DNA from: Pseudoscardovia radai | Lineage (GTDB): Bacteria; Actinomycetota; Actinomycetes; Actinomycetales; Bifidobacteriaceae | DNA length: 64,000 nucleotides | Assembly (NCBI RefSeq): GCF_002259605.1 | Contig: NZ_MWWR01000004.1 | Span: 62,001 to 126,000, forward strand | Direction: 5' to 3' | Shown here: positions 1 through 64,000 of the stretch, piece by piece | Position numbering within the stretch: the stretch's first letter is position 1 | Layout of the letters: every line of letters starts with the position of its first letter | Made by a program: the position numbers and the translations under genes | Notes under the pieces: generated by a model | What the model saw: the letters and a program-made list of their open reading frames with translations, nothing else | The model's database searches: none | Told to the model about the DNA's origin: nothing

Positions 1-1158
<1,158 letters not shown>

Positions 1159-1220
1159 TCGTTCTTTCCGTATGGGTGTGGTGTTGGTGCGCGGGGAGGG
1201 TGGGGGAGCCCGCCTGCGTC

Positions 1221-1416
1221 GTCGGCGGCTACGCAGGCCGTCCGGCGGCTACGCAGATCGTCCGGCGGCGTCGTGTTCATCATGCCCCCGTGCCCCGCGG
1301 AGCAATCGTGAGGTGCCTTTCCTGGAGGAACGGTGGGGGGGGGGAATCGTGGATTTTCCTACAGCCGCACCACACGCCGCCGCGCAGTCTCACCGCGCAG
1401 TCTCACCGCGCAGCAC
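1221..1416. repeat. Two short tandem repeats in the UbiB/phasin gap
   Basis: Bases 1221-1273 hold about 2.6 copies of a 20-bp unit built on CGGCGGCTACGCAG. Bases 1381-1416 hold about 2.7 copies of the 13-bp unit CGCGCAGTCTCAC. Between them, at 1344-1358, lies one copy of the recurring GAATCGTGGATT motif. No gene is seen in 1159-1458. Confidence 0.7.
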
Positions 1417-1420
1417 GGCA

Positions 1421-1451
1421 AGGGGCCGCCTCCTTGCGGAACGCGGCCCCT
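1421..1451 (-). terminator. Inverted repeat 3' of the phasin-like gene
   Basis: Nine-bp arms AGGGGCCGC (1421-1429) and GCGGCCCCT (1443-1451) flank a 13-nt loop directly after the stop of the minus-strand gene at 1459. It lacks a clean U-run, so it may be a weak or factor-assisted terminator. Confidence 0.5.
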
Positions 1452-1458
1452 GGGGCGG

Positions 1459-1788
1459 TCACTCGGCGGACTTCGCGTCCTTCGCCGCGTCCTCGGCATC
1501 CGCCTGCTTGGCGAAGGCGTTGACCTTCTTGACGAACTCCGCGCGCTCCTCCTCGCTCATGTTCTTGATGCGATTCTCGAGGGCGTCGCTTTCGGACGCG
1601 CTCGTGGCTTCCTTCGCCTTGCGCTTGAGCTCGGTGTTGAGCTGCTTGCCCTGTTCGACCGTCAGTTCGCCCTTGGCCACGAGGTCGTCGATGATCTCCT
1701 TGCTCTTGTCGGCGCTCATGGCGATGGCTCCGACGCCGGCCAGGAAAATCTTGCGGGCGCCCTCTCCCAGGTCTTCGAATCCAGCCAT
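1459..1788 (-). CDS. Phasin-like / PHA-granule-associated-type small helical protein
   Basis: This is a 109-residue protein starting at ATG 1788 with an AAGGAG site seven bases upstream. The N-terminus (MAGFEDLGEGARKIFLAGVG) has the short hydrophobic patch of the small phasin-like family. The rest is charged, Ala/Glu/Lys-rich and predicted to be a coiled coil, with a C-terminal run of Ala, Asp and Lys. Similar small proteins in bacteria lacking polyhydroxyalkanoate are annotated as phasin-family or hypothetical; a surface-coating, chaperone-like or membrane-associated role is inference. It is a single-gene unit with a possible terminator right behind it, and a long repeat-filled region lies upstream. 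Confidence 0.65.
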   Translation of the reverse strand: MAGFEDLGEGARKIFLAGVGAIAMSADKSKEIIDDLVAKGELTVEQGKQLNTELKRKAKEATSASESDALENRIKNMSEEERAEFVKKVNAFAKQADAEDAAKDAKSAE

Positions 1789-2029
1789 TGTTGTCTCCTT
1801 TGCGTTATGCGGTCTCGTGTGTGTGCGCGGTGTGCGCGGTGCGCACGGTGCTGCGGTGTTGCGGCGTGCGCGGTGCGCACGGCGTGAGGCGGCGAGGCCG
1901 TGGTTTTGCGCGGTAAGGCCGCGTTTTTTCGGATTCGGCTGAGTCCGCGAATGCGGCTTCCTTGCCTGTCTCCACTGTACTACGCGGCGACACCTCATCC
2001 GCGGCACGACGCGGTCTCTTCCGCACCGG

Positions 2030-2462
2030 TTCGTGGCGAAGATTGTGCGCCGCGAGGGTCGGTTTGTGCTTGGGCGGGGTGGTTTCGCGCCGGTGGGCGG
2101 TGCTCGTGGCGAGGTTTCTTCGCCATGAGGGTGTTTTTCCCGCGGCGGTCGGCTTGGGATGGCGGTTGTTGGTGCTCGTGGTGAGGATCTTTCGCCATGA
2201 GGCACGATTTTCCCAAGGAGGCAAGCGCCGGCAGCCGTTTCGGGTGTTCATGGCGAGGATTTTTCGCCGTGAGGGGTGGTTTTGGCCGGGGTTGGCTGTG
2301 GAGATGGGAAAATCGTGGTTCATGGCGAGGATTTTTCGCCTTGAGGCACGATTTTTCCTCTGCCGGCCGCTCTCGCGCCGGTGGTCGGTGCTCGTGGCGA
2401 GGTTTCTTCGCCATGAAGCACGATTCCCCCAACGATTTCTCCGACGCACCCCTCACAACACC
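2030..2462 (+). repeat. Tandem array, six units of 72-73 bp, each with a hairpin
   Basis: Units begin at 2030, 2103, 2175, 2247, 2319 and 2391, so the period is 73 once and then exactly 72. Each begins with a hairpin whose arms resemble CTCGTGGCGA and TCGCCATGAG around a 6-7-nt loop, often followed by GCACGATTT. The remaining 36 or so bases vary. Arm differences preserve pairing on the + strand: the fourth pair is G.U in units 2, 3 and 6, A-U in unit 4 and G-C in unit 1, and the units contain further U.G wobbles. No gene overlaps; the array lies upstream of the phasin-like gene in the gene-free stretch 1789-2700. Confidence 0.85.
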
Positions 2463-2494
2463 CCGATTCTCCGCTCTCCGCCTCGCGGCGAACC

Positions 2495-2668
2495 TTCAGT
2501 GTGAGCGAACGCTCACACTGAAGGGCGTTGACCCCGGTTTGGGACCGCTTTTGTGGGCTCGGGCCCGTTCGGTGTGAGTGTTTGTGTGCGGTGAAGGGCG
2601 TTGACCCCAAGTCCAGCCCGTTTCTGCCGGGTCAGGTCGGTTCAGTGTGAGCGAACGCTCACACTGAA
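2495..2668 (+). repeat. Three palindromes at exact 73-bp spacing
   Basis: Copies at 2495-2522 and 2641-2668 are identical perfect palindromes with 13-bp arms TTCAGTGTGAGCG and CGCTCACACTGAA around an AA centre. A degenerate copy lies exactly midway at 2568-2595. The first two are followed by GGGCGTTGACCCC. They could be operators or hairpin elements. They directly follow the 72-bp array but share no sequence with it. Confidence 0.8.
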
Positions 2669-2706
2669 CGCCCCCTCGACCTGCGCATCCGCTAGTTCAT
2701 CCTCCT

Positions 2707-2930
2707 CTAGTCCACCCAGTGGAACCACGCGTCGAAGATGGTGTGCGCTACGCCTGATTCATCTTCGTCCCTGCCGCCGAGAAGTGTGTCAGCCGCGAGT
2801 CCGTCGGGCATTGTCCGCTGTCCGACCTCGGGGGAGAGAACCCGGTAGCCATGCCGAGCCAGCACGTCTGGCACGCGATGCTGCCCGTCCCACGGAAAGT
2901 CGGCGGTGAAACGGGACGGCGACACCGGAA
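2707..2930 (-). pseudogene. Possible 3' fragment of a truncated gene next to tRNA-Ala
   Basis: Reading the minus strand from about 2930 to the stop at 2707 gives roughly 70 residues of ordinary-looking protein (for example GQHRVPDVLARHGYRVLSPE, ending FDAWFHWVD). The only upstream continuation of the frame runs through the tRNA terminator and the tRNA itself, so no credible start exists. I do not recognise the family. A gene remnant left at a tRNA locus, a common integration site, is the simplest reading. Confidence 0.35.
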
Positions 2931-2943
2931 AAGGCGACGCCGG

Positions 2944-2981
2944 AAAACAAAAACCTGCTGGGCCGAATCGGCGCCAGCAGG
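2944..2981 (-). terminator. Rho-independent terminator of tRNA-Ala
   Basis: Nested stem with arms CCTGCTGG (2954-2961) and CCAGCAGG (2974-2981), and inner arms GCCGA and TCGGC around a single base. On the minus strand it is followed by TTTTTGTTTT. It starts three bases past the tRNA 3' end. Confidence 0.9.
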
Positions 2982-2984
2982 CGG

Positions 2985-3060
2985 TGGTGGAGCTAGGGGG
3001 AATCGAACCCCCGACCTTCTCCATGCGAAGGAGACGCGCTACCAACTGCGCTATAGCCCC
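2985..3060 (-). tRNA. tRNA-Ala (anticodon CGC)
   Basis: The minus strand folds into a 76-nt cloverleaf: acceptor GGGGCTA with TAGCTCC (one G.U pair), D-arm GCGC/GCGC, anticodon stem TCTCC/GGAGA with loop TTCGCAT giving anticodon CGC, T-arm GGGGG-TTCGAAT-CCCCC, and an encoded A-CCA end. Anticodon CGC reads GCG (alanine), a frequent codon in this GC-rich genome. Confidence 0.96.
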
Positions 3061-3194
3061 ATGTGCATCAGCACACAAGTGGCAATTGTACAACGCGATT
3101 GCCGAGTATGCAAATCCGCCGCGCCGGGTGGGCGGAAGGAGAGATACGGGAGGGGAAGGGAGAAGAGGTTGGGGAATCGTGAATCGTCGGCCGG

Positions 3195-3276
3195 AACACT
3201 GTGATGGCTTGCGGACATTTTCGGACGATTTTGGCCTCGAAATCGTGGATTTGTGTCCGGAAGCCATCACATTGTT
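3195..3276 (+). repeat. Large palindromic element (family 2), solo copy
   Basis: The 82-bp near-palindrome has outer arms ACACTGTGATGGCTTGCGGA-type (left) and TCCGGAAGCCATCACATTGT-type (right) and an inner stem ACGATTT/AAATCGT. It contains the AATCGTGGATT motif in its core. It starts two bases beyond the dedA stop, on the 3' side of that gene. Other copies lie at 8132, 14757, 27601, 34361 and 45595. Confidence 0.85.
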
Positions 3277-3277
3277 T

Positions 3278-3973
3278 TCAGGCGGTCTCGCCCTCCGCGT
3301 CAGCGCCCGCGCTCTTCTTCTTGCCGAACTTCGCCTTGACCAGGCCGATCACCGTCGGCGCCAGCGAAATGAGCAGGATGAAGACGATCACCAGCTCGAA
3401 ATGCTCCTGCACGAACCGCACGCCGCCGAAGAAGTAGCCGAGCAGCGTGAACAGCGACGACCACACGAGACCGCCAAGCACGCTGAACGGCGCGAAACGG
3501 CGCCATTTCATGCCCGAGATGCCCGAGATAAACGGCATGAACGTGCGGATGAACGGGAAGAAGCGACCGAGGAAGACGGCAAGCGGGCCCCACTTGTCGA
3601 TCATGGCCTGCGTCTTGTCGATGCGCTCGGGCGTCATGGCCTTGACCTTGCCGGATTCGATGATGCGCGTGCCGAAGAAGCGACCGATGAAGAAATTGCA
3701 CTCGTCGCCGATGATCGGCGCGGCCCATACGACCGGCAGCAGCAGATTCAACGGCAGGGCGGCCTTACCGGTCGTCGCGTCGACGGCGGCGAAGCATCCG
3801 GCGGCGAACAGCAGCGAATCGCCCGGCAGGAACGGGAAGAACACGACACCCGTTTCAATGAACACGATCAGGAAAATGAATCCCAGCGTGGGCGCGACAC
3901 CCATGGCGATCCAGCCGGCGATGGCGCCACGCGGGTTCTTGAGAAGGTTGATGAAGAAATTGACGATGCCCAC
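3278..3973 (-). CDS. DedA-family membrane protein (VTT domain)
   Basis: A 231-residue polytopic membrane protein starting at ATG 3973. It has the DedA/VTT hallmarks: FIETGVVFFPFLPGDSLLFA with its conserved Glu and the PGD turn, and GRFFPFIRTFMPFISGISGM with the conserved Arg in the second re-entrant region. A Lys-rich tail (KAKFGKKKSAG) follows the last helix. DedA proteins are membrane transporters or flippases linked to lipid-carrier recycling and envelope homeostasis; undecaprenyl-phosphate is an accepted substrate for some members. It appears to be a single-gene unit, with the family 2 palindrome directly 3' of the stop. Confidence 0.93.
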   Translation of the reverse strand: MGIVNFFINLLKNPRGAIAGWIAMGVAPTLGFIFLIVFIETGVVFFPFLPGDSLLFAAGCFAAVDATTGKAALPLNLLLPVVWAAPIIGDECNFFIGRFFGTRIIESGKVKAMTPERIDKTQAMIDKWGPLAVFLGRFFPFIRTFMPFISGISGMKWRRFAPFSVLGGLVWSSLFTLLGYFFGGVRFVQEHFELVIVFILLISLAPTVIGLVKAKFGKKKSAGADAEGETA

Positions 3974-4218
3974 GGTGAACCTTTCGGGAATGAGCCTTTC
4001 GGAGTTGTCGGTGTCGGTGTCGCGACGATATGCGGCGACGATATGCGGCGCTGCGGTTGCCCCATGCGCCGAATGACAAATTAGTAGCGCCCGGGGATGA
4101 ATGGCGGTCCTGGCATCTGTCTATGCGTACCTGTCACATTTGGGTCACATTTGGGTCACATTTGGGGCGGGACCGGCGCCTGCAGTTGGCGCCCCGCCCC
4201 GCCCGTCCACGCCGCGCA

Positions 4219-6009
4219 TCAGATCCAGGAGTGGAGCCACATGTGCTGGAGCCAGAAATCGTAAGGAATCGGCATGGCGGTCCAGATCGGGTAGAAGTAG
4301 ACGCTTACGAGCACGATCACGGTCATCGTGCCGCCGGCTATCCACCGATACGCGAAGCGGCTCATATTCGTGCGCATCCAGTCGAGCACATAGCAGATCG
4401 CGAGAATCATCCATGGCAGGATCACGATGGAATAGAACGTGAACGTGGTGCGGTTGAGGTACAGCCACCACGGCATCCAGCCGCCCACGAGCCCGATCCA
4501 CACGGCGAGCGCGCGCCAGTCGCCGCGCCGCACGATGATCGCGATGATCAGCGTGAGCACGAGCGAGGCCGTCGCGACCCACCACAGCACCGGGTTGCCC
4601 AGCGACGTGATGGCCGACACGCACTGCGAGCCGGGCTGGGTGGAGCACAGGCCCGGATGCCCCTGCACCTTCTGCCAGTAGAAGCTCGTCGGGCGCGTCT
4701 GCAGCGGCCACGTCAGGGGGTTGGCCTTGTAGGCGTGCGGGCTGTCGAGCGAGGTGTGGAACTTCCACATCGTGATGTGGTACTGCACGAACGAGCGCAG
4801 CCCCTCCGGCAGCCAGGTCACGCCCTCGCCTGGATGCGTGGCGGCCCAGTTGTGCATATACGAATCCGGGTGGATGAACCAGTTGAGCCAGTCGAGGAAA
4901 TACGTGCCGATGTACATCGGCACCATGTACAGCGCGGCGAGCAGGCCGTCCTTCGCCACCAGCGCGCCGAACCAGCGGCGGTAGCCCACGCGGCGGCGGT
5001 TGTAGCCGTCCCAGAGCACCGACGCCACGGCGAAGGCGGCGAAGAAGTACGTGCCCGACCACTTCACGCCGGTCGCCAGGCCCAGCAGCACGGTGGCGCC
5101 GACGCGCCACCACGAGAACGCTACGACCGGCCCTGACGACGCCACGACCAGGCGCACCATCGGCTTGCCGCTCGAATCGTATGCGCCGCCCTCGCCCCGG
5201 CGCTCGCGCGGCTTGAGCGCAACGGTGCGGATCACATTGCCGGGTATCGCCACGTCCCGTTCGTGCGCGGCCTCGAGGCGTTTCAGCGCCCAGTCGCGGT
5301 GGTTGAGCAGGCACAGGAAGGCGCCGAGCACCAGCACCATGATGAAGATGTCGAGGATGCCGATGCGGCTCATCGTGATGCCCGCGCCGTCGACGCTCAT
5401 AAGCAGGCCCGCCATCGCGGCGAGCGTGAGGTTGTGGAACAGGTGCAGCGCCACGCGGCAGATGAGCAGGATGGCGATGGTGCCGGCGATGGCGCTGCTG
5501 GCGCGCCACGCGAAGGGGTTGGTGGCGCCGCCGAAAAGCTTGAGGCCGATGGAGATAAGCCATTTTCCGAACGGCGGATGCACGATGTACTCCGCGTCGG
5601 ATTGGTATAGGTAGATCTGGCCTTGTGCGAAGAGCGTGTCGATTTTGATGCCGTCGATGGCTTTCGGCCAGTTGCGCGCCTCGCCGGTCATCATCATGGA
5701 CCAGGCGTCCTTGACGTAATACGTTTCGTCAAAGGTGATGCTATGCGGAGTGCCGAGGCGGAAGAAGCGCAGGAATCCGCCGAAAAGGGCCATAAGCGTC
5801 GGCACGATCCAGCACTGCGCGCGGTAGGAGAGGCGGTCCCACGGGCGCGAGCGGCGCGGGGTGGTGGCGGCGATGGCGGTCGCGACAAGTGCGGAGGCGG
5901 TGGGCGCGGGCGCGGCAAGGGCGGACGATGCATCCGCCGCGCCCGGCGTCTGCGCCGGCTGCCGCAGGCCGCCTTCGGCCGGCGAGTCGGTTTCATCAAG
6001 AGGATTCAT
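4219..6009 (-). CDS. Polyprenyl-phosphate-mannose:protein O-mannosyltransferase (PMT/GT39), copy 1
   Basis: A 596-residue GT-C glycosyltransferase starting at ATG 6009 behind an AGGTGAGAGG site. A 70-residue Ala/Pro-rich cytoplasmic tail precedes the first membrane segment. FDETYYVKDAW in the first external loop carries the catalytic Asp-Glu of the PMT family. About ten membrane helices and WLPEG, HPPFGKW and LNHRDWALKR-type loops match actinobacterial PMTs. The enzyme moves mannose from polyprenyl-phosphate-mannose to Ser/Thr of Sec-exported proteins at the outer face of the membrane. It is divergent from rsmI, an arrangement known from other actinobacteria, with the 6101 and 6319 reading frames between them. 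A paralogue lies at 20832-22934. Confidence 0.92.
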   Translation of the reverse strand: MNPLDETDSPAEGGLRQPAQTPGAADASSALAAPAPTASALVATAIAATTPRRSRPWDRLSYRAQCWIVPTLMALFGGFLRFFRLGTPHSITFDETYYVKDAWSMMMTGEARNWPKAIDGIKIDTLFAQGQIYLYQSDAEYIVHPPFGKWLISIGLKLFGGATNPFAWRASSAIAGTIAILLICRVALHLFHNLTLAAMAGLLMSVDGAGITMSRIGILDIFIMVLVLGAFLCLLNHRDWALKRLEAAHERDVAIPGNVIRTVALKPRERRGEGGAYDSSGKPMVRLVVASSGPVVAFSWWRVGATVLLGLATGVKWSGTYFFAAFAVASVLWDGYNRRRVGYRRWFGALVAKDGLLAALYMVPMYIGTYFLDWLNWFIHPDSYMHNWAATHPGEGVTWLPEGLRSFVQYHITMWKFHTSLDSPHAYKANPLTWPLQTRPTSFYWQKVQGHPGLCSTQPGSQCVSAITSLGNPVLWWVATASLVLTLIIAIIVRRGDWRALAVWIGLVGGWMPWWLYLNRTTFTFYSIVILPWMILAICYVLDWMRTNMSRFAYRWIAGGTMTVIVLVSVYFYPIWTAMPIPYDFWLQHMWLHSWI

Positions 6010-6100
6010 GCCTCTCACCTTACAGCCCTGAGCCGAATGCCGGAGCGGATTTCGAAGCCGGATGGGGCGCGCGGGCCGGGCCGGGTGGATACTTGGAGGC

Positions 6101-6259
6101 ATGGAAAACATCGAGAACGACCCGCGGAACGCAGACATCGAATCGTCGGATATCGAATCGTCGGACATCGTATCGTCGAAGGCCGCGCCATCTGGCGCCG
6201 TGGAGCTCGCTGCTGAACTTACGGGTATCGGAAGCGTCAGGTCGGCTTGCTTCGCATGA
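6101..6259 (+). CDS. Possible 52-residue protein with DIESSDIESSD repeat
   Basis: This short frame starts at ATG 6101. GATACT, a plausible -10 box, ends seven bases upstream, and GGAGG lies too close (one base) to act as a normal Shine-Dalgarno, so it would be leaderless. The protein is acidic at the start with a DIESSDIESSDIVSS repeat and has no recognisable fold. Its start region (GGTGGATACT, GGAG, ATG) closely resembles that of rsmI at 6918, so it may be a decayed duplicate of the rsmI 5' end rather than a working gene. Confidence 0.3.
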   Translation: MENIENDPRNADIESSDIESSDIVSSKAAPSGAVELAAELTGIGSVRSACFA

Positions 6260-6318
6260 TGACAGGGGCGTAGGCTGTTGCCATGCCGAAACAATGTGGC
6301 TTCGAGAAAGGGAGACTC

Positions 6319-6771
6319 GTGAAGGATTCTGGAAAAGTCTGGAAAATCGTCGGGACGGTCATTGTGTGGGCCACATTGATTATCGGTCTCGTCATGAATT
6401 TCAAAATGCACATGGCTTTGCAGGGCGTCGAGGTGATGCTGCTCGGTGCGCTCATCGGCGATATCGTGAATCGACGGGCCGGCGGGAGCGTGGTAGACAG
6501 GCTGACTGCGGAGAGCCAGGCTTCTGCTCAGGCTGACGCTCAGGGGCGTGTACAGAGGGATGCGCGGGGGAATCAAGCGCAAGGGCAGGCGGAACTCGCA
6601 CATAACCAGGCTTCAACGTGGCGAATCGTGCTGTGGGTGGTCCTCGCTGTGCTTGCGGTCGTTGGCATCGTGCTGCTGTGCATGCACCTTTCTGATGCTG
6701 CGATGTTTGCCTTCGCTGCTGGCTTTGCGATATTTGCCGTTGCTTCGCTCATAGAGACGGTTCGCGCCTGA
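6319..6771 (+). CDS. Small membrane protein of unknown function
   Basis: I prefer GTG 6319, five bases after AAAGGGAG, over the in-frame ATG at 6283, which lacks a site. The 150-residue product has two hydrophobic segments near the N-terminus (VWKIVGTVIVWATLIIGLVM, then a second around MLLGALIGDIV). A polar Gln/Ala-rich middle (QASAQADAQGRVQRDARGNQ) follows, then two C-terminal helices (VLWVVLAVLAVVGIVLLCMH and AMFAFAAGFAIFAVASL). No family is recognised. It sits between divergent pmt and rsmI genes that are often direct neighbours in actinobacteria, so it may be a lineage-specific insertion. Confidence 0.72.
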   Translation: MKDSGKVWKIVGTVIVWATLIIGLVMNFKMHMALQGVEVMLLGALIGDIVNRRAGGSVVDRLTAESQASAQADAQGRVQRDARGNQAQGQAELAHNQASTWRIVLWVVLAVLAVVGIVLLCMHLSDAAMFAFAAGFAIFAVASLIETVRA

Positions 6772-6917
6772 ATCAGATGCGCACCGGCCGTGTGCGCGCT
6801 TGCGCTGTGTACGCAGACGCGCGGCGTAAGAGCTGTGTATCCAGGCGCGCACGCGGTTGAGGGTGGCGTGGGTTGGCTGCCGGCGGAGTTATGCGCGGGG
6901 TGGTGGATACTGGAGAC

Positions 6918-8072
6918 ATGAAATATGCGCATGGCGATGATTATGAAGGACTCGTGTCGAATCGCGGAGAATCGTCGAGAAGGGTGGAGGCATCCGCAGG
7001 CAAACCAGTATTGAGCAATCAGGGCGCGCTCGCGGCGTCTGCAGCTTCCGCGGCGCCTGTGATTCCCGCTGATTCCACGACATCCGCTGCGTCCACTCCT
7101 GATTCCGCTCCTGCGCCCGCCGACGTGCAGGACGATGCGACGCCGATCCAAAGCCGCGACGGCGAAGTTGCCGCAGGCATCCCTGTTCCGCATGGTTGCG
7201 TCGTGCTCGCCGCAACGCCTATTGGCAATACCGGTGATGCCTCGCTGCGCCTCATCGCCCTGCTGCAGCAGGCGGATATCGTCGCTGCGGAAGACACGCG
7301 TCGCCTGTATGACCTTGCCCGTCGCCTGGGTGTGCACGTCAACGGCAGGGTGGTGGCGAACCATGATCACAACGAGCGGCAGAAGGCCGATTCCTTGCTG
7401 GACGAAGTGGAGGGCGGCGCCACTGTGCTGCTTGTCTCCGATGCCGGGATGCCCACGATTAACGACCCCGGCCTGGCCATCGTGCGCCGCGCTATTGAAC
7501 GCGGTCTGCCTGTGACCTGTGCCCCGGGGCCCTCCGCCGTGCTGGATGCATTGGCGCTCGCCGGCCTGCCTACTGACCGCTTCTGCTACGAAGGTTTTGT
7601 GCCGCGCAAGGCGAGTGACCGTGAGCAGCGGCTGCGCTCGTTGCACAACGAAATGCGCACCATGGTGTTTTATGAGGCGCCGCATCGCATTGCGGAGACG
7701 ATGGATGCGCTGCTTGCGGCGTTCGGCCCCGACCGTCAGATGGCGCTGTGCCGTGAGCTGACCAAGGATTACGAGCAGGTGCGGCGCGGCACGATCGGAC
7801 AGATCCGGCAGGGCGTGATCGATGACCCGCCGCGCGGCGAAATCGTGCTCGTGCTGGCCGGCGCGTCGGCCGAGGACGTGAACGAGGCATCGCCCGAGGT
7901 GCTTACGGCCGAGCAGCTCGCGCGGCTGGCGCAGGAGCGCGCGAAGTCCGAGGGCGTGCGCATCAAGGACGCGATTGCCGAGGTTGTCAAGGAGCATCCG
8001 CTGCCCGACGGCTCGTTCCCGAACCGCAAGGAGGTCTACCAGGCCTCCCTCTCCCTGCGCGACAGTGCCTGA
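6918..8072 (+). CDS. rsmI: 16S rRNA (cytidine1402-2'-O)-methyltransferase RsmI
   Basis: A 384-residue protein. The tetrapyrrole-methylase fold starts near residue 95 with VVLAATPIGNTGD, then AAEDTRRLYDLARRLG and VSDAGMPTINDPG, the SAM-binding and active-site signatures of RsmI. The family is usually about 280 residues; the first 90 or so here are a low-complexity Ala/Ser/Pro/Asp extension. ATG 6918 is chosen because GATACT ends six bases upstream, consistent with a leaderless transcript; no spaced Shine-Dalgarno is present. RsmI 2'-O-methylates C1402 in the ribosomal decoding centre using SAM. A family 2 palindrome (8132) follows the gene. Confidence 0.94.
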   Translation: MKYAHGDDYEGLVSNRGESSRRVEASAGKPVLSNQGALAASAASAAPVIPADSTTSAASTPDSAPAPADVQDDATPIQSRDGEVAAGIPVPHGCVVLAATPIGNTGDASLRLIALLQQADIVAAEDTRRLYDLARRLGVHVNGRVVANHDHNERQKADSLLDEVEGGATVLLVSDAGMPTINDPGLAIVRRAIERGLPVTCAPGPSAVLDALALAGLPTDRFCYEGFVPRKASDREQRLRSLHNEMRTMVFYEAPHRIAETMDALLAAFGPDRQMALCRELTKDYEQVRRGTIGQIRQGVIDDPPRGEIVLVLAGASAEDVNEASPEVLTAEQLARLAQERAKSEGVRIKDAIAEVVKEHPLPDGSFPNRKEVYQASLSLRDSA

Positions 8073-8131
8073 TCTTGGGTCTCCCTCTCCTCCCGTAACA
8101 GACTCCTCCCGTAACAGACCTCCCTCCCCGT

Positions 8132-8213
8132 AACAGTGTGATGGCTTGCGGACATTTTCGAGGGTTTCGAGCCCCCAAATCGTGGATTTTTGTCCGTAAT
8201 CCATCACATTGTT
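8132..8213 (+). repeat. Large palindromic element (family 2), solo copy
   Basis: Arms run from AACAGTGTGATGGCTTGCGG (left) to CCGTAATCCATCACATTGTT (right) with AATCGTGGATT in the core. Two of its imperfect pairs are G.T read on the + strand, the strand of the preceding rsmI gene. A decayed single unit of the 84-bp family follows at 8229-8261 (CTGGCACGGG, then CCAGTGAGGGCGACTGT). Confidence 0.8.
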
Positions 8214-8349
8214 ATGAATTTCTGAACGCTGGCACGGGGGTAACCAGTGAGGGCGACTGTGGGAGGGGGTGTGGGCGAGGGGCGCCGCGTGGAAGCCGCC
8301 ATAAGAAACCGATATAGCGGCCTCGCTGAGTTTCCGGAGAAAAGCGTGT

Positions 8350-8441
8350 TAAGTGGGGGTCCAGTGGCAGCTCGACCTGGCTCGGCCAATCGGGCCGCAA
8401 AGCCCGGGCCGCAAGCCAGAACCTAAGAGAAGGAGGACCCC
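8350..8441 (+). promoter_or_regulatory. Structured leader that can sequester the Shine-Dalgarno of the URO-D-like gene
   Basis: GGGGTCC at 8356-8362 is fully complementary to GGACCCC at 8435-8441, which covers the 3' half of the AAGGAGGA ribosome site up to the ATG. Between them is a three-storey hairpin: CTGGC 8377-8381 with GCCAG 8415-8419, CGGCC 8383-8387 with GGCCG 8407-8411, and CGGGC 8391-8395 with GCCCG 8402-8406, capped by CGCAAA. This is the architecture of a translational riboswitch or RNA thermometer. I do not recognise a known class. A smaller GCCGC/GCGGC stem lies further upstream near 8297-8323. Confidence 0.6.
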
Positions 8442-9506
8442 ATGGGCATCGATAGGAAGGCGGCGTTTCGCGCCATCGCATCCGGGAAAACCGCCGAGGA
8501 AAGCCCCGCTCCGTACCTCGTGAGCGCGTGGCAGCATCTCATCGGCCACGAATACGGCGCCGACGACTTCGCACAGGCCACCATCGACTTCGTGAAGAAG
8601 TGGGACTGGGAGTGGGTGAAGGTCAACCCGCGCGCCATCTACTACTCCGAGGCCTGGGGCGCCACCTATGACCACAACGACTACCAGAACGGCTACGTCA
8701 TCCCGCGCACGGTGAGCACGGTGATCAAGTCCGCGGCCGACGTCGAGTCCATCGAACGCCTCGACCCGTCCGCCAACCCCGTGCTGCGCGAGCAGATCGA
8801 CGCCGCGCGCCTGATCCGCGCCGGCCTCGACGGCCGCGCGGTGATCGACACGGTGTTCTCGCCGCTGTCGGTGCTCCTGCAGTTCGCCGACCTGCCGCTC
8901 TACCCGGGCGACCCCTATGCGCGCCCCACCATCGAGCTCGGCGAGCTGTTCGAGGAGCGCCCCGAGCAGACCGAGAAGGCCCTGAAAGCCATCGCCGAAA
9001 CCCTCGCCGACTACGCCGCCACGCTCGTGCGCGATCCCAAGGACGGCGGCGCCGGCCTCGACGGCATCTTCTACGCCGTCACCGGCACGGCCAGCGAGAA
9101 CTACTTCGACGACGACGCCTACGCGCGCTTCGCCGCCCCGTATGACCGCATCGTGATCGACGCCATCCGCAATGCGAACCCCGACGCCGTGATCCTGCTC
9201 CACACCTGCCGCCAGGAGTCGCACCCCGAGCGCTTTGCGCATGTCGGCGCCGACATCCTGCATTGGGACCAGTTCCTCGAGGGCAACCCCGACATCAACG
9301 CCCCGCTCGGCCCCGTGCCGGTGGGCGGCGCAAGCTACACGCTGTTCGCGCCCGACGGCGACGCCGCGAAGGCGGCCGAGGAGCTGCGCAAAACAATCGA
9401 GCTGCGCCGCGGCAAGCCGTTCCTGCTGGCGCCGAGCTGCACCGTGCCGACGCCCGCGTCCGACGCGTCGCTGCGCGCGCTGAGCGAGGCCCGCGCCACT
9501 CGCTGA
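8442..9506 (+). CDS. Uroporphyrinogen-decarboxylase-like (URO-D/MetE superfamily) protein
   Basis: A 354-residue protein starting at ATG 8442 after AAGGAGGACCCC. The layout resembles URO-D-family (beta/alpha)8 barrels of the MtaA/CmuA/HemE superfamily: an N-terminal WQHLIGHEYG segment, a central FSPLSVLLQFAD and GIFYAVTGTASENYFDDDAY region, a metal/substrate-type strand ILLHTCRQESHPERFAHVGADILHW (split here as ILLHTCRQE and HVGADILHW), and a C-terminal LAPSCTVPTPAS loop. Bifidobacteria are not known to make haem, so true uroporphyrinogen decarboxylation is unlikely; a methyltransferase-type or C1 role is inference. It lies 141 bp ahead of the liv-type transporter genes on the same strand and may share regulation with them. 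Confidence 0.75.
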   Translation: MGIDRKAAFRAIASGKTAEESPAPYLVSAWQHLIGHEYGADDFAQATIDFVKKWDWEWVKVNPRAIYYSEAWGATYDHNDYQNGYVIPRTVSTVIKSAADVESIERLDPSANPVLREQIDAARLIRAGLDGRAVIDTVFSPLSVLLQFADLPLYPGDPYARPTIELGELFEERPEQTEKALKAIAETLADYAATLVRDPKDGGAGLDGIFYAVTGTASENYFDDDAYARFAAPYDRIVIDAIRNANPDAVILLHTCRQESHPERFAHVGADILHWDQFLEGNPDINAPLGPVPVGGASYTLFAPDGDAAKAAEELRKTIELRRGKPFLLAPSCTVPTPASDASLRALSEARATR

Positions 9507-9647
9507 AAGGCGCGGAGGGCATACGATTTCCGCATCGTGTTGTCAAACGATGTGCATAAATCGTAGATCCTTCGCCGTCTGACGCGGGATTTCGCACCAC
9601 GCATTCCAGAGAAACCACAACACAAACACCCATCAGAAGAAGGAACC

Positions 9648-10907
9648 ATGTCCATCCACTCCACCGGCACCAACGCCGGCACCACCGCCGCGCGCCGCGC
9701 CGCCCGCCCGGCCCGCCGCGGCTGGCGCAAGGCCGTGAAATCCGCCCTCGCCGCCATCGTCGCGTCCACCACGCTCCTGTCCGTCTCCGCCTGCGGCCTC
9801 GGCGGCGACTCCGCCAACTCCAACGCGGCCGACGGCGACACCGTGTACATCGCCGCCATCTACCCGGCCACCGGCCAGTACGCCGAATACGGCAAGCTGT
9901 TCAAGGAAGGCTTCGATCTCGCCGTGGACGAGGTGAACGCGGACGGCGGCGTCGGCGGCAAGACGCTCGCCATCAAGTACTACGACACGCAGTCCGACGC
10001 CAAGCAGGACGCATCCATCGCCCCGCAGATCGCCTCCGACCAGTCCGTCATCGCGGTGGTCGGCGACTACGCCTCGCCGGCGTCCTCCGCCGCGTCCCCC
10101 ACCTTCCAGCAGGCCGGCCTCGTGCACTATGGCTTCAACAACTCGGCCTCCACCTTCACCGACACCGGCGACCATGTGTGGACGCCGCAGATCAGCCAGG
10201 AGCAGTACCAGAAGGCGAACGCCGACGTGGTGGCGAAGAAGGCCAAGAAGATCTCCGTCGTGTACATCGAGAACGACTGGGGCAAGCAGGCGTATGACTT
10301 CTTCAAGCAGGAGGCCGAGAAGAACGGCACCGAAATCGTGTACGAATCCTCGTACCTGTCGGACTCCACCGACCTCTCGCCGATCCTCATCCCGGCGCGC
10401 GACGCCCAGCCCGACGCCATCGTCGACATCGGCTACGGCCCGGACGGCGCGCTCGTGGTGAACACGCTGCGCGACAAGCTCGGCTACACCGGCCCGTTCT
10501 TCGGCGGCCAGGAGACAAGCGAGTTCCTCGAGAACGCCGGCAGCAACGCCGAGGGCACCATCATCACCGGCAGCTTCTCCGCCACCGGCACGAAGGACTC
10601 CAAGGCGCAGGCCTTCGTCAAGGCCTTCAACGACCGTTACGGCAACAACCCCGGCAACTTCGAGGTCACCGCCTACCAGGCCATCAAGGACCTCGCGTAC
10701 GCGGCGAACAAGACCTCGCCGACGCGCGACGGCATCCAGCAGGCGCTCCAGACCGTCACCGACTTCCCGCTCTACCAGGGCAACGGCGGCACCTTCAAGT
10801 TCAACACCGAGACCAGGCGCGCCGACAACATCGACCCGATCCTGCTCATCGTGAAGGACGGCAAGTTCGTGCAATACGATCCCGACACCGACAGCGCGTC
10901 GAACTGA
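9648..10907 (+). CDS. Branched-chain-amino-acid-type ABC transporter substrate-binding lipoprotein
   Basis: A 419-residue lipoprotein starting at ATG 9648. It has an Arg-rich n-region, a hydrophobic stretch (ALAAIVASTTLLSVSAC) and a lipobox ending at Cys49. The mature part is a Leu/Ile/Val-binding-protein (type I periplasmic binding) fold: VYIAAIYPATGQYAEYG, AVDEVNADGGVGGKTLAIKY, VIAVVGDYASPASSAASPTF and VYIENDWGKQAYDFF. The lipoprotein would sit outside the membrane and deliver substrate to LivHM. The N-terminal extension before the signal core is unusually long and Ala/Arg-rich. The exact ligand (branched-chain amino acid, other amino acid or amide) cannot be read from sequence. Confidence 0.9.
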   Translation: MSIHSTGTNAGTTAARRAARPARRGWRKAVKSALAAIVASTTLLSVSACGLGGDSANSNAADGDTVYIAAIYPATGQYAEYGKLFKEGFDLAVDEVNADGGVGGKTLAIKYYDTQSDAKQDASIAPQIASDQSVIAVVGDYASPASSAASPTFQQAGLVHYGFNNSASTFTDTGDHVWTPQISQEQYQKANADVVAKKAKKISVVYIENDWGKQAYDFFKQEAEKNGTEIVYESSYLSDSTDLSPILIPARDAQPDAIVDIGYGPDGALVVNTLRDKLGYTGPFFGGQETSEFLENAGSNAEGTIITGSFSATGTKDSKAQAFVKAFNDRYGNNPGNFEVTAYQAIKDLAYAANKTSPTRDGIQQALQTVTDFPLYQGNGGTFKFNTETRRADNIDPILLIVKDGKFVQYDPDTDSASN

Positions 10908-11020
10908 CGCGCGCGGTTGGCGCGGTGTGGCTGCGTCTGCCCGGCGCCCGCGGCAGGCAGGCGATAACGGACGATACACGATAGGCGGATGATCCAGCGG
11001 ATGATGAAGGTGGCAGGAAG

Positions 11021-12838
11021 ATGATCGATACACTGTTCTCCGGCGTGATCCACGGCAGCGCATACGCGCTGGTGGCCGTGGGCATGTCGCTGATCTTCGG
11101 CGTCACGAACGTGGCGAACTTCGCCCAGGGCTCGATCGTGGCCGTGGGCATGATGGTGGCGTGCCAGCTGGGCGGCATGGGCTGGGGCTTCGCACCCACG
11201 GCCCTCGTCGTCATCGCGGTGACGGGCGTGCTCGGTTTCGTCATGAACGCCATCGTCATCTCGCCGCTCGAGGGGCGCAAGCCGATCGCCGCCCTGCTCG
11301 CCACCATCGGCGTGGGGCAGATCATCGACAGCTCCCTGCAGCTGATCTTCGGCACGCGCACACGCCCGTTCCCCGACCTGCTGGAGACCTACAACTTCCA
11401 GCTCGGCGGCCTGCGCTTTGGCACATCCGACATCGTCATGGCCATCACGGCCATCGTGCTTATGGCGGCGCTGTGGGCCTTCCTCACCTACGGCAAGGCG
11501 GGCCAGGCCATCCGCGCCACCAGCCAGGACCCGGACGCGGCGCGCCAGATGGGTGTGCCGGTCGGCTCCATCCGCAACCTCTCATTCGTCATCGGCTCGG
11601 TGCTCGCCGGCATCTCCGGCATCTTCGTGGGCCTGTTCAACCAGAGCGTCAACCCGATGAACGGCGGCACCATCGGCATGACCGCCTTCGTCGCGGCCAC
11701 CATCGGCGGCCTGGGCTCCATCCCCGGCGCCGTGGTCGGAGGCCTTGCGCTCGGCGTCATCGAGGCCTTCGGCATCAGCTGGTTCGGTGACGGCGCGCAT
11801 GATCTCATCACCTTCGGCGCGCTTCTGCTCATCCTCATCCTGCGCCCGCAGGGCCTGCTTGGCGGCCGCGACTCCGTGCATTCCGAACCGATGACCGGCA
11901 CCTTCGTGGGCGAGGCGCGCCCGCTGTTCCTGCCCTGGTGGGGCAACCTGCTGCTCGTCGCCGCGGCCGTGGCCGTGCCGTTCTTCGCCAGCGACTACAT
12001 CTCCGGCGTCGGCACGCAGGTGGCCATCTACGCCATCGCCGCCGTGGGCCTGACGCTGATCTCCGGCCTGTCCGGGCAGACGGTGCTCGGCATCGCCGGC
12101 TCCATCGCCGTGGGTGCGTACGCCGTCGGCATCCTCACCACACGCCAGCACCTGCCGTTCCTGCTCGCGCTGTTGATTGCCGGCCTGGTTGCGGCGGTTG
12201 TGGCCAGCCTGCTCACGGCGCCCGTGTGGAAGCTGTCGGGCCATTACGTGGCCATTGCCACCATCGGCGTGGGCGCGGTCACCGTCGCCATCATCCGCCT
12301 GTGGACGCCGCTGACGAACGGTTCCCTCGGCATCTCGGGCATCCCCATGCCGCGCGTATTCGGCCAGCTCCTATACACGCAGCAGATGCAGTTGCTGCTC
12401 GACGTCATCGTGCTCATCTTCGCGGTGGCCATCGTCTCGCGCATCCACCGCTCCCAGCTCGGCGCCACCTTCGCCGCGGTCGGCGCAGACCAGGACGCCG
12501 CGGAATCGCTCGGCATCCGCTCCGGCGCGTACAAGGCGCTCGCCTATGCGCTCGCGGCGTTCTTCGCGGGCATCGCAGGCGGCCTGCTCGCCGCGCAGTA
12601 CACGTATATCGACCCCACCATCTTCACCACCACCATGTCGACGCTTGTGCTCACCATCATCGTGCTCGGCGGCATGAACTCGCCGCTCGGCGCTGTGCTG
12701 GGCTCGATCATCCTCATCGGCGCGCCGGAGCTGCTGCGCGTGGCCGCGGACGCCCGCGTCATCGTGTATGGGCTTCTGCTCGTCGTCATCATTCTGTTCA
12801 GGCCGCAGGGCCTCGTCGTTCGAAGGAGGGCGCAATGA
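11021..12838 (+). CDS. Fused LivH-LivM permease of a branched-chain-amino-acid-type ABC transporter
   Basis: A 605-residue membrane protein. Residues 1-290 match LivH (IHGSAYALVAVGMSLIFGVT, NFAQGSIVAVGMM, and the GLGSIPGAVVGGLALGVIEA loop). Residues 305-605 match LivM (AIYAIAAVGLTLISGLSGQT, LGIAGSIAVGAYAVGIL, and the EAA-like region ESLGIRSGAYKALAYALAAF). These are normally two separate proteins, so this is a gene fusion. The stop overlaps the next start as ATGA. It forms the transmembrane channel energised by the fused ATPase encoded next. Confidence 0.92.
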   Translation: MIDTLFSGVIHGSAYALVAVGMSLIFGVTNVANFAQGSIVAVGMMVACQLGGMGWGFAPTALVVIAVTGVLGFVMNAIVISPLEGRKPIAALLATIGVGQIIDSSLQLIFGTRTRPFPDLLETYNFQLGGLRFGTSDIVMAITAIVLMAALWAFLTYGKAGQAIRATSQDPDAARQMGVPVGSIRNLSFVIGSVLAGISGIFVGLFNQSVNPMNGGTIGMTAFVAATIGGLGSIPGAVVGGLALGVIEAFGISWFGDGAHDLITFGALLLILILRPQGLLGGRDSVHSEPMTGTFVGEARPLFLPWWGNLLLVAAAVAVPFFASDYISGVGTQVAIYAIAAVGLTLISGLSGQTVLGIAGSIAVGAYAVGILTTRQHLPFLLALLIAGLVAAVVASLLTAPVWKLSGHYVAIATIGVGAVTVAIIRLWTPLTNGSLGISGIPMPRVFGQLLYTQQMQLLLDVIVLIFAVAIVSRIHRSQLGATFAAVGADQDAAESLGIRSGAYKALAYALAAFFAGIAGGLLAAQYTYIDPTIFTTTMSTLVLTIIVLGGMNSPLGAVLGSIILIGAPELLRVAADARVIVYGLLLVVIILFRPQGLVVRRRAQ

Positions 12839-14703
12839 CGGACAATACGATTGCGAAGGCCGGGGATATCGTGGATGACGCCGCCGAACGCCCGGCCGCG
12901 GACGCCGGCGACGCGACGTCCGCCGGGGCCCGCGATGCCGTCGCCGACCGCCCCATCGTGCTTCATGTCGAGGGCCTCGCCAAATCCTTCGAGGGCCTCA
13001 AGGCCGTCGACGGCATCAGCTTCGACCTGCACCGGGGCGAGGTGCTGTCGATTATCGGGCCGAACGGCTCAGGCAAGTCCACCACCATCAACCTGCTGAG
13101 CGGCTTCCTCAAGCCCGACGCCGGCACAATCAAGCTCGAGGGCCGGTCCATCGCCGGCCTGTCCGCGCCGGAGACCTCCGCGCACGGCCTCGCGCGCACC
13201 TTCCAGAACGGGCGCGTCTTCGGCTCCATGACCGTCGCGCAGAACGTCGCGCTCGGTTACCACAAGAAGCTCACGGCCAACCGCCCTGCGCGCGGCCTGC
13301 AGCGCATCCCCGTGCTGCGCTGGATCCCGCTGCTCGGCGAAGCCGCCGCCTCGCTGGTGCCGTGGCCCTCGGTCAGGCGCGAGAACAGAGCGGTGGCCGG
13401 GCATGTGGATGCCGAGATCGAGCGCTTCGCCGAGCGTCTCGGCCCTCGCCGCGACGATGCCGCGTATACGCTGTCCTACGCCAACCGCCGCCGCACGGAG
13501 ATCGCCCGCGCGCTGGTCTCCGGGCCCACGCTGCTGCTTCTCGACGAGCCGACCGCGGGAATGAACCAGTCCGAGACTGCGGAGATGCTGCATGTTCTGC
13601 AGCGCCTCAAGGCGCAGGGCCATACGATTCTCCTGGTCGAGCACAAAATCGAGCTCGTCACGGCGCTTTCCGACCGCGTGCTCGCCATGGACGGTGGGCG
13701 CATCATCGCACAGGGCGATCCCGACGAGGTGCGCCGCGACCCGCAGGTGGTGGAGGCGTATCTGGGCAAGCGGCGGCCGTCGCGCCCGGCGGCTTCGGAC
13801 TTGGCTTCGGCGTCGGCTTCGGTTTTGGACTCGGCCCACGGAAGGTGGGAGGGACAGAGCGATGTGCTGGCGAAGGAGAACGCAATCGACCGCGAGTCGG
13901 GCACAGGCGCGGGTGCGGACGGTGCTGATGGCGTCGCGGGCCCTGCCACCGAGGGTACGCGTCGTCTGGACTCCATCGCGCCTCTGCTCGCGCTCGATGA
14001 CGTGAACGTCTACTACGGGCAGGCCCATGCGCTGCAAGGGGTCACGATCCGTGTGCCGGAAGGCGCCATTGTGTCTCTTCTCGGTGGCAATGCCTCGGGC
14101 AAGTCCACCACCATGAAAACCATCCTCGGTCTCAAGGAGCCGAAGACGGGGCGCGTGCTTTACCAAGGGCGCGACATCACGCGCGAATCGACGCGCGACC
14201 GCGTGCGCGGCGGCATCGCGGCCGTGCCCGAGGCGCGGCGCATCTTCCCCGAGATGACCGTGCGCGAGAACCTGCTCGTCGGCGCGTATACGCGCACGCG
14301 GGCGCAGGCCGCGCAGGTGCGCGAGGATGTGGAGCGCATGTACGAGCGCTTCCCGCGCCTCAAGGAGCGCCGCAACCAGAAGGCCGGCACGATGTCGGGC
14401 GGCGAGCAGCAGATGCTGGCGTTCGCGCGTGCCCTGATGAGCCATCCGCGTGTGATTTGCATGGATGAGCCGACGATGGGCCTGTCGCCGCGCCTTGTGG
14501 AGGATGTGCTCGAGCAGATCGTGCGGTTGCGCGACGAGCTGGGCGTGTCGGTTCTGATGGTGGAGCAGCAGGCCGAGCTCGCGCTGTCGGTGGCCGACTA
14601 CGGCTATGTTCTGCAGAACGGCCGGATTCGCCTGCACGGCGCCGCGTCCGACCTCCTCGGCGACCCCGAGGTACGGGAGGCCTACCTCGGCGGCGCGCGC
14701 TGA
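12835..14703 (+). CDS. Fused LivG-LivF ATPase of a branched-chain-amino-acid-type ABC transporter
   Basis: A 622-residue protein starting at ATG 12835, overlapping the permease stop by four bases, with AAGGAGGG upstream. Two complete ABC modules are present. LivG-like (about 40-310): Walker A GPNGSGKST, signature-region YANRRRTEIARALVSGP, Walker B LLLLDEPTAGMN. LivF-like (about 385-622): Walker A GGNASGKST, signature MSGGEQQML, Walker B VICMDEPTMGLS. An Ala/Ser/Gly-rich linker of about 75 residues joins them. The first module's signature reads LSYANRR instead of LSYGxQR, as is usual for LivG. With the fused permease, the transporter core is two polypeptides instead of four. Confidence 0.93.
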   Translation: MTDNTIAKAGDIVDDAAERPAADAGDATSAGARDAVADRPIVLHVEGLAKSFEGLKAVDGISFDLHRGEVLSIIGPNGSGKSTTINLLSGFLKPDAGTIKLEGRSIAGLSAPETSAHGLARTFQNGRVFGSMTVAQNVALGYHKKLTANRPARGLQRIPVLRWIPLLGEAAASLVPWPSVRRENRAVAGHVDAEIERFAERLGPRRDDAAYTLSYANRRRTEIARALVSGPTLLLLDEPTAGMNQSETAEMLHVLQRLKAQGHTILLVEHKIELVTALSDRVLAMDGGRIIAQGDPDEVRRDPQVVEAYLGKRRPSRPAASDLASASASVLDSAHGRWEGQSDVLAKENAIDRESGTGAGADGADGVAGPATEGTRRLDSIAPLLALDDVNVYYGQAHALQGVTIRVPEGAIVSLLGGNASGKSTTMKTILGLKEPKTGRVLYQGRDITRESTRDRVRGGIAAVPEARRIFPEMTVRENLLVGAYTRTRAQAAQVREDVERMYERFPRLKERRNQKAGTMSGGEQQMLAFARALMSHPRVICMDEPTMGLSPRLVEDVLEQIVRLRDELGVSVLMVEQQAELALSVADYGYVLQNGRIRLHGAASDLLGDPEVREAYLGGAR

Positions 14704-14720
14704 GTGCATACCTGCGCATA

Positions 14721-14838
14721 CCTGTCCGCAACCCATCACATTGTTTTCAACTTCACAACAGTGTGATGGGTTGCGGACATTTTTCCACGATTTTGGGGTC
14801 GGACTCGTGGATTTTTGTCCGTAAGCCATCACATTGTT
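14721..14838 (+). repeat. Family 2 palindrome with three arms
   Basis: Arm 1 (14723-14745), arm 2 (14757-14779) and arm 3 (14816-14838). Arms 1 and 2 pair over 23 bp with a single G.U; arms 2 and 3 also pair over most of their length, so two hairpins are mutually exclusive. The core between arms 2 and 3 carries TCGTGGATT. It lies just after the livGF stop. Confidence 0.85.
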
Positions 14839-14877
14839 CCGGGTTTGTTGTTTCGCGATGCCCTGCGCTATCTCGTG

Positions 14878-15237
14878 TTATTCCTGGGCGGCGGAGCCGG
14901 GGGCGGCGAGGGATTCGCGCAGGATGGCGAGGGCACGATGCACGCCGGGGCCGCCGACGCGTGCGATTTCGTTGATGAGGTCGGCCGGCGCGGAGGTGTT
15001 GGCCACGATCCATGCACGCAGATGCGGTTGCTCGGCCATGCGCCATAGGTCGTCGACCGATGTGCGCGGATCCGATGCAGTTGCCGGACTGTCGGGCGGA
15101 GCGCCGTCCGGGCCCTGGCCGTCGGCATCGGCGCCGTCAAACGCGCCGTCATCAGATGCTTCGTCATCGATGGAACCATCGTGGAGTCTCACCACATTCC
15201 TGTGTTGCTTCCAGCCATCGTGTTTTCTCCTGGACAT
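14878..15237 (-). CDS. Hypothetical protein coupled to the AbiEi-like gene
   Basis: A 119-residue protein starting at ATG 15237, eight bases after AAGGAGG; the in-frame ATG at 15261 has no better site. It begins one base past the upstream gene's stop (TGATATG), so the two are translationally coupled. The first 60 residues are Asp/Gly/Ala-rich and probably disordered. The C-terminal half (LWRMAEQPHLRAWIVANTSA and LINEIARVGGPGVHRALAIL) resembles one or two leucine-rich-repeat-variant helical hairpins. No function is assigned. Its position suggests a partner for the AbiEi-like protein, but it does not resemble the AbiEii nucleotidyltransferase toxin. Confidence 0.68.
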   Translation of the reverse strand: MSRRKHDGWKQHRNVVRLHDGSIDDEASDDGAFDGADADGQGPDGAPPDSPATASDPRTSVDDLWRMAEQPHLRAWIVANTSAPADLINEIARVGGPGVHRALAILRESLAAPGSAAQE

Positions 15238-15238
15238 A

Positions 15239-16381
15239 TCACGCGCCTCCTTCCTTGGCATCCACGCTTGCGTCAGTGCCGGCGTCTGTGGTCGCGCTCG
15301 AGCTCTCGAACTCCGCCAGCGCCTCGCCCCACTCGTCGCGGATCCGCCGCATCAGCGTGGCGCCAATCGGATGCCCGGTGAAGCGCAGCCGCTGCTGGAT
15401 CGACCGCAGGCATTGCGCCGGCCGGATGCGGAACTCGCGCATTAGCCGTTCGATGATTACGATTCGCTGCGCCTCGTCCGCCGCGATGCTGTCCTCCGCG
15501 TCGCAGCACGCGAGGTCGCAGATTGTGCGCAGCGGCGTGGTGGTGCGCATATCGCTGATTTCGCGCGTTTCCTTGCAGCGGATGCGCCAGTCGTGCGCCG
15601 TGAACGCGCCGCTGAGCCCGAATGAGTTGAACCGCGCCGGCGTGATGACGTCGAGCGTCGTCGGGAACTCGCCGCCGAGCCAGATCCACGCCGCCAGCTC
15701 AAGGCATGCGATGGTGTGGTTCGGCATCACAGCGCCCGCGATATCCGCGCGCTGTTCCAGCGTGAGCGCCATGCGAGGCAGGAACGCGGCGCCGGAGCTC
15801 AGGCGTTGCAGCATGCCAAGGTCGATCAGCGTTTGCATGGCCATGGGGCCGGGCAGGTCGCGCACACGGATGATCGGCGAGGTTTCGAGGCGCAGGCGGA
15901 TGATGTCCTGCAGCACGCCGGTTTCGATGGCCTCGTCGAGCGCCGCCTCGCTGGGGGAGAGGAGGGCTTCGATGGAGGCGGTGAGCGCCTGGGCCTTGCG
16001 GGGCTCGTTGAGGATCTGCGCGATGATGCGGCGCGGGGCGTTCTCGCGTTTCGCGGCGGGGCGAGGCCTCGTGCTCTGTGCCAGGGCCCCGTAGATTCCG
16101 CCGTTCGGGCCGGGGCTGTAGGGGCCGCGCGTGTAGGGTTCGCGAACGATGGGCGGGGCGTCGGGGTTGGTGGGGTTGGTGAGGGTGAGGTTGTCAGGGT
16201 TGGCGAGTGACGTGATTCCGTCGGTGCCGGGGGCGGGATCGAATTCGAGAGTGGTGCCATCGTATGGCAGGGATGGAAGGAATCCGCAGAGGTCATCCCA
16301 TGCGTCGCCGCTCGGCAGGGCGGTGGTCAGGAGGCTGTCGGCGCCGTTGCTGCGCCCGGGATTGCTGTGTGGATCTGTCAT
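15239..16381 (-). CDS. AbiEi-antitoxin-like protein
   Basis: A 380-residue protein using ATG 16381 (GTG 16390 is an alternative; ribosome sites are weak for both). The C-terminal half follows the AbiEi-type pattern: a winged-helix-like segment LPGPMAMQTLIDLGMLQRLS, a nuclease-like core NHTIACLELAAWIWLGG, LDVITPARFNSFGLSG, then ISDMRTTTPLRTICDLACCD, where TTPxRTxxDLA is the most typical feature. The N-terminal 120 residues are Pro/Asn/Gly-rich. In type IV systems AbiEi antagonises AbiEii, but no AbiEii is seen here, so it may be an orphan regulator. A second such orphan is at 34701-35801. Confidence 0.6.
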   Translation of the reverse strand: MTDPHSNPGRSNGADSLLTTALPSGDAWDDLCGFLPSLPYDGTTLEFDPAPGTDGITSLANPDNLTLTNPTNPDAPPIVREPYTRGPYSPGPNGGIYGALAQSTRPRPAAKRENAPRRIIAQILNEPRKAQALTASIEALLSPSEAALDEAIETGVLQDIIRLRLETSPIIRVRDLPGPMAMQTLIDLGMLQRLSSGAAFLPRMALTLEQRADIAGAVMPNHTIACLELAAWIWLGGEFPTTLDVITPARFNSFGLSGAFTAHDWRIRCKETREISDMRTTTPLRTICDLACCDAEDSIAADEAQRIVIIERLMREFRIRPAQCLRSIQQRLRFTGHPIGATLMRRIRDEWGEALAEFESSSATTDAGTDASVDAKEGGA

Positions 16382-16528
16382 GTTCCGCACGCTACAGGAC
16401 GGCGCGCGGGGCCGCAGCGTGTCGCGAAAATTTGTGGATAAGCGGATAACTCCGCTTCCCTGTGGATAACTGTGCTTCCTGAGGGGCCACGATGGCCCTC
16501 CCTTCGATGCCGCGCCTGCGATCGCCCG

Positions 16529-16722
16529 GAATGGCGTTCGGCGGGTGTGGTGGCACCCGTTTAAGGCGGTTTCGGGTGGTTTGGGGCTGGTTTGGTGCTT
16601 GGAATGGCGTTCGGCGGGTGTGGTGGCACCCGTTTAAGGCGGTTTCGGGTGGTTTGGGGCTGGTTTGGTGCTTGGAATGGCGTTCGGCGGGTGTGGTGGC
16701 ACCCGTTTAAGACGATTTCGGA
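16529..16722 (+). repeat. Tandem array of 73-bp units with CGGGTG/CACCCG hairpin (family 3)
   Basis: Units begin at about 16532, 16605 and 16678; the first two are identical over 73 bp and the third is truncated after TTTAAG. Each holds GGCGTTCGGCGGGTG, a short loop, CACCCGTTTAAGGCGG and TTTCGGGTGGTTTGG. A related pair at the same 73-bp spacing is at 50208-50335. The array is upstream of metG. Confidence 0.85.
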
Positions 16723-16861
16723 CGATCGCGGCGATTCCGGGGCGTGCGGAGGCTGGGGGGAATCGTGGATTATGCGCGCAAGCCGTACCGGTGTTCCTGA
16801 AGAGCGCGCCAGCGCCCGCCGACCGGCGCTCCTTGTCGGCGCTCGTACGGATAATCGCACT

Positions 16862-18739
16862 ATGACTAACGTTCTTGTTTCCGTTGCTTGGCCGTATGCA
16901 AACGGCCCCCGACATATCGGACACGTCGCGGGCTTCGGCGTGCCTTCCGATGTCTACGCCCGGTACGCCCGCATGAAGGGCGACAACGTGCTTATGGTCT
17001 CCGGCACCGACGAACACGGCACGCCGATCCTTGTGCAGGCGGAAGCCGAAGGCGTCAACGCCCAGCAGCTCGCGGACCGCTACAATGCGGTCATCACCAA
17101 GGACCTGTGCGACCTCGGCCTGAGCTATGACCTCTTCACCCGCACCACCACGGCCAACCACGAGCACGTGGTGCAGGAGCTGTTCACGCAGTGCCTCAAG
17201 AACGGTTATATCTACAAGGGCACCCAGCAGGTCGCCATCTCCCCGAGCACCGGGCGCACCCTGCCGGACCGCTACATCGAGGGTACCTGCCCGATCTGCG
17301 GCGCGGACGGCGCACGCGGCGACCAGTGCGACAACTGCGGCAACGAGCTTGACCCGATCGACCTGATCAACCCGGTGTCGAAGATCAACGGCGAAACCCC
17401 GATCTTCAAGGAAACCGAGCATTACTTCCTTGACCTCCCCGCGCTTGCCGAGGCGAACCTCGCCTGGCTCAACACGCGCGAGGGCTGGCGCACGAACGTC
17501 ATCAACTTCTCCAAGGGTCTGTTCAAGGAAGTCAAACCCCGCGCCATTACGCGCGACATCGACTGGGGCATCCCCGTTCCGGTGGACGGCTGGATCGACA
17601 ACCCGAACAAGAAGCTGTACGTGTGGTTCGATGCCGTCATCGGCTACTTCAGCGCCTCCATCGAATGGGCCCGCCGCAAGGGCGACCCCGACGCATGGCG
17701 CGCCTGGTGGAATGACCCGAACGCTCTGGGCTACTACTTCATGGGCAAGGACAACATTACCTTCCACTCCCAGATCTGGCCCTCCGAGCTGCTCGCCTAC
17801 AACGGCGAGGGCAACAAGGGCGGCGAGCCGGGCGACTACGGCCATCTCAACCTGCCGACGCAGGTGGTGGCCAGCGAGTTCATGACCATGGAGGGCAAGA
17901 AGTTCAGCTCCTCCCGCGGCATCGTGATCTACGTCAAGGACATCCTCGCGCGCTACCCCGTGGATGCCGTGCGCTACTACATCTCGATCGCCGGCCCGGA
18001 GAACTCCGACGCCGACTTCACCTGGGCCGAGTTCGTGCGCCACAACAACGAGGAGCTCGTGGCGAGCTGGGGCAACCTGGTCAACCGCGTGGCCGTGCTG
18101 CTGCACAAGAACTTCGGCGAGATCCCCGCCACCAAGCCCGAGTCCTTCACCGACGCCGACCGCGCGCTGCTCGACGAGACGTTGCACGCCTTCGACACCG
18201 TGGGCGGCCTCATCGGCGAGCACCATCAGAAGGCCGCGCTCACCGAGGCCATGCGCATCGTGCAGGAGATCAACAAGTACATCTCCGCCGAGGAGCCGTG
18301 GAAGATCAAGGACGATCCCGACCGCCTCGCCGCCGTCCTCTTCACCGCCGCGCAGGCCGTGATGGACGCCAACGTGCTGCTCGCGCCGTTCCTGCCGCAT
18401 TCCGCGCAGAAGGTGTGGGAGACGATGGGCGGAACCGGCACGTTCTCGCCGCTGCCGCATATCGAGCAGGTCGAGGACCTCGACAAGCCCGGATTCACGT
18501 ATCCGATTATCACCGGCGAGTACAAGCTCGGCGTGAACGTGCATCCGTGGGCGCGCGAGGAGCTCAAGCCCGGCACGCCGATTGCCAAGCCGACGCCGAT
18601 CTTCCAGAAGATTCCGCAGGAGGCCGTGCAGGAAGAGCTCGACCGCTTCCAGGCCGACCTCGACGCCCGCCGCGCCAAGGAGGCCGCGCGCCTCGCCGCC
18701 GAGAAGGCCAAGCTCGCGAAGGAGCAGGGCGCGCAGTGA
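16862..18739 (+). CDS. metG: Methionyl-tRNA synthetase
   Basis: A 625-residue class I synthetase of the zinc-containing MetG type. HIGH motif RHIGHVAG at residues 17-24, zinc knuckle with CPIC and CDNC pairs from about residue 143, SC-fold region [21 protein letters not shown]-equivalent GKKFSSSRG near residue 346, and an anticodon-binding helical domain after 390. The C-terminal 50 residues are a charged Ala/Lys helix; no EMAP-like dimerisation domain is visible. ATG 16862 is chosen because GATAAT ends six bases upstream and no Shine-Dalgarno is present, suggesting a leaderless mRNA. It charges tRNA-Met and initiator tRNA in the cytoplasm. Confidence 0.97.
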
Positions 18740-19033
18740 GAGCTGTGCTGTGGCAAGGCGGGCGTTGTGACGCAGTTGGTATTGCGACTGGCGTTGCGAC
18801 GCCCACCTTTTGCTTGGCGGCGCGTGCGGATTGCGTTTCCGGGATTGCCGCGGCGAAATCGTGTTGCCACAGCGCATTGTGAAGGCGCGTTACGAAAACG
18901 GCACAGGATTCCGAGGAATCTCCAAGGTTTCTGGATGGATTCTTATAGCCGCGGCTGGTCTAATAGATCATGTCAGCAAAGCTGAACGGTTTGAAACCGA
19001 TAATTTAACCCCTTCTTCTCTCTTCTCTCTCTC
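18740..19033 (+). other. Gene-free stretch with small hairpins and a CT tract; possible small RNA
   Basis: After metG there are about 300 bases without a convincing gene. Small inverted repeats occur in series: GATTC/GAATC at 18907-18920, TCAGC-AAA-GCTGA at 18973-18985, and CGGTTT-G-AAACCG at 18987-18999. A pyrimidine run of CTTCTTCTCTCTTCTC type then leads into the terminator at 19034. This could be the 3' region of metG or a separate small RNA. Confidence 0.35.
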
Positions 19034-19067
19034 AAGCCCGGCCTCTCCAGCCGGGCTTTCTTATTTT
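19034..19067 (+). terminator. Rho-independent terminator
   Basis: Arms AAGCCCGGC (19034-19042) and GCCGGGCTT (19050-19058) with a 7-nt loop, followed by TCTTATTTT. It ends the metG transcript or the possible small RNA before it. Confidence 0.92.
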
Positions 19068-19115
19068 CGAAACCGATTCGCCCGTGGTTCGCCCGTGGGG
19101 TCGCCCGTCTGGACC

Positions 19116-19755
19116 AACAGTGGCTCTCACTGGCACGGTGTTGACCAGTGAGAGCGACCGTTGGAGGCGGAGGCTAGTGTTTTCAACGTCGGGTTGGTTA
19201 ACGGTGCCTCTCACTGGCACGTCACGAACCAGTGAGGCCGACCGTTGCGGGAAAAGACCAGCATTTCCAACGACGAGCCAGCCAACAGTGGCCTTCGCTG
19301 GCACGGTGTTGACCAGTGAGAGCGACTGTTGGGGAGAAGGCCTAGTGTTTTCGACGGTGGAATCGTGAACGGTGCCTCTCACTGGCATGCCACGAACCAG
19401 TGAGGCCGACCGTTGCGGGAAAAGACCAGCATTTCCAACGACGAGCCAGCAAACAGTGGCCTCTCACTGGCACGGTGTTGACCAGTGAGAGCGACTGTTG
19501 GGGAGAAGGCCTAGTGTTTTCAACGCTGGAATCGTGAACGGTGCCTCTCACTGGCATGCCACGAACCAGTGAGGCCGACCGTTGCGGGAAAAGACCAGTA
19601 TTTCCAACGACGAGCCAGCCAACAGTGGCCTTCGCTGGCACGGTGTTGACCAGTGAGAGCGACTGTTGGGGAGAAGGCCTAGTGTTTTCAACGATGGAAT
19701 CGTGAACAGTGCCTCTCACTGGCACGTCACGAACCAGTGAGACCGACCGTTGCCT
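19116..19755 (+). repeat. 84-bp hairpin array A1, eight units, alternating two types
   Basis: Units start at 19116, 19200, 19285, 19368, 19452, 19537, 19621 and 19705 (period 83-85). Each has a 48-bp near-palindrome (AACAGTGGC-type left end, CTCTCACTGG and CCAGTGAGAG inner arms, GACCGTTG-type right end) plus a 36-bp linker. Units alternate: odd ones carry TGTTGACCAGTG and a CCTAGTGTTTTCAACG-like linker; even ones carry CACGAACCAGTG and AAAGACCAGCATTTCC. A 168-bp dimer has thus been amplified about four times. The array lies between metG and tatD. Confidence 0.92.
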
Positions 19756-19816
19756 GGCCGTGCGAAGCGCGGGCGCGCAAGGAACCGCACGGCGCGGGCA
19801 ACGCGGGGAGTATCGT

Positions 19817-19835
19817 GAGAAATCCACGATTCTCC
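19817..19835. promoter_or_regulatory. GAATC-CAC-GATTC dyad in the tatD promoter
   Basis: GAGAAATC-CAC-GATTCTCC is a nearly perfect dyad. It lies directly upstream of TACACT (19840-19845), the probable -10 box of tatD, so it would occupy the promoter spacer. The same motif recurs at 1344, 16760, 35999, 37238, 37273 and 55433. Confidence 0.5.
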
Positions 19836-19852
19836 CGCCTACACTGGTCACC

Positions 19853-20812
19853 ATGGCACATCACAAGCATCGTGACCGCAGCTGGCCGGCCCTTCCCGAG
19901 CCGCTTCCCGACGGCATCCGCGTCATCGACAACCACACGCATGTGGCGTCCGTGGTGAACTACTCCATGTATATGAGCGCCGAGGGCGCCGACCGCGGGC
20001 AGTTCGGCATCCCCGTCTACTCGGTGGAGGAGCATCTGCGCCGCGCCGCTTCGGTGGGCGTCGAGGGAATCATCGACGACGCCTGCGAATACCCGCATCT
20101 CGAGGCGGCTGTCAACATGGCGAAGGCGTATCCGGGGCAGGTCCACGCCGGTCTGGCCATCCACCCGAACGAGGCGGTGGCGCACGGGCATCGAGCGCAG
20201 ATGGGTCCCGACGGACTCGAGATCCACTACAAGCCGTGGCACAGCATCCCCTTCGACGAGGCGCTCGCGAAGGTGGAGCGCCTGGCGCGCGAGAACCCCG
20301 GCGTGGTCGTGGTGATCGGCGAAACCGGTCTCGACTACTTCCGCTGCGGCGAGGACGCCCGCATCCACCAGATCGAGGCGTTCCGCGCCCATATCGCGCT
20401 CGCCAAGGAGCTCAACCTTCCCCTGCAGATCCACGACCGCGACGCCCACCGCGACTGCATCGAAACCCTCCTGCGCGACGGCGCCCCCGAGCGCACGGTG
20501 TTCCACTCGTTCTCCGGCGACGCCGAGATGGGCGCCATCTGCACCGAGAACGGCTGGTACATGAGTTTCTCCGGCACGGTGAGTTACAAGGGCAACGACG
20601 GCATCCGCGCCGCGCTGGCCGCCGCCGACCCCACGCGCATCATGGTGGAGACGGACGCGCCGTATCTGACGCCCATGCCGTTCCGCGGCCGCACGAATTC
20701 ACCGGCGATGGTGCCGTTCACGCTGCGCGCCATGGCCGACGCGCGCGGCTGCAGCATCGAGCAGATCGCACGCATGACGCGCCGCAACACGCGCGAGTGC
20801 TACGGCATCTGA
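19853..20812 (+). CDS. tatD: TatD-family metal-dependent deoxyribonuclease
   Basis: A 319-residue TIM-barrel hydrolase. Metal ligands are visible: DNHTHVAS near residue 26 (HxH), GETGLDYFR with its Glu (about 166), IHDRDAH (about 202), FHSFSGD (about 218) and the final Asp in VETDAPYLTP (about 268). TatD enzymes act as 3'-5' exonucleases in DNA repair and degradation. ATG 19853 is preceded by TACACT seven bases upstream and by no Shine-Dalgarno, so the mRNA is probably leaderless. The next gene is convergent, with only 19 bp between the two stops. Confidence 0.94.
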   Translation: MAHHKHRDRSWPALPEPLPDGIRVIDNHTHVASVVNYSMYMSAEGADRGQFGIPVYSVEEHLRRAASVGVEGIIDDACEYPHLEAAVNMAKAYPGQVHAGLAIHPNEAVAHGHRAQMGPDGLEIHYKPWHSIPFDEALAKVERLARENPGVVVVIGETGLDYFRCGEDARIHQIEAFRAHIALAKELNLPLQIHDRDAHRDCIETLLRDGAPERTVFHSFSGDAEMGAICTENGWYMSFSGTVSYKGNDGIRAALAAADPTRIMVETDAPYLTPMPFRGRTNSPAMVPFTLRAMADARGCSIEQIARMTRRNTRECYGI

Positions 20813-20831
20813 CGTGCAGCCGCCCTGCGCC

Positions 20832-22934
20832 CTACACGCCGCGCAGCCAGGTGTTGATCGGCATGCGCAGCATCCACCGGCCCATCGGAAGCGGCACGTC
20901 CGTCCACACGGGATACATGAACAGCGCGATGGCCACCACCGCCACGTCCAGCGCCACCGTGCGGCGGCGGAAGGAGCGCGCCGTGCCGCGCCGGCGCACC
21001 CAATCGAGCCCATAGCAGGCGCCGAGGATGACCCACGGCAGGAACGTAACGGAATAGAACGAATACGTGGTGCGGTCCAGGTACGCGGCCCAGGGCAGCC
21101 ATCCGGCGATCATGCCGGACCACGCGGCGATCGCGCGCCAGTCGCCGCGCCGGCGCACGGCCCACACGATGGCCATGACGAGGCACGCGGCGCCAACCCA
21201 CCACACGGCGAGATTGCCCACGTCCATGATGGTGGCAATGCACTGGCCGCCGCCGGTGTTGCATGCGGCGGGCAGGCTTCCGTCCGCGGAAGGCTTCACA
21301 TATGTGACTCGGAATGTCGTAGATGCCAGTTGCAGCGGCCACATATACATCTTCGAGCCCGTGGGGTTGTAGCCAGAGATGCCTCGAGCCGTCTGCATAT
21401 CCGTCTCGTGCAGATGCACAAGCGAGCGCAGCGCGTCGGGCAGCCACGTGACGCCCTGCCCCGGGTTCTCCTCGGCCCAGTGGCGCATGCGCGCGTCTGG
21501 CGTCATGAACCAGCTCGTCCAGCAGGCCAGATACGCCAGCGCATACGCGGGAATCGCATACAGCGCCGTGAGCAGGCCGTCCTTCGCAATCGTGGACCCG
21601 AACCAGCCGCGATACCCCACGGTGCGCCGGTTGTACCCGTCCCAGAACACCGACAGCACCGCGAACACCGCGAAGAAATACCCGCCGCTCCATTTGACGC
21701 CCGTCGCCAGGCCAAGCAGCACGAACGCCGTCAGACGCCACCACGAGAACGCCGTCACCGGCCCGGTGGAATCCACCACGAGCCGCACGGACGGGCGCCC
21801 CGCCGGCGCATACGTGTCGCCGCCCTCGCCGCGGCGCTCGCGGTCGGCGAGGGGTTCGCTGCGCACCACCGTCCCGGGACGCGCCACGTCGCGTTCGTGG
21901 GCGGCGCGCAGGCGGCGCAAGGCCCAGTCGCGGTGGTTGAGCAGGCACAGGAACGCGCCGAGCACAAGGACCATGAGGAAGATGTCGAGGATGGCGGTGC
22001 GGCTCAGCACGATGGCCTGGCCGTCGAAAGCCATGAGCATGGCGGCCGTGGTGGCGATCGAGACGTTGTGGAACAGGCGTAGGGCGACGCGCGCCATGAG
22101 CAGGATCGCGAGGGTGCCGGCGAGCGCGGCCGTGAAGCGCCATGCGAAGGGCGTGGCCCCGCCGAAGAGCTTCATGCCGGCGGCGATCAGCCATTTGCCG
22201 AGCGGCGGATGGGTGAAGATGTCCAGCGGCTGGCTGGTGTACAGGTCGGCTTGGCCCATGGCGAACATGCGGTCCATCTGGGTGTCATGCGCGGGGATGC
22301 CGGTGACTTCGATGCCGAATTTCGGCCATTCGCGCGCCTCGCCGGTCTGCAGCATGGTCCACGCTGCCTTGACGTAATAGGTTTCGTCGAAAACCAGGAA
22401 GCGCGGGGAGCCGAGGCGGAAGAAGCGCACGAACCCGCCGAGAAGGGAGACGATCAGCGGCGCGATCCAGCCGAGTGCGCGGTCGGAGGGGCGATGGCGG
22501 CGCCACCACCGGGTGAAGCGGCCGGGGGAGGCGCCGGGGTTGCCGGGGGTGCCGGAGTCGCTGGGGTCGCTGGGGAGCGCGGCGGCGTTCGGATTCGGGT
22601 TATTCGCGAGCTCGATGGCGCTCGGCGGGTTGGCCTGGCGCTCGATGGCGCGGGCCTCGGCGCCGCGCGGCTTGGTGAGCGCCTCGCGCAGGCGCGCCCA
22701 TGCGGTGGGCGCGGGGGTGGTGGAGGTGCCGGAGTCGGAGTCGGCGGTGGGCGCGGTGCCGAGCTTGGTGCCGTCGGGCGCGGGCGCTGCGGGTTTCGAC
22801 GATTCCCTTGACGATGGCGCCATCGTATTGCCTTGCGTATTGCCATGCGACGCCGGCGCCATCGTATTGTTTTCCGGAGTTTTCCCCGCGGCCTCGTCGC
22901 CGCCGTTGCGTGTGCTCTCTCTCATGCGTTCCAT
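20832..22934 (-). CDS. Polyprenyl-phosphate-mannose:protein O-mannosyltransferase (PMT/GT39), copy 2
   Basis: A 700-residue paralogue of the protein at 4219-6009. It has the same FDETYYVKAAW catalytic Asp-Glu loop, LFGGATPFAWR, LNHRDWALRRLRAAHERDVA and TWLPDALRSL blocks. It differs by a longer, low-complexity Pro/Ser/Thr/Asn N-terminal tail of about 150 residues before the first membrane helix. MRESTRNGG at 22925 is an alternative start. Two PMTs in one window suggest either two acceptor sets or complementary enzymes. Substrates may include Ser/Thr-rich exported proteins such as the repeat protein at 57815 (inference). Confidence 0.91.
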   Translation of the reverse strand: MERMRESTRNGGDEAAGKTPENNTMAPASHGNTQGNTMAPSSRESSKPAAPAPDGTKLGTAPTADSDSGTSTTPAPTAWARLREALTKPRGAEARAIERQANPPSAIELANNPNPNAAALPSDPSDSGTPGNPGASPGRFTRWWRRHRPSDRALGWIAPLIVSLLGGFVRFFRLGSPRFLVFDETYYVKAAWTMLQTGEAREWPKFGIEVTGIPAHDTQMDRMFAMGQADLYTSQPLDIFTHPPLGKWLIAAGMKLFGGATPFAWRFTAALAGTLAILLMARVALRLFHNVSIATTAAMLMAFDGQAIVLSRTAILDIFLMVLVLGAFLCLLNHRDWALRRLRAAHERDVARPGTVVRSEPLADRERRGEGGDTYAPAGRPSVRLVVDSTGPVTAFSWWRLTAFVLLGLATGVKWSGGYFFAVFAVLSVFWDGYNRRTVGYRGWFGSTIAKDGLLTALYAIPAYALAYLACWTSWFMTPDARMRHWAEENPGQGVTWLPDALRSLVHLHETDMQTARGISGYNPTGSKMYMWPLQLASTTFRVTYVKPSADGSLPAACNTGGGQCIATIMDVGNLAVWWVGAACLVMAIVWAVRRRGDWRAIAAWSGMIAGWLPWAAYLDRTTYSFYSVTFLPWVILGACYGLDWVRRRGTARSFRRRTVALDVAVVAIALFMYPVWTDVPLPMGRWMLRMPINTWLRGV

Positions 22935-23043
22935 GATACGCAGCCGTAGCTGCGTGGCCCTGCGGCGGCTGTGTGCGGCTTATAGGCGGAATCGATGGCC
23001 GGGCGCCCCGCGGCAGCGATTTTGTGGAATAGACTGGGGCATC

Positions 23044-23898
23044 ATGTGTAGATTGTTGGGATATGCGACGGCTGGAGTCAACCTGAGTCTGGAGGACGTG
23101 CTCGGTGAGGGCATCGCCCGCGAGTTCGCGCGCCTCTCGCTCATCCACAACGATGGCTGGGGCGCTGCGCTCGTGGCGGATTCCTCGCGCCGCGCCGGCG
23201 TGGATGACGGCGGCGCCCCCACGTCGGGCAGCTTCTCCTCGATCTACAAATCCACCGAACCGGCCTACCTCGACCCGGCCGCGAACCTGCTGGGCAAGCA
23301 GGGCGCCCGCGGTGCGTTGTTCCACCTGCGCCTCGCATCGTCGAACCTGCCGCTCATCATCGAGAACCAGCAGCCGTTCAGCACCGACGGCATCGCGTTC
23401 ATCCACAACGGGGACATCTCCGACGCCGACGGCCGTAACATCGTGCACGACCCGGACCTTCCCGTCAGCCGCGAGGACGTGCTCTCGACCGGCGGCAAAT
23501 CCGATTCCGCCATCTACTTCGCCGTCGTGCTGCACCATCTGAGCGAGGGCAAGACGCTGCCCGAGGCCGTCGCCGCCGCCATCGCGGACCTGCGCCGGCG
23601 CTATCCGCGCAGCTCGTACAACTGCATGGTGCAGACCGAGAACACGCTGGTGGTGGCGAACGCCGCGGGGCGCCGCGAAACGAGCCCGCGCATCGTGGAG
23701 ATCTATAGGCGCTTCGGGCTCGAAAGCCGCGCCGAGGGCTACCGCGTGCTGCGGTACCGCGATATCCGCGAGGGCGGCGTGGTGGTGGCGTCGAGCGGAT
23801 TCCCGCAGGACGAGCGCGACGGCTGGCGCGAGCTGCCGAACAACCACATGCTCGTCGCCTCGAACCGCACCGGGAAATACGACGTCATCCCCCTGTGA
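23044..23898 (+). CDS. Class II glutamine amidotransferase, YafJ/EgtC-like
   Basis: A 284-residue N-terminal-nucleophile hydrolase. Cys2 follows the initiator Met (MCRLLGYATAG), as required for autocatalytic exposure. HNDGWGAALVAD, FHLRLASSN, NQQPFSTDGIAFIHNGDI and STGGKSDSAIYF are the typical GATase_4 blocks. The start lies eight bases after TAGACT (23030-23035), so it is probably leaderless. EgtC, the closest characterised relative, removes gamma-glutamate from an ergothioneine intermediate. A GCS2-family glutamate-cysteine ligase follows at 24603, which is suggestive, but no EgtB or EgtD is present in the window. Function beyond gamma-glutamyl amide chemistry is unproven. Confidence 0.87.
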   Translation: MCRLLGYATAGVNLSLEDVLGEGIAREFARLSLIHNDGWGAALVADSSRRAGVDDGGAPTSGSFSSIYKSTEPAYLDPAANLLGKQGARGALFHLRLASSNLPLIIENQQPFSTDGIAFIHNGDISDADGRNIVHDPDLPVSREDVLSTGGKSDSAIYFAVVLHHLSEGKTLPEAVAAAIADLRRRYPRSSYNCMVQTENTLVVANAAGRRETSPRIVEIYRRFGLESRAEGYRVLRYRDIREGGVVVASSGFPQDERDGWRELPNNHMLVASNRTGKYDVIPL

Positions 23899-24024
23899 TG
23901 TGCGGGGCGCCGGGGGCGCGCGGTGCCGGCGGGGTGTGCGGCGCCGGCGCTGCGGGTTCTTCGCTTGGCTCCTCTTCCGCGAGATCGTTCCCCGACTTTT
24001 GCTTCCGACCCCCTCGTTTTTCAT

Positions 24025-24468
24025 AAGAGTGCCTCTTACTGGTTGGCGGAGTGCCAGTGAGGGGCACTGTTGGGGAACGGTGCGCGTATTTTCAATGATT
24101 TCCCCGCCAACGGTCGGTCTCGCTGGTTGGCGGCGTGCCAGTGAGGGGCACTGTTGGCCGGGGTTGTGTTGGGAATGCTGGGTTTTGCTTCCAAGGGTCG
24201 GTCTCGCTGGTTGGCGGAGTGCCAGTGAGAGGCACTGTTGGGGAACGGTGCGCGTATTTTCAATGATTCCCCCGCCGACGGTCGGTCTCGCTGGTTGGCG
24301 GAGTGCCAGTGAGAGGCACTGTTGGCCGGGGTTGTGTTGGGAATGCTGGGTTTTGCTTCCAAGGGTCGGTCTCACAGGTCACCGGAGTGCCAGTGAGGGG
24401 CACTGTTGAATCTTCGGGGCGGGCCGATGCGGGCCGGCGTCCGTGTTCGGAAGCCGTACCACGGTTGT
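24025..24468 (+). repeat. 84-bp hairpin array A2, five units, closed by a half family 2 element
   Basis: Units start at 24025, 24109, 24193, 24277 and 24361, exactly 84 bp apart. The loop side reads CTGGTTGGCGG then GTGCCAGTGAG, i.e. inverted relative to arrays A1, A3 and A6. Linkers alternate between GGGAACGGTGCGCGTATTTT and GGGTTGTGTTGGGAATGCTG types. At about 24448-24468 a half element (CGGAAGCCGTACCACGGTTG-like) matches the third arm of family 2. Confidence 0.9.
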
Positions 24469-24602
24469 GGGGACCGACCCCCAACGATGCTCCCGGATGC
24501 TCCCGCACAAAAACGCATCGGGAACGCCATGACAATAACGCCATAACAATTTTGTAGAGCATCGCCATGCGCGGGGGAGGGCGAACCGATAGGCTTGGTG
24601 CC

Positions 24603-25865
24603 ATGACGATTCATGAGTTTGATTACTTCCACCAGGATCGCTCCGTCAACCCGAAGCATGTCGACAGCCTCGTCCATTTCTTCGAGTCGGGGGCGAAGGA
24701 GCCAGGTGGTTTCGGCTTCGGAGTGGAGATCGAGCATCTTCCCGTGCGCGTCGGCGGCTATGACCCCGTCACCTACGCGGAGCCGGACGGCGTGCGCGAG
24801 GTGATGACGGAACTCGCCCCGCTGTACGATCCCGACTCGCTGTACGAAGAGGACGGCAAGATTCTCGGCTTCTCGCGCCCCGGCATCGCGGTGTCGCTCG
24901 AGCCGGGCGGCCAGATCGAGTGCTCGCTCGGCGTGGCGCATAGCGACGACGATTTCGCCCGCGAATACGCGCAGTTCCGCCATGATATCGACCCGATCCT
25001 CGCGCGCCACCGCATCCGCCTCGTGAACTACGGCTATCAGCCGCGCGCGCACGCCACCGACATCCGCATCATCCCCAAGCCCCGCTATGACGCGATGACC
25101 CGCTTCTTTGGCCGCACCTGGCGCCTGGGCTGGAACATGATGCGCTGCTCCGCCTCCACGCAGGTGAGCATCGACTACACAGGCGAGGCCGACGCCATCG
25201 CCAAGATGCGCGTAGCCGCCGCCGTGGGCCCGATTCTCGCGCTGTTCTTCCGCAACACGCCGTATTTCGAGGGCGAGGAGAACCCGTGGCCGCTGCTGCG
25301 CCAGTACATGTGGGACGGCCTCGACCCGCAGCGCACCGGCCTGCCCGCCGGCCTGTACGACGACAACTACGGCTGGACCGAATACGCCTACGACGTCCTC
25401 GCCACGCCGCTGATGTCGGTGGACCTGACGCATACGCCCGAGTACCGCGGCGACGAGCCCGTCCGCCCCGCGTGGCATGACAACGCGGCCGACGTGTACC
25501 CGGACCGCGAGCTCAACAAGGCCGAGATCACGCATATTCTGTCGACGCATTTCCCCGACGTGCGCCTCAAGAACTTCCTCGAGCTGCGCCACTGGGATTC
25601 GCTGCCCTTCGAACGTGCGCAGCGCCTCGAGCAAATCGTGCGCGGCATTTTCTACGATGCCCCCACTCTCGCATCGCTCGAAGACTTCTTCGCAGGCGTC
25701 CGCTCGGTGGATGTGGTCGCCGCCAAGGCCGATCTGCTGGCGCACGGCACCGAGGCGCGTCCGTACGGGCGGTCGCTCGACGAGTGGCGCCGCGCGCTGC
25801 ACGCCGAGGATACGCGCGATGATGTTCCCGGCGATCCCGAGCATCCCGACGTGTTCCAGAAGTAG
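24603..25865 (+). CDS. Glutamate-cysteine ligase, GCS2 family (GshA/EgtA-like)
   Basis: A 420-residue protein with the layout of the actinobacterial GCS2 family: GFGVEIEHLPVR near the start (the Glu-rich ATP/metal strand), LEPGGQIECSLG, RSASTQVS-like CSASTQVSIDYTG, and a C-terminal FLELRHWDSLPF. It would ligate glutamate to cysteine with ATP to give gamma-glutamylcysteine. TAGGCT ends seven bases before ATG 24603, fitting a leaderless message. It follows array A2 and the EgtC-like amidotransferase on the same strand. Whether the product is used as gamma-Glu-Cys, glutathione or something else is not shown here. Confidence 0.88.
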   Translation: MTIHEFDYFHQDRSVNPKHVDSLVHFFESGAKEPGGFGFGVEIEHLPVRVGGYDPVTYAEPDGVREVMTELAPLYDPDSLYEEDGKILGFSRPGIAVSLEPGGQIECSLGVAHSDDDFAREYAQFRHDIDPILARHRIRLVNYGYQPRAHATDIRIIPKPRYDAMTRFFGRTWRLGWNMMRCSASTQVSIDYTGEADAIAKMRVAAAVGPILALFFRNTPYFEGEENPWPLLRQYMWDGLDPQRTGLPAGLYDDNYGWTEYAYDVLATPLMSVDLTHTPEYRGDEPVRPAWHDNAADVYPDRELNKAEITHILSTHFPDVRLKNFLELRHWDSLPFERAQRLEQIVRGIFYDAPTLASLEDFFAGVRSVDVVAAKADLLAHGTEARPYGRSLDEWRRALHAEDTRDDVPGDPEHPDVFQK

Positions 25866-26029
25866 CGGCGGGGACATCGTATGCCATGCTCTCGCCGCGC
25901 CTCGCCCGCCGCGCATGCCGCCATGCGAGGCGCCCCGCTCCTCTCATGGCCTAACCCGACTTTTTGACCGCTTCCCCCGATAGAATTATGCGTGATCGCA
26001 AACTTTCCGCCCACTACATCGGAGGCAGC

Positions 26030-27511
26030 ATGGCACAGAACGAAAGCACCGACAAGAAGGCCAACATCGGCGTCGTCGGACTCGCGGTGATGGGGTCGAA
26101 CCTCGCCCGCAACCTCGCGCACCACGGCAACACCGTGGCCGTGTTCAACCGCACCTACGCGCGCACCGAGACGCTGATCAAGGAGCACGGCTCCGAAGGC
26201 GAGTTCATCCCCGCCAAAACCATCGAGGAGTTCGTCGCCAGCCTGTCCAAGCCGCGCACGGCCATCATCATGGTCAAGGCCGGCGCTCCGACGGACACCA
26301 TGATCGAGGCCCTCGCCGACGCCATGGAGCCGGGCGACATCATCGTGGACGGCGGCAACAGCTTCTACCAGGACACCATCCGCCGCGAGAAGGCCATCCG
26401 CGCCCGCGGCCTGCATTTCGTCGGCTGCGGCATCTCCGGCGGTGAGGAGGGCGCGCTCAACGGCCCGTCCATGATGCCCGGCGGCACCGAGGAATCGTGG
26501 AAGACGCTCGGCCCGATTCTCAAGTCCATCGCGGCCGTGGCCGAGGGCGAACCGTGCGTGACCCATATCGGCACCGACGGCGCCGGCCACTTCGTCAAGA
26601 TGGTGCATAACGGCATCGAATACGCCGACATGCAGCTCATCGGCGAAAGCTACGACCTGCTGCGCCGCGGCCTGGGCATGACCCCGCAGCAGATTGGCGA
26701 CGTGTTCGACGAGTGGAACAAGGGCGACCTCAACTCCTACCTCGTCGAGATCACCTCCGAGGTGCTCCACCAGACGGACGCCAAGACAGGCAAGCCGTTC
26801 GTGGACATCGTGGTGGACAAGGCCGGCATGAAGGGCACCGGCACGTGGACCGTGCAGACCGCGCTCGGCCTGGCCGTGCCCGTCACCGGCATCGCCGAAG
26901 CCGTGTTCGCGCGCGGACTGTCCGGCATGAGCGACCAGCGCGCCGAGAACGCCCGCACCCCGCTCGCCGGCCCGACCGGCGACCTCGGCATTGCGGACGC
27001 CGACAAGGCCGCGTTCGTGGAGGCCGTGCGCCAGGCGCTGTATGCGTCGAAGATCGTGGCGTATGCGCAGGGCTTTGACGAGATCCAGGCCGGCGCCAAG
27101 GAATACGGCTGGAACATCGACCTGGGCGCCGTGGCGCGCATCTGGCGCGGCGGCTGCATCATCCGTGCGAAGTTCCTCAACCGCATCTCCGAGGCCTACG
27201 ATAACGTGGCGGCCGGCAAGCAGGAAGCCTTCAGCTCCCTGCTGTTCGATGACTACTTCAAGGCCGCCGTGGAATCCGCGCAGGACGCGTGGCGCGAGGT
27301 CGTGGCGAAGGCCGCGCTCGCGGGCATCCCGGTGCCGGCGTTCTCGAGCTCGCTGTCGTACTACGACGGCCTGCGCTCGAAGCGCCTGCCTGCCGCGCTT
27401 ATCCAGGGCCAGCGCGACTACTTTGGCGCGCACACCTATGGGCGCGTGGACGAGCCGGGCGCGTTCCACACCCTGTGGAGCGGTGACCGCAGCGAGATCC
27501 AGACCGCGTAG
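26030..27511 (+). CDS. gnd: 6-phosphogluconate dehydrogenase (decarboxylating)
   Basis: A 493-residue protein starting at ATG 26030 after a GGAGG site. NADP-binding VVGLAVMGSNLARNLA at the start, FNRTYARTE as the NADP-specific loop, VDGGNSFYQDT, GCGISGGEEGALNGPS, catalytic HFVKMVHNGIEY, and C-terminal RAKFLNRISEAY and GQRDYFGAHTYGR, all family hallmarks. It oxidises 6-phosphogluconate to ribulose 5-phosphate, CO2 and NADPH. TAGAAT at 25981-25986 is a candidate -10 box. It works with zwf, opcA and pgl (30-34 kb) but is transcribed separately. A family 2 element and array A3 follow. Confidence 0.97.
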   Translation: MAQNESTDKKANIGVVGLAVMGSNLARNLAHHGNTVAVFNRTYARTETLIKEHGSEGEFIPAKTIEEFVASLSKPRTAIIMVKAGAPTDTMIEALADAMEPGDIIVDGGNSFYQDTIRREKAIRARGLHFVGCGISGGEEGALNGPSMMPGGTEESWKTLGPILKSIAAVAEGEPCVTHIGTDGAGHFVKMVHNGIEYADMQLIGESYDLLRRGLGMTPQQIGDVFDEWNKGDLNSYLVEITSEVLHQTDAKTGKPFVDIVVDKAGMKGTGTWTVQTALGLAVPVTGIAEAVFARGLSGMSDQRAENARTPLAGPTGDLGIADADKAAFVEAVRQALYASKIVAYAQGFDEIQAGAKEYGWNIDLGAVARIWRGGCIIRAKFLNRISEAYDNVAAGKQEAFSSLLFDDYFKAAVESAQDAWREVVAKAALAGIPVPAFSSSLSYYDGLRSKRLPAALIQGQRDYFGAHTYGRVDEPGAFHTLWSGDRSEIQTA

Positions 27512-27571
27512 TTGTGCGCGGGGCGCGTGAGTGCGCGTGGCGCGTGTGTGCGTGCGCGCGTGAGTGAGTGT

Positions 27572-27692
27572 CCGAAACCCATCCCACTGTTATCGATTCC
27601 ATAACAGTGGGATGGGTTTCGGGCATTTTTCGACGATTTCGGGGCCGGAATCGTGGATTTCTGTCCGGAAGTCGTACCACTGTTCCGGGGAG
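27572..27692 (+). repeat. Family 2 palindrome with three arms
   Basis: Arms 1 (27572-27593) and 2 (27601-27622) form a perfect 22-bp hairpin with a 7-nt loop. Their core reads CCCATCCCACTG against CAGTGGGATGGG, whereas the 14.7-kb copy reads CCCATCACATTG against CAGTGTGATGGG, so both arms changed together. Arm 3 (about 27661-27682) is more diverged. TCGTGGATT lies in the core. Confidence 0.88.
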
Positions 27693-27718
27693 GAGCCCGC
27701 GCACTCGCGGATTTGGTT

Positions 27719-28271
27719 AACAGTGGCTCTCACTGGCACTGGGGCGACCAGCGAGAGGGACTGTTGGCGGGGGAATCGTTGGGAATAGGCCGATTCCTTT
27801 CCAACGGTGTCTCTCGCTGGCACGGTGCTGACCAGTGAGAGGGGCTGTTGGCGCAAAAGGCCAGCAATCCCAACGCACATCTCGCTAACAGTGGCCTTCG
27901 CTGGCACGGTGCCGACCAGTGAGGGCCACCGTTGCCGGGGAAGGCTAGTGTTTGCAACGATGGCTTGGTTAACAGTGGCCTTCACTGGCACGGTACTGAC
28001 CAGTGAGAGGGACTGTTGGCGCAAAAGGCCAGCATTCTCAATGAGCATCTCGCCAACGGTGGCCTTCACTGGCACGGTACTGACCAGTGAGGGGGACTGT
28101 TGGCGGGGAAGGCCAGCAATTCCAACGAGCATCTCGCCAACGGTGCCTCTCGCTGGCACGGCGTTGACCAGTGAGAGCCACCGTTGCCGGGAAAGGCTAG
28201 TGTTTGCAACGATGGCTTGGTTAACAGTGGCCCTCACTGGCACTGGGGTGACCAGTGAGGGCCACCGTTGC
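27719..28271 (+). repeat. 84-bp hairpin array A3, seven units
   Basis: Units start at 27719, 27803, 27887, 27971, 28055, 28139 and 28223, each exactly 84 bp after the last. Several left arms read CCTTCGCTGG or CCTTCACTGG opposite CCAGTGAGGG, giving G.U pairs on the + strand. Linkers fall into two classes (CGCAAAAGGCCAGCA-type and GGGGAAGGCTAGTGTTTG-type). The array ends about 25 bp before the TATGAT box of acyP. Confidence 0.92.
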
Positions 28272-28323
28272 CGTCGCGCCAGCGCGCCACGTCGGTATGA
28301 TAGCTGCGGAGGAGGTCAGTGCC

Positions 28324-28725
28324 ATGGATCGAATTCGTCGGGGCTATCGTGGCGCCGCATCTCGCGAGACCGCGCCTGCCGAGCAGACCGATTGCACCGA
28401 GCCGTCCGCCGAGCAGACCGATCCGCAGACCTACGGCGACGGAGTTGTGCGCAAACATATCGTGGTCACGGGGCTTGTGCAGGGAGTGGGGTTCCGCTAC
28501 GAAACGCTGCGCCGCGCCCGCCGCATCGGCGTGGTCGGATGGGTGCGCAATTGTATGGATGGCTCGGTGGAGCTTGAGGTGCAGGGCGAGCCGCTGCGCG
28601 TTGCGAGCATGATCGAGTGGCTGTGGCAAGGGCCGGAGTGGTCTCGTGTCGACGATGTCACCGTCGAATCCATCCCGCCGCTCGGCCGCCTCGAAGCCGA
28701 ATCCACCTTCATTGTGACCCGCTGA
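28324..28725 (+). CDS. acyP: Acylphosphatase
   Basis: A 133-residue protein starting at ATG 28324 with a strong GGAGGAGG site. TATGAT at 28296-28301 is a probable -10 box immediately upstream, placing transcription start near the Shine-Dalgarno. The acylphosphatase domain fills residues 44-133: HIVVTGLVQGVGFRYETLRR has the phosphate-binding Arg, and GWVRNCMDGSVELEVQG has the catalytic Asn. The first 42 residues (TAPAEQTD and SAEQTDPQ repeats) are an unusual acidic/Thr-rich extension to an enzyme normally of about 90 residues. It hydrolyses acyl phosphates in the cytoplasm. Confidence 0.93.
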   Translation: MDRIRRGYRGAASRETAPAEQTDCTEPSAEQTDPQTYGDGVVRKHIVVTGLVQGVGFRYETLRRARRIGVVGWVRNCMDGSVELEVQGEPLRVASMIEWLWQGPEWSRVDDVTVESIPPLGRLEAESTFIVTR

Positions 28726-28780
28726 ATGTATGAACGCTTCCCCCGAAATTTAGATTCAAGATGCTTGCTTGATATGCTTC

Positions 28781-28810
28781 CATATTGTAGGGATTCATAT
28801 TGTAGGGATT
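28781..28810 (+). repeat. 15-bp tandem duplication in an AT-rich island
   Basis: CATATTGTAGGGATT occurs twice head-to-tail at 28781-28795 and 28796-28810. The surrounding 28730-28880 is markedly AT-rich compared with the window. It precedes the two paralogous membrane proteins and could hold their promoter. Confidence 0.7.
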
Positions 28811-28874
28811 GTTTTCGGAGACTATCCGTAGTGGAAGTAGCATTTTCTGAAATCTCTGGAGATCGTGAATTCAA

Positions 28875-29420
28875 GTGCTAACAAAAAGTTTTCAAGATGC
28901 AGTGGATTTTCCGCCACCCGCCTCCCCACGCCATAGGGTGCGCCGCATCGTTATCGCAATCGTAGTCATCGCCATCATCTACGCCGTGGCGTGGGGCGCG
29001 GCGTATGCGCGACTCGGCGGACTGGATGATGACAACAATGCCGTGTTCACCGACGCAAGCGTGGCATATGGCATCGCGCAGACCCTGCAGGAACAACTGG
29101 AGGCATGCCCGGCGGCCGCGGGGTCCAGCGCTTTCGACGATGGCGAGAATCCGCTTGATTCCAGGCCTGAGAGCCTTAGCAGCCATATCAGTCCTGCGGT
29201 GTGGAGCATGGTTGCGCAGAACCGTCGCATCCAGGCGGTGACATCGCGCAATCTCGCGGCGGAGGCGCGGTTGTCGGCCTATTCGGCGAGTCTGCTTGAG
29301 ACGATGCACGCCAACGGATGCCGGATTCACGTCGAGGAATCTGTGACCTCTTTCAATGGTGCCGCCGACACGATTGCCTTCGACAATGGCGCCGCCGATG
29401 GGTCTGAAGACGGGAGGTGA
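28875..29420 (+). CDS. One-pass membrane protein of unknown function, paralogue 1
   Basis: A 181-residue protein from GTG 28875 (GGAG lies 13 bases upstream, a weak site; the true start is uncertain). The short cytoplasmic N-terminus ends in Arg residues before one helix (IVIAIVVIAIIYAVAWGAAYA). The external part carries two cysteines (LEACPAA and NGCRIHV) separated by about 70 residues. No family is recognised. It shares topology, the two-cysteine plan and positions with the next gene, whose start region overlaps this stop, so the pair is a tandem duplication in one operon. Confidence 0.68.
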   Translation: MLTKSFQDAVDFPPPASPRHRVRRIVIAIVVIAIIYAVAWGAAYARLGGLDDDNNAVFTDASVAYGIAQTLQEQLEACPAAAGSSAFDDGENPLDSRPESLSSHISPAVWSMVAQNRRIQAVTSRNLAAEARLSAYSASLLETMHANGCRIHVEESVTSFNGAADTIAFDNGAADGSEDGR

Positions 29421-29425
29421 GCGCC

Positions 29426-29920
29426 ATGTCTGGAACAACGTCTGAAAAGAACGAAGACGCCACGATGTCCGGGATCCGCGCAAACGCGCCGGCTTCGATG
29501 CCGGCGCCCGACCGCCGTCGTCCCCATGCCGTCCGTCGTTGGATTCTCGGCATCGTCATCGTGCTTCTCGCGGCCTATGCGGTCTGCTACGGCGTGGTCG
29601 TGGCGCGTTTTGCACAGGACTTGGCATCGTATCGGGAATACTGGGCGGCATATGAGCCGGCTCAGCAGGCGGCGGAGGAATTCGCACCCGTCCTGGAACA
29701 ATGCGAGGGGGCCAGGGAGCCTGTTGCCGCGCCGGAACGGATCGAGAGATCAGGCATTGCCGATGCGCGGCCGTCCCTGTGGCTCGGCACGTTGGTGTCG
29801 CAAAACGCCACGATGGGCAAGGATCTGGCGGTGCTGAAGGATTCCACCCGCGCCGCCGTGTGGTTCGTCGACGGCGGGCAGGCCGCGATAACCGAGTACG
29901 GTTGCGACGCGACGGTCTGA
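29426..29920 (+). CDS. One-pass membrane protein of unknown function, paralogue 2
   Basis: A 164-residue protein starting at ATG 29426 after GGGAGGTGAG; in-frame GTG 29417 overlaps the previous stop and is a less likely start. Arg-rich DRRRPHAVRRW precedes the helix ILGIVIVLLAAYAVCYGVVV. The external domain has cysteines in VLEQCEGA and TEYGCDATV and a RPSLWLGTLVSQNATMG block comparable to SPAVWSMVAQNRRIQ in paralogue 1. Function unknown; a disulfide-stabilised extracytoplasmic domain is inferred. The next gene (pgl) is convergent. Confidence 0.7.
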   Translation: MSGTTSEKNEDATMSGIRANAPASMPAPDRRRPHAVRRWILGIVIVLLAAYAVCYGVVVARFAQDLASYREYWAAYEPAQQAAEEFAPVLEQCEGAREPVAAPERIERSGIADARPSLWLGTLVSQNATMGKDLAVLKDSTRAAVWFVDGGQAAITEYGCDATV

Positions 29921-30052
29921 TGCCGCGTCGCAACCCCGCCTGTGCGCGCTAGACACGCGTCTCAGTCCGCGCTAGCCCCGCCCACGCTTGCGGAGGCCCG
30001 CTCCGCCCGCGTGGGCGCGCCGACCGCCCGCCCGCGCCCGCGCCCGCGTGCC

Positions 30053-30925
30053 TTAGTCGAGAAGGTGCTGCTGGGAGGAGAAGGCCTCGCGGTCGATCAT
30101 CCACAGGGTCTGGTGGCGGCCGGCGGCGAAGGAGCTCGGGATATCCGGGTCGCCCGGGTGGTCGATGGCGGAATGCACGGCGTCGGCCTTGGTCAGGCCG
30201 GACGCGACCATCCACACGTAGCGCGTGGACTGGATGAATGGCAGCGTCAGGCTCAGGCGCAGCGGCGGCATCTTGGGGGAGTGGCTCACGCCGGTCACGC
30301 GCACATCCGGGTCATGCACCTGCATGGCGTGGTGATGCGGGAACAGCGAGGCGAAATGCCCGTCGGGGCCCACGCCGAACAGCGCGATGTCGAGCACCGG
30401 GTTGTCCTTGCCGGCGAGGGCCTCGCGCAGCTCGTCGTTATACGTCTGCGCCGCGGCGTCGAGGATCTCGTCGTTCGTGCGCGCCGGCGCCACGTCGGCC
30501 TCCTGGCGCGTGCGGGTGTCGGCTGGCATCTCGTGGATGTTCTCCTCGGGCAGCAGGCCGTTGCGCACCAGCGAGTCGAGCCACGCCTCGCGCGCCTGCT
30601 TGGCGTTGCGATCGTCGGAATCCTTCTGCACGAAGCGCTCGTCGCCGAACCAGAAATGCACGCGCGGGAACTCGATGATGCCCTGCGCGGTGTTCTCGCT
30701 GGCCGCACGCAGCACATCGATGCCGGTGCCGCCGCCCGTGAGGGCCACGTCCACGCGCTCCTGCTTGGTCAGCAGGTCGCTGATCTTGAGCAGAAGACGC
30801 GTCGCCACCGCGGTGACGAGGATCTTCTTGGTGGGGTAGATCACCATCTCGCGGCGCGCGAGGGCGTTCTTCAGATCGCCTTCGTCGTCATCGGTGGTGT
30901 TGATGTAAAAAGTAGAATCGCTCAT
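30053..30925 (-). CDS. pgl: 6-phosphogluconolactonase
   Basis: A 290-residue protein starting at ATG 30925, nine bases after GGGAGA. DevB/Pgl motifs: VDVALTGGGTGIDVLRA, FPRVHFWFGDERFV, LFGVGPDGHFASLFPHH and the C-terminal GVSHSPKMPPLRLSLTLPFI. It hydrolyses 6-phosphogluconolactone, the step between Zwf and Gnd. It lies downstream of zwf-opcA on the same strand but is separated by 370 bp and a strong terminator, so it is a distinct unit. Confidence 0.95.
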   Translation of the reverse strand: MSDSTFYINTTDDDEGDLKNALARREMVIYPTKKILVTAVATRLLLKISDLLTKQERVDVALTGGGTGIDVLRAASENTAQGIIEFPRVHFWFGDERFVQKDSDDRNAKQAREAWLDSLVRNGLLPEENIHEMPADTRTRQEADVAPARTNDEILDAAAQTYNDELREALAGKDNPVLDIALFGVGPDGHFASLFPHHHAMQVHDPDVRVTGVSHSPKMPPLRLSLTLPFIQSTRYVWMVASGLTKADAVHSAIDHPGDPDIPSSFAAGRHQTLWMIDREAFSSQQHLLD

Positions 30926-31200
30926 TCTCAATCGTCTCCCGGTCTGTTCGACCGTCTGTATTCGTATTCCTATGTATTCCTGTGTTCCGTTGCTTGCCAG
31001 GGTGCGCGTGGCCGCGTGGCGAGGGCCTGGGGCCGCGTGACGCCCGCGCGTGGCAAACGACTGCCGTTCACCATGCTAATGCCCGCCCATAACCGGCGCG
31101 CTTTTGCGCCGTCGGCATACGATTTTCCCTCGACACGATGTTCGCGCCCCGCCTCGCGGACGGCATTCGGGTACGGCGCTGTGCAGACGGCGCCCCTGTA

Positions 31201-31259
31201 CACACAACAAAACGCCGGCGGCGCGAACCGCGATTCCGCGGCGGCGCCATCCGGCGTTT
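31201..31259 (-). terminator. Terminator of the zwf-opcA operon
   Basis: Outer arms AAACGCCGG (31210-31218) and CCGGCGTTT (31251-31259), with inner GGCGC/GCGCC and CCGCG/CGCGG stems. On the minus strand it is followed by TTTTGTTGTG. It sits 37 bp after the opcA stop. The rest of 30926-31295 shows no gene. Confidence 0.88.
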
Positions 31260-31295
31260 CGCATATGGCGGGCGGAAGGGTGCGGCCCGGCGCGC

Positions 31296-32240
31296 CTACG
31301 GGCGCTGCACGAGGTCCCAGCCCTTGTCGACCACCTCGGCGTAGATCTCGTCGGGGTCGAGGCGGCGCAGCTCCTCGCTCAGGCAGTCCTCGAGCGTGCG
31401 GCGCGGCACCGACATGATCTGCGGCTTCTGGCCCGGCAGCGTGATGATGCATTTGTCTTCGTGCGGGCGTTCCAGCGTAATCTCGCCATCGTCGCGCACC
31501 AGCCGCACGCCGGTCACCACCTCGCCGTCCGGATCGGTTTCGAGGGTCACGGGCACGTGCAGGAACAGCGCCATCCACGCGGCGAGCAGATACGCTGGCA
31601 GATAGTTCGGACCGGCCGTCACGGTGGCGCTGCGCACCGGCGTGTACGGCGGGCGGTCCAGCATCGAGGCCACGAGGCCGCGCCACACGGTCAGGCGCGT
31701 CCAAGACATATCGGTGTCCTCGGGCATGCGGTTCTCGCGCAGTTCGGCGAAGGTGGCGGCGGGGGAGTCGCTGCGCAGCGCGTCGGTGACGCGGGCCGTG
31801 GCCATGCGGCCCAGCGGGTCGGCGGCGGGGTTGAGCGGCGGGTTCGTTGGCCACCACGCCACGATGGGCGCGTCGGGCACAAGCAGCGGCATGACGAGCG
31901 TGTCGAGGTGGTCGTTGAGGCCGCCGTGCGGGCGCAGCACGATGCATTCGCCGGCGCCGGCGTCGGCCCCGAAGCGCACCTCCGCGTCGAGCGGATGGCA
32001 GGAGCCGTCATCGTTGAGGATGGGCGTGCGCGAGCTCGACGGGACGATGACGATGACGCGGCACGGATGCTCGCGGCTCGCGGCGTTCGCGGTTTCGAGC
32101 GCGTTCTCGAGCTCCTTCTCGCCCGTGCTGATGAGCAGCGTCAGGACGCGCGTCTGCGCGGCCTCGCCCCGCTCCTCATGCAGTTCGTTGATCTTGAGCG
32201 AGATCTCGGACGTCGTGCAATCGGGAAGTTCAACAATCAT
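31296..32240 (-). CDS. opcA: Glucose-6-phosphate dehydrogenase assembly protein OpcA
   Basis: A 314-residue protein starting at ATG 32240, overlapping the zwf stop. It matches OpcA in actinobacteria: N-terminal ISLKINELHEERGEAAQTRV, VLTLLIST, HPCRVIVIVPS, PDAPIVAWWP and C-terminal EDCLSEELRRLDPDEIYAEV. OpcA is needed for assembly or activity of Zwf in actinobacteria and cyanobacteria. The ATGA overlap implies translational coupling and near-equal production. Confidence 0.95.
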   Translation of the reverse strand: MIVELPDCTTSEISLKINELHEERGEAAQTRVLTLLISTGEKELENALETANAASREHPCRVIVIVPSSSRTPILNDDGSCHPLDAEVRFGADAGAGECIVLRPHGGLNDHLDTLVMPLLVPDAPIVAWWPTNPPLNPAADPLGRMATARVTDALRSDSPAATFAELRENRMPEDTDMSWTRLTVWRGLVASMLDRPPYTPVRSATVTAGPNYLPAYLLAAWMALFLHVPVTLETDPDGEVVTGVRLVRDDGEITLERPHEDKCIITLPGQKPQIMSVPRRTLEDCLSEELRRLDPDEIYAEVVDKGWDLVQRP

Positions 32241-33898
32241 GGCATCCTCCACATCCTGCCGTCGCGGGCGAGCATCTCGTCCGCCTCCTTCGGGCCCCAT
32301 GTGCCAGCGCGGTACGGCTGCGGCTGGCCGAGCGTGGCCCAGTACTCCTCGATCGGGTCGAGGATCTCCCACGAGAGCTCCACCTCGCGGGTGGTGGGGA
32401 ACAGCGGCGGGTCGCCGAGCAGCACGTCGAGGATCAGGCGCTCGTAGGCCTCCGGCGACGCCTCCGTGAAGGAGCTGCCGTAGTTGAAGTCCATCGACAC
32501 GTCGCGCACCTCCATGGCGGTGCCCGGCACCTTGGCGCCGAAGCGCAGCGTGATGCCCTCGTCGGGCTGCACGCGGATCACGATGGCGTTCTGTCCCAGC
32601 TCGCGCGTGGCCGTCTGCTCAAACGGCAGATGCGGGGCGCGCTTGAACATGACGGCGATTTCCGTGACGCGCTTGCCCAGGCGCTTGCCCGTGCGAAGGT
32701 AGAACGGCACGCCAGCCCAGCGGCGCGTGTCGACGTCGAGGCGGATGGCGGCGTAGGTCTCGGTGCGCGAGTTCGGGTCGATGCCCTTCTCGTCCAGGTA
32801 GCCGATCACCTTCTCGGAGCCCTGCCAGCCCGTGGCGTACTGGCCGCGCGCCGTGTGATGCGCCAGGTCCTTCGGCACGCGCACGGCGGAGAGCACCTTC
32901 GTCTTCTCGGCGGTCAGGTCGCTCGCCTGGAAGGAGACGGGCTCCTCCATGGCGGTGAGCGCCATGAGCTGCAGCAGGTGGTTCTGGATCACGTCGCGCG
33001 CGGCACCGATGCCATCGTAGTAACCCGCGCGGCCGCCGATGCCGATGTCCTCGGCCATCGTGATCTGCACGTGGTCCACGTAGTTCGCGTTCCACACCGG
33101 CTCGAACATCATGTTCGCGAAGCGCAGGGCCAGCATGTTCTGCACGGTTTCCTTGCCCAGGTAATGGTCGATGCGGAACACCGAGCCCGGGTCGAACACG
33201 TCGGAGACCACGCGGTCGAGCTCCTTGGCGCTTTCGAGGTCGTGGCCGAACGGCTTCTCGATGATGACGCGGCGCCACGCGCCGGACGGCGAATGCGCCA
33301 GGCCGGAGTCGCGCAGCTGCTTCGACACCTGCGGGAACGCGCGCGGCGGCACCGACATGTAGAACGCGTGGTTGCCCTGCGTTCCGCGCTCGCGGTCGAG
33401 CTCCGACACGGTGTCTGACAAGCGCTGGAAGGCGGCGGGGTCGTCGAAGTTGCCCTGCACGAAGCGGATGCCGCCACTGAGGAAGCGCCACGTGGCCTCG
33501 TTGAACGGGGTGCGGGAATGCGCGCGCACGTTCTCCTCGACGAAGGCGGCGAACTGCTCGTTCGTCCAGTCGCGGCGGCCGAAGCCGACGAGGCCGAAGT
33601 TCACCGGGAGCAGGCCGCGGTTCGCGAGGTCATAGACGGCGGGGAGCAGCTTCTTCTTGGAGAGGTCGCCCGTGACGCCGAAGATGACCAGCGAGCACGG
33701 GCCCGCGATGCGGGGAAGGCGCAGGTCGCGCGGGTCGCGCAGCGGGTTGCGCCATCCCGCCGGCGGCTGCTGGTGCTGGTCGGAGGCGGGGGTGGTGGTT
33801 GAGGTGGTTTGGGTTGTGGCTTGGGTTGCGCCCTGAGCGGCCGAGGCGGTGGCGCCGCTTGGTGCGGCGTCGGACGGTGATGTTTGGGACTGTGTCAT
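32237..33898 (-). CDS. zwf: Glucose-6-phosphate 1-dehydrogenase
   Basis: A 553-residue protein starting at ATG 33898 after AAGGAGG. NADP fold VIFGVTGDLSKKKLLPA begins near residue 72; IIEKPFGHDLESAKELD and the active-site RIDHYLGKETVQN are intact. The first 60 residues are a Thr/Gln/Ser/Ala-rich tail not usual in Zwf. It oxidises glucose 6-phosphate to 6-phosphogluconolactone, making NADPH; with Pgl and Gnd the oxidative branch is complete in this window. Upstream (33899-34360) is gene-free and holds a short tandem repeat. Confidence 0.96.
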   Translation of the reverse strand: MTQSQTSPSDAAPSGATASAAQGATQATTQTTSTTTPASDQHQQPPAGWRNPLRDPRDLRLPRIAGPCSLVIFGVTGDLSKKKLLPAVYDLANRGLLPVNFGLVGFGRRDWTNEQFAAFVEENVRAHSRTPFNEATWRFLSGGIRFVQGNFDDPAAFQRLSDTVSELDRERGTQGNHAFYMSVPPRAFPQVSKQLRDSGLAHSPSGAWRRVIIEKPFGHDLESAKELDRVVSDVFDPGSVFRIDHYLGKETVQNMLALRFANMMFEPVWNANYVDHVQITMAEDIGIGGRAGYYDGIGAARDVIQNHLLQLMALTAMEEPVSFQASDLTAEKTKVLSAVRVPKDLAHHTARGQYATGWQGSEKVIGYLDEKGIDPNSRTETYAAIRLDVDTRRWAGVPFYLRTGKRLGKRVTEIAVMFKRAPHLPFEQTATRELGQNAIVIRVQPDEGITLRFGAKVPGTAMEVRDVSMDFNYGSSFTEASPEAYERLILDVLLGDPPLFPTTREVELSWEILDPIEEYWATLGQPQPYRAGTWGPKEADEMLARDGRMWRMP

Positions 33899-34144
33899 GC
33901 TCCTCCTTACGCGTTCCTGCGCGGCGGTGGCGCCGGACCGTCGGTGGCGCTGGGCCGATGTCGATGCGCGCCGCGTGCGACGGCCGCGGAATCGTATAGA
34001 ACTGCTGCCATACTATCAGCCGCGCCGCTCGTGGCGGAAGCGCGCGCCATACCGTGGAAGCCCTTTGTTTTCAACGATTTTCGCACCGTTATCGCTGGCA
34101 GCGTGACGCTATTGCGGGCTGTTTCCCATTATGGACTTCGTATT

Positions 34145-34320
34145 CCACGATTCACCCAGCGAATCGCGCCACTTTTCCATCGGTTCGCGCCATTTCATCG
34201 GTTCGCACACACCGTCGATTCGCGCTACCCCCCCCGATTCGCACACTCCGTCGATTCGCGTCGTTCCACCGATTCACGCATCCCGTCGATTTGCGCCGTC
34301 CCCGCCGGTTCGCGCCAAAT
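34145..34320. repeat. Degenerate CGATTCGCG tandem repeat upstream of zwf
   Basis: Eight or nine imperfect units of 15-21 bp share CCGTCGATTCGCG or CATCGGTTCGCGCC. Spacing is irregular and units drift. They sit 250-420 bp upstream of the zwf start, in the gene-free region 33899-34360, and could be a multi-site protein-binding region or simple replication slippage. Confidence 0.7.
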
Positions 34321-34360
34321 CGGCGCGCCCGCACCTTCCCTTCATATCCCCCGCCTTCAT

Positions 34361-34445
34361 AACAGTGTGATGGCTTGCGGACGAAAATCCACGATTCCCC
34401 CCCCCTCGAAATCGTCGAAAAATGTCCGTAAGCCATCCCATTGTT
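34361..34445. repeat. Family 2 palindrome with inverted core
   Basis: Outer arms are in the usual order (AACAGTGTGATGGCTTGCGG at left, CCGTAAGCCATCCCATTGTT at right). The core instead reads GAAAATCCACGATTCCCC then CGAAATCGTCGAAAAATG, the reverse complement of the core orientation at 3195, 8132 and 14757. Inversion between the two arms would explain this. Confidence 0.8.
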
Positions 34446-34478
34446 CCGGAGGGGAGATTGCCGTTCGCAAGCCGCCCC

Positions 34479-34612
34479 CACAGTGCCTCTCGCTGGTCGG
34501 TGGGGTGCCAGTGAGGGCCACTGTTGGGGGAGCTGGTGTTGGGAACACTGGCCTTTTTCCGCAAGGGTGGGTCTTGCTGGTCGCCCCAGTGCCAGTGAGA
34601 CTCACCGTTGCC
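34479..34612 (+). repeat. 84-bp hairpin array A4, two units
   Basis: Units start at 34479 and 34563, exactly 84 bp apart, 33 bp after the family 2 element. Loop side reads CTGGTCGGTGGGGTGCCAGT. Both flanking genes (zwf and the AbiEi-like gene) are on the minus strand, unlike the settings of the other arrays. Confidence 0.85.
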
Positions 34613-34700
34613 GATAGGGCGGCGGAGGAATCGTTGTGCCCTCCGCCGCCTCGCGTCATCGCGCCCCCGCCGTCCCTCGCACCGTCGCGCCCGCGCCGGA

Positions 34701-35801
34701 TCAGGCATCGCCCCAGCGGCGCAGGTGAATCGTCAGTTGCCGCAGCGACACCGGCTTATGCACATCGATTTTCCGACCCGACAGCTGCTCCAGTCGCTGC
34801 GCCACGCCGTGCACGAACTCCATCTGCTTCGCGGGCAGGCTCAGATCGTCGTGCGTGGCGCCGAGGCGCGTCCAACCGGCGTTGTTCAGAAGGTTGAATC
34901 GTCGAATGTCGCTTTCCCAGCGCTGCTCGTGCTGCTTGCCGTCATACTCGATCGCCAGCTTGTGCTCGCCGTATGCCAGATCGAGATAAAAACACGATGT
35001 GGACCGCCCGGAGTAATAGCCGCCCGCGCTCGCGTCGTCCACGGCCCCGCCGGTCGGCACCTCGATCCGCGGATTGACCTGCGGACACGGCAGCCCGCAC
35101 TGCATAAGCAACAGGCGCAAGCGCGTTTCCGCAAAGGAATCCGTGTTATCCCGCACCAGGTCGAGCGCGCGAAGGCATGTATCGAAACCGCGCGGGAGCT
35201 TGCGCCGCGGCTTCTTGCGCGTAGTGGCCGTGTTGTTCGCATCGTCTGCGTCTGCATCCGCGTTCGTGCCCGAGCTCCCCGTGGCGGAGGCGATCGTGGT
35301 GCCCGCGCCTGCTCGTTGCGATCCCCGCACCTCCTGGACGAAGGCAGACACGGACTGCCGCAGGCGCTCGGCGGTCGTGTACTTCATGTCACGGTTGCGG
35401 CGGAGCAGGGCGTCGCCGAGCATCGTGACATACCCGAGCCCCTCCGTGCGCGCGAGCATGATCCACGCAATCTCGGGCCTGACGATTCTCACGCCGTCGA
35501 TCAGCGTGGTCGGCATCGGGAAGCTCCAGCACGTCGGGGCCGTGCCGTGATATCGGTGGCGCGATGTCGCCGGCGTGGATACGACGACGAGCTCGTCGCT
35601 GTCGATGCCTTGCGGCACATCGATTCCCGCGGCGTGCAGTGCGGTCAGCCCGCCGAACACGAGCTCGCATCCGGCGCGCGCCTGCAGTGCCGAACATCGC
35701 TCGAGGGTTTCGGCTTGTCGGATCCGCACCTTTTGAGGGAACGGAATGCTTGTGTCTGCAATGATTTTCCGGCTCAGACCGGTCAGTTTGTTTTCGCTCA
35801 T
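34701..35801 (-). CDS. AbiEi-like protein with C-terminal DUF559/PD-(D/E)xK nuclease-like domain
   Basis: A 366-residue protein starting at ATG 35801. The N-terminal half has an AbiEi-type plan (FGGLTALHAAGID, DELVVVSTPATSRH, VRIVRPEIAWIMLAR). The C-terminal part (about 245-345) matches DUF559, a very-short-patch-repair-like endonuclease fold: FYLDLAYGEHKLAIEYDGKQ, where Asp and Glu precede a YDGKQH segment, then IRRFNLLNNAGW. The middle (160-210) is Asp/Ala/Thr-rich. No toxin partner adjoins it. It may be an orphan DNA-binding or nuclease protein of accessory type. A perfect 24-bp palindrome lies 177 bp upstream. Confidence 0.72.
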   Translation of the reverse strand: MSENKLTGLSRKIIADTSIPFPQKVRIRQAETLERCSALQARAGCELVFGGLTALHAAGIDVPQGIDSDELVVVSTPATSRHRYHGTAPTCWSFPMPTTLIDGVRIVRPEIAWIMLARTEGLGYVTMLGDALLRRNRDMKYTTAERLRQSVSAFVQEVRGSQRAGAGTTIASATGSSGTNADADADDANNTATTRKKPRRKLPRGFDTCLRALDLVRDNTDSFAETRLRLLLMQCGLPCPQVNPRIEVPTGGAVDDASAGGYYSGRSTSCFYLDLAYGEHKLAIEYDGKQHEQRWESDIRRFNLLNNAGWTRLGATHDDLSLPAKQMEFVHGVAQRLEQLSGRKIDVHKPVSLRQLTIHLRRWGDA

Positions 35802-35978
35802 GGCCCGACGCTAACCCGGCGCGCGCAATGACGCGGCCGATGTCGGACAATGTGGACGAAGCTCAGTCCATTTTGGGCCCCAAAAATCGTGTCATTGCGC
35901 GACACGCCTGAAATCAAAGGGGAAACAGGCTGTGGTGGAATTGTGAAGGCATGTGGATAACTCATTTTCGAAGGGCGT

Positions 35979-36014
35979 TTTTGTGCTCACGTGAGCACAA
36001 AATCCACGATTTTC
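35979..36014. promoter_or_regulatory. Perfect 24-bp palindrome plus GAATC-type motif
   Basis: TTTTGTGCTCAC (35979-35990) is immediately followed by its exact reverse complement GTGAGCACAAAA (35991-36002), with no loop, as expected for a dimeric regulator's operator. AATCCACGATTTTCCC (35999-36014) overlaps it. It lies upstream of the minus-strand AbiEi-like gene and of array A5/HD gene on the plus strand. Confidence 0.6.
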
Positions 36015-36094
36015 CCATCGCGCATGCGATGCGCGGCGTGTGAAGATGAATCGGGCCGGGGCGGGAGCGGGCCGAACGGGAGCGAAGGCGGGGC

Positions 36095-36480
36095 GACAGT
36101 GGAGCTCGCTGGTTGATGTCGTGCCAGTGAGGGCGACTGTTGGGGGGGAGTCGGTGTTGGGAACACTGGGCTTTTTGCGCAAGGGTCGGTCTTGCTGGTC
36201 GGTGCGGTGCCAGTGAGAGCTACTGTTGGCGGGGTAATCGTTGGGAATGCTCGTTCTGTTGCGAGACAGTGCCCTTCGCTGGTCGCTCCAGTGCCAGTGA
36301 GAGGCACTGTTGGGGGAGTATCTGTTGGGGATACTGGCCTTTTTGCGCAACGGTCGGTCTTGCTGGTCGCTGCGATGCCAGTGAGAGGCACTGTTGGGGG
36401 AGCTGGTGTTGGGAATACTGGTCTTGTTGCGCAACGGTGCCTCTCGCTGGTCGCCTCAGTGCCAGTGAGGGCCACTGTTG
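36095..36480 (+). repeat. 84-bp hairpin array A5, five units
   Basis: Units start at 36095, 36181, 36265, 36349 and 36433: spacing 86 (two extra G in the first linker), then exactly 84. The last right arm ends at 36480 and is followed immediately by GGGGAGG, the Shine-Dalgarno of the HD gene; the same GGGGGAG begins the internal linkers. Confidence 0.9.
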
Positions 36481-36492
36481 GGGGAGGCGGCG

Positions 36493-37224
36493 ATGCATGA
36501 TAGCGGTATGGAATTCGTCGCACTTGAGGACGCGCGGGGCCTGACCCGATTCGACATCGACCGGCTTGCCGCGCTGCATCGTGCGCTGGCCCCGTCCGCG
36601 CACGCCTATGACATCATCCACACGCATTGCGAAATCGTGGCGCGCCTGGCGCTGAGCGTCGCGCGCGCCCGCGGCTACGAGGCGGGAGATCCGAACGATT
36701 TCGAACCGCACCCCATCCCCGGGAGCATGTCCACAACAACGCCCCCCGTCATCAACGAGCGCCTCCTCGTCATGGGCGGCCTCATCCACGACATCGGCAC
36801 CTACCAGCTCATCAAGCATGACGGCTCCGACGGCGAACCCCTGCGCTTCAAACATTCCAAGTACATCCAGCACGGCCTGCGCGGCTACAAGCTGCTGCGC
36901 GCCTGCGGCTTCGACGAGGCGCTCGCGCTGTTCGCCCGCAACCACACGGGCATCGGCCTGACCGCGCGCATGGTGCAGGACCAGGACCTCCCGCTGCCGG
37001 TGGCGGATTACGTGCCGGTCACTCTCGAGCAGGACCTCGTGATGTACGCCGACAAATTCCACACGAAATCCGACCCCGCGGAATTCGTGGGCTTTGACCG
37101 CTGCATCCGCCGCGCCGCGAAGCACGGCGAGGCGAACGCGCAGGGCATGCGCGACCTCATCGACCGCTACGGCATGCCCCCGGTCGAGGCGGGCGCCGCG
37201 GAATACGGCATGGTGCTGCGCTGA
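36493..37224 (+). CDS. HD-superfamily metal-dependent phosphohydrolase
   Basis: A 243-residue protein. ATG 36493 lies five bases after GGGGAGG, which is itself the first part of the 84-bp repeat linker; ATG 36508 is an alternative without a site. HD-domain ligands are visible: IIHTHCEIVARLAL, MGGLIHDIGTYQL (the HD pair), ALFARNHTGIG and YADKFHTKSDP (final Asp). These enzymes hydrolyse phosphomonoesters or nucleotides in the cytoplasm; the substrate is unknown. The gene is convergent with upp, and a dyad-motif pair separates them. Confidence 0.86.
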   Translation: MHDSGMEFVALEDARGLTRFDIDRLAALHRALAPSAHAYDIIHTHCEIVARLALSVARARGYEAGDPNDFEPHPIPGSMSTTTPPVINERLLVMGGLIHDIGTYQLIKHDGSDGEPLRFKHSKYIQHGLRGYKLLRACGFDEALALFARNHTGIGLTARMVQDQDLPLPVADYVPVTLEQDLVMYADKFHTKSDPAEFVGFDRCIRRAAKHGEANAQGMRDLIDRYGMPPVEAGAAEYGMVLR

Positions 37225-37237
37225 CCGGAGGTGCCGC

Positions 37238-37286
37238 GGAGAATCCACGATTCTCCCTGCGTGCACACGTCAGGAGAATCGTGGAT
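37238..37286. promoter_or_regulatory. Dyad-motif pair between convergent genes (possible bidirectional terminator)
   Basis: GGAGAATC-CAC-GATTCTCC at 37238-37256 is a perfect dyad with 8-bp arms. A second motif, AGGAGAATCGTGGAT at 37272-37286, is its reverse complement over 13-14 bases, so the two can also pair with each other. It lies between the HD gene and upp stops. Confidence 0.6.
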
Positions 37287-37298
37287 CGCGGGAACCCC

Positions 37299-37943
37299 TC
37301 AGTCCACGACCCCGTACAGGCGGTCGCCGGCGTCGCCGAGGCCCGGGACGATATACGCCTGCTCGTTGAGGTGGTCGTCGAGCGCGCATGTGACCACATG
37401 GAAGTCGATGGACGGCGACACCTCGGTTTCGAGGCGCTTGATGCCCTCGGGCGCGGCGATGACGTTCAGCGACGTAATCGTGCGCGCGCCACGCTCGTAC
37501 AGGTAGTTGATCGCTGCCACAAGCGTGCCGCCGGTAGCGAGCATGGGGTCGAGCAGGAAGCACTGGCGGCCGCTGAGGTCGTCGGGCAGACGGTTCGCGT
37601 AGGTGATGATGTCGAGCGTGCGCTCGTCGCGCTTCATGCCGAGGAATCCGACCTCGGCGGTGGGCAGAAGCGTCATCATGCCGTCGAGCATGCCGAGGCC
37701 GGCGCGCAGGATCGGCACGATCATCGGCCGCGGGTCGGTGATGCGCTTGCCGACGGTATGCGCCACAGGGGTGTCGACGGGCACGTCCTCGACGGTGAGG
37801 TCACGCGTCGCCTCGTATGCCTCGAGGGTGACGAGTTCGGAGACAAGCTGACGGAAGGTGGCGGACGGGGTGTCCTTGCTGCGAAGGACGGTGAGCTTGT
37901 GGTCGACGAGCGGATGGTCGAGCACGGTGAGTTTCATTGTCAT
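37299..37943 (-). CDS. upp: Uracil phosphoribosyltransferase
   Basis: A 214-residue protein. ATG 37943 ([11 protein letters not shown]) is used; ATG 37937 is equally possible and neither has a strong site. [27 protein letters not shown], the PRPP-binding [14 protein letters not shown] and the uracil-binding [15 protein letters not shown] are all present. It converts uracil and PRPP to UMP in pyrimidine salvage. It is divergent from tadA with only 44 bp between the starts, so the promoters overlap. Confidence 0.97.
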
Positions 37944-37987
37944 GCCTACAGGATACGCCGCGCCCGCGGTGCCGTTTTTCCCATACG

Positions 37988-38491
37988 ATGGACCCCGTGA
38001 AGTCATCGGATGAATTGTCGAAACCCGCGCCCGCCCCATCCCCCTGGAACCGCGCGATGGACGCGGCCCTGGACGAGGCCCGCGCCGCGCTCGACTCGGG
38101 CGACGTGCCGGTCGGCGCCGTCGTGCTGGACGCCGACGGAGCCATCGTGGCGCGCGGGCGCAATATGCGCGAACGCCACCTCGACCCGTCCTCGCATGCC
38201 GAGGTGGAGGCCCTGCGCGCCGCCGCCCGCGCGCTTGGGCGCTGGAACCTCGACGGCTGCACGCTTGTGGTGACGCTCGAGCCGTGCCCCATGTGCGCGG
38301 GCGCGGCGGTCAGCGCGCATGTCTCGCGCATTGTGTTCGGTGCGTGGGACGCGAAAATGGGCGCGTGCGGCTCGGTGTGGGATATCCCGCGAGATCCGCA
38401 TGTCGGCGCGTTCCCCGAGGTGTACGGCGGCGTGCGCGGCGAGGAATGCTCACGATTGCTCCGCGCCTCCTTCCGCACCCTGCGCTCCTAG
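37988..38491 (+). CDS. tadA: tRNA(adenine34) deaminase TadA
   Basis: A 167-residue zinc deaminase. [12 protein letters not shown] holds the His ligand and catalytic Glu; [13 protein letters not shown] holds the two Cys ligands; [15 protein letters not shown] is the family substrate loop. ATG 37988 is one choice and GTG 37997 another; no Shine-Dalgarno precedes either, so a leaderless message is likely. The enzyme makes inosine at the wobble position of tRNA-Arg(ACG). Confidence 0.94.
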
Positions 38492-38714
38492 CGCACCGGC
38501 CTTCGGGGCGCCCGCGTCTCCCGCCCCCCGGCTCGACGTCTCCCGCTCCCGCGCCCCCTGCCCCGGCTCTCGGCGCGTCGCATGTGCAGAATCGCGGCAT
38601 ATTTCACCCCGCCGCGCCCAAGGCGGCCCGATCGGGTGCACGATGGACGAAGATGGAAAACCGTGCCGGAACGGCCGATGCGCGTGTTCCGGCGTTTGCT
38701 TGTCGGGAGGAATC

Positions 38715-40250
38715 ATGGAATCCATGCTTGCCCCGGGGCGCGGCGCGCGGAAGGAACAAGGCGGTTCCCGGTCCGCGGCCGACGATACTATGCCGGGCGC
38801 CGGCACAATCGTATGGGGCCCCGACGCCCCGCTCGACCCCGACGCCGCCACCACGGCCGGGCTTCTCGCCGCAGACCCGGACTCCGCGCGCCCGCGCCCG
38901 CGCCGCACGCCGCCCGCGGCGGCGGTCGTTCCGCTCGCCATCGAGCATGTCGCCATCGTGGCATGCGACGGATCGCGCTGCATCTTCCCGGACTCCACCG
39001 TGCTCGTCAACGCGCAGGGCGTGATCGAGCGCATCGGCGAATCCGACGCGCTCGACCCGTATATACCGCGCGAATACCGGCGCATTCCGGGCCGCGGCCG
39101 CTTCCTCATGCCGGGGCTCGTCAACCTGCATGCGCACGGCTTCTCCGACGGCGCCCTCGGCGCCTTCGGCGGCCCCAAGGTGCGCGCGTTCCATGCCTTC
39201 CGCCACTCCTTCCTTGGCCGCACGGCCCGCGCCCGGCGCGACCTTGACTTCGCGCGCTCCATGATGGCCGAACAGCTCGCGGCCGGCGTCACCACGGTGC
39301 GCACGGGCGGCGACATGGGCTACGAGATGGTGGCGCTGCGCGACGCGGTGAACGCGCGCGAGATGGTGGGCCCGCGCATCGTGGCGTCCGGCCCCACCAT
39401 CGGCACGCCGCACGGCCGCCGCACGAGCCGCCGGATGCTCGATGCCTCCACGCTCGAGGCCGCGCGCGACAGCTGCCGGCGCAATATCGAGGCCGGCGTC
39501 AACTGCCTCTCGCTGTCGATCACGGCCGACGCGGGCGACGACATCGACGTCAGCGAGCTGAGCCATGTGCAGATGACCGAGCGCCAGATCCGCGCCGTCT
39601 GCGCCGAGGCGCACCGACGGGGCCTGCTTGTGGCCGCCCGGTGCCTGAGCTCCCAGGCCGTGCATACGGCGCTGCTCGCGGGCGCCGACATCGTGGAGCA
39701 CGGCGCGGCGCTCGACCGCGAGTCGCTGCGCCTGCTGCGCCGCAATCCGCTGTCGCTGCGCGGCTGGAGCGCCCTCGTGCCCATGCTGTTCGAGGCGCAG
39801 ACGCGCGCCACGCTGCCGCAAAGCGAGCTGGGGCAGTCCGACGCGGCGCGCGCGAACGCCCGGCTTGTCTGCGACGGCGTGGCGAAAGGCGTGCGCCAGG
39901 CCGATCTCGCGGATGTGGCGATCGGCGTGGGAACGGATTCCGGCGTCACCTTCATGCCGCAGTACGCGATGTGGCGCGAGCTCGACGCACTCGTGCGCTT
40001 CGGCGGGCTGACGCGGGCGCAGGCGCTGCATTGCGCCACGCTGCAGGGCGCGCGCATCCTCGGCATCGAGAGGGTGACGGGCTCCATCGAGGAAGGCAAA
40101 TACGCCGACCTCGTGATGCTCGAGGGCAATCCGCTGCGCCATCTGCGCGAGCTGGAAAGCCCCACGCTTGTTGTGGCGCGCGGGGTGGCGCTGTGGAAGC
40201 CGCGACCGCGCCGTTTGCCCGAGCTCGACCGTATGCTCGACGTGATATAG
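38715..40250 (+). CDS. Amidohydrolase-superfamily metallohydrolase
   Basis: A 511-residue protein starting at ATG 38715, five bases after GGGAGG. After a 75-residue low-complexity Pro/Asp/Ala lead, the composite beta-sandwich/TIM barrel follows: LMPGLVNLHAHGFSDG with the HxH metal pair, AAGVTTVRTGGDMGY, IVEHGAALD, VGTDSGVTF with the catalytic Asp, and the C-terminal GSIEEGKYADLVMLEGNPLR. The layout is closest to imidazolonepropionase/prolidase-like amidohydrolases; the substrate is unknown. Its stop codon lies in the first copy of a 20-bp duplication. Confidence 0.86.
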   Translation: MESMLAPGRGARKEQGGSRSAADDTMPGAGTIVWGPDAPLDPDAATTAGLLAADPDSARPRPRRTPPAAAVVPLAIEHVAIVACDGSRCIFPDSTVLVNAQGVIERIGESDALDPYIPREYRRIPGRGRFLMPGLVNLHAHGFSDGALGAFGGPKVRAFHAFRHSFLGRTARARRDLDFARSMMAEQLAAGVTTVRTGGDMGYEMVALRDAVNAREMVGPRIVASGPTIGTPHGRRTSRRMLDASTLEAARDSCRRNIEAGVNCLSLSITADAGDDIDVSELSHVQMTERQIRAVCAEAHRRGLLVAARCLSSQAVHTALLAGADIVEHGAALDRESLRLLRRNPLSLRGWSALVPMLFEAQTRATLPQSELGQSDAARANARLVCDGVAKGVRQADLADVAIGVGTDSGVTFMPQYAMWRELDALVRFGGLTRAQALHCATLQGARILGIERVTGSIEEGKYADLVMLEGNPLRHLRELESPTLVVARGVALWKPRPRRLPELDRMLDVI

Positions 40251-40278
40251 CGATACGAGACGTGATATAGCGATACGA
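40239..40278 (+). repeat. 20-bp tandem duplication spanning a stop codon
   Basis: GACGTGATATAGCGATACGA occurs twice head-to-tail. The first copy contains the amidohydrolase stop; the second copy forms the spacer up to the alpha-glucosidase ribosome site. It is probably a recent slippage event. Confidence 0.9.
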
Positions 40279-40288
40279 AAGGATGGAC

Positions 40289-42109
40289 ATGACCTCGACG
40301 CAGAGAATCGAACTGCCCGACGGCGTGCGCACGAACGGCGCCGACCCCAACCCGTGGTGGGCGAATTCCGTGGTGTACCAGATCTACCCGCGCTCCTTCC
40401 AGGACACGAACGGCGACGGCATCGGCGACCTCAAGGGCATCACGAGCCGCCTCGACTACCTCGCGCGCCTGGGCGTCGACGTGATCTGGCTGAGCCCGGT
40501 GTACAAGTCGCCGCAGGACGACAACGGCTACGACATCGCCGACTACCGCCAGATCGACCCGATGTTCGGCACCATGGACGACATGGACGAGCTGCTCGCC
40601 ACCGCGCACAGGCTCGGCATGAAGGTGGTCATGGACCTTGTGGTGAACCACACCTCCGACGAGCATCCGTGGTTCCAGGCGAGCCGCGACGCGAACGACC
40701 CGCACGCCGACTGGTACTGGTGGCGCCCCGCCAAGCCCGGCCACGAGCCCGGCACGCCCGGCGCGGAGCCGAACCACTGGGGCTCCTATTTCGGCGGCAG
40801 CGCCTGGCAGTACGATGCGAAGCGCGGCGAGTACTACCTGCACCAGTTTTCGAAGAAACAGCCCGACCTCAACTGGGAGAACCCCGAGGTGCGCCACGCG
40901 GTGTACGACATGATGAACTGGTGGATGGACCGCGGCATCGACGGCTTCCGCATGGACGTCATCACGCTGATCTCCAAGCACCTGGGCCCCAACGGCGAGA
41001 TGGAGGACGGCGAGATCGGCCCCGAGGGCTACTCGAACGTCTACTGGTTCTGCGAGGACGGCCCGCGCCTCGACGAGTTCCTGCAGGAGATGCACCGCGA
41101 GGTGTTCGACGGGCGCGAGGGCTACCTCACGGTCGGCGAGGGCACGGGCATCGACGGCGGGCCGCGCGACGAGTTCATCACCGATCCGCGCAACCGCGAG
41201 CTCGACATGCTGTTCGTGTTCACGCATCTGGACATCGACCATGGCGAGGGCGGCAAGTGGACGCCCAAGCCCATGCGCCTGACGGATCTCAAGCGCACGA
41301 TGGCCGCGCAGCAGAACGCCGTGGCAAGCCACGGGTGGGCGAGCATCTTCCTCGATAACCACGACCAGCCGCGCGTGGTGAGCCGCTGGGGTGACACCAC
41401 AACCGACGAGCTGCGCGTGAAATCCGCGAAGGCTCTGGCCCTGCTCGCACATCTGCACCGCGGAACGCCGTATATCTACCAGGGCGAGGAGCTCGGCATG
41501 ACGAACGCCGGCTTCACGCGCCTCGACCAGTACCGCGACCTGGAGTCGATCAACATGTACCACCAGCGCGTCGACGAGGCCAAGGTGGAGTCGGCAGAAG
41601 ACATGATGGCCGGTCTCGCCGCGCAGTCGCGCGACAACGCCCGCACGCCGATGCAGTGGGACTCCACTCCATACGCGGGCTTCACGGCGGCGGACGCGCC
41701 GGCCAAGCCGTGGATCGAGGTGAACCCGAACCATACGACGATCAACGCCGAGGACGAGGTGGCCGATCCGGACTCCGTGTTCGCCTTCTACCAGCGCCTT
41801 ATAGAGCTGCGCCACACGAACCCCATCGTGGCGGCCGGCGACTGGAAGCTGCTCGATCCCGACGACGAGCAGGTCTACGATTTCCTGCGCTCGCTTCCGG
41901 AGGAGAACCCCGAGGAACGCCGCTCCCTTCTCGTCATCGTCAACTGCGGCTCAACTTCCGCGCATATTCCGCATGACGCCGCCGAGCTCATCCACGGCGC
42001 GGTCGACGCCTCGCGCATCGTGCTGTCGACCACCGACCCCGACATGGCGGCCGCAAGCCTGCTTCTTGGCAAGCTGTCGCCATGGGAGGGAATCGTCTAC
42101 CAGCTGTAG
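40289..42109 (+). CDS. GH13 alpha-glucosidase / oligo-1,6-glucosidase
   Basis: A 606-residue cytoplasmic enzyme with no signal peptide. ATG 40289 is preferred, five bases after GAAAGGA, over ATG 40283 inside that site. Catalytic residues fit GH13: nucleophile Asp223 in GFRMDVI, acid/base Glu284 in TVGEGTG and Asp359 in LDNHDQPR. QPDLNWENPEVR is the fifth conserved region typical of oligo-1,6-glucosidase and alpha-glucosidase. It would release glucose from imported alpha-glucosides such as isomaltose, maltose, panose or sucrose-type substrates. The LacI regulator and MFS transporter downstream make a likely functional unit. Confidence 0.92.
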   Translation: MTSTQRIELPDGVRTNGADPNPWWANSVVYQIYPRSFQDTNGDGIGDLKGITSRLDYLARLGVDVIWLSPVYKSPQDDNGYDIADYRQIDPMFGTMDDMDELLATAHRLGMKVVMDLVVNHTSDEHPWFQASRDANDPHADWYWWRPAKPGHEPGTPGAEPNHWGSYFGGSAWQYDAKRGEYYLHQFSKKQPDLNWENPEVRHAVYDMMNWWMDRGIDGFRMDVITLISKHLGPNGEMEDGEIGPEGYSNVYWFCEDGPRLDEFLQEMHREVFDGREGYLTVGEGTGIDGGPRDEFITDPRNRELDMLFVFTHLDIDHGEGGKWTPKPMRLTDLKRTMAAQQNAVASHGWASIFLDNHDQPRVVSRWGDTTTDELRVKSAKALALLAHLHRGTPYIYQGEELGMTNAGFTRLDQYRDLESINMYHQRVDEAKVESAEDMMAGLAAQSRDNARTPMQWDSTPYAGFTAADAPAKPWIEVNPNHTTINAEDEVADPDSVFAFYQRLIELRHTNPIVAAGDWKLLDPDDEQVYDFLRSLPEENPEERRSLLVIVNCGSTSAHIPHDAAELIHGAVDASRIVLSTTDPDMAAASLLLGKLSPWEGIVYQL

Positions 42110-42134
42110 GCAGGTCGACGCGACGGATGCGGGG

Positions 42135-42176
42135 GCTCCGCCGGTGCTTTTCTCGGCGCCGGCGGGGCTTTCTTTT
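42135..42176 (+). terminator. Rho-independent terminator of the alpha-glucosidase gene
   Basis: Arms GCTCCGCCGG (42135-42144) and CCGGCGGGGC (42159-42168; one mismatched or wobble pair) followed by TTTCTTTT. Confidence 0.9.
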
Positions 42177-42180
42177 AACT

Positions 42181-42226
42181 CACCGTAAAGTTACGGTGGC
42201 ATGACGTGTCCGGCGTGGTATTATTC
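42181..42226 (+). promoter_or_regulatory. 18-bp operator-like palindrome and -10 box upstream of the LacI gene
   Basis: CACCGTAA-AG-TTACGGTG (42181-42198) is a perfect dyad with a short centre, as LacI-type operators are. TATTAT near 42218-42223 is a good -10 hexamer. About 235 bp then separate it from the regulator's start, with no other gene seen there, so the leader is long. Autoregulation is the simplest reading. Confidence 0.6.
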
Positions 42227-42459
42227 AGGTAACACGCGGACGCACCATGCAGGAAACCCTATGGTTTCGGGCCGATTTGTGCTGTCGAGACGTACGTTTC
42301 ACGGATCCAGGGTAGTGAAGGGCGTCGCGCCGCGGCAGAGAATCGCGCGTGTGTTCCGTCGCAACCGGATCGGGGGCCTTGGGCTTCGTCGGGATGCGCG
42401 ACGGGGCTCTTCGGGGCGTTGGATAGAGCGCTCGCGATGCGGTTAGCAGGAGGTCATCG

Positions 42460-43485
42460 ATGGTTGGCATGAGAGACGTCGCCAATGCGGCGGGCGTGTC
42501 GCTCAGCACTGTGTCCCTCGTGGTCAATGGTTCGGGCTATGTCTCCGATGCCATGCGCGAGAAAGTGCTCAAGACCATCTCCGACATGGGCTACGAGCCC
42601 CGCAAGCATGTGCGGTCGGCCGCCCGATGCGGCATGGTCGGCGTTATCGTCCCCACGCTGCGCCATCCCTTCTTCGCCTCGCTGATTTCCGAGATTGCCA
42701 AGCAACTCGCCGTCATCGACGAAATCCCCCTGATCCTCGGCACCAACGAATACGCGGGGGCCGATGGCATCTGCGCCGACATGCTGCGCCATCGCAAGCT
42801 CGATGGCATCATCGTGTGCTCGCATACCTCGGGCACGGCCGCCGAACTCTCGACCATCAACGCGCCGATCGTGGCCTTCGACCGCTACCTGCACCCCTCC
42901 ATCCCCGTGGTCAACAGCGACCATATGCAGGGCGCGCATCTTGTGGCGGAGCTGCTCGTCGGCACCGGCGTGCAGCGCGTCATCGAGATGGGCGGGCCGC
43001 GCTCGCAGTTCCATGACATCCCGATCGACGAGGAGGGCAACGACACCTCCTTCCCGACCACGCACTACCACCGCACCCTCGAGGAGGAGCTTGCCAAGAA
43101 CGGCGTGCGCGTCGAGTACATGCAGGTCAGCGATGTGTCCGATATGTCCCTGTTTCGCAAGGTGGCGGCGGCCGCTTTCGAGAAGCAGGAGAAGGTCGAC
43201 GCGATCGTGGCGCCCGACATGGCGGCCGCGTATTCCGTGCAGCAGGCGCTGCTGCGCGGCATCGAGATTCCCAAGCAGCTCCAGGTGGTGGCTTACGACG
43301 GTACTATCGTCACCGACATGGCGGGCATGCGCATCACGGCGGTGCGGCAGAACGTGGGCGCGATTGCGCGCGGGCTCGTCACGACGCTGAACCAGGAGAT
43401 CGAGCGCGGCGGGAAGCTGCGCGATCGCAAGGTGGAGCACAAGCTCGTTCCCGTGCGGCTGGTGACGGGGGATACGACGCGCTGA
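42460..43485 (+). CDS. LacI-family transcriptional regulator
   Basis: A 341-residue repressor starting at ATG 42460 after AGGAGG. The N-terminal helix-turn-helix is complete (MRDVANAAGVSLSTVSLVVN, then SDAMREKVLKTISDMGY as hinge approach). The sugar-binding periplasmic-fold domain follows: VGVIVPTLRHPFFASLISEI, DGIIVCSHTSG, APIVAFDRYL and VVAYDGTIVTDMAGM. It is flanked by the alpha-glucosidase and an MFS sugar transporter, so it probably controls both in response to a sugar. Palindromes at 42181 and 43513 are candidate operators. Confidence 0.94.
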   Translation: MVGMRDVANAAGVSLSTVSLVVNGSGYVSDAMREKVLKTISDMGYEPRKHVRSAARCGMVGVIVPTLRHPFFASLISEIAKQLAVIDEIPLILGTNEYAGADGICADMLRHRKLDGIIVCSHTSGTAAELSTINAPIVAFDRYLHPSIPVVNSDHMQGAHLVAELLVGTGVQRVIEMGGPRSQFHDIPIDEEGNDTSFPTTHYHRTLEEELAKNGVRVEYMQVSDVSDMSLFRKVAAAAFEKQEKVDAIVAPDMAAAYSVQQALLRGIEIPKQLQVVAYDGTIVTDMAGMRITAVRQNVGAIARGLVTTLNQEIERGGKLRDRKVEHKLVPVRLVTGDTTR

Positions 43486-43512
43486 GCGCGCGGATGCGCC
43501 TTTCTTTTGTTT

Positions 43513-43530
43513 CGTCACGAAATCGTGACG
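43513..43530. promoter_or_regulatory. 18-bp operator-like palindrome upstream of the MFS sugar transporter
   Basis: CGTCACGA-AA-TCGTGACG is a perfect dyad with the same length and spacing as the 42181 palindrome. No U-run follows, which argues against a terminator. TACTAT near 43564 is a possible -10 box. About 190 bp of untranslated sequence then lead to the transporter start. Confidence 0.6.
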
Positions 43531-43758
43531 TATGTCTGCGTGTGGCGTGAGTTAATTGGGTTTACTATTGGCGGTGGAAGCCCGGAAAACGGTGCCTTGC
43601 GCTCCGCCTTCCGACGATGATGCCGATGATGCCGTCTGTGACGATGCTGCCAAGAAACGATGCTGTTATTGCGGACATCCGGCAATGCCGCCGCATGGCG
43701 CCGATTGCGACGTTCAGGATGCGGGGGCTGAAGGACATACCAAGCAAAAGGAGACGAT

Positions 43759-45423
43759 ATGAGCGACCTTGACGATAGGAACGTCCCGTCGGGACGCGAT
43801 TCCGACGAGGCCGACGAGCCTGTGCCCGAGGCTGCGCCCGAACGCACCGAGGCGGACGAGGACCGCGAGAAGATCCCGGGAATCGAGACCCCGGATATCA
43901 GCCATGCCTTCTCGCAGGCGCAGTTCGAATCCGTCGACCGCCTCGCCGAACCCTTCACCACGCGCGAGGACCGCCCCGAGGGCGAGCCCGAAACCGTGAC
44001 CAACACCGACGTGCAGAACGTCGTGGCCGCCACTTCGGCCACGCCCGCCGCCGCGTTGTCCGGCGTGGCCGGCGCCGAGGCGCTGAACCCCGAGTCCGCG
44101 TTCAACGACATGCGTGACCCGATGGTCGCCGCGGACGGTTCGCGTCCCACCAAGAAAGAAGTCGTCAGGCTCGGCATCGGCTTCACGCTGTCCGCCGTGC
44201 TCTGCGCCATCCCGTGGGTTGCGCTGAACTCCATCATCCTGCCGGCCGTGCTCGAGAACATCAACGCCTCGGGCAAGGAGTCCATGCTCGGCGCCATCAA
44301 CGCCGTCGGCTCCATCGTGGCGCTTCTCGCCAACATCATCTTCGGCACCCTCTCCGACCTCACGCGCAGCAAGTGGGGCAAGCGCTCGCCGTGGATCATT
44401 GCGGGCGGCATCGTGGCAGGCCTGTCCGTCGGCGCCATCGTGCTCGTGCAGCACAGCTACGGCGCCATCATGTTCTTCTGGTGCATGGCGCAGATGGGCT
44501 ATAACATCATGCTCGCGCCGTTCGTCGCCACCATGTCGGACCGCGTGCCCGATAAGTTCCGCGGACGCGTGTCCGGCTTCTACGGCGCCGGCATCGCCGC
44601 GGGCCAGACGCTCGGCAGCTTCGTCGGCGCCGCGCTTCTGCGCCAGGGCCAGAGCGGCATGAACGCCGGCTGGATGATGGGCATGGGCGTGTTCGCGCTG
44701 ATCGGCATCATCGTGGTGGCCGTGTGGCCGCGCGAGAAGAGCAACGAGGACGAGCCGCGCGAGAAGTTCTCCGTGCGCATGCTGCTGATGTCGTTCCGTC
44801 CGCCGCGCCACGCGCCCGACTTCTACTACGCGCTCGCCGGCCGCACGCTGATGATGGGCGGCTACTGGATGATCAACTCCTACCTGCTGTACATTGCGCA
44901 GGACTACGTGTTCGCCGGTGACTCCGACGCGAACGGCAAGGCCTCGGCGCTGATCGCCACGATGTCCGTGATCACGCTTATCGTCTCGATGATCGCTGCG
45001 CTCGGCGCCGGCCCGATCACCGACCGCATCGGCCGCCGCAAGCTGCCCGTCGCGCTCGCCAGCTGCCTGTTCGCGGTCGGTTCGCTGATGCCTCTGCTGT
45101 TCCCCAGCTCCGTGGGCATGTACCTGTTCGCCGCCATCGCCGGCCTCGGATACGGCACCTACAACGCCATCGACCAGGCGCTGAACGTGTCGGTGCTGCC
45201 GAATCCGGACGAGGCCGGCAAGGACCTCGGCATCCTCAACCTCGCGAACACGCTGTCGACCGTTATCGGATCGCTGCTCACCTCGGGCATTGTGCTTATC
45301 GTCAAGGCGAGCATGGGCGTGACCGAGACCCCGAAGCAGGCCTACACCGTGGTGTTCATCGTGGCGATCGTGATCGTGCTCATCGCCGCCTGGCTCATCA
45401 TGCGCATTAAGAAGGTCAAGTAA
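43759..45423 (+). CDS. MFS sugar transporter
   Basis: A 554-residue 12-helix major facilitator starting at ATG 43759 after AAGGAGACG. A 125-residue acidic, low-complexity cytoplasmic N-terminus is unusually long. Helix 1 begins at VRLGIGFTLSAVLCAIPWVA; the helix 2-3 loop GTLSDLTRSKWGKRSPWI is the MFS signature; the mid-protein and C-terminal loop GPITDRIGRRKLPVALASC repeats it. Proteins of this layout in bifidobacteria import sucrose or other small alpha-glucosides by proton symport. The neighbouring LacI gene and alpha-glucosidase support that. Confidence 0.9.
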   Translation: MSDLDDRNVPSGRDSDEADEPVPEAAPERTEADEDREKIPGIETPDISHAFSQAQFESVDRLAEPFTTREDRPEGEPETVTNTDVQNVVAATSATPAAALSGVAGAEALNPESAFNDMRDPMVAADGSRPTKKEVVRLGIGFTLSAVLCAIPWVALNSIILPAVLENINASGKESMLGAINAVGSIVALLANIIFGTLSDLTRSKWGKRSPWIIAGGIVAGLSVGAIVLVQHSYGAIMFFWCMAQMGYNIMLAPFVATMSDRVPDKFRGRVSGFYGAGIAAGQTLGSFVGAALLRQGQSGMNAGWMMGMGVFALIGIIVVAVWPREKSNEDEPREKFSVRMLLMSFRPPRHAPDFYYALAGRTLMMGGYWMINSYLLYIAQDYVFAGDSDANGKASALIATMSVITLIVSMIAALGAGPITDRIGRRKLPVALASCLFAVGSLMPLLFPSSVGMYLFAAIAGLGYGTYNAIDQALNVSVLPNPDEAGKDLGILNLANTLSTVIGSLLTSGIVLIVKASMGVTETPKQAYTVVFIVAIVIVLIAAWLIMRIKKVK

Positions 45424-45564
45424 GCGGCCAAGTAAGCGGTGCGCGGGCGCGCCGTGTGGGCGTGTGCATGGGCGGGCGTGCGTGCGCTCCGTCTGCTCGT
45501 TCGGCCCGTGCGTTCGGCCCGTGCGTTCGGCCTGCGTGTCCGGTTCGTGAGCCGGCCGCGTCTT

Positions 45565-45683
45565 CGAAACCCGTACCATTGTTGCCGATTCTGCAACAGT
45601 GGTACGGGTTTCGGACATCTTCGACGATTTTGGGCTCGAAAATCGTGGATTTTGTTCGTAAGCCATACCAGTGTTCCGGAGGA
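45565..45683 (+). repeat. Family 2 palindrome with three arms
   Basis: Arms 1 (45565-45585) and 2 (45593-45613) pair over 21 bp with one G.U and a 7-nt loop. The arm core is CCCGTACCATTG with CAGTGGTACGGG, a third co-varied version beside those at 14.7 and 27.6 kb. Arm 3 (about 45653-45674) reads CGTAAGCCATACCAGTGTTC. It follows the MFS gene and leads into array A6. Confidence 0.88.
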
Positions 45684-45727
45684 GGCGACCGCCTCGCGCT
45701 GTGTCCCGTCCTCCTCCCCGCTTGCCG

Positions 45728-46590
45728 AACAGTGCCTCTCACTGGCACGGGGGCGACCAGTGAGACCGACCGTTGCGGACGGAGCCTAGTGTTTTCAACG
45801 CCGCCTTGGTTAACAGTGCCTTTCACTGGCACGGTATCGACCAGTGAGGGCCACTGTTGTCGGTCGGAGTGGGCATTTTCAACGATTTCCCCGTTGACGG
45901 TCCCTCTCACTGGCACGGTAGCAACCAGTGAGACCGACCGTTGCGGCAAAAGCCCAGTGTTCCCAGTGCGAACTTCTCCAACAGTCGGTCTCATTGGCAC
46001 TGGGCTGACCAGTGAGGGCCACTGTTGCGGGCGGGGCCTAGTGTTTTCAACGCCGGTCTGGTTAACAGTGCCTCTCAGTGGCACGGGAGCAACCAGTGAG
46101 AGGGACCGTTGGTAGGGAAAGCAAGCGTTTCCAATGGTGCTTGTCTTAACAGTGCCTCTCAGTGGCACGGGAGCAACCAGTGAGAGCGACCGTTGCGGAC
46201 GGAGCCTAGTGTTTTCAACGCCGCCTTGGTTAACAGTGCCTTTCACTGGCACGGTATCGACCAGTGAGATCGACCGTTACCGCGAAAGCCCAGCGTTCCC
46301 AGTGCGAACTTCTCCAACAGTCGGTCTCATTGGCACTGGGGCGACCGGTGAGGGCCACTGTTGCGGACGGGGCCTAGTGTTTTCAACGCCGGTCTGGTTA
46401 ACAGTGCCTCTCGCTGGCACTGGGGTGATCAGTGAGACCGACCGTTGCGGCAAAAGCCCAGTGTTTTCAATGCGGGTTTCTCCAACGGTGCCTCTCACTG
46501 GCACGGTGGTAACCAGCGAGAGGCACCGTGTGCGGGCGGGGCGTGGGCGGTGGTCCGCGAGCCGTACCACTGTTCCGGAGAGGCGCCCGC
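45728..46590 (+). repeat. 84-bp hairpin array A6, ten units, bracketed by family 2 parts
   Basis: Units start at 45728, 45812, 45896, 45980, 46064, 46148, 46232, 46316, 46400 and 46484: nine successive steps of exactly 84 bp despite sequence drift. Linkers recur in types such as GGAGCCTAGTGTTTTCAACG and AAAAGCCCAGTGTTCCCAGT. A half family 2 element (GAGCCGTACCACTGTTCCGG) closes the array near 46556-46578. Nothing else is seen between the MFS stop and 46786. Confidence 0.93.
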
Positions 46591-46786
46591 CCCGTCGCGC
46601 TCCGCTCCGCACTCAAAAATCGTTTCAAACGTTACAAAGGCCGCAGAGCGGACGATGGCTATCGCTTCACGGAGGGACGTGCCTACCTTGAGGCCAACGT
46701 TCGGCACAACAAGCCGATCTGAAGACACCTGCTGTGCGCCGCGAAACCGCAGCGCACCGGACTTTTTCGAAAGGAGGTCCACCCGA

Positions 46787-46936
46787 ATGAAGGCTCTGCG
46801 CACTGTTACGTCCGCCATCGCCACCGCTCTCGTTTCCGTCGTCAGCGGTGTCAACGGCGTTATTGTCGTTCTGCGCAGCATTACCATCGACGCCCTGCGT
46901 CGAATTATTATCAAGCCTTCATCGCTGGTGGACTGA
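46787..46936 (+). CDS. Small 49-residue hydrophobic protein
   Basis: ATG 46787 follows a consensus AAAGGAGGT at eight-base spacing, one of the strongest ribosome sites in the window. The peptide (MKALRTVTSAIATALVSVVS start, then GVNGVIVVLRSITIDALRRI) has one hydrophobic or amphipathic helix and a basic C-terminal segment. No family is recognised. It could be a small membrane protein, a toxin-like peptide or a leader for the transporter at 47176. The 239 bp up to that gene show no other feature. Confidence 0.6.
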   Translation: MKALRTVTSAIATALVSVVSGVNGVIVVLRSITIDALRRIIIKPSSLVD

Positions 46937-47175
46937 ATCATACAGAGCCCGCCCGCGAAGGCGGAGCTCGATAGACACAATCCATTGTCTCCGCCCGATC
47001 AGGGTTTCACAGCGCGTCGCAGCAATTCACAATTCACCGAATACATCACGATTGCGCCGCCGTCACAAGCAGCGCAACCCGGCACGGAACGAACCGCCGT
47101 GGAGCGAGCATCGCATCGCCCCGCCGACGCCGCCCGCCCCGCGCCCAGAAGAAGGAACAACGGAGGCAATCCCAG

Positions 47176-48534
47176 ATGAGCATGGCAACGGGGAGCGAAG
47201 CGAGCGAAGACGTCGCCCGCGCCGGCGCGACCCTCGCACAGAAGGCCCAGAAAGTCGCACGAAATTCGGTCAAGCAGGTCATCGCCGCGTCGATGGTCGG
47301 CACGGCCATTGAGTTCTACGATTTCTACGCCTACGGCACGGCCGCGGCGAACTATTTCCCGAAGATCTTCTTCACGAATCTCGACAACGACCCCACGGTT
47401 GCGCTGCTGGCCTCGTTGCTGACGTTCTCCATCGCCTTCATCGCCCGCCCGCTCGGTTCCATCGTGTTCGGCCATTTCGGCGACCGCCTTGGCCGCAAGG
47501 CCACGCTCGTCGCCTCGCTGCTCACGATGGGCTGCGCCACGGTGCTTATCGGCTGCCTGCCGACCTACGCCATGTGGGGCGTGTGGGCCGTCGTGGTGCT
47601 GTGCCTGTGCCGCTTCGTGCAGGGCATCGGCCTGGGCGGTGAATGGAGCGGCGCGTCGCTCGTCGCCACCGAGAACGCCCCGGCCAACAAGCGCGCCACC
47701 TACGGCTCGTTCCCGGCGCTCGGCGCTCCGATCGGCTTCTTCCTCTCCAACGGCACCTTCTTCATCCTCGAGGCGAAGCTCAACGATGACCAGATGCTGG
47801 CCTGGGGCTGGCGCGTGCCGTTCCTGCTCTCCGCCATCCTTGTGATCGTCGGCCTCGCCGTGCGAGTGACGATGGAGGAGACCCCGGTGTTCAAGGCCGC
47901 CATGGCCAAGCACAAGGTGGTGAAGTCCCCGATCGTGACGGTGCTCCGCACGAGCTGGCGCCAGGTGCTCCAGTCCACGTTCATCGTGGCCGTGACGTAT
48001 ACGCTGTTCTACACGCTCGCCACCTGGTCGCTCGCCTACGGCACCACGCATCTGGGCTTCAGCCGCCAGGAGTACCTCGGCTTCCTCATGATCTCGATCT
48101 TCATGTTCGCCATCTTCATCGTGGTCTCCTGCAACTTCGCCGACCGCATCGGCCGCCGCCCGGCGCTCGTCATCTCCTCGGCGCTGCTCGTGGTGTTCGC
48201 GATCTTCTTCCCATACCTGCTCATGGCGCAGCATGAGACCTGGCAGGTCATGCTGTTCCTGTGCATCGGCTTCGCGCTCATGGGCATGGCGTTCGGACCG
48301 ATCGGCGCGTTCCTGCCCGAGCTGTTCAAGGCGTCCGTGCGCTACTCCGGCTCCGGCCTGGGCTATAACCTCGCGGCCATCGTGGGCGCGGCGTTCGTGC
48401 CGACCATCGCCACGTGGCTGTCGAGCCACTGGGGCGTGCGCTCGGTGGGCCTCTATCTAGCGGTGATGGCCGTGTGCTGCCTCGTGGCGGTGCTCACCTG
48501 CCGCGAGACGAAGAACTCCGACTACACGGAGTGA
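47176..48534 (+). CDS. MFS transporter, metabolite:H+ symporter (MHS/ShiA-ProP-like) family
   Basis: A 452-residue 12-helix transporter starting at ATG 47176, nine bases after GGAGG (ATG 47182 is possible). Residues 45-60 (SMVGTAIEFYDFYAYGTAAA) are the MHS hallmark in helix 1; FGHFGDRLGRKATLVASL is the MFS loop; RFVQGIGLGGEWSGASLVAT follows in helix 4. MHS members carry organic acids, shikimate, alpha-ketoglutarate, proline or betaine with protons. The substrate is not readable. The gene stands alone apart from the small protein upstream. Confidence 0.92.
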   Translation: MSMATGSEASEDVARAGATLAQKAQKVARNSVKQVIAASMVGTAIEFYDFYAYGTAAANYFPKIFFTNLDNDPTVALLASLLTFSIAFIARPLGSIVFGHFGDRLGRKATLVASLLTMGCATVLIGCLPTYAMWGVWAVVVLCLCRFVQGIGLGGEWSGASLVATENAPANKRATYGSFPALGAPIGFFLSNGTFFILEAKLNDDQMLAWGWRVPFLLSAILVIVGLAVRVTMEETPVFKAAMAKHKVVKSPIVTVLRTSWRQVLQSTFIVAVTYTLFYTLATWSLAYGTTHLGFSRQEYLGFLMISIFMFAIFIVVSCNFADRIGRRPALVISSALLVVFAIFFPYLLMAQHETWQVMLFLCIGFALMGMAFGPIGAFLPELFKASVRYSGSGLGYNLAAIVGAAFVPTIATWLSSHWGVRSVGLYLAVMAVCCLVAVLTCRETKNSDYTE

Positions 48535-48547
48535 ATGGGGCCGCTGT

Positions 48548-48596
48548 GGTTGCGCGGCGGAAACACGATTGCCCCATCGTGTTTCCTCGCGCAACC
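48548..48596 (+). terminator. Long-stem hairpin after the MHS transporter gene
   Basis: Twenty base pairs in two blocks: GGTTGCGCG (48548-48556) with CGCGCAACC (48588-48596), and GGAAACACGAT (48559-48569) with ATCGTGTTTCC (48576-48586), loop TGCCCC. There is no U-run; it may act as an mRNA 3' end stabiliser or weak terminator. Confidence 0.7.
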
Positions 48597-48657
48597 GCCT
48601 CGCGCAACCGCCTCGCGCAACCGCCTCGCGCAACCGCCTCGCGCAACCGTCTCGCGC
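48585..48657 (+). repeat. 13-bp tandem repeat, five to six copies
   Basis: CCTCGCGCAACCG is repeated five times from 48585 and a sixth, altered copy follows. The first copy is the 3' arm of the hairpin at 48548, so every copy could compete for the 5' arm. Expected to be length-variable by slippage. Confidence 0.9.
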
Positions 48658-48864
48658 TGCGCGAACATAACTGAACGGGCCCGTGATTCCCGGCCCGAAA
48701 CCCGCGGATTCCTGAGCGAATCCGCGCGGGAATCCCATAATCGTGCCCTGCGTGCGTTATTCTACGAATGGCGTTTCACAAGGTGGACAGCCGTCGCGGC
48801 GTTATCTGCCGCCGACGGGTATGATGGGCATCAGGTTCAGGACAAAATCCTCTGCCGCCATGCC

Positions 48865-48996
48865 TTGACGGTATCCATGTTGCGTTTACTGCTGCGAGTT
48901 TAGCAACATGAATTACGGCAAACTCGCGCGAAGTGTTTCGGATGTTCGTAATATCCGGAGCGCCGAACAAACCGAAAAATTAAGGAGTGCTAAGTT
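48865..48996 (+). promoter_or_regulatory. ilvC promoter and leader
   Basis: TTGACG at 48865-48870 with TACTGC 16 bases on is a plausible promoter. The leader can form GCGAGTTT (48894-48901) with AAACTCGC (48920-48927). No leader peptide rich in Ile, Leu or Val was found. An AAGGAG-type site precedes the ilvC start. Confidence 0.5.
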
Positions 48997-50049
48997 ATGG
49001 CAGCTCAGATTTGGTATGAGAAGGACGCGGATCTCTCCGTTCTCGAGGGCAAGACCGTCGTCATCGTCGGCTATGGTTCCCAGGGCCATGCGCATGCTCT
49101 GAACCTCCGCGATTCCGGCGTGCACGTGGTTGTCGCTCTGCGTCCGACCTCCAAGTCCGTGGAATATGCCAAGGAGCAGGGCCTCGAGGTCATGTCCGTG
49201 CCGGAGGCCGCCAAGGTCGCCGACATCATCATGATCCTGGCTCCTGATCAGTACCAGGCCCAGATCTGGAAGAACGACATCGAGCCGAACCTGAAGCCGG
49301 GCGCTGCCATCGCCTTCGCTCACGGCTTCAACATCCACTACGGCTACATCAAGCCGTCCGAGGATCACCCGGTGTTCATGGTCGCCCCGAAGGGCCCGGG
49401 CCACATCGTGCGTCGTGAGTACGCCGCTGGCCGTGGCGTGCCGGTGGTCGTGGCCGTGGAGCAGGATCCGCGCGGCGACGGCTGGCCGATCACGCTTGCC
49501 TACGCCAAGGCCCTCGGCGCTCTGCGCGCCGGCGCCATCAAGACCACGTTCAAGGAGGAGACCGAGACCGATCTCTTCGGCGAGCAGGACGTCCTCATGG
49601 GCGGCATCAACCACCTGTGCGACATGGGCTTCGATGTGCTGACCGAGGCCGGCTACCAGCCGGAGATCGCCTACTTCGAGGTGTTCCACGAGCTCAAGAT
49701 GCTCGTCGACCTCGCGAACGAGGGTGGCCTGAACAAGGCTCGTTGGTCTTGCTCCGACACCGCTCAGTACGGCGACTACACCTCCACCGTCATCAACGAG
49801 GAGACCAAGAAGCGCATGCAGTACCAGCTGAAGCGCATCCAGGACGGCTCCTTCGCCAAGGAGTTCATGGACGACCAGGCCGCTGGCGCCCCGAAGTTCA
49901 AGAAGCTGCAGGAGGAGTACTCCCACCCGCACCTCGAGACCGTGGGTCCGAAGCTCCGCGCCATGTTCTCCTGGAACAACCAGAAGGATGCCGACGCCGA
50001 TATGGCCGAGTCCTTCAACGGCAAGATCGCTCGTACCCAGGTTCAGTAA
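48997..50049 (+). CDS. ilvC: Ketol-acid reductoisomerase
   Basis: A 350-residue class I enzyme starting at ATG 48997. NADPH motif [44 protein letters not shown] and the metal-binding [12 protein letters not shown] with the second-domain [13 protein letters not shown] are intact. It isomerises and reduces acetolactate and acetohydroxybutyrate for valine, isoleucine and leucine synthesis. Codons are shifted toward GCT, GGT, CGT and TCC compared with neighbours, the usual sign of very high expression. The terminator at 50145 ends a monocistronic unit. Confidence 0.98.
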
Positions 50050-50144
50050 GGTTTGCGAATCCTTTGGGTTCGCTGGGTGCGTGAATGCGTCGGCGGGCTT
50101 CTTCTGAGGCCTCGCGAGTATTCACGATTCCACCGCTGACCTTC

Positions 50145-50186
50145 AGGGCCGGGTGCTGTGCTCCGCGCACGCACCCGGCCCTTTGT
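50145..50186 (+). terminator. Rho-independent terminator of ilvC
   Basis: A perfect 12-bp stem AGGGCCGGGTGC (50145-50156) and GCACCCGGCCCT (50171-50182), followed by TTGT. Confidence 0.9.
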
Positions 50187-50207
50187 ATGCCTTGGGGAGG
50201 GGCGCGG

Positions 50208-50335
50208 AATCGTGTTAGGCGGGTGTTCCCACACCCGTTTAAGGCCGTTTCGGGTGATTTTGGTGCCTTAATGGCGTCGAAATCGTGTTAGGCGGGTGTC
50301 CTCGCACCCGTTTAAGGCCATTTCGGGCAGGGCGA
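50208..50335 (+). repeat. Family 3 repeat pair at 73-bp spacing
   Basis: Units begin AATCGTGTTAGGCGGGTGT at 50208 and 50281, exactly 73 bp apart. Hairpins CGGGTGT-TCCC-ACACCCG and CGGGTGT-CCTC-GCACCCG keep pairing (the second uses U.G on the + strand), followed by TTTAAGGCC and TTTCGGG. They match the array at 16.5 kb. Confidence 0.85.
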
Positions 50336-50450
50336 GGCACCCTCCGCCCCTCCGTCCGCCTCTCCGACCACTCCCTTGCTTTTCCGCGCACCCCGTACCA
50401 TGGTGGAGAACGAGAACCAAGACAGCGAGAGGACGGGATGAGGAATGTCC

Positions 50451-51389
50451 ATGAAGAAAGTCGGAATCATCGGAGTCAATCACGTGGGCGCGCATGTGGC
50501 GAACGCGCTGCTCTACCAGTCGCTGGCCGATGAGATCTACCTGTGCGACACAAACACCACGCTGTGCGCGGCGCAGGCGAACGACCTCGTCGACGCCATG
50601 AGCTTCTACCCGCGCTCGGCCCGCATCATCGACTGCGCCGACCGTTACGAGGACCTCGCCGGATGCGACGTGCTCGTCAACGCGGCCGGGCACGTGGCCG
50701 CCGCCGCGGGAAATCGTGACGGCGAGCTGTTCGTCACCTCCGCCGAGGCCAAGACCTTCGCGCAGCGCATTGTGGATGCGGGATTCGCGGGCGTCATCGT
50801 CACCATCGCGAACCCGAACGACGTCATCGCCACCGAAATCCAGGGCCTGACCGGCTATGACCCGCGCAAGGTGATCGGCTCCGGCACGACGCTCGACTCC
50901 GCGCGCCTGCGCCACGCCCTCGCCGATGCCACGGGCTTCGACCAGCGATCCATCAGCGCCTGGATGCTCGGCGAACACGGCTTCTCCGAATTCGCCTGCT
51001 GGTCGCATATCACCTTCGGCTCGCTCACGGTGCCGGAGGTCGAGCGCCGCACGGGCCTGACGCTTGACCGTAGCACCTTCGAAACCGCCGCTACGAAAGG
51101 CGGCTTCGTGACGTACCAGGGCAAGCAGTGCACGGAGTATTCCATCGCGAACTCCGCCACCGAGATCATCAAGGCCGTGCTGTGCGACGCGCATATCATC
51201 ACGCCCGTTTCGACGTATATCGACGATGTCTACGGCGAGTCGGGCGTGTATGCGTCGCTTCCGTGCGAGGTGGGCGCGCGCGGCGTGGAGCGCGTGCTCG
51301 TGCCGGAGCTTGCCGACGACGAGGTGCAGCGCTGGCACGATACGTGCGCCCATATCCGCGCGAACGTCGAGAAGGTGCGCTGCTGGTAG
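50451..51389 (+). CDS. L-lactate / L-2-hydroxyacid dehydrogenase family protein
   Basis: A 312-residue NAD-dependent enzyme. ATG 50451 fits GAGGA six bases upstream; ATG 50445 abuts that site. VGIIGVNHVGAHVANALLYQ is the Rossmann start, TIANPNDVIATEIQ and VIGSGTTLDSARLRHALA are LDH-family blocks, and MLGEHGFSEF holds the catalytic His. The substrate-specificity loop (AAGHVAAAAGNRDGEL) lacks the Gln found in classic lactate dehydrogenases and recalls L-2-hydroxyisocaproate dehydrogenases. With ilvC next door, reduction of branched 2-oxo acids is a reasonable alternative to lactate formation (inference). Confidence 0.86.
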   Translation: MKKVGIIGVNHVGAHVANALLYQSLADEIYLCDTNTTLCAAQANDLVDAMSFYPRSARIIDCADRYEDLAGCDVLVNAAGHVAAAAGNRDGELFVTSAEAKTFAQRIVDAGFAGVIVTIANPNDVIATEIQGLTGYDPRKVIGSGTTLDSARLRHALADATGFDQRSISAWMLGEHGFSEFACWSHITFGSLTVPEVERRTGLTLDRSTFETAATKGGFVTYQGKQCTEYSIANSATEIIKAVLCDAHIITPVSTYIDDVYGESGVYASLPCEVGARGVERVLVPELADDEVQRWHDTCAHIRANVEKVRCW

Positions 51390-51482
51390 GCGGTTGTTAA
51401 GAGGCGGTTGCGCGGCGCGTGGCGTATACGATGGCCCCGCGCCGCGCTTATACGATGCGCCCGCGCCGCTACCGCACCAGCG

Positions 51483-53435
51483 CTACCGCACCAGCGCCGG
51501 GCGGTCGATGCCCTGGTTGAAGAACAGGTACTCGTGCTCCGACGAGATCAGCGCCGCGTCCATCATGGCATCGTAGTTCGCGCGCGATCCCTCGCGGGCC
51601 AGGCGGTTGCACACCGCGAGCTCGCGCGCCACGCTTGTGTTGAACGACGTGTCGGAGTACTGGCGGATCCACGCGCCGTACGGATGGCTGTCGAGGTCGA
51701 GGCGGCGGTCGGCCGCCTGCTTCATGATGTCGAGCCCGATGGCCCCGTACAGCCAGAAGCACGGCATGACCACGGCCGCCAGCTGCGCGTAGCTGCCCGA
51801 ATCCGCCACGCGGTGCTCGTGCCCGATATACGCGGCCGTCACCGTGCTCATGGTCTGGGGTTCGGGGGAGAAGCCGTGTTCGACGAACCACTGCCCGTGG
51901 AAAGACACCTCCGCATCCACGCCGCCGGCCGCGGCATGCGCGAAGAACGTGCGGTCGTGCAGCGTGTCGGCGCGCACGGAGGCGAGCGCGAGCAGCGAGG
52001 AGTAGTCGGTCAGGTACAGGTCGTCCTGGTGCAGGTAGAACGAGAAGTCGAGCAGGTCGAGCGTGCCGTCGAGCATGCGCTGGATGAACGGCATCTCGCG
52101 GATGCGCTCGCGCACGCCGCGCACCTGCGTCCAGTAGTCGTCGGTGAAGGTGCGCGCGGTGGGCGGCGCCATCCACATGAAGTCGATCGGGCCGTGGCCG
52201 TGCCCCACGTGCAGGCCGTCGGCGGCGGCGATGGCGCCGGTCATCCAGTCCTTCGCGGCGCGCGCGGTTTCCTCCCACGAGGCGTACTGCGGGCGCAGCG
52301 CGGCGAGCGAGGCGGACAGCGAGTCGCCGGTGCCGTGCACATTAACGGTGGCGACGCGGCGCCCCGGCAGCGTGATGACGCGCGTGGCGGTGTCGGCGTC
52401 GGCGGCGGTGCCGGGGCGCGAGGCGAGGTCGGTGCGCGTCGGCGCGGGCGCGGAATTCACCACGATTCCTCCGGTGGCCTTCTCGGCATCGGCGAGGCGG
52501 TCGAGCACGGCGGCGGGGATGATCAGCGCGTCGTCGCAGGCGGGCGCGGGGTTCGCGCCGGTTCCGCGCGTGCGGGCGGCATCCGCACCTGCCGGCGCGG
52601 GGCCCGCCACAGCGGGTGAATCGTCGGAATTCTCCGCACCACTCAGCGCGAACATGCCCGCCTTCGCATACACGATGACGCCGAGCTCCTCGGCCACGCG
52701 GCGCGCCATAAGCACGGCGCCGTCCCATGTGGTCGGCGCGGCGTCGGCGTGGACGAGCGCCGCGAGCTCCGGCACGTTCGGCGTGATGATGTCGGCGAGC
52801 GGCAGAATGGTGCGCAGCTCCTCCTCGGCGTCGGGGGTGAGCAGCGAATCGCCGGATTTGGCGTACATCACGGGGTCGATGACCACCCAGGGGCGGGGCA
52901 GGCCGCGGCGCGCGTAGTCGTCGAGAAGCGCCTGGAGCCAGTCGCGCACGCAGTCCACGATCTGGCTGGTGCCGAGCATGCCGATTTTCATGGAGTCGAT
53001 GCGGCCGTCGTCGGCCACGGAGTCGAGCTGCGCGCGCAGGAAGGCGGGCTCCATGTTCACGATGTCGGTGACACCCTGCGTGTTCTGCGCGCAGACGCAC
53101 GTCATGGCCGCGTAGCCGAAGACGCCGTGCGCCGTGAAGGCCTTCATATCGGCCATGGTGCCGGCGCCGCCGATGGGGTCGGAGCCCTCGATCGACAGCA
53201 CGCGCGCGCGGGTCGGCGCGTCGGCCGTGGCGTCGGCGTGGGCCTGGTAGCGCAGCACGGTGCGGGTGGCCTCGTCGAGATGAGCGGAGGCGAACGATGC
53301 GGCGGTCGCGGAATCAGCGCGGTCCGCGCAGGATTCCGACGATGCGGCGGATGCGGAAAGGGAATACGACGATGAAGACGATGCCTGTGAATCCTGTGAT
53401 GCCTGTGCCAATGCGGCGGTCCTTTGCTTGGGCAC
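51483..53435 (-). CDS. ThiD-like kinase fused to TenA (thiaminase II-type) domain
   Basis: A 650-residue fusion. Residues 1-75 are Ser/Ala-rich and low complexity. Residues 76-450 are ThiD/PdxK-like: LSIEGSDPIGGAGTMADMKA, VVIDPVMYAKSG, and NVHGTGDSLSASL, where the usual ThiD catalytic Cys (GTGC) is Asp. Residues 455-650 are TenA: DLLDFSFYLHQDDLYLTDYS, the catalytic-Cys segment MPCFWLYGAIG and the C-terminal SSEHEYLFFNQGI. TenA releases or salvages hydroxymethylpyrimidine and the kinase phosphorylates it; with the Asp the kinase may act on a different pyridine or pyrimidine. It lies downstream of the second thiD (190-bp gap) on the same strand. Confidence 0.88.
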   Translation of the reverse strand: MPKQRTAALAQASQDSQASSSSSYSLSASAASSESCADRADSATAASFASAHLDEATRTVLRYQAHADATADAPTRARVLSIEGSDPIGGAGTMADMKAFTAHGVFGYAAMTCVCAQNTQGVTDIVNMEPAFLRAQLDSVADDGRIDSMKIGMLGTSQIVDCVRDWLQALLDDYARRGLPRPWVVIDPVMYAKSGDSLLTPDAEEELRTILPLADIITPNVPELAALVHADAAPTTWDGAVLMARRVAEELGVIVYAKAGMFALSGAENSDDSPAVAGPAPAGADAARTRGTGANPAPACDDALIIPAAVLDRLADAEKATGGIVVNSAPAPTRTDLASRPGTAADADTATRVITLPGRRVATVNVHGTGDSLSASLAALRPQYASWEETARAAKDWMTGAIAAADGLHVGHGHGPIDFMWMAPPTARTFTDDYWTQVRGVRERIREMPFIQRMLDGTLDLLDFSFYLHQDDLYLTDYSSLLALASVRADTLHDRTFFAHAAAGGVDAEVSFHGQWFVEHGFSPEPQTMSTVTAAYIGHEHRVADSGSYAQLAAVVMPCFWLYGAIGLDIMKQAADRRLDLDSHPYGAWIRQYSDTSFNTSVARELAVCNRLAREGSRANYDAMMDAALISSEHEYLFFNQGIDRPALVR

Positions 53436-53624
53436 GCGACGCAGCTGCGGCCGTGTCTGCTCCCACGGCCATGGTGCGGCTATGCGCCATGCATGCGATG
53501 GTGGTCTGCGAATGCGGTCGGCTGCCCCCGGCCTGTTCCGACTCTACCGCACGGCGTCGCCATGCCGCGGTGGCATCGTGTTGCGGGCATCGCCGCCATT
53601 CGAGGCGCCGACCCCGCACCGCCG

Positions 53625-55118
53625 TCACAGCGGAAGCGCCGCCCTGCCGTGCATCTCGCGCTGCGTCACATGGTGCAGCTGAATATCGTCGATCGGCGTG
53701 GCCTGCGTGAGATTCCACGAATGGTTCACCGGGCCGTTGCCGAGCCCCACGTTGAGCTCGTCGGAATGCGCGATGGCGCCCGTGATCCACGCCTTTGCCT
53801 TGTGCGCGGCCTGCAGCCAGTCGTGGCACTGCGGGCGGTAGGTGGCGAGGGCGCTCGAGAGCGCGCAGCCCGTGCCGTGCGTGTTATGCGTGGCGATGAG
53901 GCTGCCCGGAAGGCGCGTGACGACGGGGTTGCGGCTGATGGCGCGCATGGTGTTCGCGTCGATGAAGGCATCGGCGCGCGTGGTCGACGATTTAAGGTGG
54001 CCCGACTTGACGTAGACGCGCGTGTGGCCGCCGAGTTTGTCGAGCAGGCGCGTGCCTTGGTCGATGGCCTCCTCCCATGTGGTGGCGACGGGTTCGCCGA
54101 CCAGCGCGGCGAGCTCGGGCAGGTTCGGCGTGATGACGTCGATAAGGCCCGAGGTGAGCAGATCGCGCAGCGCGCCTTCGGCGTCTGCACTGAGCAGGCG
54201 CGTACCGCTGGTGGAGATCATAACCGGGTCGATGACGGTCCACGGGCGGCGGTGGGTGGAGATGTCATGCGTCACACCGTGGTATTCGGCGTAATCCGCG
54301 TATTCGACGGGGGCATCGTCGGCGCCGGTGTTGCCGACTGGCCGAGCCGCGCCGTTGGCGGGGATTGCGCCGGCGGCGGGCATGGCGAGGGCGGACGATC
54401 CGATGATCTGCGTGACGTTCGCGCGGTTGCCGGGGCGGCGCCACAGCCCGCCGAGGCGGGTGAAATCGGTGTTTTCGAGCCACTCGTGCACGGTGTCGAT
54501 GATTTCCTCGGTGCCGAGCACGCCGATTTTCACGGCGTCGATGGAGACATCGTCGGACACCGCCTTGAGCTGGTACTCCACGCATTGCGCGGTCTGCGGC
54601 CAGATGCCCGTGACCTCGCGCGTGTTCTGAGCCACTACGGAGGTGACGACGCCCATGGCGTAGCCTCCGCAGGCGGTGATGGTTTTCATGTCGGCGAGGA
54701 TGCCGGCACCGCCGGTTGGGTCGGTTCCCGCGATGGCGAGCACGCGCGGCCTTTGCCCACCGGCCGCCTGCGGTGCGGTCTGCGGCACATGCACGGTGGT
54801 GACGGTGATGCCGTCGCTGACGGTGCGTGCGCGGTGCGCGTCGCCGCGATGGGTGTCGCGCCGTGGTGCGGATGTGGAAGGGGCGGGGGAGGAGGCGGAG
54901 GGAATGGCGGGTTCCGCGCCTTTCGACGATGTGCTTTCTGCCGGCGATGCGGCGGACGGTGCGGCGACGGACGATGCGCTGCCCGACGATTCCGTGGCAT
55001 CCGCGGACACCTGACCCTCGCTATAGGCGCGGGCCTTGGAAGGCGAGGCCTTTCCCTTGCGAAAATCGAATCCCGAGGCAATCAGGGCCTGGCGGACTTC
55101 CTCTTCGGCAGTGCTCAT
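53625..55118 (-). CDS. thiD: Hydroxymethylpyrimidine/phosphomethylpyrimidine kinase
   Basis: A 497-residue protein starting at ATG 55118, seven bases after GGGAGA. After a 120-residue Ser/Pro/Ala-rich lead, the ribokinase-fold domain shows VLAIAGTDPTGGAGILADMK, SVVAQNTREVTG, TVIDPVMISTSG, DVITPNLPELAALVG and THNTHGTGCALSSALA with the catalytic Cys intact. An insert of about 70 residues (Ala/Gly/Asp-rich) interrupts the middle, making it almost twice the normal ThiD length. It makes HMP pyrophosphate for thiamine synthesis, complementing ThiE upstream. Confidence 0.92.
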   Translation of the reverse strand: MSTAEEEVRQALIASGFDFRKGKASPSKARAYSEGQVSADATESSGSASSVAAPSAASPAESTSSKGAEPAIPSASSPAPSTSAPRRDTHRGDAHRARTVSDGITVTTVHVPQTAPQAAGGQRPRVLAIAGTDPTGGAGILADMKTITACGGYAMGVVTSVVAQNTREVTGIWPQTAQCVEYQLKAVSDDVSIDAVKIGVLGTEEIIDTVHEWLENTDFTRLGGLWRRPGNRANVTQIIGSSALAMPAAGAIPANGAARPVGNTGADDAPVEYADYAEYHGVTHDISTHRRPWTVIDPVMISTSGTRLLSADAEGALRDLLTSGLIDVITPNLPELAALVGEPVATTWEEAIDQGTRLLDKLGGHTRVYVKSGHLKSSTTRADAFIDANTMRAISRNPVVTRLPGSLIATHNTHGTGCALSSALATYRPQCHDWLQAAHKAKAWITGAIAHSDELNVGLGNGPVNHSWNLTQATPIDDIQLHHVTQREMHGRAALPL

Positions 55119-55432
55119 GCGGTTTCTCCCGTGCGGTGCGCCGGCGACGCCTCTGGCGAAGCGATGCCGTCGCTGCGTCATTGTGCGTTCGGTTCCCGGC
55201 CGGCGCCGTAAGGGGCCGGTCTGCGGGCATGGCCCGCGGTGTCACGATGCCTCCCGTCGTGTCCCGCCGGCGTATGGCGGTTTCCCACCGGGCCGCCGTG
55301 CGGACTGTTCGAGAGCATCGTGTATCCCTGAGCCGCATTATATGCACGGAGTGTGCACAATCGTCCGGAACCATGTCGCTAGGCGTTCGATGAATACGAT
55401 TGTTCGACCGTTCGTTCGCTGGCAGGTCGGGT

Positions 55433-55445
55433 GAATCGTGGATTC
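55433..55445. promoter_or_regulatory. GAATC-GTG-GATTC dyad at the thiE 3' end
   Basis: A perfect dyad (GAATC, GTG, GATTC) straddles the thiE stop codon. The rest of the thiE-thiD gap 55119-55432 shows no gene and no recognisable TPP riboswitch. Confidence 0.45.
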
Positions 55446-56223
55446 AGCGAGCGCCGGTCTCAGCGACCGCGGCTTCCCAAGCCTCGCGCAGGCTGCGCGC
55501 GCCTTCGCGGATGCTCGCCGAGCGGCAGATATAGGAGATGACACACAGGCCGTCGCCGTGGTGCGCCGCGATCTCGGGCGCGTCCGCCGGCGTCACGCCG
55601 CCGATCGCGCAGTTCGGCAACGGGCGCGCGGCATCCGCCACGGCCTCGAAGCGCTCGGTGCCGAGACCATCGGGCGCATCGGCCTTCGACACCGTGTTGT
55701 GGTACGGGCCGATGCCTACGTAATCCACGTATTCGGTCAGCTGTGCGGCCTTCGTCGCCTCCTCCACGGAACCTGTGGACAAGCCAACGATCGCGTCCTC
55801 GCCGAGCAGCGCGCGCACATGCTCCACCGGCAGGTCGGTCTGGCCCACATGCACGCCGTCCACCGGCAGGCCCTCGCGGCGCGCGGCCCAGGCCACGTCC
55901 ACGCGATCGTCGATGACGAAATACGGCCGGTCCACGCCCGGCTCGCCCTGGGGAAGCAGCGCGCAGACCTCGCGCGCCAGCTGCAGCACGTCGCCCGCAT
56001 CGGCCGGCTTCGCGCGCAGCTGCAGGAAGGTGATGCCGCCGTCCAGCGCCTCGCGCACGGCGTCCGTCACCGTGCGCCCCAGCGGCTCGACGTCCTGCGG
56101 ACCGAGCACGAAATACGCGGTCATGGCGCGGCGGATGCGCTCGCGGTCGCGCACCGCCGGCCGGTGGGCGGGAGCGGTGGGGTTGGTATGTGCGTTGGGG
56201 GCGGTTGCGGATGCCTGTGCCAT
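55444..56223 (-). CDS. thiE: Thiamine-phosphate synthase
   Basis: A 259-residue TIM-barrel enzyme starting at ATG 56223 after AAGGAGAG. The barrel spans about residue 34 to the end: AYFVLGPQDV, ALDGGITFLQLRAKPAD, YFVIDDRVDVAWA, GVHVGQTDLPVEHVRALLG, IVGLSTGSVEEA, YVGIGPYHNTVSKADAP and CAIGGVTPADAPEI, all ThiE blocks including the phosphate-binding loops. The first 33 residues are a Pro/Ala/Thr extension. It joins HMP-PP and the thiazole phosphate to give thiamine phosphate. Confidence 0.95.
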   Translation of the reverse strand: MAQASATAPNAHTNPTAPAHRPAVRDRERIRRAMTAYFVLGPQDVEPLGRTVTDAVREALDGGITFLQLRAKPADAGDVLQLAREVCALLPQGEPGVDRPYFVIDDRVDVAWAARREGLPVDGVHVGQTDLPVEHVRALLGEDAIVGLSTGSVEEATKAAQLTEYVDYVGIGPYHNTVSKADAPDGLGTERFEAVADAARPLPNCAIGGVTPADAPEIAAHHGDGLCVISYICRSASIREGARSLREAWEAAVAETGAR

Positions 56224-56374
56224 GTGGTCTCTCCTTAATATTGGGGTTGGTCTTTCCTGTTGGTTAGTGCTTCCTATGGGATGGTGCTTTCCTATCGGTC
56301 TTCTCGAATCGTGCATCGGCTTTCGGACAAACCTCTGTCCGCCCCGGCTGGCCTTCCCATCGCTTTTTGCCGAC

Positions 56375-56475
56375 TTTTGCGGTGGTTTGGGGGCAATGGT
56401 TGGGGGATGGGGTGGGGTGCCTGGTGGGCGGTGTCGGTATCTGGTGAGTTTTGCGGTGGTTTGGGGGCAAAAGTC
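56375..56475 (+). repeat. G-rich direct repeat (74-bp spacing) upstream of thiE and mutT
   Basis: TTTTGCGGTGGTTTGGGGGC occurs at 56375 and again at 56449, 74 bp apart. Between them the + strand has GGGGG, GGGG and GGGG runs separated by one to eight bases (56388-56418), sufficient for a G-quadruplex. The region 56224-56598 holds no gene; a promoter for thiE should lie on its left side. Confidence 0.75.
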
Positions 56476-56598
56476 AGACGATAGGTGAGGCGGCGGACGG
56501 TGTGGGGAGGGGGAAAGAGGAATGCGACGCGCCATTGGACTTCCCGGCGCAATGCTGTATCATTCCTTCAGTCAACGTGGTTCGAGGAGGAGACATCG

Positions 56599-57438
56599 TT
56601 GCGAGGGATTCCCATGATGATCGATCGTAATGGCGAGATTGGCGGCAGCGCCTATGTGACAAACGACATGCCCGGTGTGTCTGCGGCGCACGCGGGCTTC
56701 TCCGCGTCGGCGCCCCTGCGTGCCGCCACCGACGATGCCGCGGCCGGCGCCGCTGGTCCCGGCGAGCGCGTGGTGGGCTTCGTGGTGCCGCGCCATGCCG
56801 CCGCCCCCGTTCCGCTTCCGCCTGCGGCGCACATGGCGCCGACCGATGATTTCGACGAATCGTTGAACGGCGCGCCGGAGGTCGGCGTGTCCCAGTCGAC
56901 GATTGGCAGCCTCGCCGGGGCGGACGCCGCGGAGCAGGGCATGTCCGCGCAGTTGCCGGCCGACGGGCTCGATCCCACGCCGGAGGTCGCCTCCCTGTTC
57001 GGCGCCGCGTCGTCCCCCGCCGAGGAAGACGATGCCCCGCGTATCATCCGCGTCAGCGGCGCGGCCATTCTGCGCGATGGCAAGATCCTGTGCGCCCGCC
57101 GACCCGAGGGCAAGAACCTGGCCGGCAAGTGGGAGTTCCCGGGTGGCAAGCTCGAGCCGGGCGAGGACCATCGCGAGGCCCTGGCCCGCGAGATCCGCGA
57201 GGAGCTCGGCTGCGAGGTGGAGGTTGGCGACCAGATCTGCACCACGCAGAACGATTACGAATTCGGCGTCGTGGAGCTCGTTACCTTCTGGTGTACGTTG
57301 AAGCCCGGCGAGGAGCCGAAGCGCATCGAGCACGCCGAGCTGCGCTGGATGGACCCGGAGGACATGCCGTCGCTCGACTGGGCCCCGGCCGACTGGGAGG
57401 CCGTCGACCTCATCTCGGTCAAAAGCCTCGCGTTCTGA
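56599..57438 (+). CDS. Nudix (MutT-family) hydrolase with long N-terminal extension
   Basis: TTG 56599 is chosen because GGAGGAGA lies six to seven bases upstream; the ATGs at 56614 and 56617 are too far from it. The 279-residue product has a Nudix domain at about 150-279 with the box intact (GGKLEPGEDHREALAREIRE then ELG). PRIIRVSGAAILRDGKILCA and GKWEFPGGK are typical of 8-oxo-dGTPase/MutT proteins. The first 145 residues are Ala/Gly/Pro/Asp-rich and unlike known domains. It would hydrolyse oxidised or other nucleoside triphosphates. Confidence 0.9.
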   Translation: MRGIPMMIDRNGEIGGSAYVTNDMPGVSAAHAGFSASAPLRAATDDAAAGAAGPGERVVGFVVPRHAAAPVPLPPAAHMAPTDDFDESLNGAPEVGVSQSTIGSLAGADAAEQGMSAQLPADGLDPTPEVASLFGAASSPAEEDDAPRIIRVSGAAILRDGKILCARRPEGKNLAGKWEFPGGKLEPGEDHREALAREIREELGCEVEVGDQICTTQNDYEFGVVELVTFWCTLKPGEEPKRIEHAELRWMDPEDMPSLDWAPADWEAVDLISVKSLAF

Positions 57439-57516
57439 CCACAGGTCGCCTGCCATCCCAGACTGCATATCCACCCGATATCCACCCGGTTCTGCATACC
57501 GTTCCATCGCAGGAGT

Positions 57517-57537
57517 GATACGCCGACGGTGCGTATC
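57517..57537 (+). terminator. Hairpin after the Nudix gene
   Basis: GATACGC (57517-57523) and GCGTATC (57531-57537) with a 7-nt loop; no U-run follows. It could be a factor-dependent terminator or a regulatory dyad. The remainder of 57439-57730 shows no gene. Confidence 0.45.
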
Positions 57538-57730
57538 CCCTCGTAATACAGCGTTTTCTGGCGTTCACCGGAGTGGATATCCGGTGGACATGTCGTGATT
57601 CGTTACGTTCCTTATGCTAGGGTTCATTACGAAGAATCCGGGGCGTAGCGTGCTATGAGACAGAGGCCTCGGAACGCGACGGCCCGGGCGCTAGGACTCG
57701 CTGAAGGAGACGGAGCGCGTCGTTCGCTGT

Positions 57731-57770
57731 CGTTCGCCGGCATATACCACGATGCATATGCCGGCGAACG
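57731..57770. promoter_or_regulatory. Perfect 15-bp inverted repeat upstream of the surface protein
   Basis: CGTTCGCCGGCATAT (57731-57745) and ATATGCCGGCGAACG (57756-57770) flank ten bases. It ends 45 bp before the TTG start. The dyad could be a regulator site, an attenuating hairpin, or recombination arms; an in-frame ATG (57758) lies within the right arm. Confidence 0.8.
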
Positions 57771-57814
57771 ATGCGCCGGGTAGCAAAGCCGTCGTAGAGT
57801 GGAAAGGCAGTCAC

Positions 57815-60800
57815 TTGAGAGAAAACACAAGGCGTTCGGCACGTCATGCCGGTGCCGGGAACAAACGCTGGACTTCGTGGGTCGCGGCTTCGGTGATCCT
57901 CGCCATGGTGGCGGGATCGCTGGGTGCGTTCGCGCTGACGGGCCGATCGCAGGCCCAGGCCGTGACGCCGACGGGCGCACCGGCGTCCACAAGCGATGTC
58001 GTGGCCGGCACGAAGGCGACCAGCACCGACATCACGATGTCGACCGGATCCGATGGCACGGCGACCACGAAGGACACGGGCATCGCCACCTGGGTCGGCG
58101 GCAATATGAACATCGGCATGGCCGACGCCGGTTCGTATGCGGCCGAGGCCGAGGGCGTGACGGCGGTGGCCGGCAACCTGACGACCAACCAGATCAAGAA
58201 CTCGTGGAAGGACTACGGTTACGGCTTCCGCTGGGGCCGCGTCGGCTTCGGAACCCAATTCCGCCCCGCTGACGGCAGCACCGTGCTTGCCGTGGGCGGC
58301 GGCGTGACGAAGGCCGGCGGCCACCATACCTTCCTCGTCGAGAACGGCTATGATGCCCGCATCGCCGGCTCCGAAACCTCCGACAGCGTGGTGAGCAAGG
58401 GCACGGGTAACGACGTGACCTGGAACTACAACGATCCGCTGAGCGCCGTGTCGATCGGCGGCAGCACCGTGGACCTCACCAAGGACGGCTTCTTCACACC
58501 CGACGTGGTGAACAGCATCTCGACGCCGCTGTCGCAGCGCACGGCGACGGGAACGGTGACGGTTGGCGAGGCGAACAACGATTCCGTCACCCGCAACTAC
58601 TTCGACAGCACGCAGGACTACACCTATCGTTTCTGCTACGCCGCCAACACGGACACGAACTGCAGCTCCGCGTCCAGAACCGACACCTACACGGCCCTGG
58701 GCCTGGGCAAGACGGGCACCTACAAGAACCTCGAGAAACTCATCACCCTGACCTCGACCGATACCACGAGCTCCGTCGTGGTGTTCGACCTCACGTCGGA
58801 CCAGCTCTCCGATACGCATAACGGCGTCCAGTACCGCGGCGTCGCCTTCGACTTCGAGAATATCCAGCCCGGCCAGCGCGTGGTGGTGAATGTGGAAGGC
58901 GAGACCGTCTCCTTCCACACGGGCTGGAAGTTCTACTGGAACGGCACCGAAATCGGCAATGGCTATTCCTCCTCGGCCGATTCAGCCGTGCGGTCGGCGT
59001 ATGTGACCGCGGCCCAGAGCATCCTGTGGAATTTCTACGAGGCCTCGAGCGTCACAATCGGCGGCGGCGTGGCCCGCGCCGGTCTCGACAAGTCCACCGA
59101 GGACGACCCCTCGGCCGCCATGCTCGGCTCCATCGTGGTGCCCAACGGCAGCCTCGACAGCCATGTCACGACGAACGGCCGCGTCTATGTGGGCGGCGAC
59201 TTCTCCATGGACAACCCCTACGCCGTGCATGCGGTGAATGCCGACGGCTCGCTCGGCGGAGTGGTGGGGACGGATACGTTCTACGAGGGCCCCACCTCCT
59301 CGGTTATCAACATGGACCAGGAGCGCCACAACTTCCCGTGGACGGCCGGCTCCTCGGTGTCCTGGAACAAGACGGACACCACCGGCAAGCCCCTCGGAAA
59401 CAGCACCTGGGCCGTGTACGGCACGTATGACGATGCGGTGAACGGCACGAACGCCCTCGTGACGGTGACCGACAACGATTCCACCGACATCGATCCCACA
59501 ACCGGCTCCATCAGCGTCGACGGCCTGAAAAGCGGCTCCGACTACTATCTGAAGGAGACCTCGGTCCTGAGCGGCTACATTCCGAACAACACGGTGTACT
59601 GGACCCGCATCACCGCGGGCACTGTGTCGGCCACCTTCGCCTATTCCGTGACGAAGAGCTCCTCGGGCTCTTTCACCTATGACGATGGCATCGGCCTGTA
59701 CAAGTCCGACGATGGCACCGTGTCCGTCGCGAACATGCCGGTCAAGGCCACGTGGGCGAAAACAACTGCGGACGGCGCGACGCCGCTGGCCGGATCGGCC
59801 TGGATCATCACGCGCCATGACGGCACCACGAACACCGACGCCACCGCCTGCGTCTCCGACAACAACGCCGTGAGCCAGACCGGTTGCGCGGTGACACTCA
59901 CAGATACGGATGCCACGGAGGGCACCGTTACGGTGTCGGGCGACGACGCCAGCGGCGATGGCTTCCTGGTCTATGGCGCCGACCGCTATACGTATACCGT
60001 CACGGAATCCGTGGCCCCGACCGGATACTACCGCTCTGCCACGCCATTCTCCCTCTCCTTCGACGGCACAAGCTATGTGGTGGCCCAGGCCGTGGCGGAT
60101 TCCCCCATCTCCGTGACGTGGAAGAAGACGGCCTCCGATACGGGCACGGCGCTCGCCGGCTCCGTGTGGAAGATCACGCGCACCGGCTCGAATAATTCGA
60201 CGGCGACCGCCTGCGTCTCCGACAACAATGTCTCCTACACCGTCGACGGATGCAATGCCGGCAGTGCCACGCTTCTGAACGACGCCGACTCCACGGACGG
60301 CACCATCACCGTCTCGGGCACGGACGCCGCCACCAACGGCTTCCTGCTCTCCGACACCGAGTCCACGACCTATACGTATACGCTGGCCGAGGTTCTGGCC
60401 CCGAACGGCTACGCGGTGGCGTCGCAGTCGCGCACTTTCACGATCGACTCCTCCACGCTGGTGGTCAACGCCGACGGCACGACGACGGCAGATACCGCCG
60501 CCGACGCCATCGTGGACCAGCAGGTCACCATGGCATGGTCCAAGATTTCGGGCTCCGACCACCTGCCGGATTCCGCCTGGCTCGTCAAGCGCACCTCGCC
60601 GACCGGAACCACCGCCTACGCCTGCGTGTCCGATAACGTGAGCGGCAGCTCGCAGTCCCTCGCCTCCCTGACCGCGTGCCAGAGCGCCGCGGGCACGGGT
60701 GCGGCCGTCACGCAGCTCACCGACACGAATACGGAGAGCGGCAAGTTCACGGTGGCCGATCGAACCGGCTTCCTCCTTGACGGTGCGATGGGATACAGCT

Positions 60801-63800
60801 ACCAGCTCATCGAAGTGGTGGCACCGAACGGCTACATGCTCGATTCGACTCCGCTTTCGCTGACCTACGCTTCCAATACCGCGCTCTATTACAGGGGCGA
60901 CGGTGGCAAGGACACGCCGATCAGCAACACCCCGATCGGTGTGAACTGGACCAAGGAAGACACCAACTTCAAGCCGCTGGCAGGCGCCGCCTGGAAGGTG
61001 GAGCGCTACGCGACCGCCACCGCCACCACGCCCGATGCCACCGGCTGCGTGGGTGACACGAGCTCGCAGAGCACTGCCAGCTACGCGGGTGTCGCCGCCT
61101 GTTCCACGGCCACGGCCCTGACCGACGGCAACACGGCCGACGGCATCGTGTCGCTTTCCGGTGACTTCCTCATCTCTGGCGCGCATTACGAGATCACCGA
61201 GGTGGTGGCGCCGACGGGCTTCCAGATCAACCCCGCCACCTATGTTCTGGCGGTGACGACGGATTCCGATGGCAAGCTTGTCTCCACGCTGACGTTGAAA
61301 ACCACGGGCGAGACCGTTGACGGTAATGTCATCCAGGACCAGCCGAATACGCTGGAGTGGAAGAAAGCCGATGCGTCCGGCGCCGCCCTGCAGGGATCCG
61401 TCTGGCAGGTCACGCGCTCCGGTAGCGACGGCTCCACGGCCACGGCCTGCGTGGGCGATAACGGCGCCTCCGTGCCGGGTACATGCACGACGACCCTGAC
61501 CGACGTGGATGTCACGGCTGGCTCGATCCAGCTCTCCGGCAGCAACTCCGCCGACCAGGCCTTCCTTCTGGGCAGCACCGAGACCGTGACCTACACCTAT
61601 TCGATCAAGGAGCTCGTGCCGCCGACCGGCTACACCCTCGACACCGCGGACCACGTGGTGACGCTGAACGCGGCGGCCAAGAACATCCCCATCCTCACGG
61701 TCACCGACGCCCCGGTTGTGGCGTCCTGGCAGAAGGTCGGCGCCGACGGCGCGACGCTTCTGCCCGCCGGCTCCGTGTGGGAGGTCGTCCGTACCGGCAC
61801 CGATGGCACCGACAGCTCCACGGCGAACGCATGCGTCGTCGATAACAACGACGCCGCCCGCCTTCCGAGCGGCTGCTCCGGCAAGACGACGCTCGTCGAC
61901 ACGAACGCCGCCGCTGGCGTCATCGAGCTGCGCGGCGATAACGCCGCCGACCGGGCCTTCCTCCTGGGCAACACCTCGAACACCACATACAGCTACAAGA
62001 TCGCCGAGCTCGTGGCTCCCGACGGCTACTCCAGCGCCAGCATCTCCGGCACGTATCTGCCTCTGTCCGCGGATTCCACCGGCACCCTGACAAGGACTCC
62101 GGTGACGAACAGCCCGGTGACGGCCACGTGGAAGAAGACGGATTCGGTGGGCGGCAACGCCCTGTCGGGCTCCGTGTGGAAGATCACGCGCACCGACACG
62201 GACACCGCCACATCCGCCTCGACCACGGCGACGGCTTGCGTCTCCGATGACAACGCCGATATCTCCGGTGTCACGGCCTGCTCCGATGCCACCGTGCTGA
62301 CCGATATGCAGGCCACGACGGCCGGAACGATCTCCATCTCCGGCGCGGCCGACGCGTCGTCCGCGGCCTTCCTGCTGGGCGGCGCCAACGGCACCACGCG
62401 CACATACACGCTCACCGAGGTCAAGGCCCCGACCGGTCACTACCTCGACACCACCGAGCGTGCGATGACGCTGGACCCCGCCACCGGCACGCTGTCGATC
62501 GCCAACGCGACCGCCGGCTCCGACGGCATCGCCACGATTCCCAACACGCCGCTCGCGGCGCAGTGGAAGAAGACGGATTCCGTGACGGGCGCCGCCATCG
62601 CCGGCTCGGTGTGGAGGCTCGTGCGCACGGCCACCAGCACCGCTGACCAGTCGCAGACCCAGACGGTCGCCTGCGTGTCCGACAACAACGCGGCGCTGAC
62701 GGGCGTCACCGCCTGCGACGGCGCCGAGACTCTGAACGATATCGACACGACTGACGGCACCATCCAGCTGTCGGGCGGCGAGGCATCGTCCACATCGTTC
62801 TTCCTGAGCGATGACGCCGACGCCACCTACACGTACACGCTCACCGAGGTCAAGGCCCCCGCCGGCTACTACCTCGACGGCACCACGCGCACGATGACGC
62901 TTGACAAGACCACGGGCGAGCTGTCCATCGACGGTGCGGGCACCGCCTCCGATGGCCTGCCCGCCCTGACGAACACGCCCATCGTGTTCTCCTGGACGAA
63001 GCAGAGCGCCGCGGGCGCCGCGCTCGCCGGCTCGGTGTGGACCGTCACCGACACCACCACGTCGCAGACGCGCTGCATCGGCGACGCGGGCGCGACCTCC
63101 ATCCCCGAATGCGGCACGAACGCGCTGCTCACCAACACGGGCACCGGCACCGGCGCCTTCACGGTGGACGGCTCGCAGGCCGCGAACACGGACTTCCTCG
63201 TGGAAGGCCATTCGTACAAGCTCGTCGAGATCAAGGCGCCGAACGGCTACTTCCGCAGCGCCACAACCGGCACCGCTTCGTACACCATGGCCTATGACGC
63301 GGCCACGAAGTCCTTCGCGCTCAAGGCCGCCGACGGCACCGCCGTGGCCGGCGCGACGGTGAGCGATGCGCCGATCAAGCTGACGTGGACGAAGGCCGAT
63401 AACATCAGCGACTCGAATAAGCTCTCCGGCTCCACATGGAAGCTCGAGCGCACCGGCACCGACGGTTCGACGGCGACGGCCTGCGTGGCCGACAAGAACA
63501 CGCCTATCGCGGGGTGCACCGGCACGAGGCTGACGAACGGCTCCGCCACGGCGGGCGTCTTCGACATCAGCGGCGACGCCTCCGACGCCAACGCGGGCTT
63601 CCTGCTCGACAACGTGGACTCCGGCACGACGTATACGTACACGCTGACCGAGGCCAATGCGCCGCAGGGCTATACGATCGACACCACGACGTACACGATC
63701 GACCTGGCCACGGGCACCGTGACCGGCACGAACGGCAACGTCATCGTGAACGTGCTCAAGACCGGCGCCGTGAGCTTCGGCAAGGTGCTGGTCGGCGGCG

Positions 63801-64000
63801 CGAGCGACGAACTGTACAGCTTCCAGAACACGGTGACTTTCGGCGGCACCGAGCAGTACCGTCCGGCCACCTACCCGGTCACCTTCGCCACGGTCACCGC
63901 CGGGGCGGACGGCTCGGACGCGAAGAAGTCCTCCGCCGCCATCGTCGACTACACGGTGGCGCAGGCGAACGGCTCGATCACGGTGTCGGTCGACGGCAAG
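57815..64000 (+). CDS. Giant secreted surface protein: choice-of-anchor-A-like head plus tandem SpaA/Cna-B-like domains (3' end outside window)
   Basis: TTG 57815 follows GGAAAGG at about six to seven bases; in-frame ATG 57758 has no ribosome site. The frame stays open for 2062 codons to the window end. A signal peptide is clear: basic start (ENTRRSARHAGAGNKRW), hydrophobic SWVAASVILAMVAGSLGAFA, then an AQAV cleavage region. Residues about 85-500 resemble a choice-of-anchor-A adhesin head (GGNMNIGMADAGSYAAEAEG). From about 513 come 11 domains of about 120-145 residues, each opening with W-x-K and closing with E-xx-xP-x-G, the Lys and Glu expected for SpaA/Cna-B isopeptide bonds. Ten of the 11 also carry one Cys pair. 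A different domain (GAVSFGKVLVGG) starts near 1984. Likely a sortase-anchored adhesin or pilin-like stalk; the anchor is not visible. Confidence 0.85.
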   Translation, partial: MRENTRRSARHAGAGNKRWTSWVAASVILAMVAGSLGAFALTGRSQAQAVTPTGAPASTSDVVAGTKATSTDITMSTGSDGTATTKDTGIATWVGGNMNIGMADAGSYAAEAEGVTAVAGNLTTNQIKNSWKDYGYGFRWGRVGFGTQFRPADGSTVLAVGGGVTKAGGHHTFLVENGYDARIAGSETSDSVVSKGTGNDVTWNYNDPLSAVSIGGSTVDLTKDGFFTPDVVNSISTPLSQRTATGTVTVGEANNDSVTRNYFDSTQDYTYRFCYAANTDTNCSSASRTDTYTALGLGKTGTYKNLEKLITLTSTDTTSSVVVFDLTSDQLSDTHNGVQYRGVAFDFENIQPGQRVVVNVEGETVSFHTGWKFYWNGTEIGNGYSSSADSAVRSAYVTAAQSILWNFYEASSVTIGGGVARAGLDKSTEDDPSAAMLGSIVVPNGSLDSHVTTNGRVYVGGDFSMDNPYAVHAVNADGSLGGVVGTDTFYEGPTSSVINMDQERHNFPWTAGSSVSWNKTDTTGKPLGNSTWAVYGTYDDAVNGTNALVTVTDNDSTDIDPTTGSISVDGLKSGSDYYLKETSVLSGYIPNNTVYWTRITAGTVSATFAYSVTKSSSGSFTYDDGIGLYKSDDGTVSVANMPVKATWAKTTADGATPLAGSAWIITRHDGTTNTDATACVSDNNAVSQTGCAVTLTDTDATEGTVTVSGDDASGDGFLVYGADRYTYTVTESVAPTGYYRSATPFSLSFDGTSYVVAQAVADSPISVTWKKTASDTGTALAGSVWKITRTGSNNSTATACVSDNNVSYTVDGCNAGSATLLNDADSTDGTITVSGTDAATNGFLLSDTESTTYTYTLAEVLAPNGYAVASQSRTFTIDSSTLVVNADGTTTADTAADAIVDQQVTMAWSKISGSDHLPDSAWLVKRTSPTGTTAYACVSDNVSGSSQSLASLTACQSAAGTGAAVTQLTDTNTESGKFTVADRTGFLLDGAMGYSYQLIEVVAPNGYMLDSTPLSLTYASNTALYYRGDGGKDTPISNTPIGVNWTKEDTNFKPLAGAAWKVERYATATATTPDATGCVGDTSSQSTASYAGVAACSTATALTDGNTADGIVSLSGDFLISGAHYEITEVVAPTGFQINPATYVLAVTTDSDGKLVSTLTLKTTGETVDGNVIQDQPNTLEWKKADASGAALQGSVWQVTRSGSDGSTATACVGDNGASVPGTCTTTLTDVDVTAGSIQLSGSNSADQAFLLGSTETVTYTYSIKELVPPTGYTLDTADHVVTLNAAAKNIPILTVTDAPVVASWQKVGADGATLLPAGSVWEVVRTGTDGTDSSTANACVVDNNDAARLPSGCSGKTTLVDTNAAAGVIELRGDNAADRAFLLGNTSNTTYSYKIAELVAPDGYSSASISGTYLPLSADSTGTLTRTPVTNSPVTATWKKTDSVGGNALSGSVWKITRTDTDTATSASTTATACVSDDNADISGVTACSDATVLTDMQATTAGTISISGAADASSAAFLLGGANGTTRTYTLTEVKAPTGHYLDTTERAMTLDPATGTLSIANATAGSDGIATIPNTPLAAQWKKTDSVTGAAIAGSVWRLVRTATSTADQSQTQTVACVSDNNAALTGVTACDGAETLNDIDTTDGTIQLSGGEASSTSFFLSDDADATYTYTLTEVKAPAGYYLDGTTRTMTLDKTTGELSIDGAGTASDGLPALTNTPIVFSWTKQSAAGAALAGSVWTVTDTTTSQTRCIGDAGATSIPECGTNALLTNTGTGTGAFTVDGSQAANTDFLVEGHSYKLVEIKAPNGYFRSATTGTASYTMAYDAATKSFALKAADGTAVAGATVSDAPIKLTWTKADNISDSNKLSGSTWKLERTGTDGSTATACVADKNTPIAGCTGTRLTNGSATAGVFDISGDASDANAGFLLDNVDSGTTYTYTLTEANAPQGYTIDTTTYTIDLATGTVTGTNGNVIVNVLKTGAVSFGKVLVGGASDELYSFQNTVTFGGTEQYRPATYPVTFATVTAGADGSDAKKSSAAIVDYTVAQANGSITVSVDGK

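Follow-up and report, generated by a model that had tools for sequence, protein, structure and literature searches.

The window analyzed here is a stretch of 64,000 nucleotides (bases 62001-126000) of the 318-kb contig C30 of Pseudoscardovia radai, whose assembly (G000) comprises 2.44 Mb in 35 contigs. At 14.7 kb in this window lies an element consisting of three arms of 23 bp each in the order + - +, spaced by a linker of 11 nt and a spacer of 36 nt (Table 1). It belongs to a dispersed arm repeat, here called family 2, and the window holds a second repeat family, the 84-bp arrays. The 14.7 kb element folds far better than its shuffled counterparts (z -6.7). Arms 1 and 2 pair through 22 Watson-Crick pairs and one G.U pair at both 14.7 and 27.6 kb, and through 20 Watson-Crick and two G.U pairs at 45.6 kb. 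The first-pass annotation had described this pairing with the variants CCCATCACATTG, CCCATCCCACTG and CCCGTACCATTG at 14.7, 27.6 and 45.6 kb; they are present and paired just so.

Table 1. Family-2 copies, their parts and the associated arrays in the window (PWM, position matrix).
Feature	Position	Strand	Basis
Two-arm copy; the stop of the - strand gene 3278-3973 is 1 bp away	3195..3276	+	
Two-arm copy, 59 bp past a + gene; partial 84-type unit next to it, ~8220-8268	8132..8213	+	
14.7 kb element, arm 1, 23 bp, TGTCCGCAACCCATCACATTGTT	14723..14745	+	PWM + pattern
14.7 kb element, 11-nt tail-to-tail linker, same length in all 32 aligned hairpins	14746..14756	.	
14.7 kb element, arm 2, reverse orientation	14757..14779	-	PWM + pattern
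14.7 kb element, 36-nt head-to-head spacer; T runs at both ends; inner hairpin CCACGA..TCGTGG	14780..14815	.	
14.7 kb element, arm 3	14816..14838	+	PWM + pattern
84-bp hairpin array, family-2-associated	24015..24408	.	
Single degenerate arm adjoining the 24.0-24.4 kb 84-bp array	24444..24466	+	
Three-arm copy of the ATCC/ATCC/GTAC type, immediately preceding the 27.7-28.3 kb array	27569..27684	+	
84-bp hairpin array, family-2-associated	27719..28274	+	
Two-arm copy, 39-nt spacer, adjoining the 34.47-34.61 kb array	34361..34445	-	
Short 84-bp-type array, family-2-associated	34469..34614	.	
Three-arm copy of the GTAC type with a 35-nt spacer, preceding the 45.7-46.5 kb array	45561..45675	+	
84-bp hairpin array, family-2 copies on both sides	45718..46537	+	
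Single arm closing the 45.7-46.5 kb array	46552..46574	+	

Arms, gaps and covariation

The arm consensus of 23 bp is TGTCCGYAASCCATCACAYTGTT, which carries neither a GTAG/CGTC tag nor an internal palindrome. Genome-wide, 206 arms are found at up to three mismatches as against 0 for the reversed pattern, and a position matrix built from copies detects 126 arms in about 220 kb; reversed sequence gives no hit above threshold. When further stretches were read, the count came to 177 arms in 78 loci, copies being read as stretches around the matches and those on the last contigs not all being included. The orientation of the arms alternates strictly, tail-to-tail neighbors being 11 nt apart and head-to-head neighbors 36 nt. 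The shorter gap is exact in 31 of the 31 hairpins first scored and the longer one is kept in 39 of 44, the others measuring 35 or 39 nt. Because the arms alternate at these two gaps, the three-arm element corresponds to 1.5 repeats of a tandem unit of 93 bp. It is not the typical form of the family: among the 78 loci, the two-arm form of 82 bp (-+) is commonest with 35, followed by +-+ (18), single arms (13), -+- (6), +-+- (4), -+-+ (1) and +- (1). The arms are conserved in sequence; the spacer keeps its length but varies in sequence. A stem reaching into the purine-rich flanks was considered and rejected, as the flank composition is loosely complementary without covariation. No replication-linked strand bias was found on C30, where GC skew mostly tracks the coding strand. 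The ends of contigs C16 and C31 (C31:341-534) share one array and arm sequence, and thus some breaks in the assembly fall within these repeats.

It had been claimed that the two arms of the hairpin co-vary between loci. Mismatches were counted by arm position in 32 distinct hairpins of the 11-nt-gap type and compared with shuffles. Positions 11-16 have 12 mismatches where shuffles have 29.8; the count is 57 at positions 7, 10 and 19 (57.2 in shuffles) and 33 at the remaining positions (32.9). For pairs across the 36-nt gap the corresponding figures are 29 versus 45.0 at positions 11-16, 130 versus 110.0 at positions 7, 10 and 19, which is more than chance, and 54 versus 51.8 at the rest. A pair counter applied to the 11-nt-gap hairpin gives double changes in 7 pairs as against 3.8 in shuffles; pair 10-48 is unpaired in 19 of the 32 hairpins. 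RNAalifold detects no covariation among 46 two-arm cores (covariation term 0.07). The claim thus stands at arm positions 11-16 and fails at positions 7, 10 and 19 and in the RNAalifold alignment. The double changes at positions 11-16 come from a handful of copies of the GTAC and ATCC subfamilies, so that shared ancestry or local copying explains the signal as well as selection does, and the loci at 14.7, 27.6 and 45.6 kb are atypical of the family in their covariation. Family-2 copies are paralogues and statistically non-independent; since copies within a genome share ancestry, selection and local arm-to-arm copying are inseparable here. The case calls for caution in general: when a palindrome covaries among a few paralogous copies, this lends an RNA structure weak support.

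Adjacent arrays and composites

The unit of the 84-bp arrays is a hairpin, AACRGTGSCTCTCRCTGG-11 nt-CCAGTGAGRGSSACYGTTG, and successive units are about 36 nt apart, so that its gap lengths are nearly equal to both gaps of family 2. The exact pattern gives 94 strand hits in the genome, and besides the arrays in Table 1 the window contains arrays at 19106-19758 and 36085-36486. The two families co-occur above expectation, as had been suggested: of the 8 copies of family 2 in the window, 6 are no more than 60 bp from an 84-bp-type array, as against 0.47 expected from random intergenic placement, and 6 was never reached in 20,000 random placements (p<5e-5). The copies at 27.6, 34.4 and 45.6 kb, which the first-pass annotation had placed within this distance of an array, are indeed there, the one at 34.4 kb having only two arms. 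The half-elements it had seen at the ends of the 24.0 and 45.7 kb arrays are single arms (Table 1). The association can go further: at C30:34858, 41087 and 134710 the two families form composites in which hairpin units, numbering 1, 3 or about 9, are enclosed on either side by a conserved flank, with an arm outside each flank. Several arrays elsewhere have no family-2 copy nearby, and therefore the two modules are separable.

Other repeats occur in the same neighborhoods. A third repeat, about 220-240 bp long and bounded by the inverted ends CGCGGTTTGTGGGGTC...GACCCCACAAACCGCG, is found in both orientations and sits between family-2 pairs in three places (G000:C30:8324-8542, 10734-10975 and 35164-35403). 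A 73-bp tandem hairpin repeat, GGCGGGTG..CACCCG, is present at 16528-16746 and 50206-50351 of the window and at 2290-2600 of another stretch (L024), and it also adjoins family-2 copies on contig C34 and in the congener G001. Another congener has intergenic arrays of its own (G003:C2:14600-39250), which are built on a different palindrome, CTATGTGTGAGTGGCGGCTGGCACATTGG; a spacer motif, TTGGCTTGTTTCC, is common to these arrays and the 84-bp arrays of G000.

Gene context and readings as RNA

According to a simple codon-usage gene caller, 18 copies lie between convergent genes and 6 between divergent genes, and between tandem genes 31 copies are closer to the upstream 3′ end as against 14 closer to the downstream 5′ end; most of the loci were fetched because they match an arm, and these context statistics are conditional on that match. 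No enrichment of a recurring neighboring gene family was found around the copies. In 26 of the 39 tandem cases the T run points the same way as the upstream gene (p 0.05), and in sense-strand stems G.U outnumbers A.C by 67 to 38, with p 0.006 when counted by cell and an insignificant 20 to 11 (p 0.15) when counted by element. T polarity and G.U excess are weak hints that transcripts matter.

Could the element be a two-state RNA switch? In the first-pass annotation, arm 2 was proposed to pair with either arm 1 or arm 3 as in an attenuator. Three-arm copies do allow both pairings, and the two folds are within 3 kcal/mol of each other in 12 of 33 three-arm stretches. A conserved switch, which should be balanced in most copies, is not supported by this proportion, by the absence of arm 1 from most loci or by the preferred fold, which varies from copy to copy (arm 1-2 is favored in 14 stretches and arm 2-3 in 19, and pairing 1-2 dominates in the three three-arm copies of the window). 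Moreover, the copies follow genes rather than occupy leader positions, the neighboring gene is not common among them, and two mutually exclusive conserved folds, as expected of a riboswitch or attenuator, were not found; an Rfam search of the window returned tRNA only, with no match in the region of the element. The proposal is extremely improbable.

A reading closer to the gene context is that the copies are terminators selected as such, hairpins with a T run after stop codons that have been copied because they end transcripts. It would agree with the bias to gene 3′ ends, with the T polarity (26:13) and sense-strand G.U excess given above, and with the TTTTT found behind the arm 1-arm 2 hairpin at 14.7 and 27.6 kb. 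In addition, behind the gene that ends at 27511, G001 has a classical hairpin and T run where G000 has family 2. A hairpin-then-T-run motif is present in many three-arm copies but not behind the arm hairpin of the two-arm form, the commonest one. The polarity is opposite in a third of the copies, pairing at positions 7, 10 and 19 is not maintained, and the arm is invariant in sequence rather than covarying, all of which speak against selection for termination and leave this reading a rather unlikely one.

Distribution, spread and known repeat families

Family-2 matches are present in 3 of 189 genomes of the bacterial family, all of the same genus, which is represented by four genomes: that of the window (G000) and the congeners G001, G002 and G003, of which the last has no match. 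In the congeners, the stretches syntenic with the window (G001, 120 kb; G003, 60 kb; G002, about 40 kb) contain no arms, and the intergenic gaps corresponding to 24.0 and 27.6 kb are shorter there than in G000. One orthologous copy is common to G000 and G001; over about 118 nt the two sequences differ twice, in the spacer each time. The simplest reading of these sequence comparisons is that family 2 expanded in this lineage. Matches in contigs of Victivallales and Bradyrhizobium are single isolated arms and were taken as chance. The distribution bears on a reading in which the arms are sites bound as DNA by a nucleoid or repair protein and kept for that binding. The conserved arm sequence and the rigid spacing would fit it, as would the apparently much higher density of exact arms on C30, several times that on most of contigs C1-C29 by a rough estimate from the listed matches. 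A family found in so few genomes and nearly absent from congeners is unexpected for an essential site, and we regard this reading as very improbable.

Inverted 23-bp ends enclosing an interior of fixed length (36 bp), dispersed copies and congener sites without copies would fit a classical MITE, a non-autonomous offshoot of a DDE transposon, here with terminal inverted repeats of 23 bp. Against this, two-arm copies have no target-site duplication (direct identity of flanks 0.39 as against 0.38 for shuffles, with insertion points blurred by diverged intergenic sequence), arms stand in tandem at strict spacing, no recurring gene that could be a parent transposase with the same ends was seen in the neighborhoods of copies, and viral and plasmid sequences gave no family-2 match. 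A MITE is accordingly an improbable identity for the family.

REP-type repeats have their best-known examples in Proteobacteria, and RAYT transposases are the usual explanation for them. REPINs have conserved inverted ends and a spacer of kept length, and form clusters (PMC3116915). Family 2 resembles such REPIN/BIME elements (PMC3116915) in its inverted conserved ends, length-kept spacer, hairpin formation, high copy number and extragenic location, and in occurring mostly as doublets with some tandem clusters, single arms being likely remnants. It differs in that the arm has no internal hairpin and no GTAG/CGTC tag, and in the second fixed gap of 11 nt; further, no Y1/RAYT/IS200 transposase (Y1_Tnp, PF01797) was found in G000, which is 91.5% complete, or in G001 and G002, and G003 has one RAYT/IS200 transposase but no family-2 match. 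Because RAYT and the tags are missing, family 2 is not classed as REP or REPIN. Untagged families of palindromic repeats exist, as do CGTC repeats without a dedicated transposase (PMC3733652), and GTAG-tagged, CGTC-tagged and untagged repeats lie, like family 2, between convergent or unidirectional genes and near 3′ ends (PMC3733652); the arms of family 2 are longer (23 bp) and untagged, and the text of that study makes no mention of Actinobacteria. The composites recall BOX elements of Streptococcus pneumoniae, in which conserved ends surround a variable number of internal hairpin units, and which likewise cluster with other repeat families and are biased to 3′ ends (PMC3049150). This likeness is one of architecture and concerns some loci only; family 2 has no target-site duplication in its two-arm copies, and its end modules also occur alone. 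SPRITE of S. pneumoniae shares the long stem and the T-rich tract near gene 3′ ends, but is a single AT-rich hairpin without alternating arms (PMC3049150). A literature search on palindromic repeats in Bifidobacterium and Bifidobacteriaceae found nothing relevant.

Taken together, family 2 is probably a dispersed, modular, palindromic intergenic DNA repeat that has spread as DNA and is no regulated switch; it is best read as a new REPIN/BIME-like repeat without a tag, which may be terminator-like once transcribed. The arm is a sequence-conserved module of 23 bp, any adjacent pair of which can form a long hairpin; arms beyond the common 82-bp unit are added in steps of the 93-bp period, as in REPIN/BIME clusters. 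The unit may have been spread by an enzyme acting in trans, or its palindromes may have allowed recombination and template switching, and copies would be tolerated after stop codons. RNA made there would contain long hairpins, in part with a T run behind them, and these probably act as weak terminators or 3′-end stabilizers. Much more tentatively, and with a rather low likelihood, there may be a RAYT-independent system that spreads palindromic arms while measuring two fixed distances, 11 nt and about 36 nt, and that handles family 2 as well as the 84-bp arrays; sister species would have families of their own. With its lineage-specific expansion in one genome of the Bifidobacteriaceae, rigid spacing, composites with a second repeat family and no detectable Y1 transposase, family 2 offers a case in which the means of spread can be looked for among close strains.

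Two more repeats lie toward the ends of the window. An array of 72/144 bp, whose hairpin is CATGGCGA..TCGCCATG, occupies 2085-2416, and a very long open frame at 57893-64000 contains DNA repeats of about 400 bp at 59.7-63.7 kb; its repeated domains are presumably SpaA-like pilin.

Follow-up and report, generated by a model that had tools for sequence, protein, structure and literature searches.

Positions 45728 to 46530 of the window, the 64-kb stretch of DNA analysed here, hold ten tandem copies of an 84-bp palindromic unit, and the question that they raise is what kind of element this is and at what level, DNA or RNA, it might act. The earlier note had placed six arrays of such units in the window and described them as hairpins. 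A rescan of the window found all six where they had been placed, with 8, 5, 7, 2, 5 and 10 units (A1 to A6, respectively), and a count of unit lengths gave 84 bp at every step in A2, A3, A4 and A6, as claimed. The steps that departed from 84 bp in the window were one of 85 bp in A1 and one of 86 bp in A5. The arrays differ in strand, a point absent from that note. The features of the window, including two copies of a second element, Rep2, are as follows.

8227..8261, + strand: lone degenerate dyad, a partial unit match
19114..19754, + strand: array A1, 8 units; six steps of 84 bp and one of 85 bp; two linker types alternate, giving a 168-bp period
24020..24408, - strand: array A2, 5 units; every step 84 bp; linkers forward, reverse, forward, reverse
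27574..27690, strand not applicable: Rep2 copy just upstream of A3, read directly
27717..28273, + strand: array A3, 7 units; every step 84 bp; linker 1 inverted
34475..34610, - strand: array A4, 2 units; one step of 84 bp
36094..36480, - strand: array A5, 5 units; steps of 86, 84, 84 and 84 bp
45566..45687, strand not applicable: Rep2 copy just upstream of A6, read directly; a CCGTACCAYTGTT...AACARTGGTACGG dyad and then a CGACGATTTT...AAAATCGTGG dyad
45728..46530, + strand: array A6, 10 units; nine of nine steps 84 bp; 168/336-bp higher-order repeats; linkers all forward

Housekeeping genes predominate next to these arrays (methionyl-tRNA synthetase, TatD, 6-phosphogluconate dehydrogenase, glucose-6-phosphate dehydrogenase, acylphosphatase and an MFS transporter), and inspection of the neighbours agreed with the claim that no obvious mobilising enzyme adjoins the arrays. 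A small open reading frame (MKALRTV...RRIII) is located downstream of A6 at 46787-46936 and may encode a short peptide or leader; its counterpart in a congener, G002, adjoins the MFS transporter gene with no array between them.

In 1.14 Mb of G000, the genome to which the window belongs (2.44 Mb in 35 contigs, about 92% complete), a unit profile detected 210 units in 43 arrays. Targeted stretches of further contigs of this genome yielded 18 more units in 7 arrays, for 228 units in approximately 50 arrays; because contig ends interrupt some arrays (clearly at C20/C23, probably at C32/C33 and C16/C31), the real number of arrays is slightly below 50. The core pattern matched 234 times genome-wide and a reversed control twice, so the arrays lie far above chance. 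They are unevenly spread, because 216 of the 234 core matches fall in the 47% of the genome that was examined first; dnaA is located on C8, an array-rich contig. All 43 arrays checked were intergenic according to a hexamer-based gene call made for this analysis. Array direction was random with respect to both GC skew and the local gene strand (22 versus 21 in each test), and a replication-strand or gene-strand bias was thus rejected. At G000:C35, arrays of two units (13157-13293) and seven units (16810-17367) run in opposite directions 3.5 kb apart and are preceded by the same 150 bp of flanking sequence, an inverted duplication whose start lies at the array or close to it.

One unit is common to all arrays, as had been proposed, whereas its division into a 48-bp palindrome and a 36-bp linker had to be replaced by a better one, a 51-bp dyad and a 33-bp linker. 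The unit consensus starts with CCAACAGTG and ends with ACCGTTGG, and arrays carry a dyad at both termini. The half-sites of the dyad are AACRGT/ACYGTT (outer) and YTCRCTGG/CCAGYGAG (inner); the dyad is centred on unit position 26 and the linker on position 68, a distance of exactly 42 bp. Across the genome, with one step from the two units of congener G003 included, 166 of 179 steps (93%) measured 84 bp, and the 13 exceptions were one step of 83 bp, nine of 85 bp, two of 86 bp and one of 88 bp. Five of the nine 85-bp steps came from a single array, C20/C23, which has a uniform 85-bp period and to which the description "exactly 84" therefore does not extend. Length is constrained more tightly than sequence, as the note had recognised: linkers differ by a mean of 0.555 per site in pairwise comparison and dyads by 0.256, yet 93% of steps are exact. 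The uniform 85-bp array indicates that a period can be inherited simply by duplication, so that the spacing is not absolute, and constancy of length is a weaker sign of selection because the units share descent.

The term hairpin, in its functional sense, was not supported by analysis of the 210 units. At the variable arm positions tested for pairing (6/46, 9-12/40-43 and 16/36), complementary pairs occurred at or near, and mostly below, the frequency expected for independent columns, both in the 210 units and in 159 non-redundant ones; a perfect stem was not favoured, and at 16/36 it was even avoided. Given that the arms do not covary, the conserved property must be something other than base pairing. 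The conservation profiles of the left and right arms nevertheless mirror each other, with r = 0.86 at the exact axis and no more than 0.50 at offsets of 1-4 bases, and R/Y variation is tolerated at -20, -10, +10 and +20 relative to the axis. What has been kept is a dyad in the DNA and not a paired stem. Two arms that vary independently while obeying one constraint, as a symmetric DNA-binding protein would demand, fit a protein-recognised dyad better than an RNA hairpin, as far as sequence comparison can indicate.

All 160 linkers belong to a single family, with 114 in forward and 46 in reverse orientation, and a good match of the reverse class to the forward one is reached at an offset of zero and at no other. 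Dyad polarity follows that of the array in 212 of 212 dyads. Linker inversions are thus exactly in register, and the 84-bp lattice is kept. Not one of the 160 linkers has a sequence that is also present in the opposite orientation, and a weak tree of the 33-bp linkers gave approximately 6 orientation changes as compared with approximately 31 for shuffled labels; the inversions therefore appear few and look like old events rather than a working switch, and an active invertible switch was rejected on the same grounds.

Arrays most likely grow by blocks of units, to judge from how the units resemble one another. Of 160 units, 108 had their closest relative within their own array, units two or three places apart differed less than immediate neighbours, and higher-order periods of 168, 252 and 336 bp were apparent; in several arrays, TRF scores were higher for 168 and 336 bp than for 84 bp. 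One array subfamily shares both left and right flanks, whereas most arrays do not. Rep2 is a dispersed element of approximately 82 bp with inverted ends (AACARTG..GGYTTRCGGAC) that is present at many intergenic sites of G000, and its ends are spaced 60 bp start-to-start in 23 of 27 close pairs. It was found within 250 bp of 23 of 43 arrays and of 30 of 381 other intergenic regions, as raw counts uncorrected for intergenic length, and was not found in the examined parts of G001 and G002.

The earlier note had equated 84 bp with eight turns of B-DNA, an equation strengthened by the near-whole-turn periods of other palindrome families in the genus. Further intergenic palindrome families of G000 are GGCGA (72 bp), GGGTG (73 bp), GTGCA (74 bp), GCGGCC (about 76 bp) and Rep2 (93 bp); two of these occur in the window, GGCGA at 2085-2416 with a 72/144-bp period and GGGTG at 16528-16721 with a 73-bp period, both intergenic and unrelated in sequence to the 84-bp unit. 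Congener G001 has the families ATGTG (52/105/158/211 bp) and GTCGCCGAA (about 72 bp), G002 has one of 73-74 bp, and G003 has a 73/146-bp family together with an 84-bp array in which two alternating dyads lie 42 bp apart. The palindromes of the 84/85-bp array with alternating dyads at G003:C8 5605-5992 differ from those of G000, and its homology to the 84-bp family was rejected, the likeness of the linkers being one seen by eye and the profile match not significant (E 6.4). Periods near whole helical turns in the four species are approximately 52.5, 73, 84 and 105 bp, whereas the families of 72, 76 and 93 bp are 1.5 to 2.5 bp off whole turns. In repeat-distance spectra, each of the four species had a positive phase at 10.5 bp (mean cos 0.41 to 0.71), and the phases at 10 and 11 bp were mostly negative. 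For five distinct period classes, which were picked post hoc and include families that may be related, p was about 0.007. This helical-phase test was designed once the periods were known and covers four species of one genus; its outcome is suggestive.

The family is almost confined to one species. When 189 genomes from the taxonomic family were searched with the unit model, it was found in two, both in the genus of the window, and the second genome, the congener G003, has a single locus with one two-unit array. A pattern scan of a genome collection, from which records of the own genome may have been excluded, gave as its sole match the metagenome-assembled genome "Bifidobacteriaceae bacterium isolate SUG1663", apparently G003. 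Plasmid and phage searches gave no convincing match, the three single matches in IMG/VR being about the number expected by chance, and a plasmid or phage origin was rejected accordingly. Among the open-licence papers searched, none was found to describe the 84-bp arrays, and the one congener was the sole match elsewhere; both outcomes agree with the note, which knew of no described element with this unit. The check for a variable period in relatives that it had suggested hardly applies to a family so nearly confined to one species.

The locus common to both genomes has six units in G000 and two in G003. Around it, G003:C111 33690-36249 is 91-98% identical to G000, and the remainder of the contig about 67-87%; this raised identity suggests transfer of the array by recombination. 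The G003 array thus probably arrived by gene transfer, with a misassembled contig as the alternative. Orthologous sites in congeners had either no array of the 84-bp family or different repeats: downstream of 37981 in G001:C2, the site orthologous to A6, is a different array, ATGTGTGAGYGG...GGCACAT, with multiples of approximately 52.6 bp. No clean target duplication was recognised at empty orthologous sites in these very diverged comparisons.

We tentatively favour an explanation with close to an even chance of being correct, namely that these lineage-specific, non-coding intergenic tandem arrays are phased, putative protein-binding dyads that act at the DNA level. With the linker centre 42 bp from the dyad centre, successive dyads would lie on one face of B-DNA, eight turns apart, and a symmetric (dimeric or tetrameric) putative DNA-binding protein could load along the array on that face, for which phasing would be needed. 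The loaded protein would form a multi-site platform that acts on DNA by bridging, wrapping or topology, irrespective of the direction of neighbouring genes, with a presumed effect on the chromosome. Unequal recombination between units would lengthen or shorten arrays, and copying or recombination, partly along with Rep2, would establish new ones between genes. Several observations speak against this reading: the uniform 85-bp array and the scattered steps of 83, 85, 86 and 88 bp, the families at 72, 76 and 93 bp that miss whole turns, and the congeners, which live without the 84-bp family. If phasing is selected, the arrays would be high-copy platforms for a putative DNA-architecture protein in Bifidobacteriaceae, and the exchange of palindromes between species with geometry roughly kept would constitute a natural experiment on the co-evolution of protein and site. 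A wider proposal, which we consider doubtful, is that of a genus-wide class of intergenic phased-dyad arrays in which several unrelated palindrome families per species, spaced at approximately whole turns (5, 7, 8 and 10), scaffold fast-evolving, sequence-specific nucleoid-organising proteins, the 84-bp family being the most expanded.

The main rival to protein-binding dyads has an appreciable, if smaller, chance of being correct: the arrays would be a selfish or neutral satellite, palindromic repeats without host function that are amplified by unequal crossing-over or template switching at forks, with the figure of 84 inherited through growth by whole units. The higher-order periods, the 108 of 160 units whose nearest relative is in the same array, the restriction to one species with empty orthologous sites, the difference in copy number at the locus common to G003 and the amplification of an 85-bp variant as such are all in keeping with this explanation. 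Neutral decay, however, is not expected to conserve half-sites with mirror symmetry or to keep linker length despite strong divergence, and similar helical spacing recurs in several unrelated families. Even as satellites, the arrays would illustrate how intergenic bacterial DNA can become filled, with no known transposase, by repeats that are strictly periodic and in register.

A non-autonomous mobile element of the REP/REPIN or MITE type, served by a transposase in trans, is unlikely. Approximately 50 intergenic sites in both directions, a subfamily with both flanks in common, and the association with Rep2, whose inverted ends have a fixed spacing, point towards mobility; against it, a PF01797 search that recovered its positive controls found no Y1/RAYT transposase in G000 (about 92% complete), the unit consensus lacks a GTAG or CGTC tag at the palindrome end, dyad orientation does not alternate, and empty sites, in very diverged comparisons, showed no clean target duplication. 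A REP driven by RAYT was rejected given the lack of a Y1 transposase in this genome. We consider an element acting as RNA, whether through transcribed hairpins, as terminators or as a small RNA in repeated form, very improbable: most units could form a near-perfect stem, but the paired columns do not covary, arrays show no preferred direction with respect to genes, and Rfam, one of the databases that the note had proposed to consult, returned no match at the gathering score and only weak, chance-like matches with E up to 1. RNA hairpins and terminators were rejected for these three reasons. Coding repeats of 28 codons are hardly credible. Although 84 is divisible by 3 and long mechanical open reading frames cross some arrays, stops occur in 21 to 125 of 160 units depending on frame, with all frames affected, and among 24 longer arrays 6 lack an open frame altogether; conservation is without strong 3-base periodicity, linkers are found in both orientations, and sister families have periods of 73 and 74 bp. 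The coding reading was rejected because every frame is stopped and codon periodicity is not strong.

Among known repeat systems, a CRISPR array was rejected because the linkers form one homologous, recurrent family and are not unique spacers. Integron attC sites were likewise rejected: the RYYYAAC/GTTRRRY boxes are not matched in the consensus, and the 84-bp unit conserves sequence rather than pairing, whereas attC conserves structure. REP, BIME and REPIN elements are palindromic, intergenic and high in copy number and form regularly spaced clusters (PMC2817692, PMC3116915, PMC3733652), and tandem REP arrays of P. fluorescens have fixed spacings of 72 and 112 bp (PMC3116915). The 84-bp arrays share these general properties, but their palindrome is 51 bp long, compared with 20-40 bp in REP, each array has one polarity whereas REP palindromes alternate, and the long, near-constant 84-bp arrays with invertible-looking linkers are unlike REP. 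BOX of Streptococcus pneumoniae is an intergenic composite in which central modules are repeated in tandem a variable number of times, and it is considered parasitic (PMC3049150). The arrays resemble BOX in having variable tandem modules between genes; unlike BOX, they have no boxA/boxC-like ends across all arrays, flanks being common to one subfamily only, and the target duplications and terminal inverted repeats of BOX were not found in them. The dRS3/RS arrays of neisseriae are intergenic mosaics of inverted-repeat modules with repeats of variable length between 20-bp boxes, in contrast to the near-constant spacing seen here. The MIRU/VNTR loci of mycobacteria are actinobacterial intergenic tandem repeats with a similar unit length and variable copy number, a likeness judged by description, the copy-number contrast for the 84-bp arrays coming from one locus in two species. 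We know of no MIRU that is built of dyads, keeps to a near-fixed lattice of 84 bp or has linkers inverted in register. The arrays are best read as a fast-evolving kind of intergenic palindromic array that in outline resembles BIME, BOX or MIRU.
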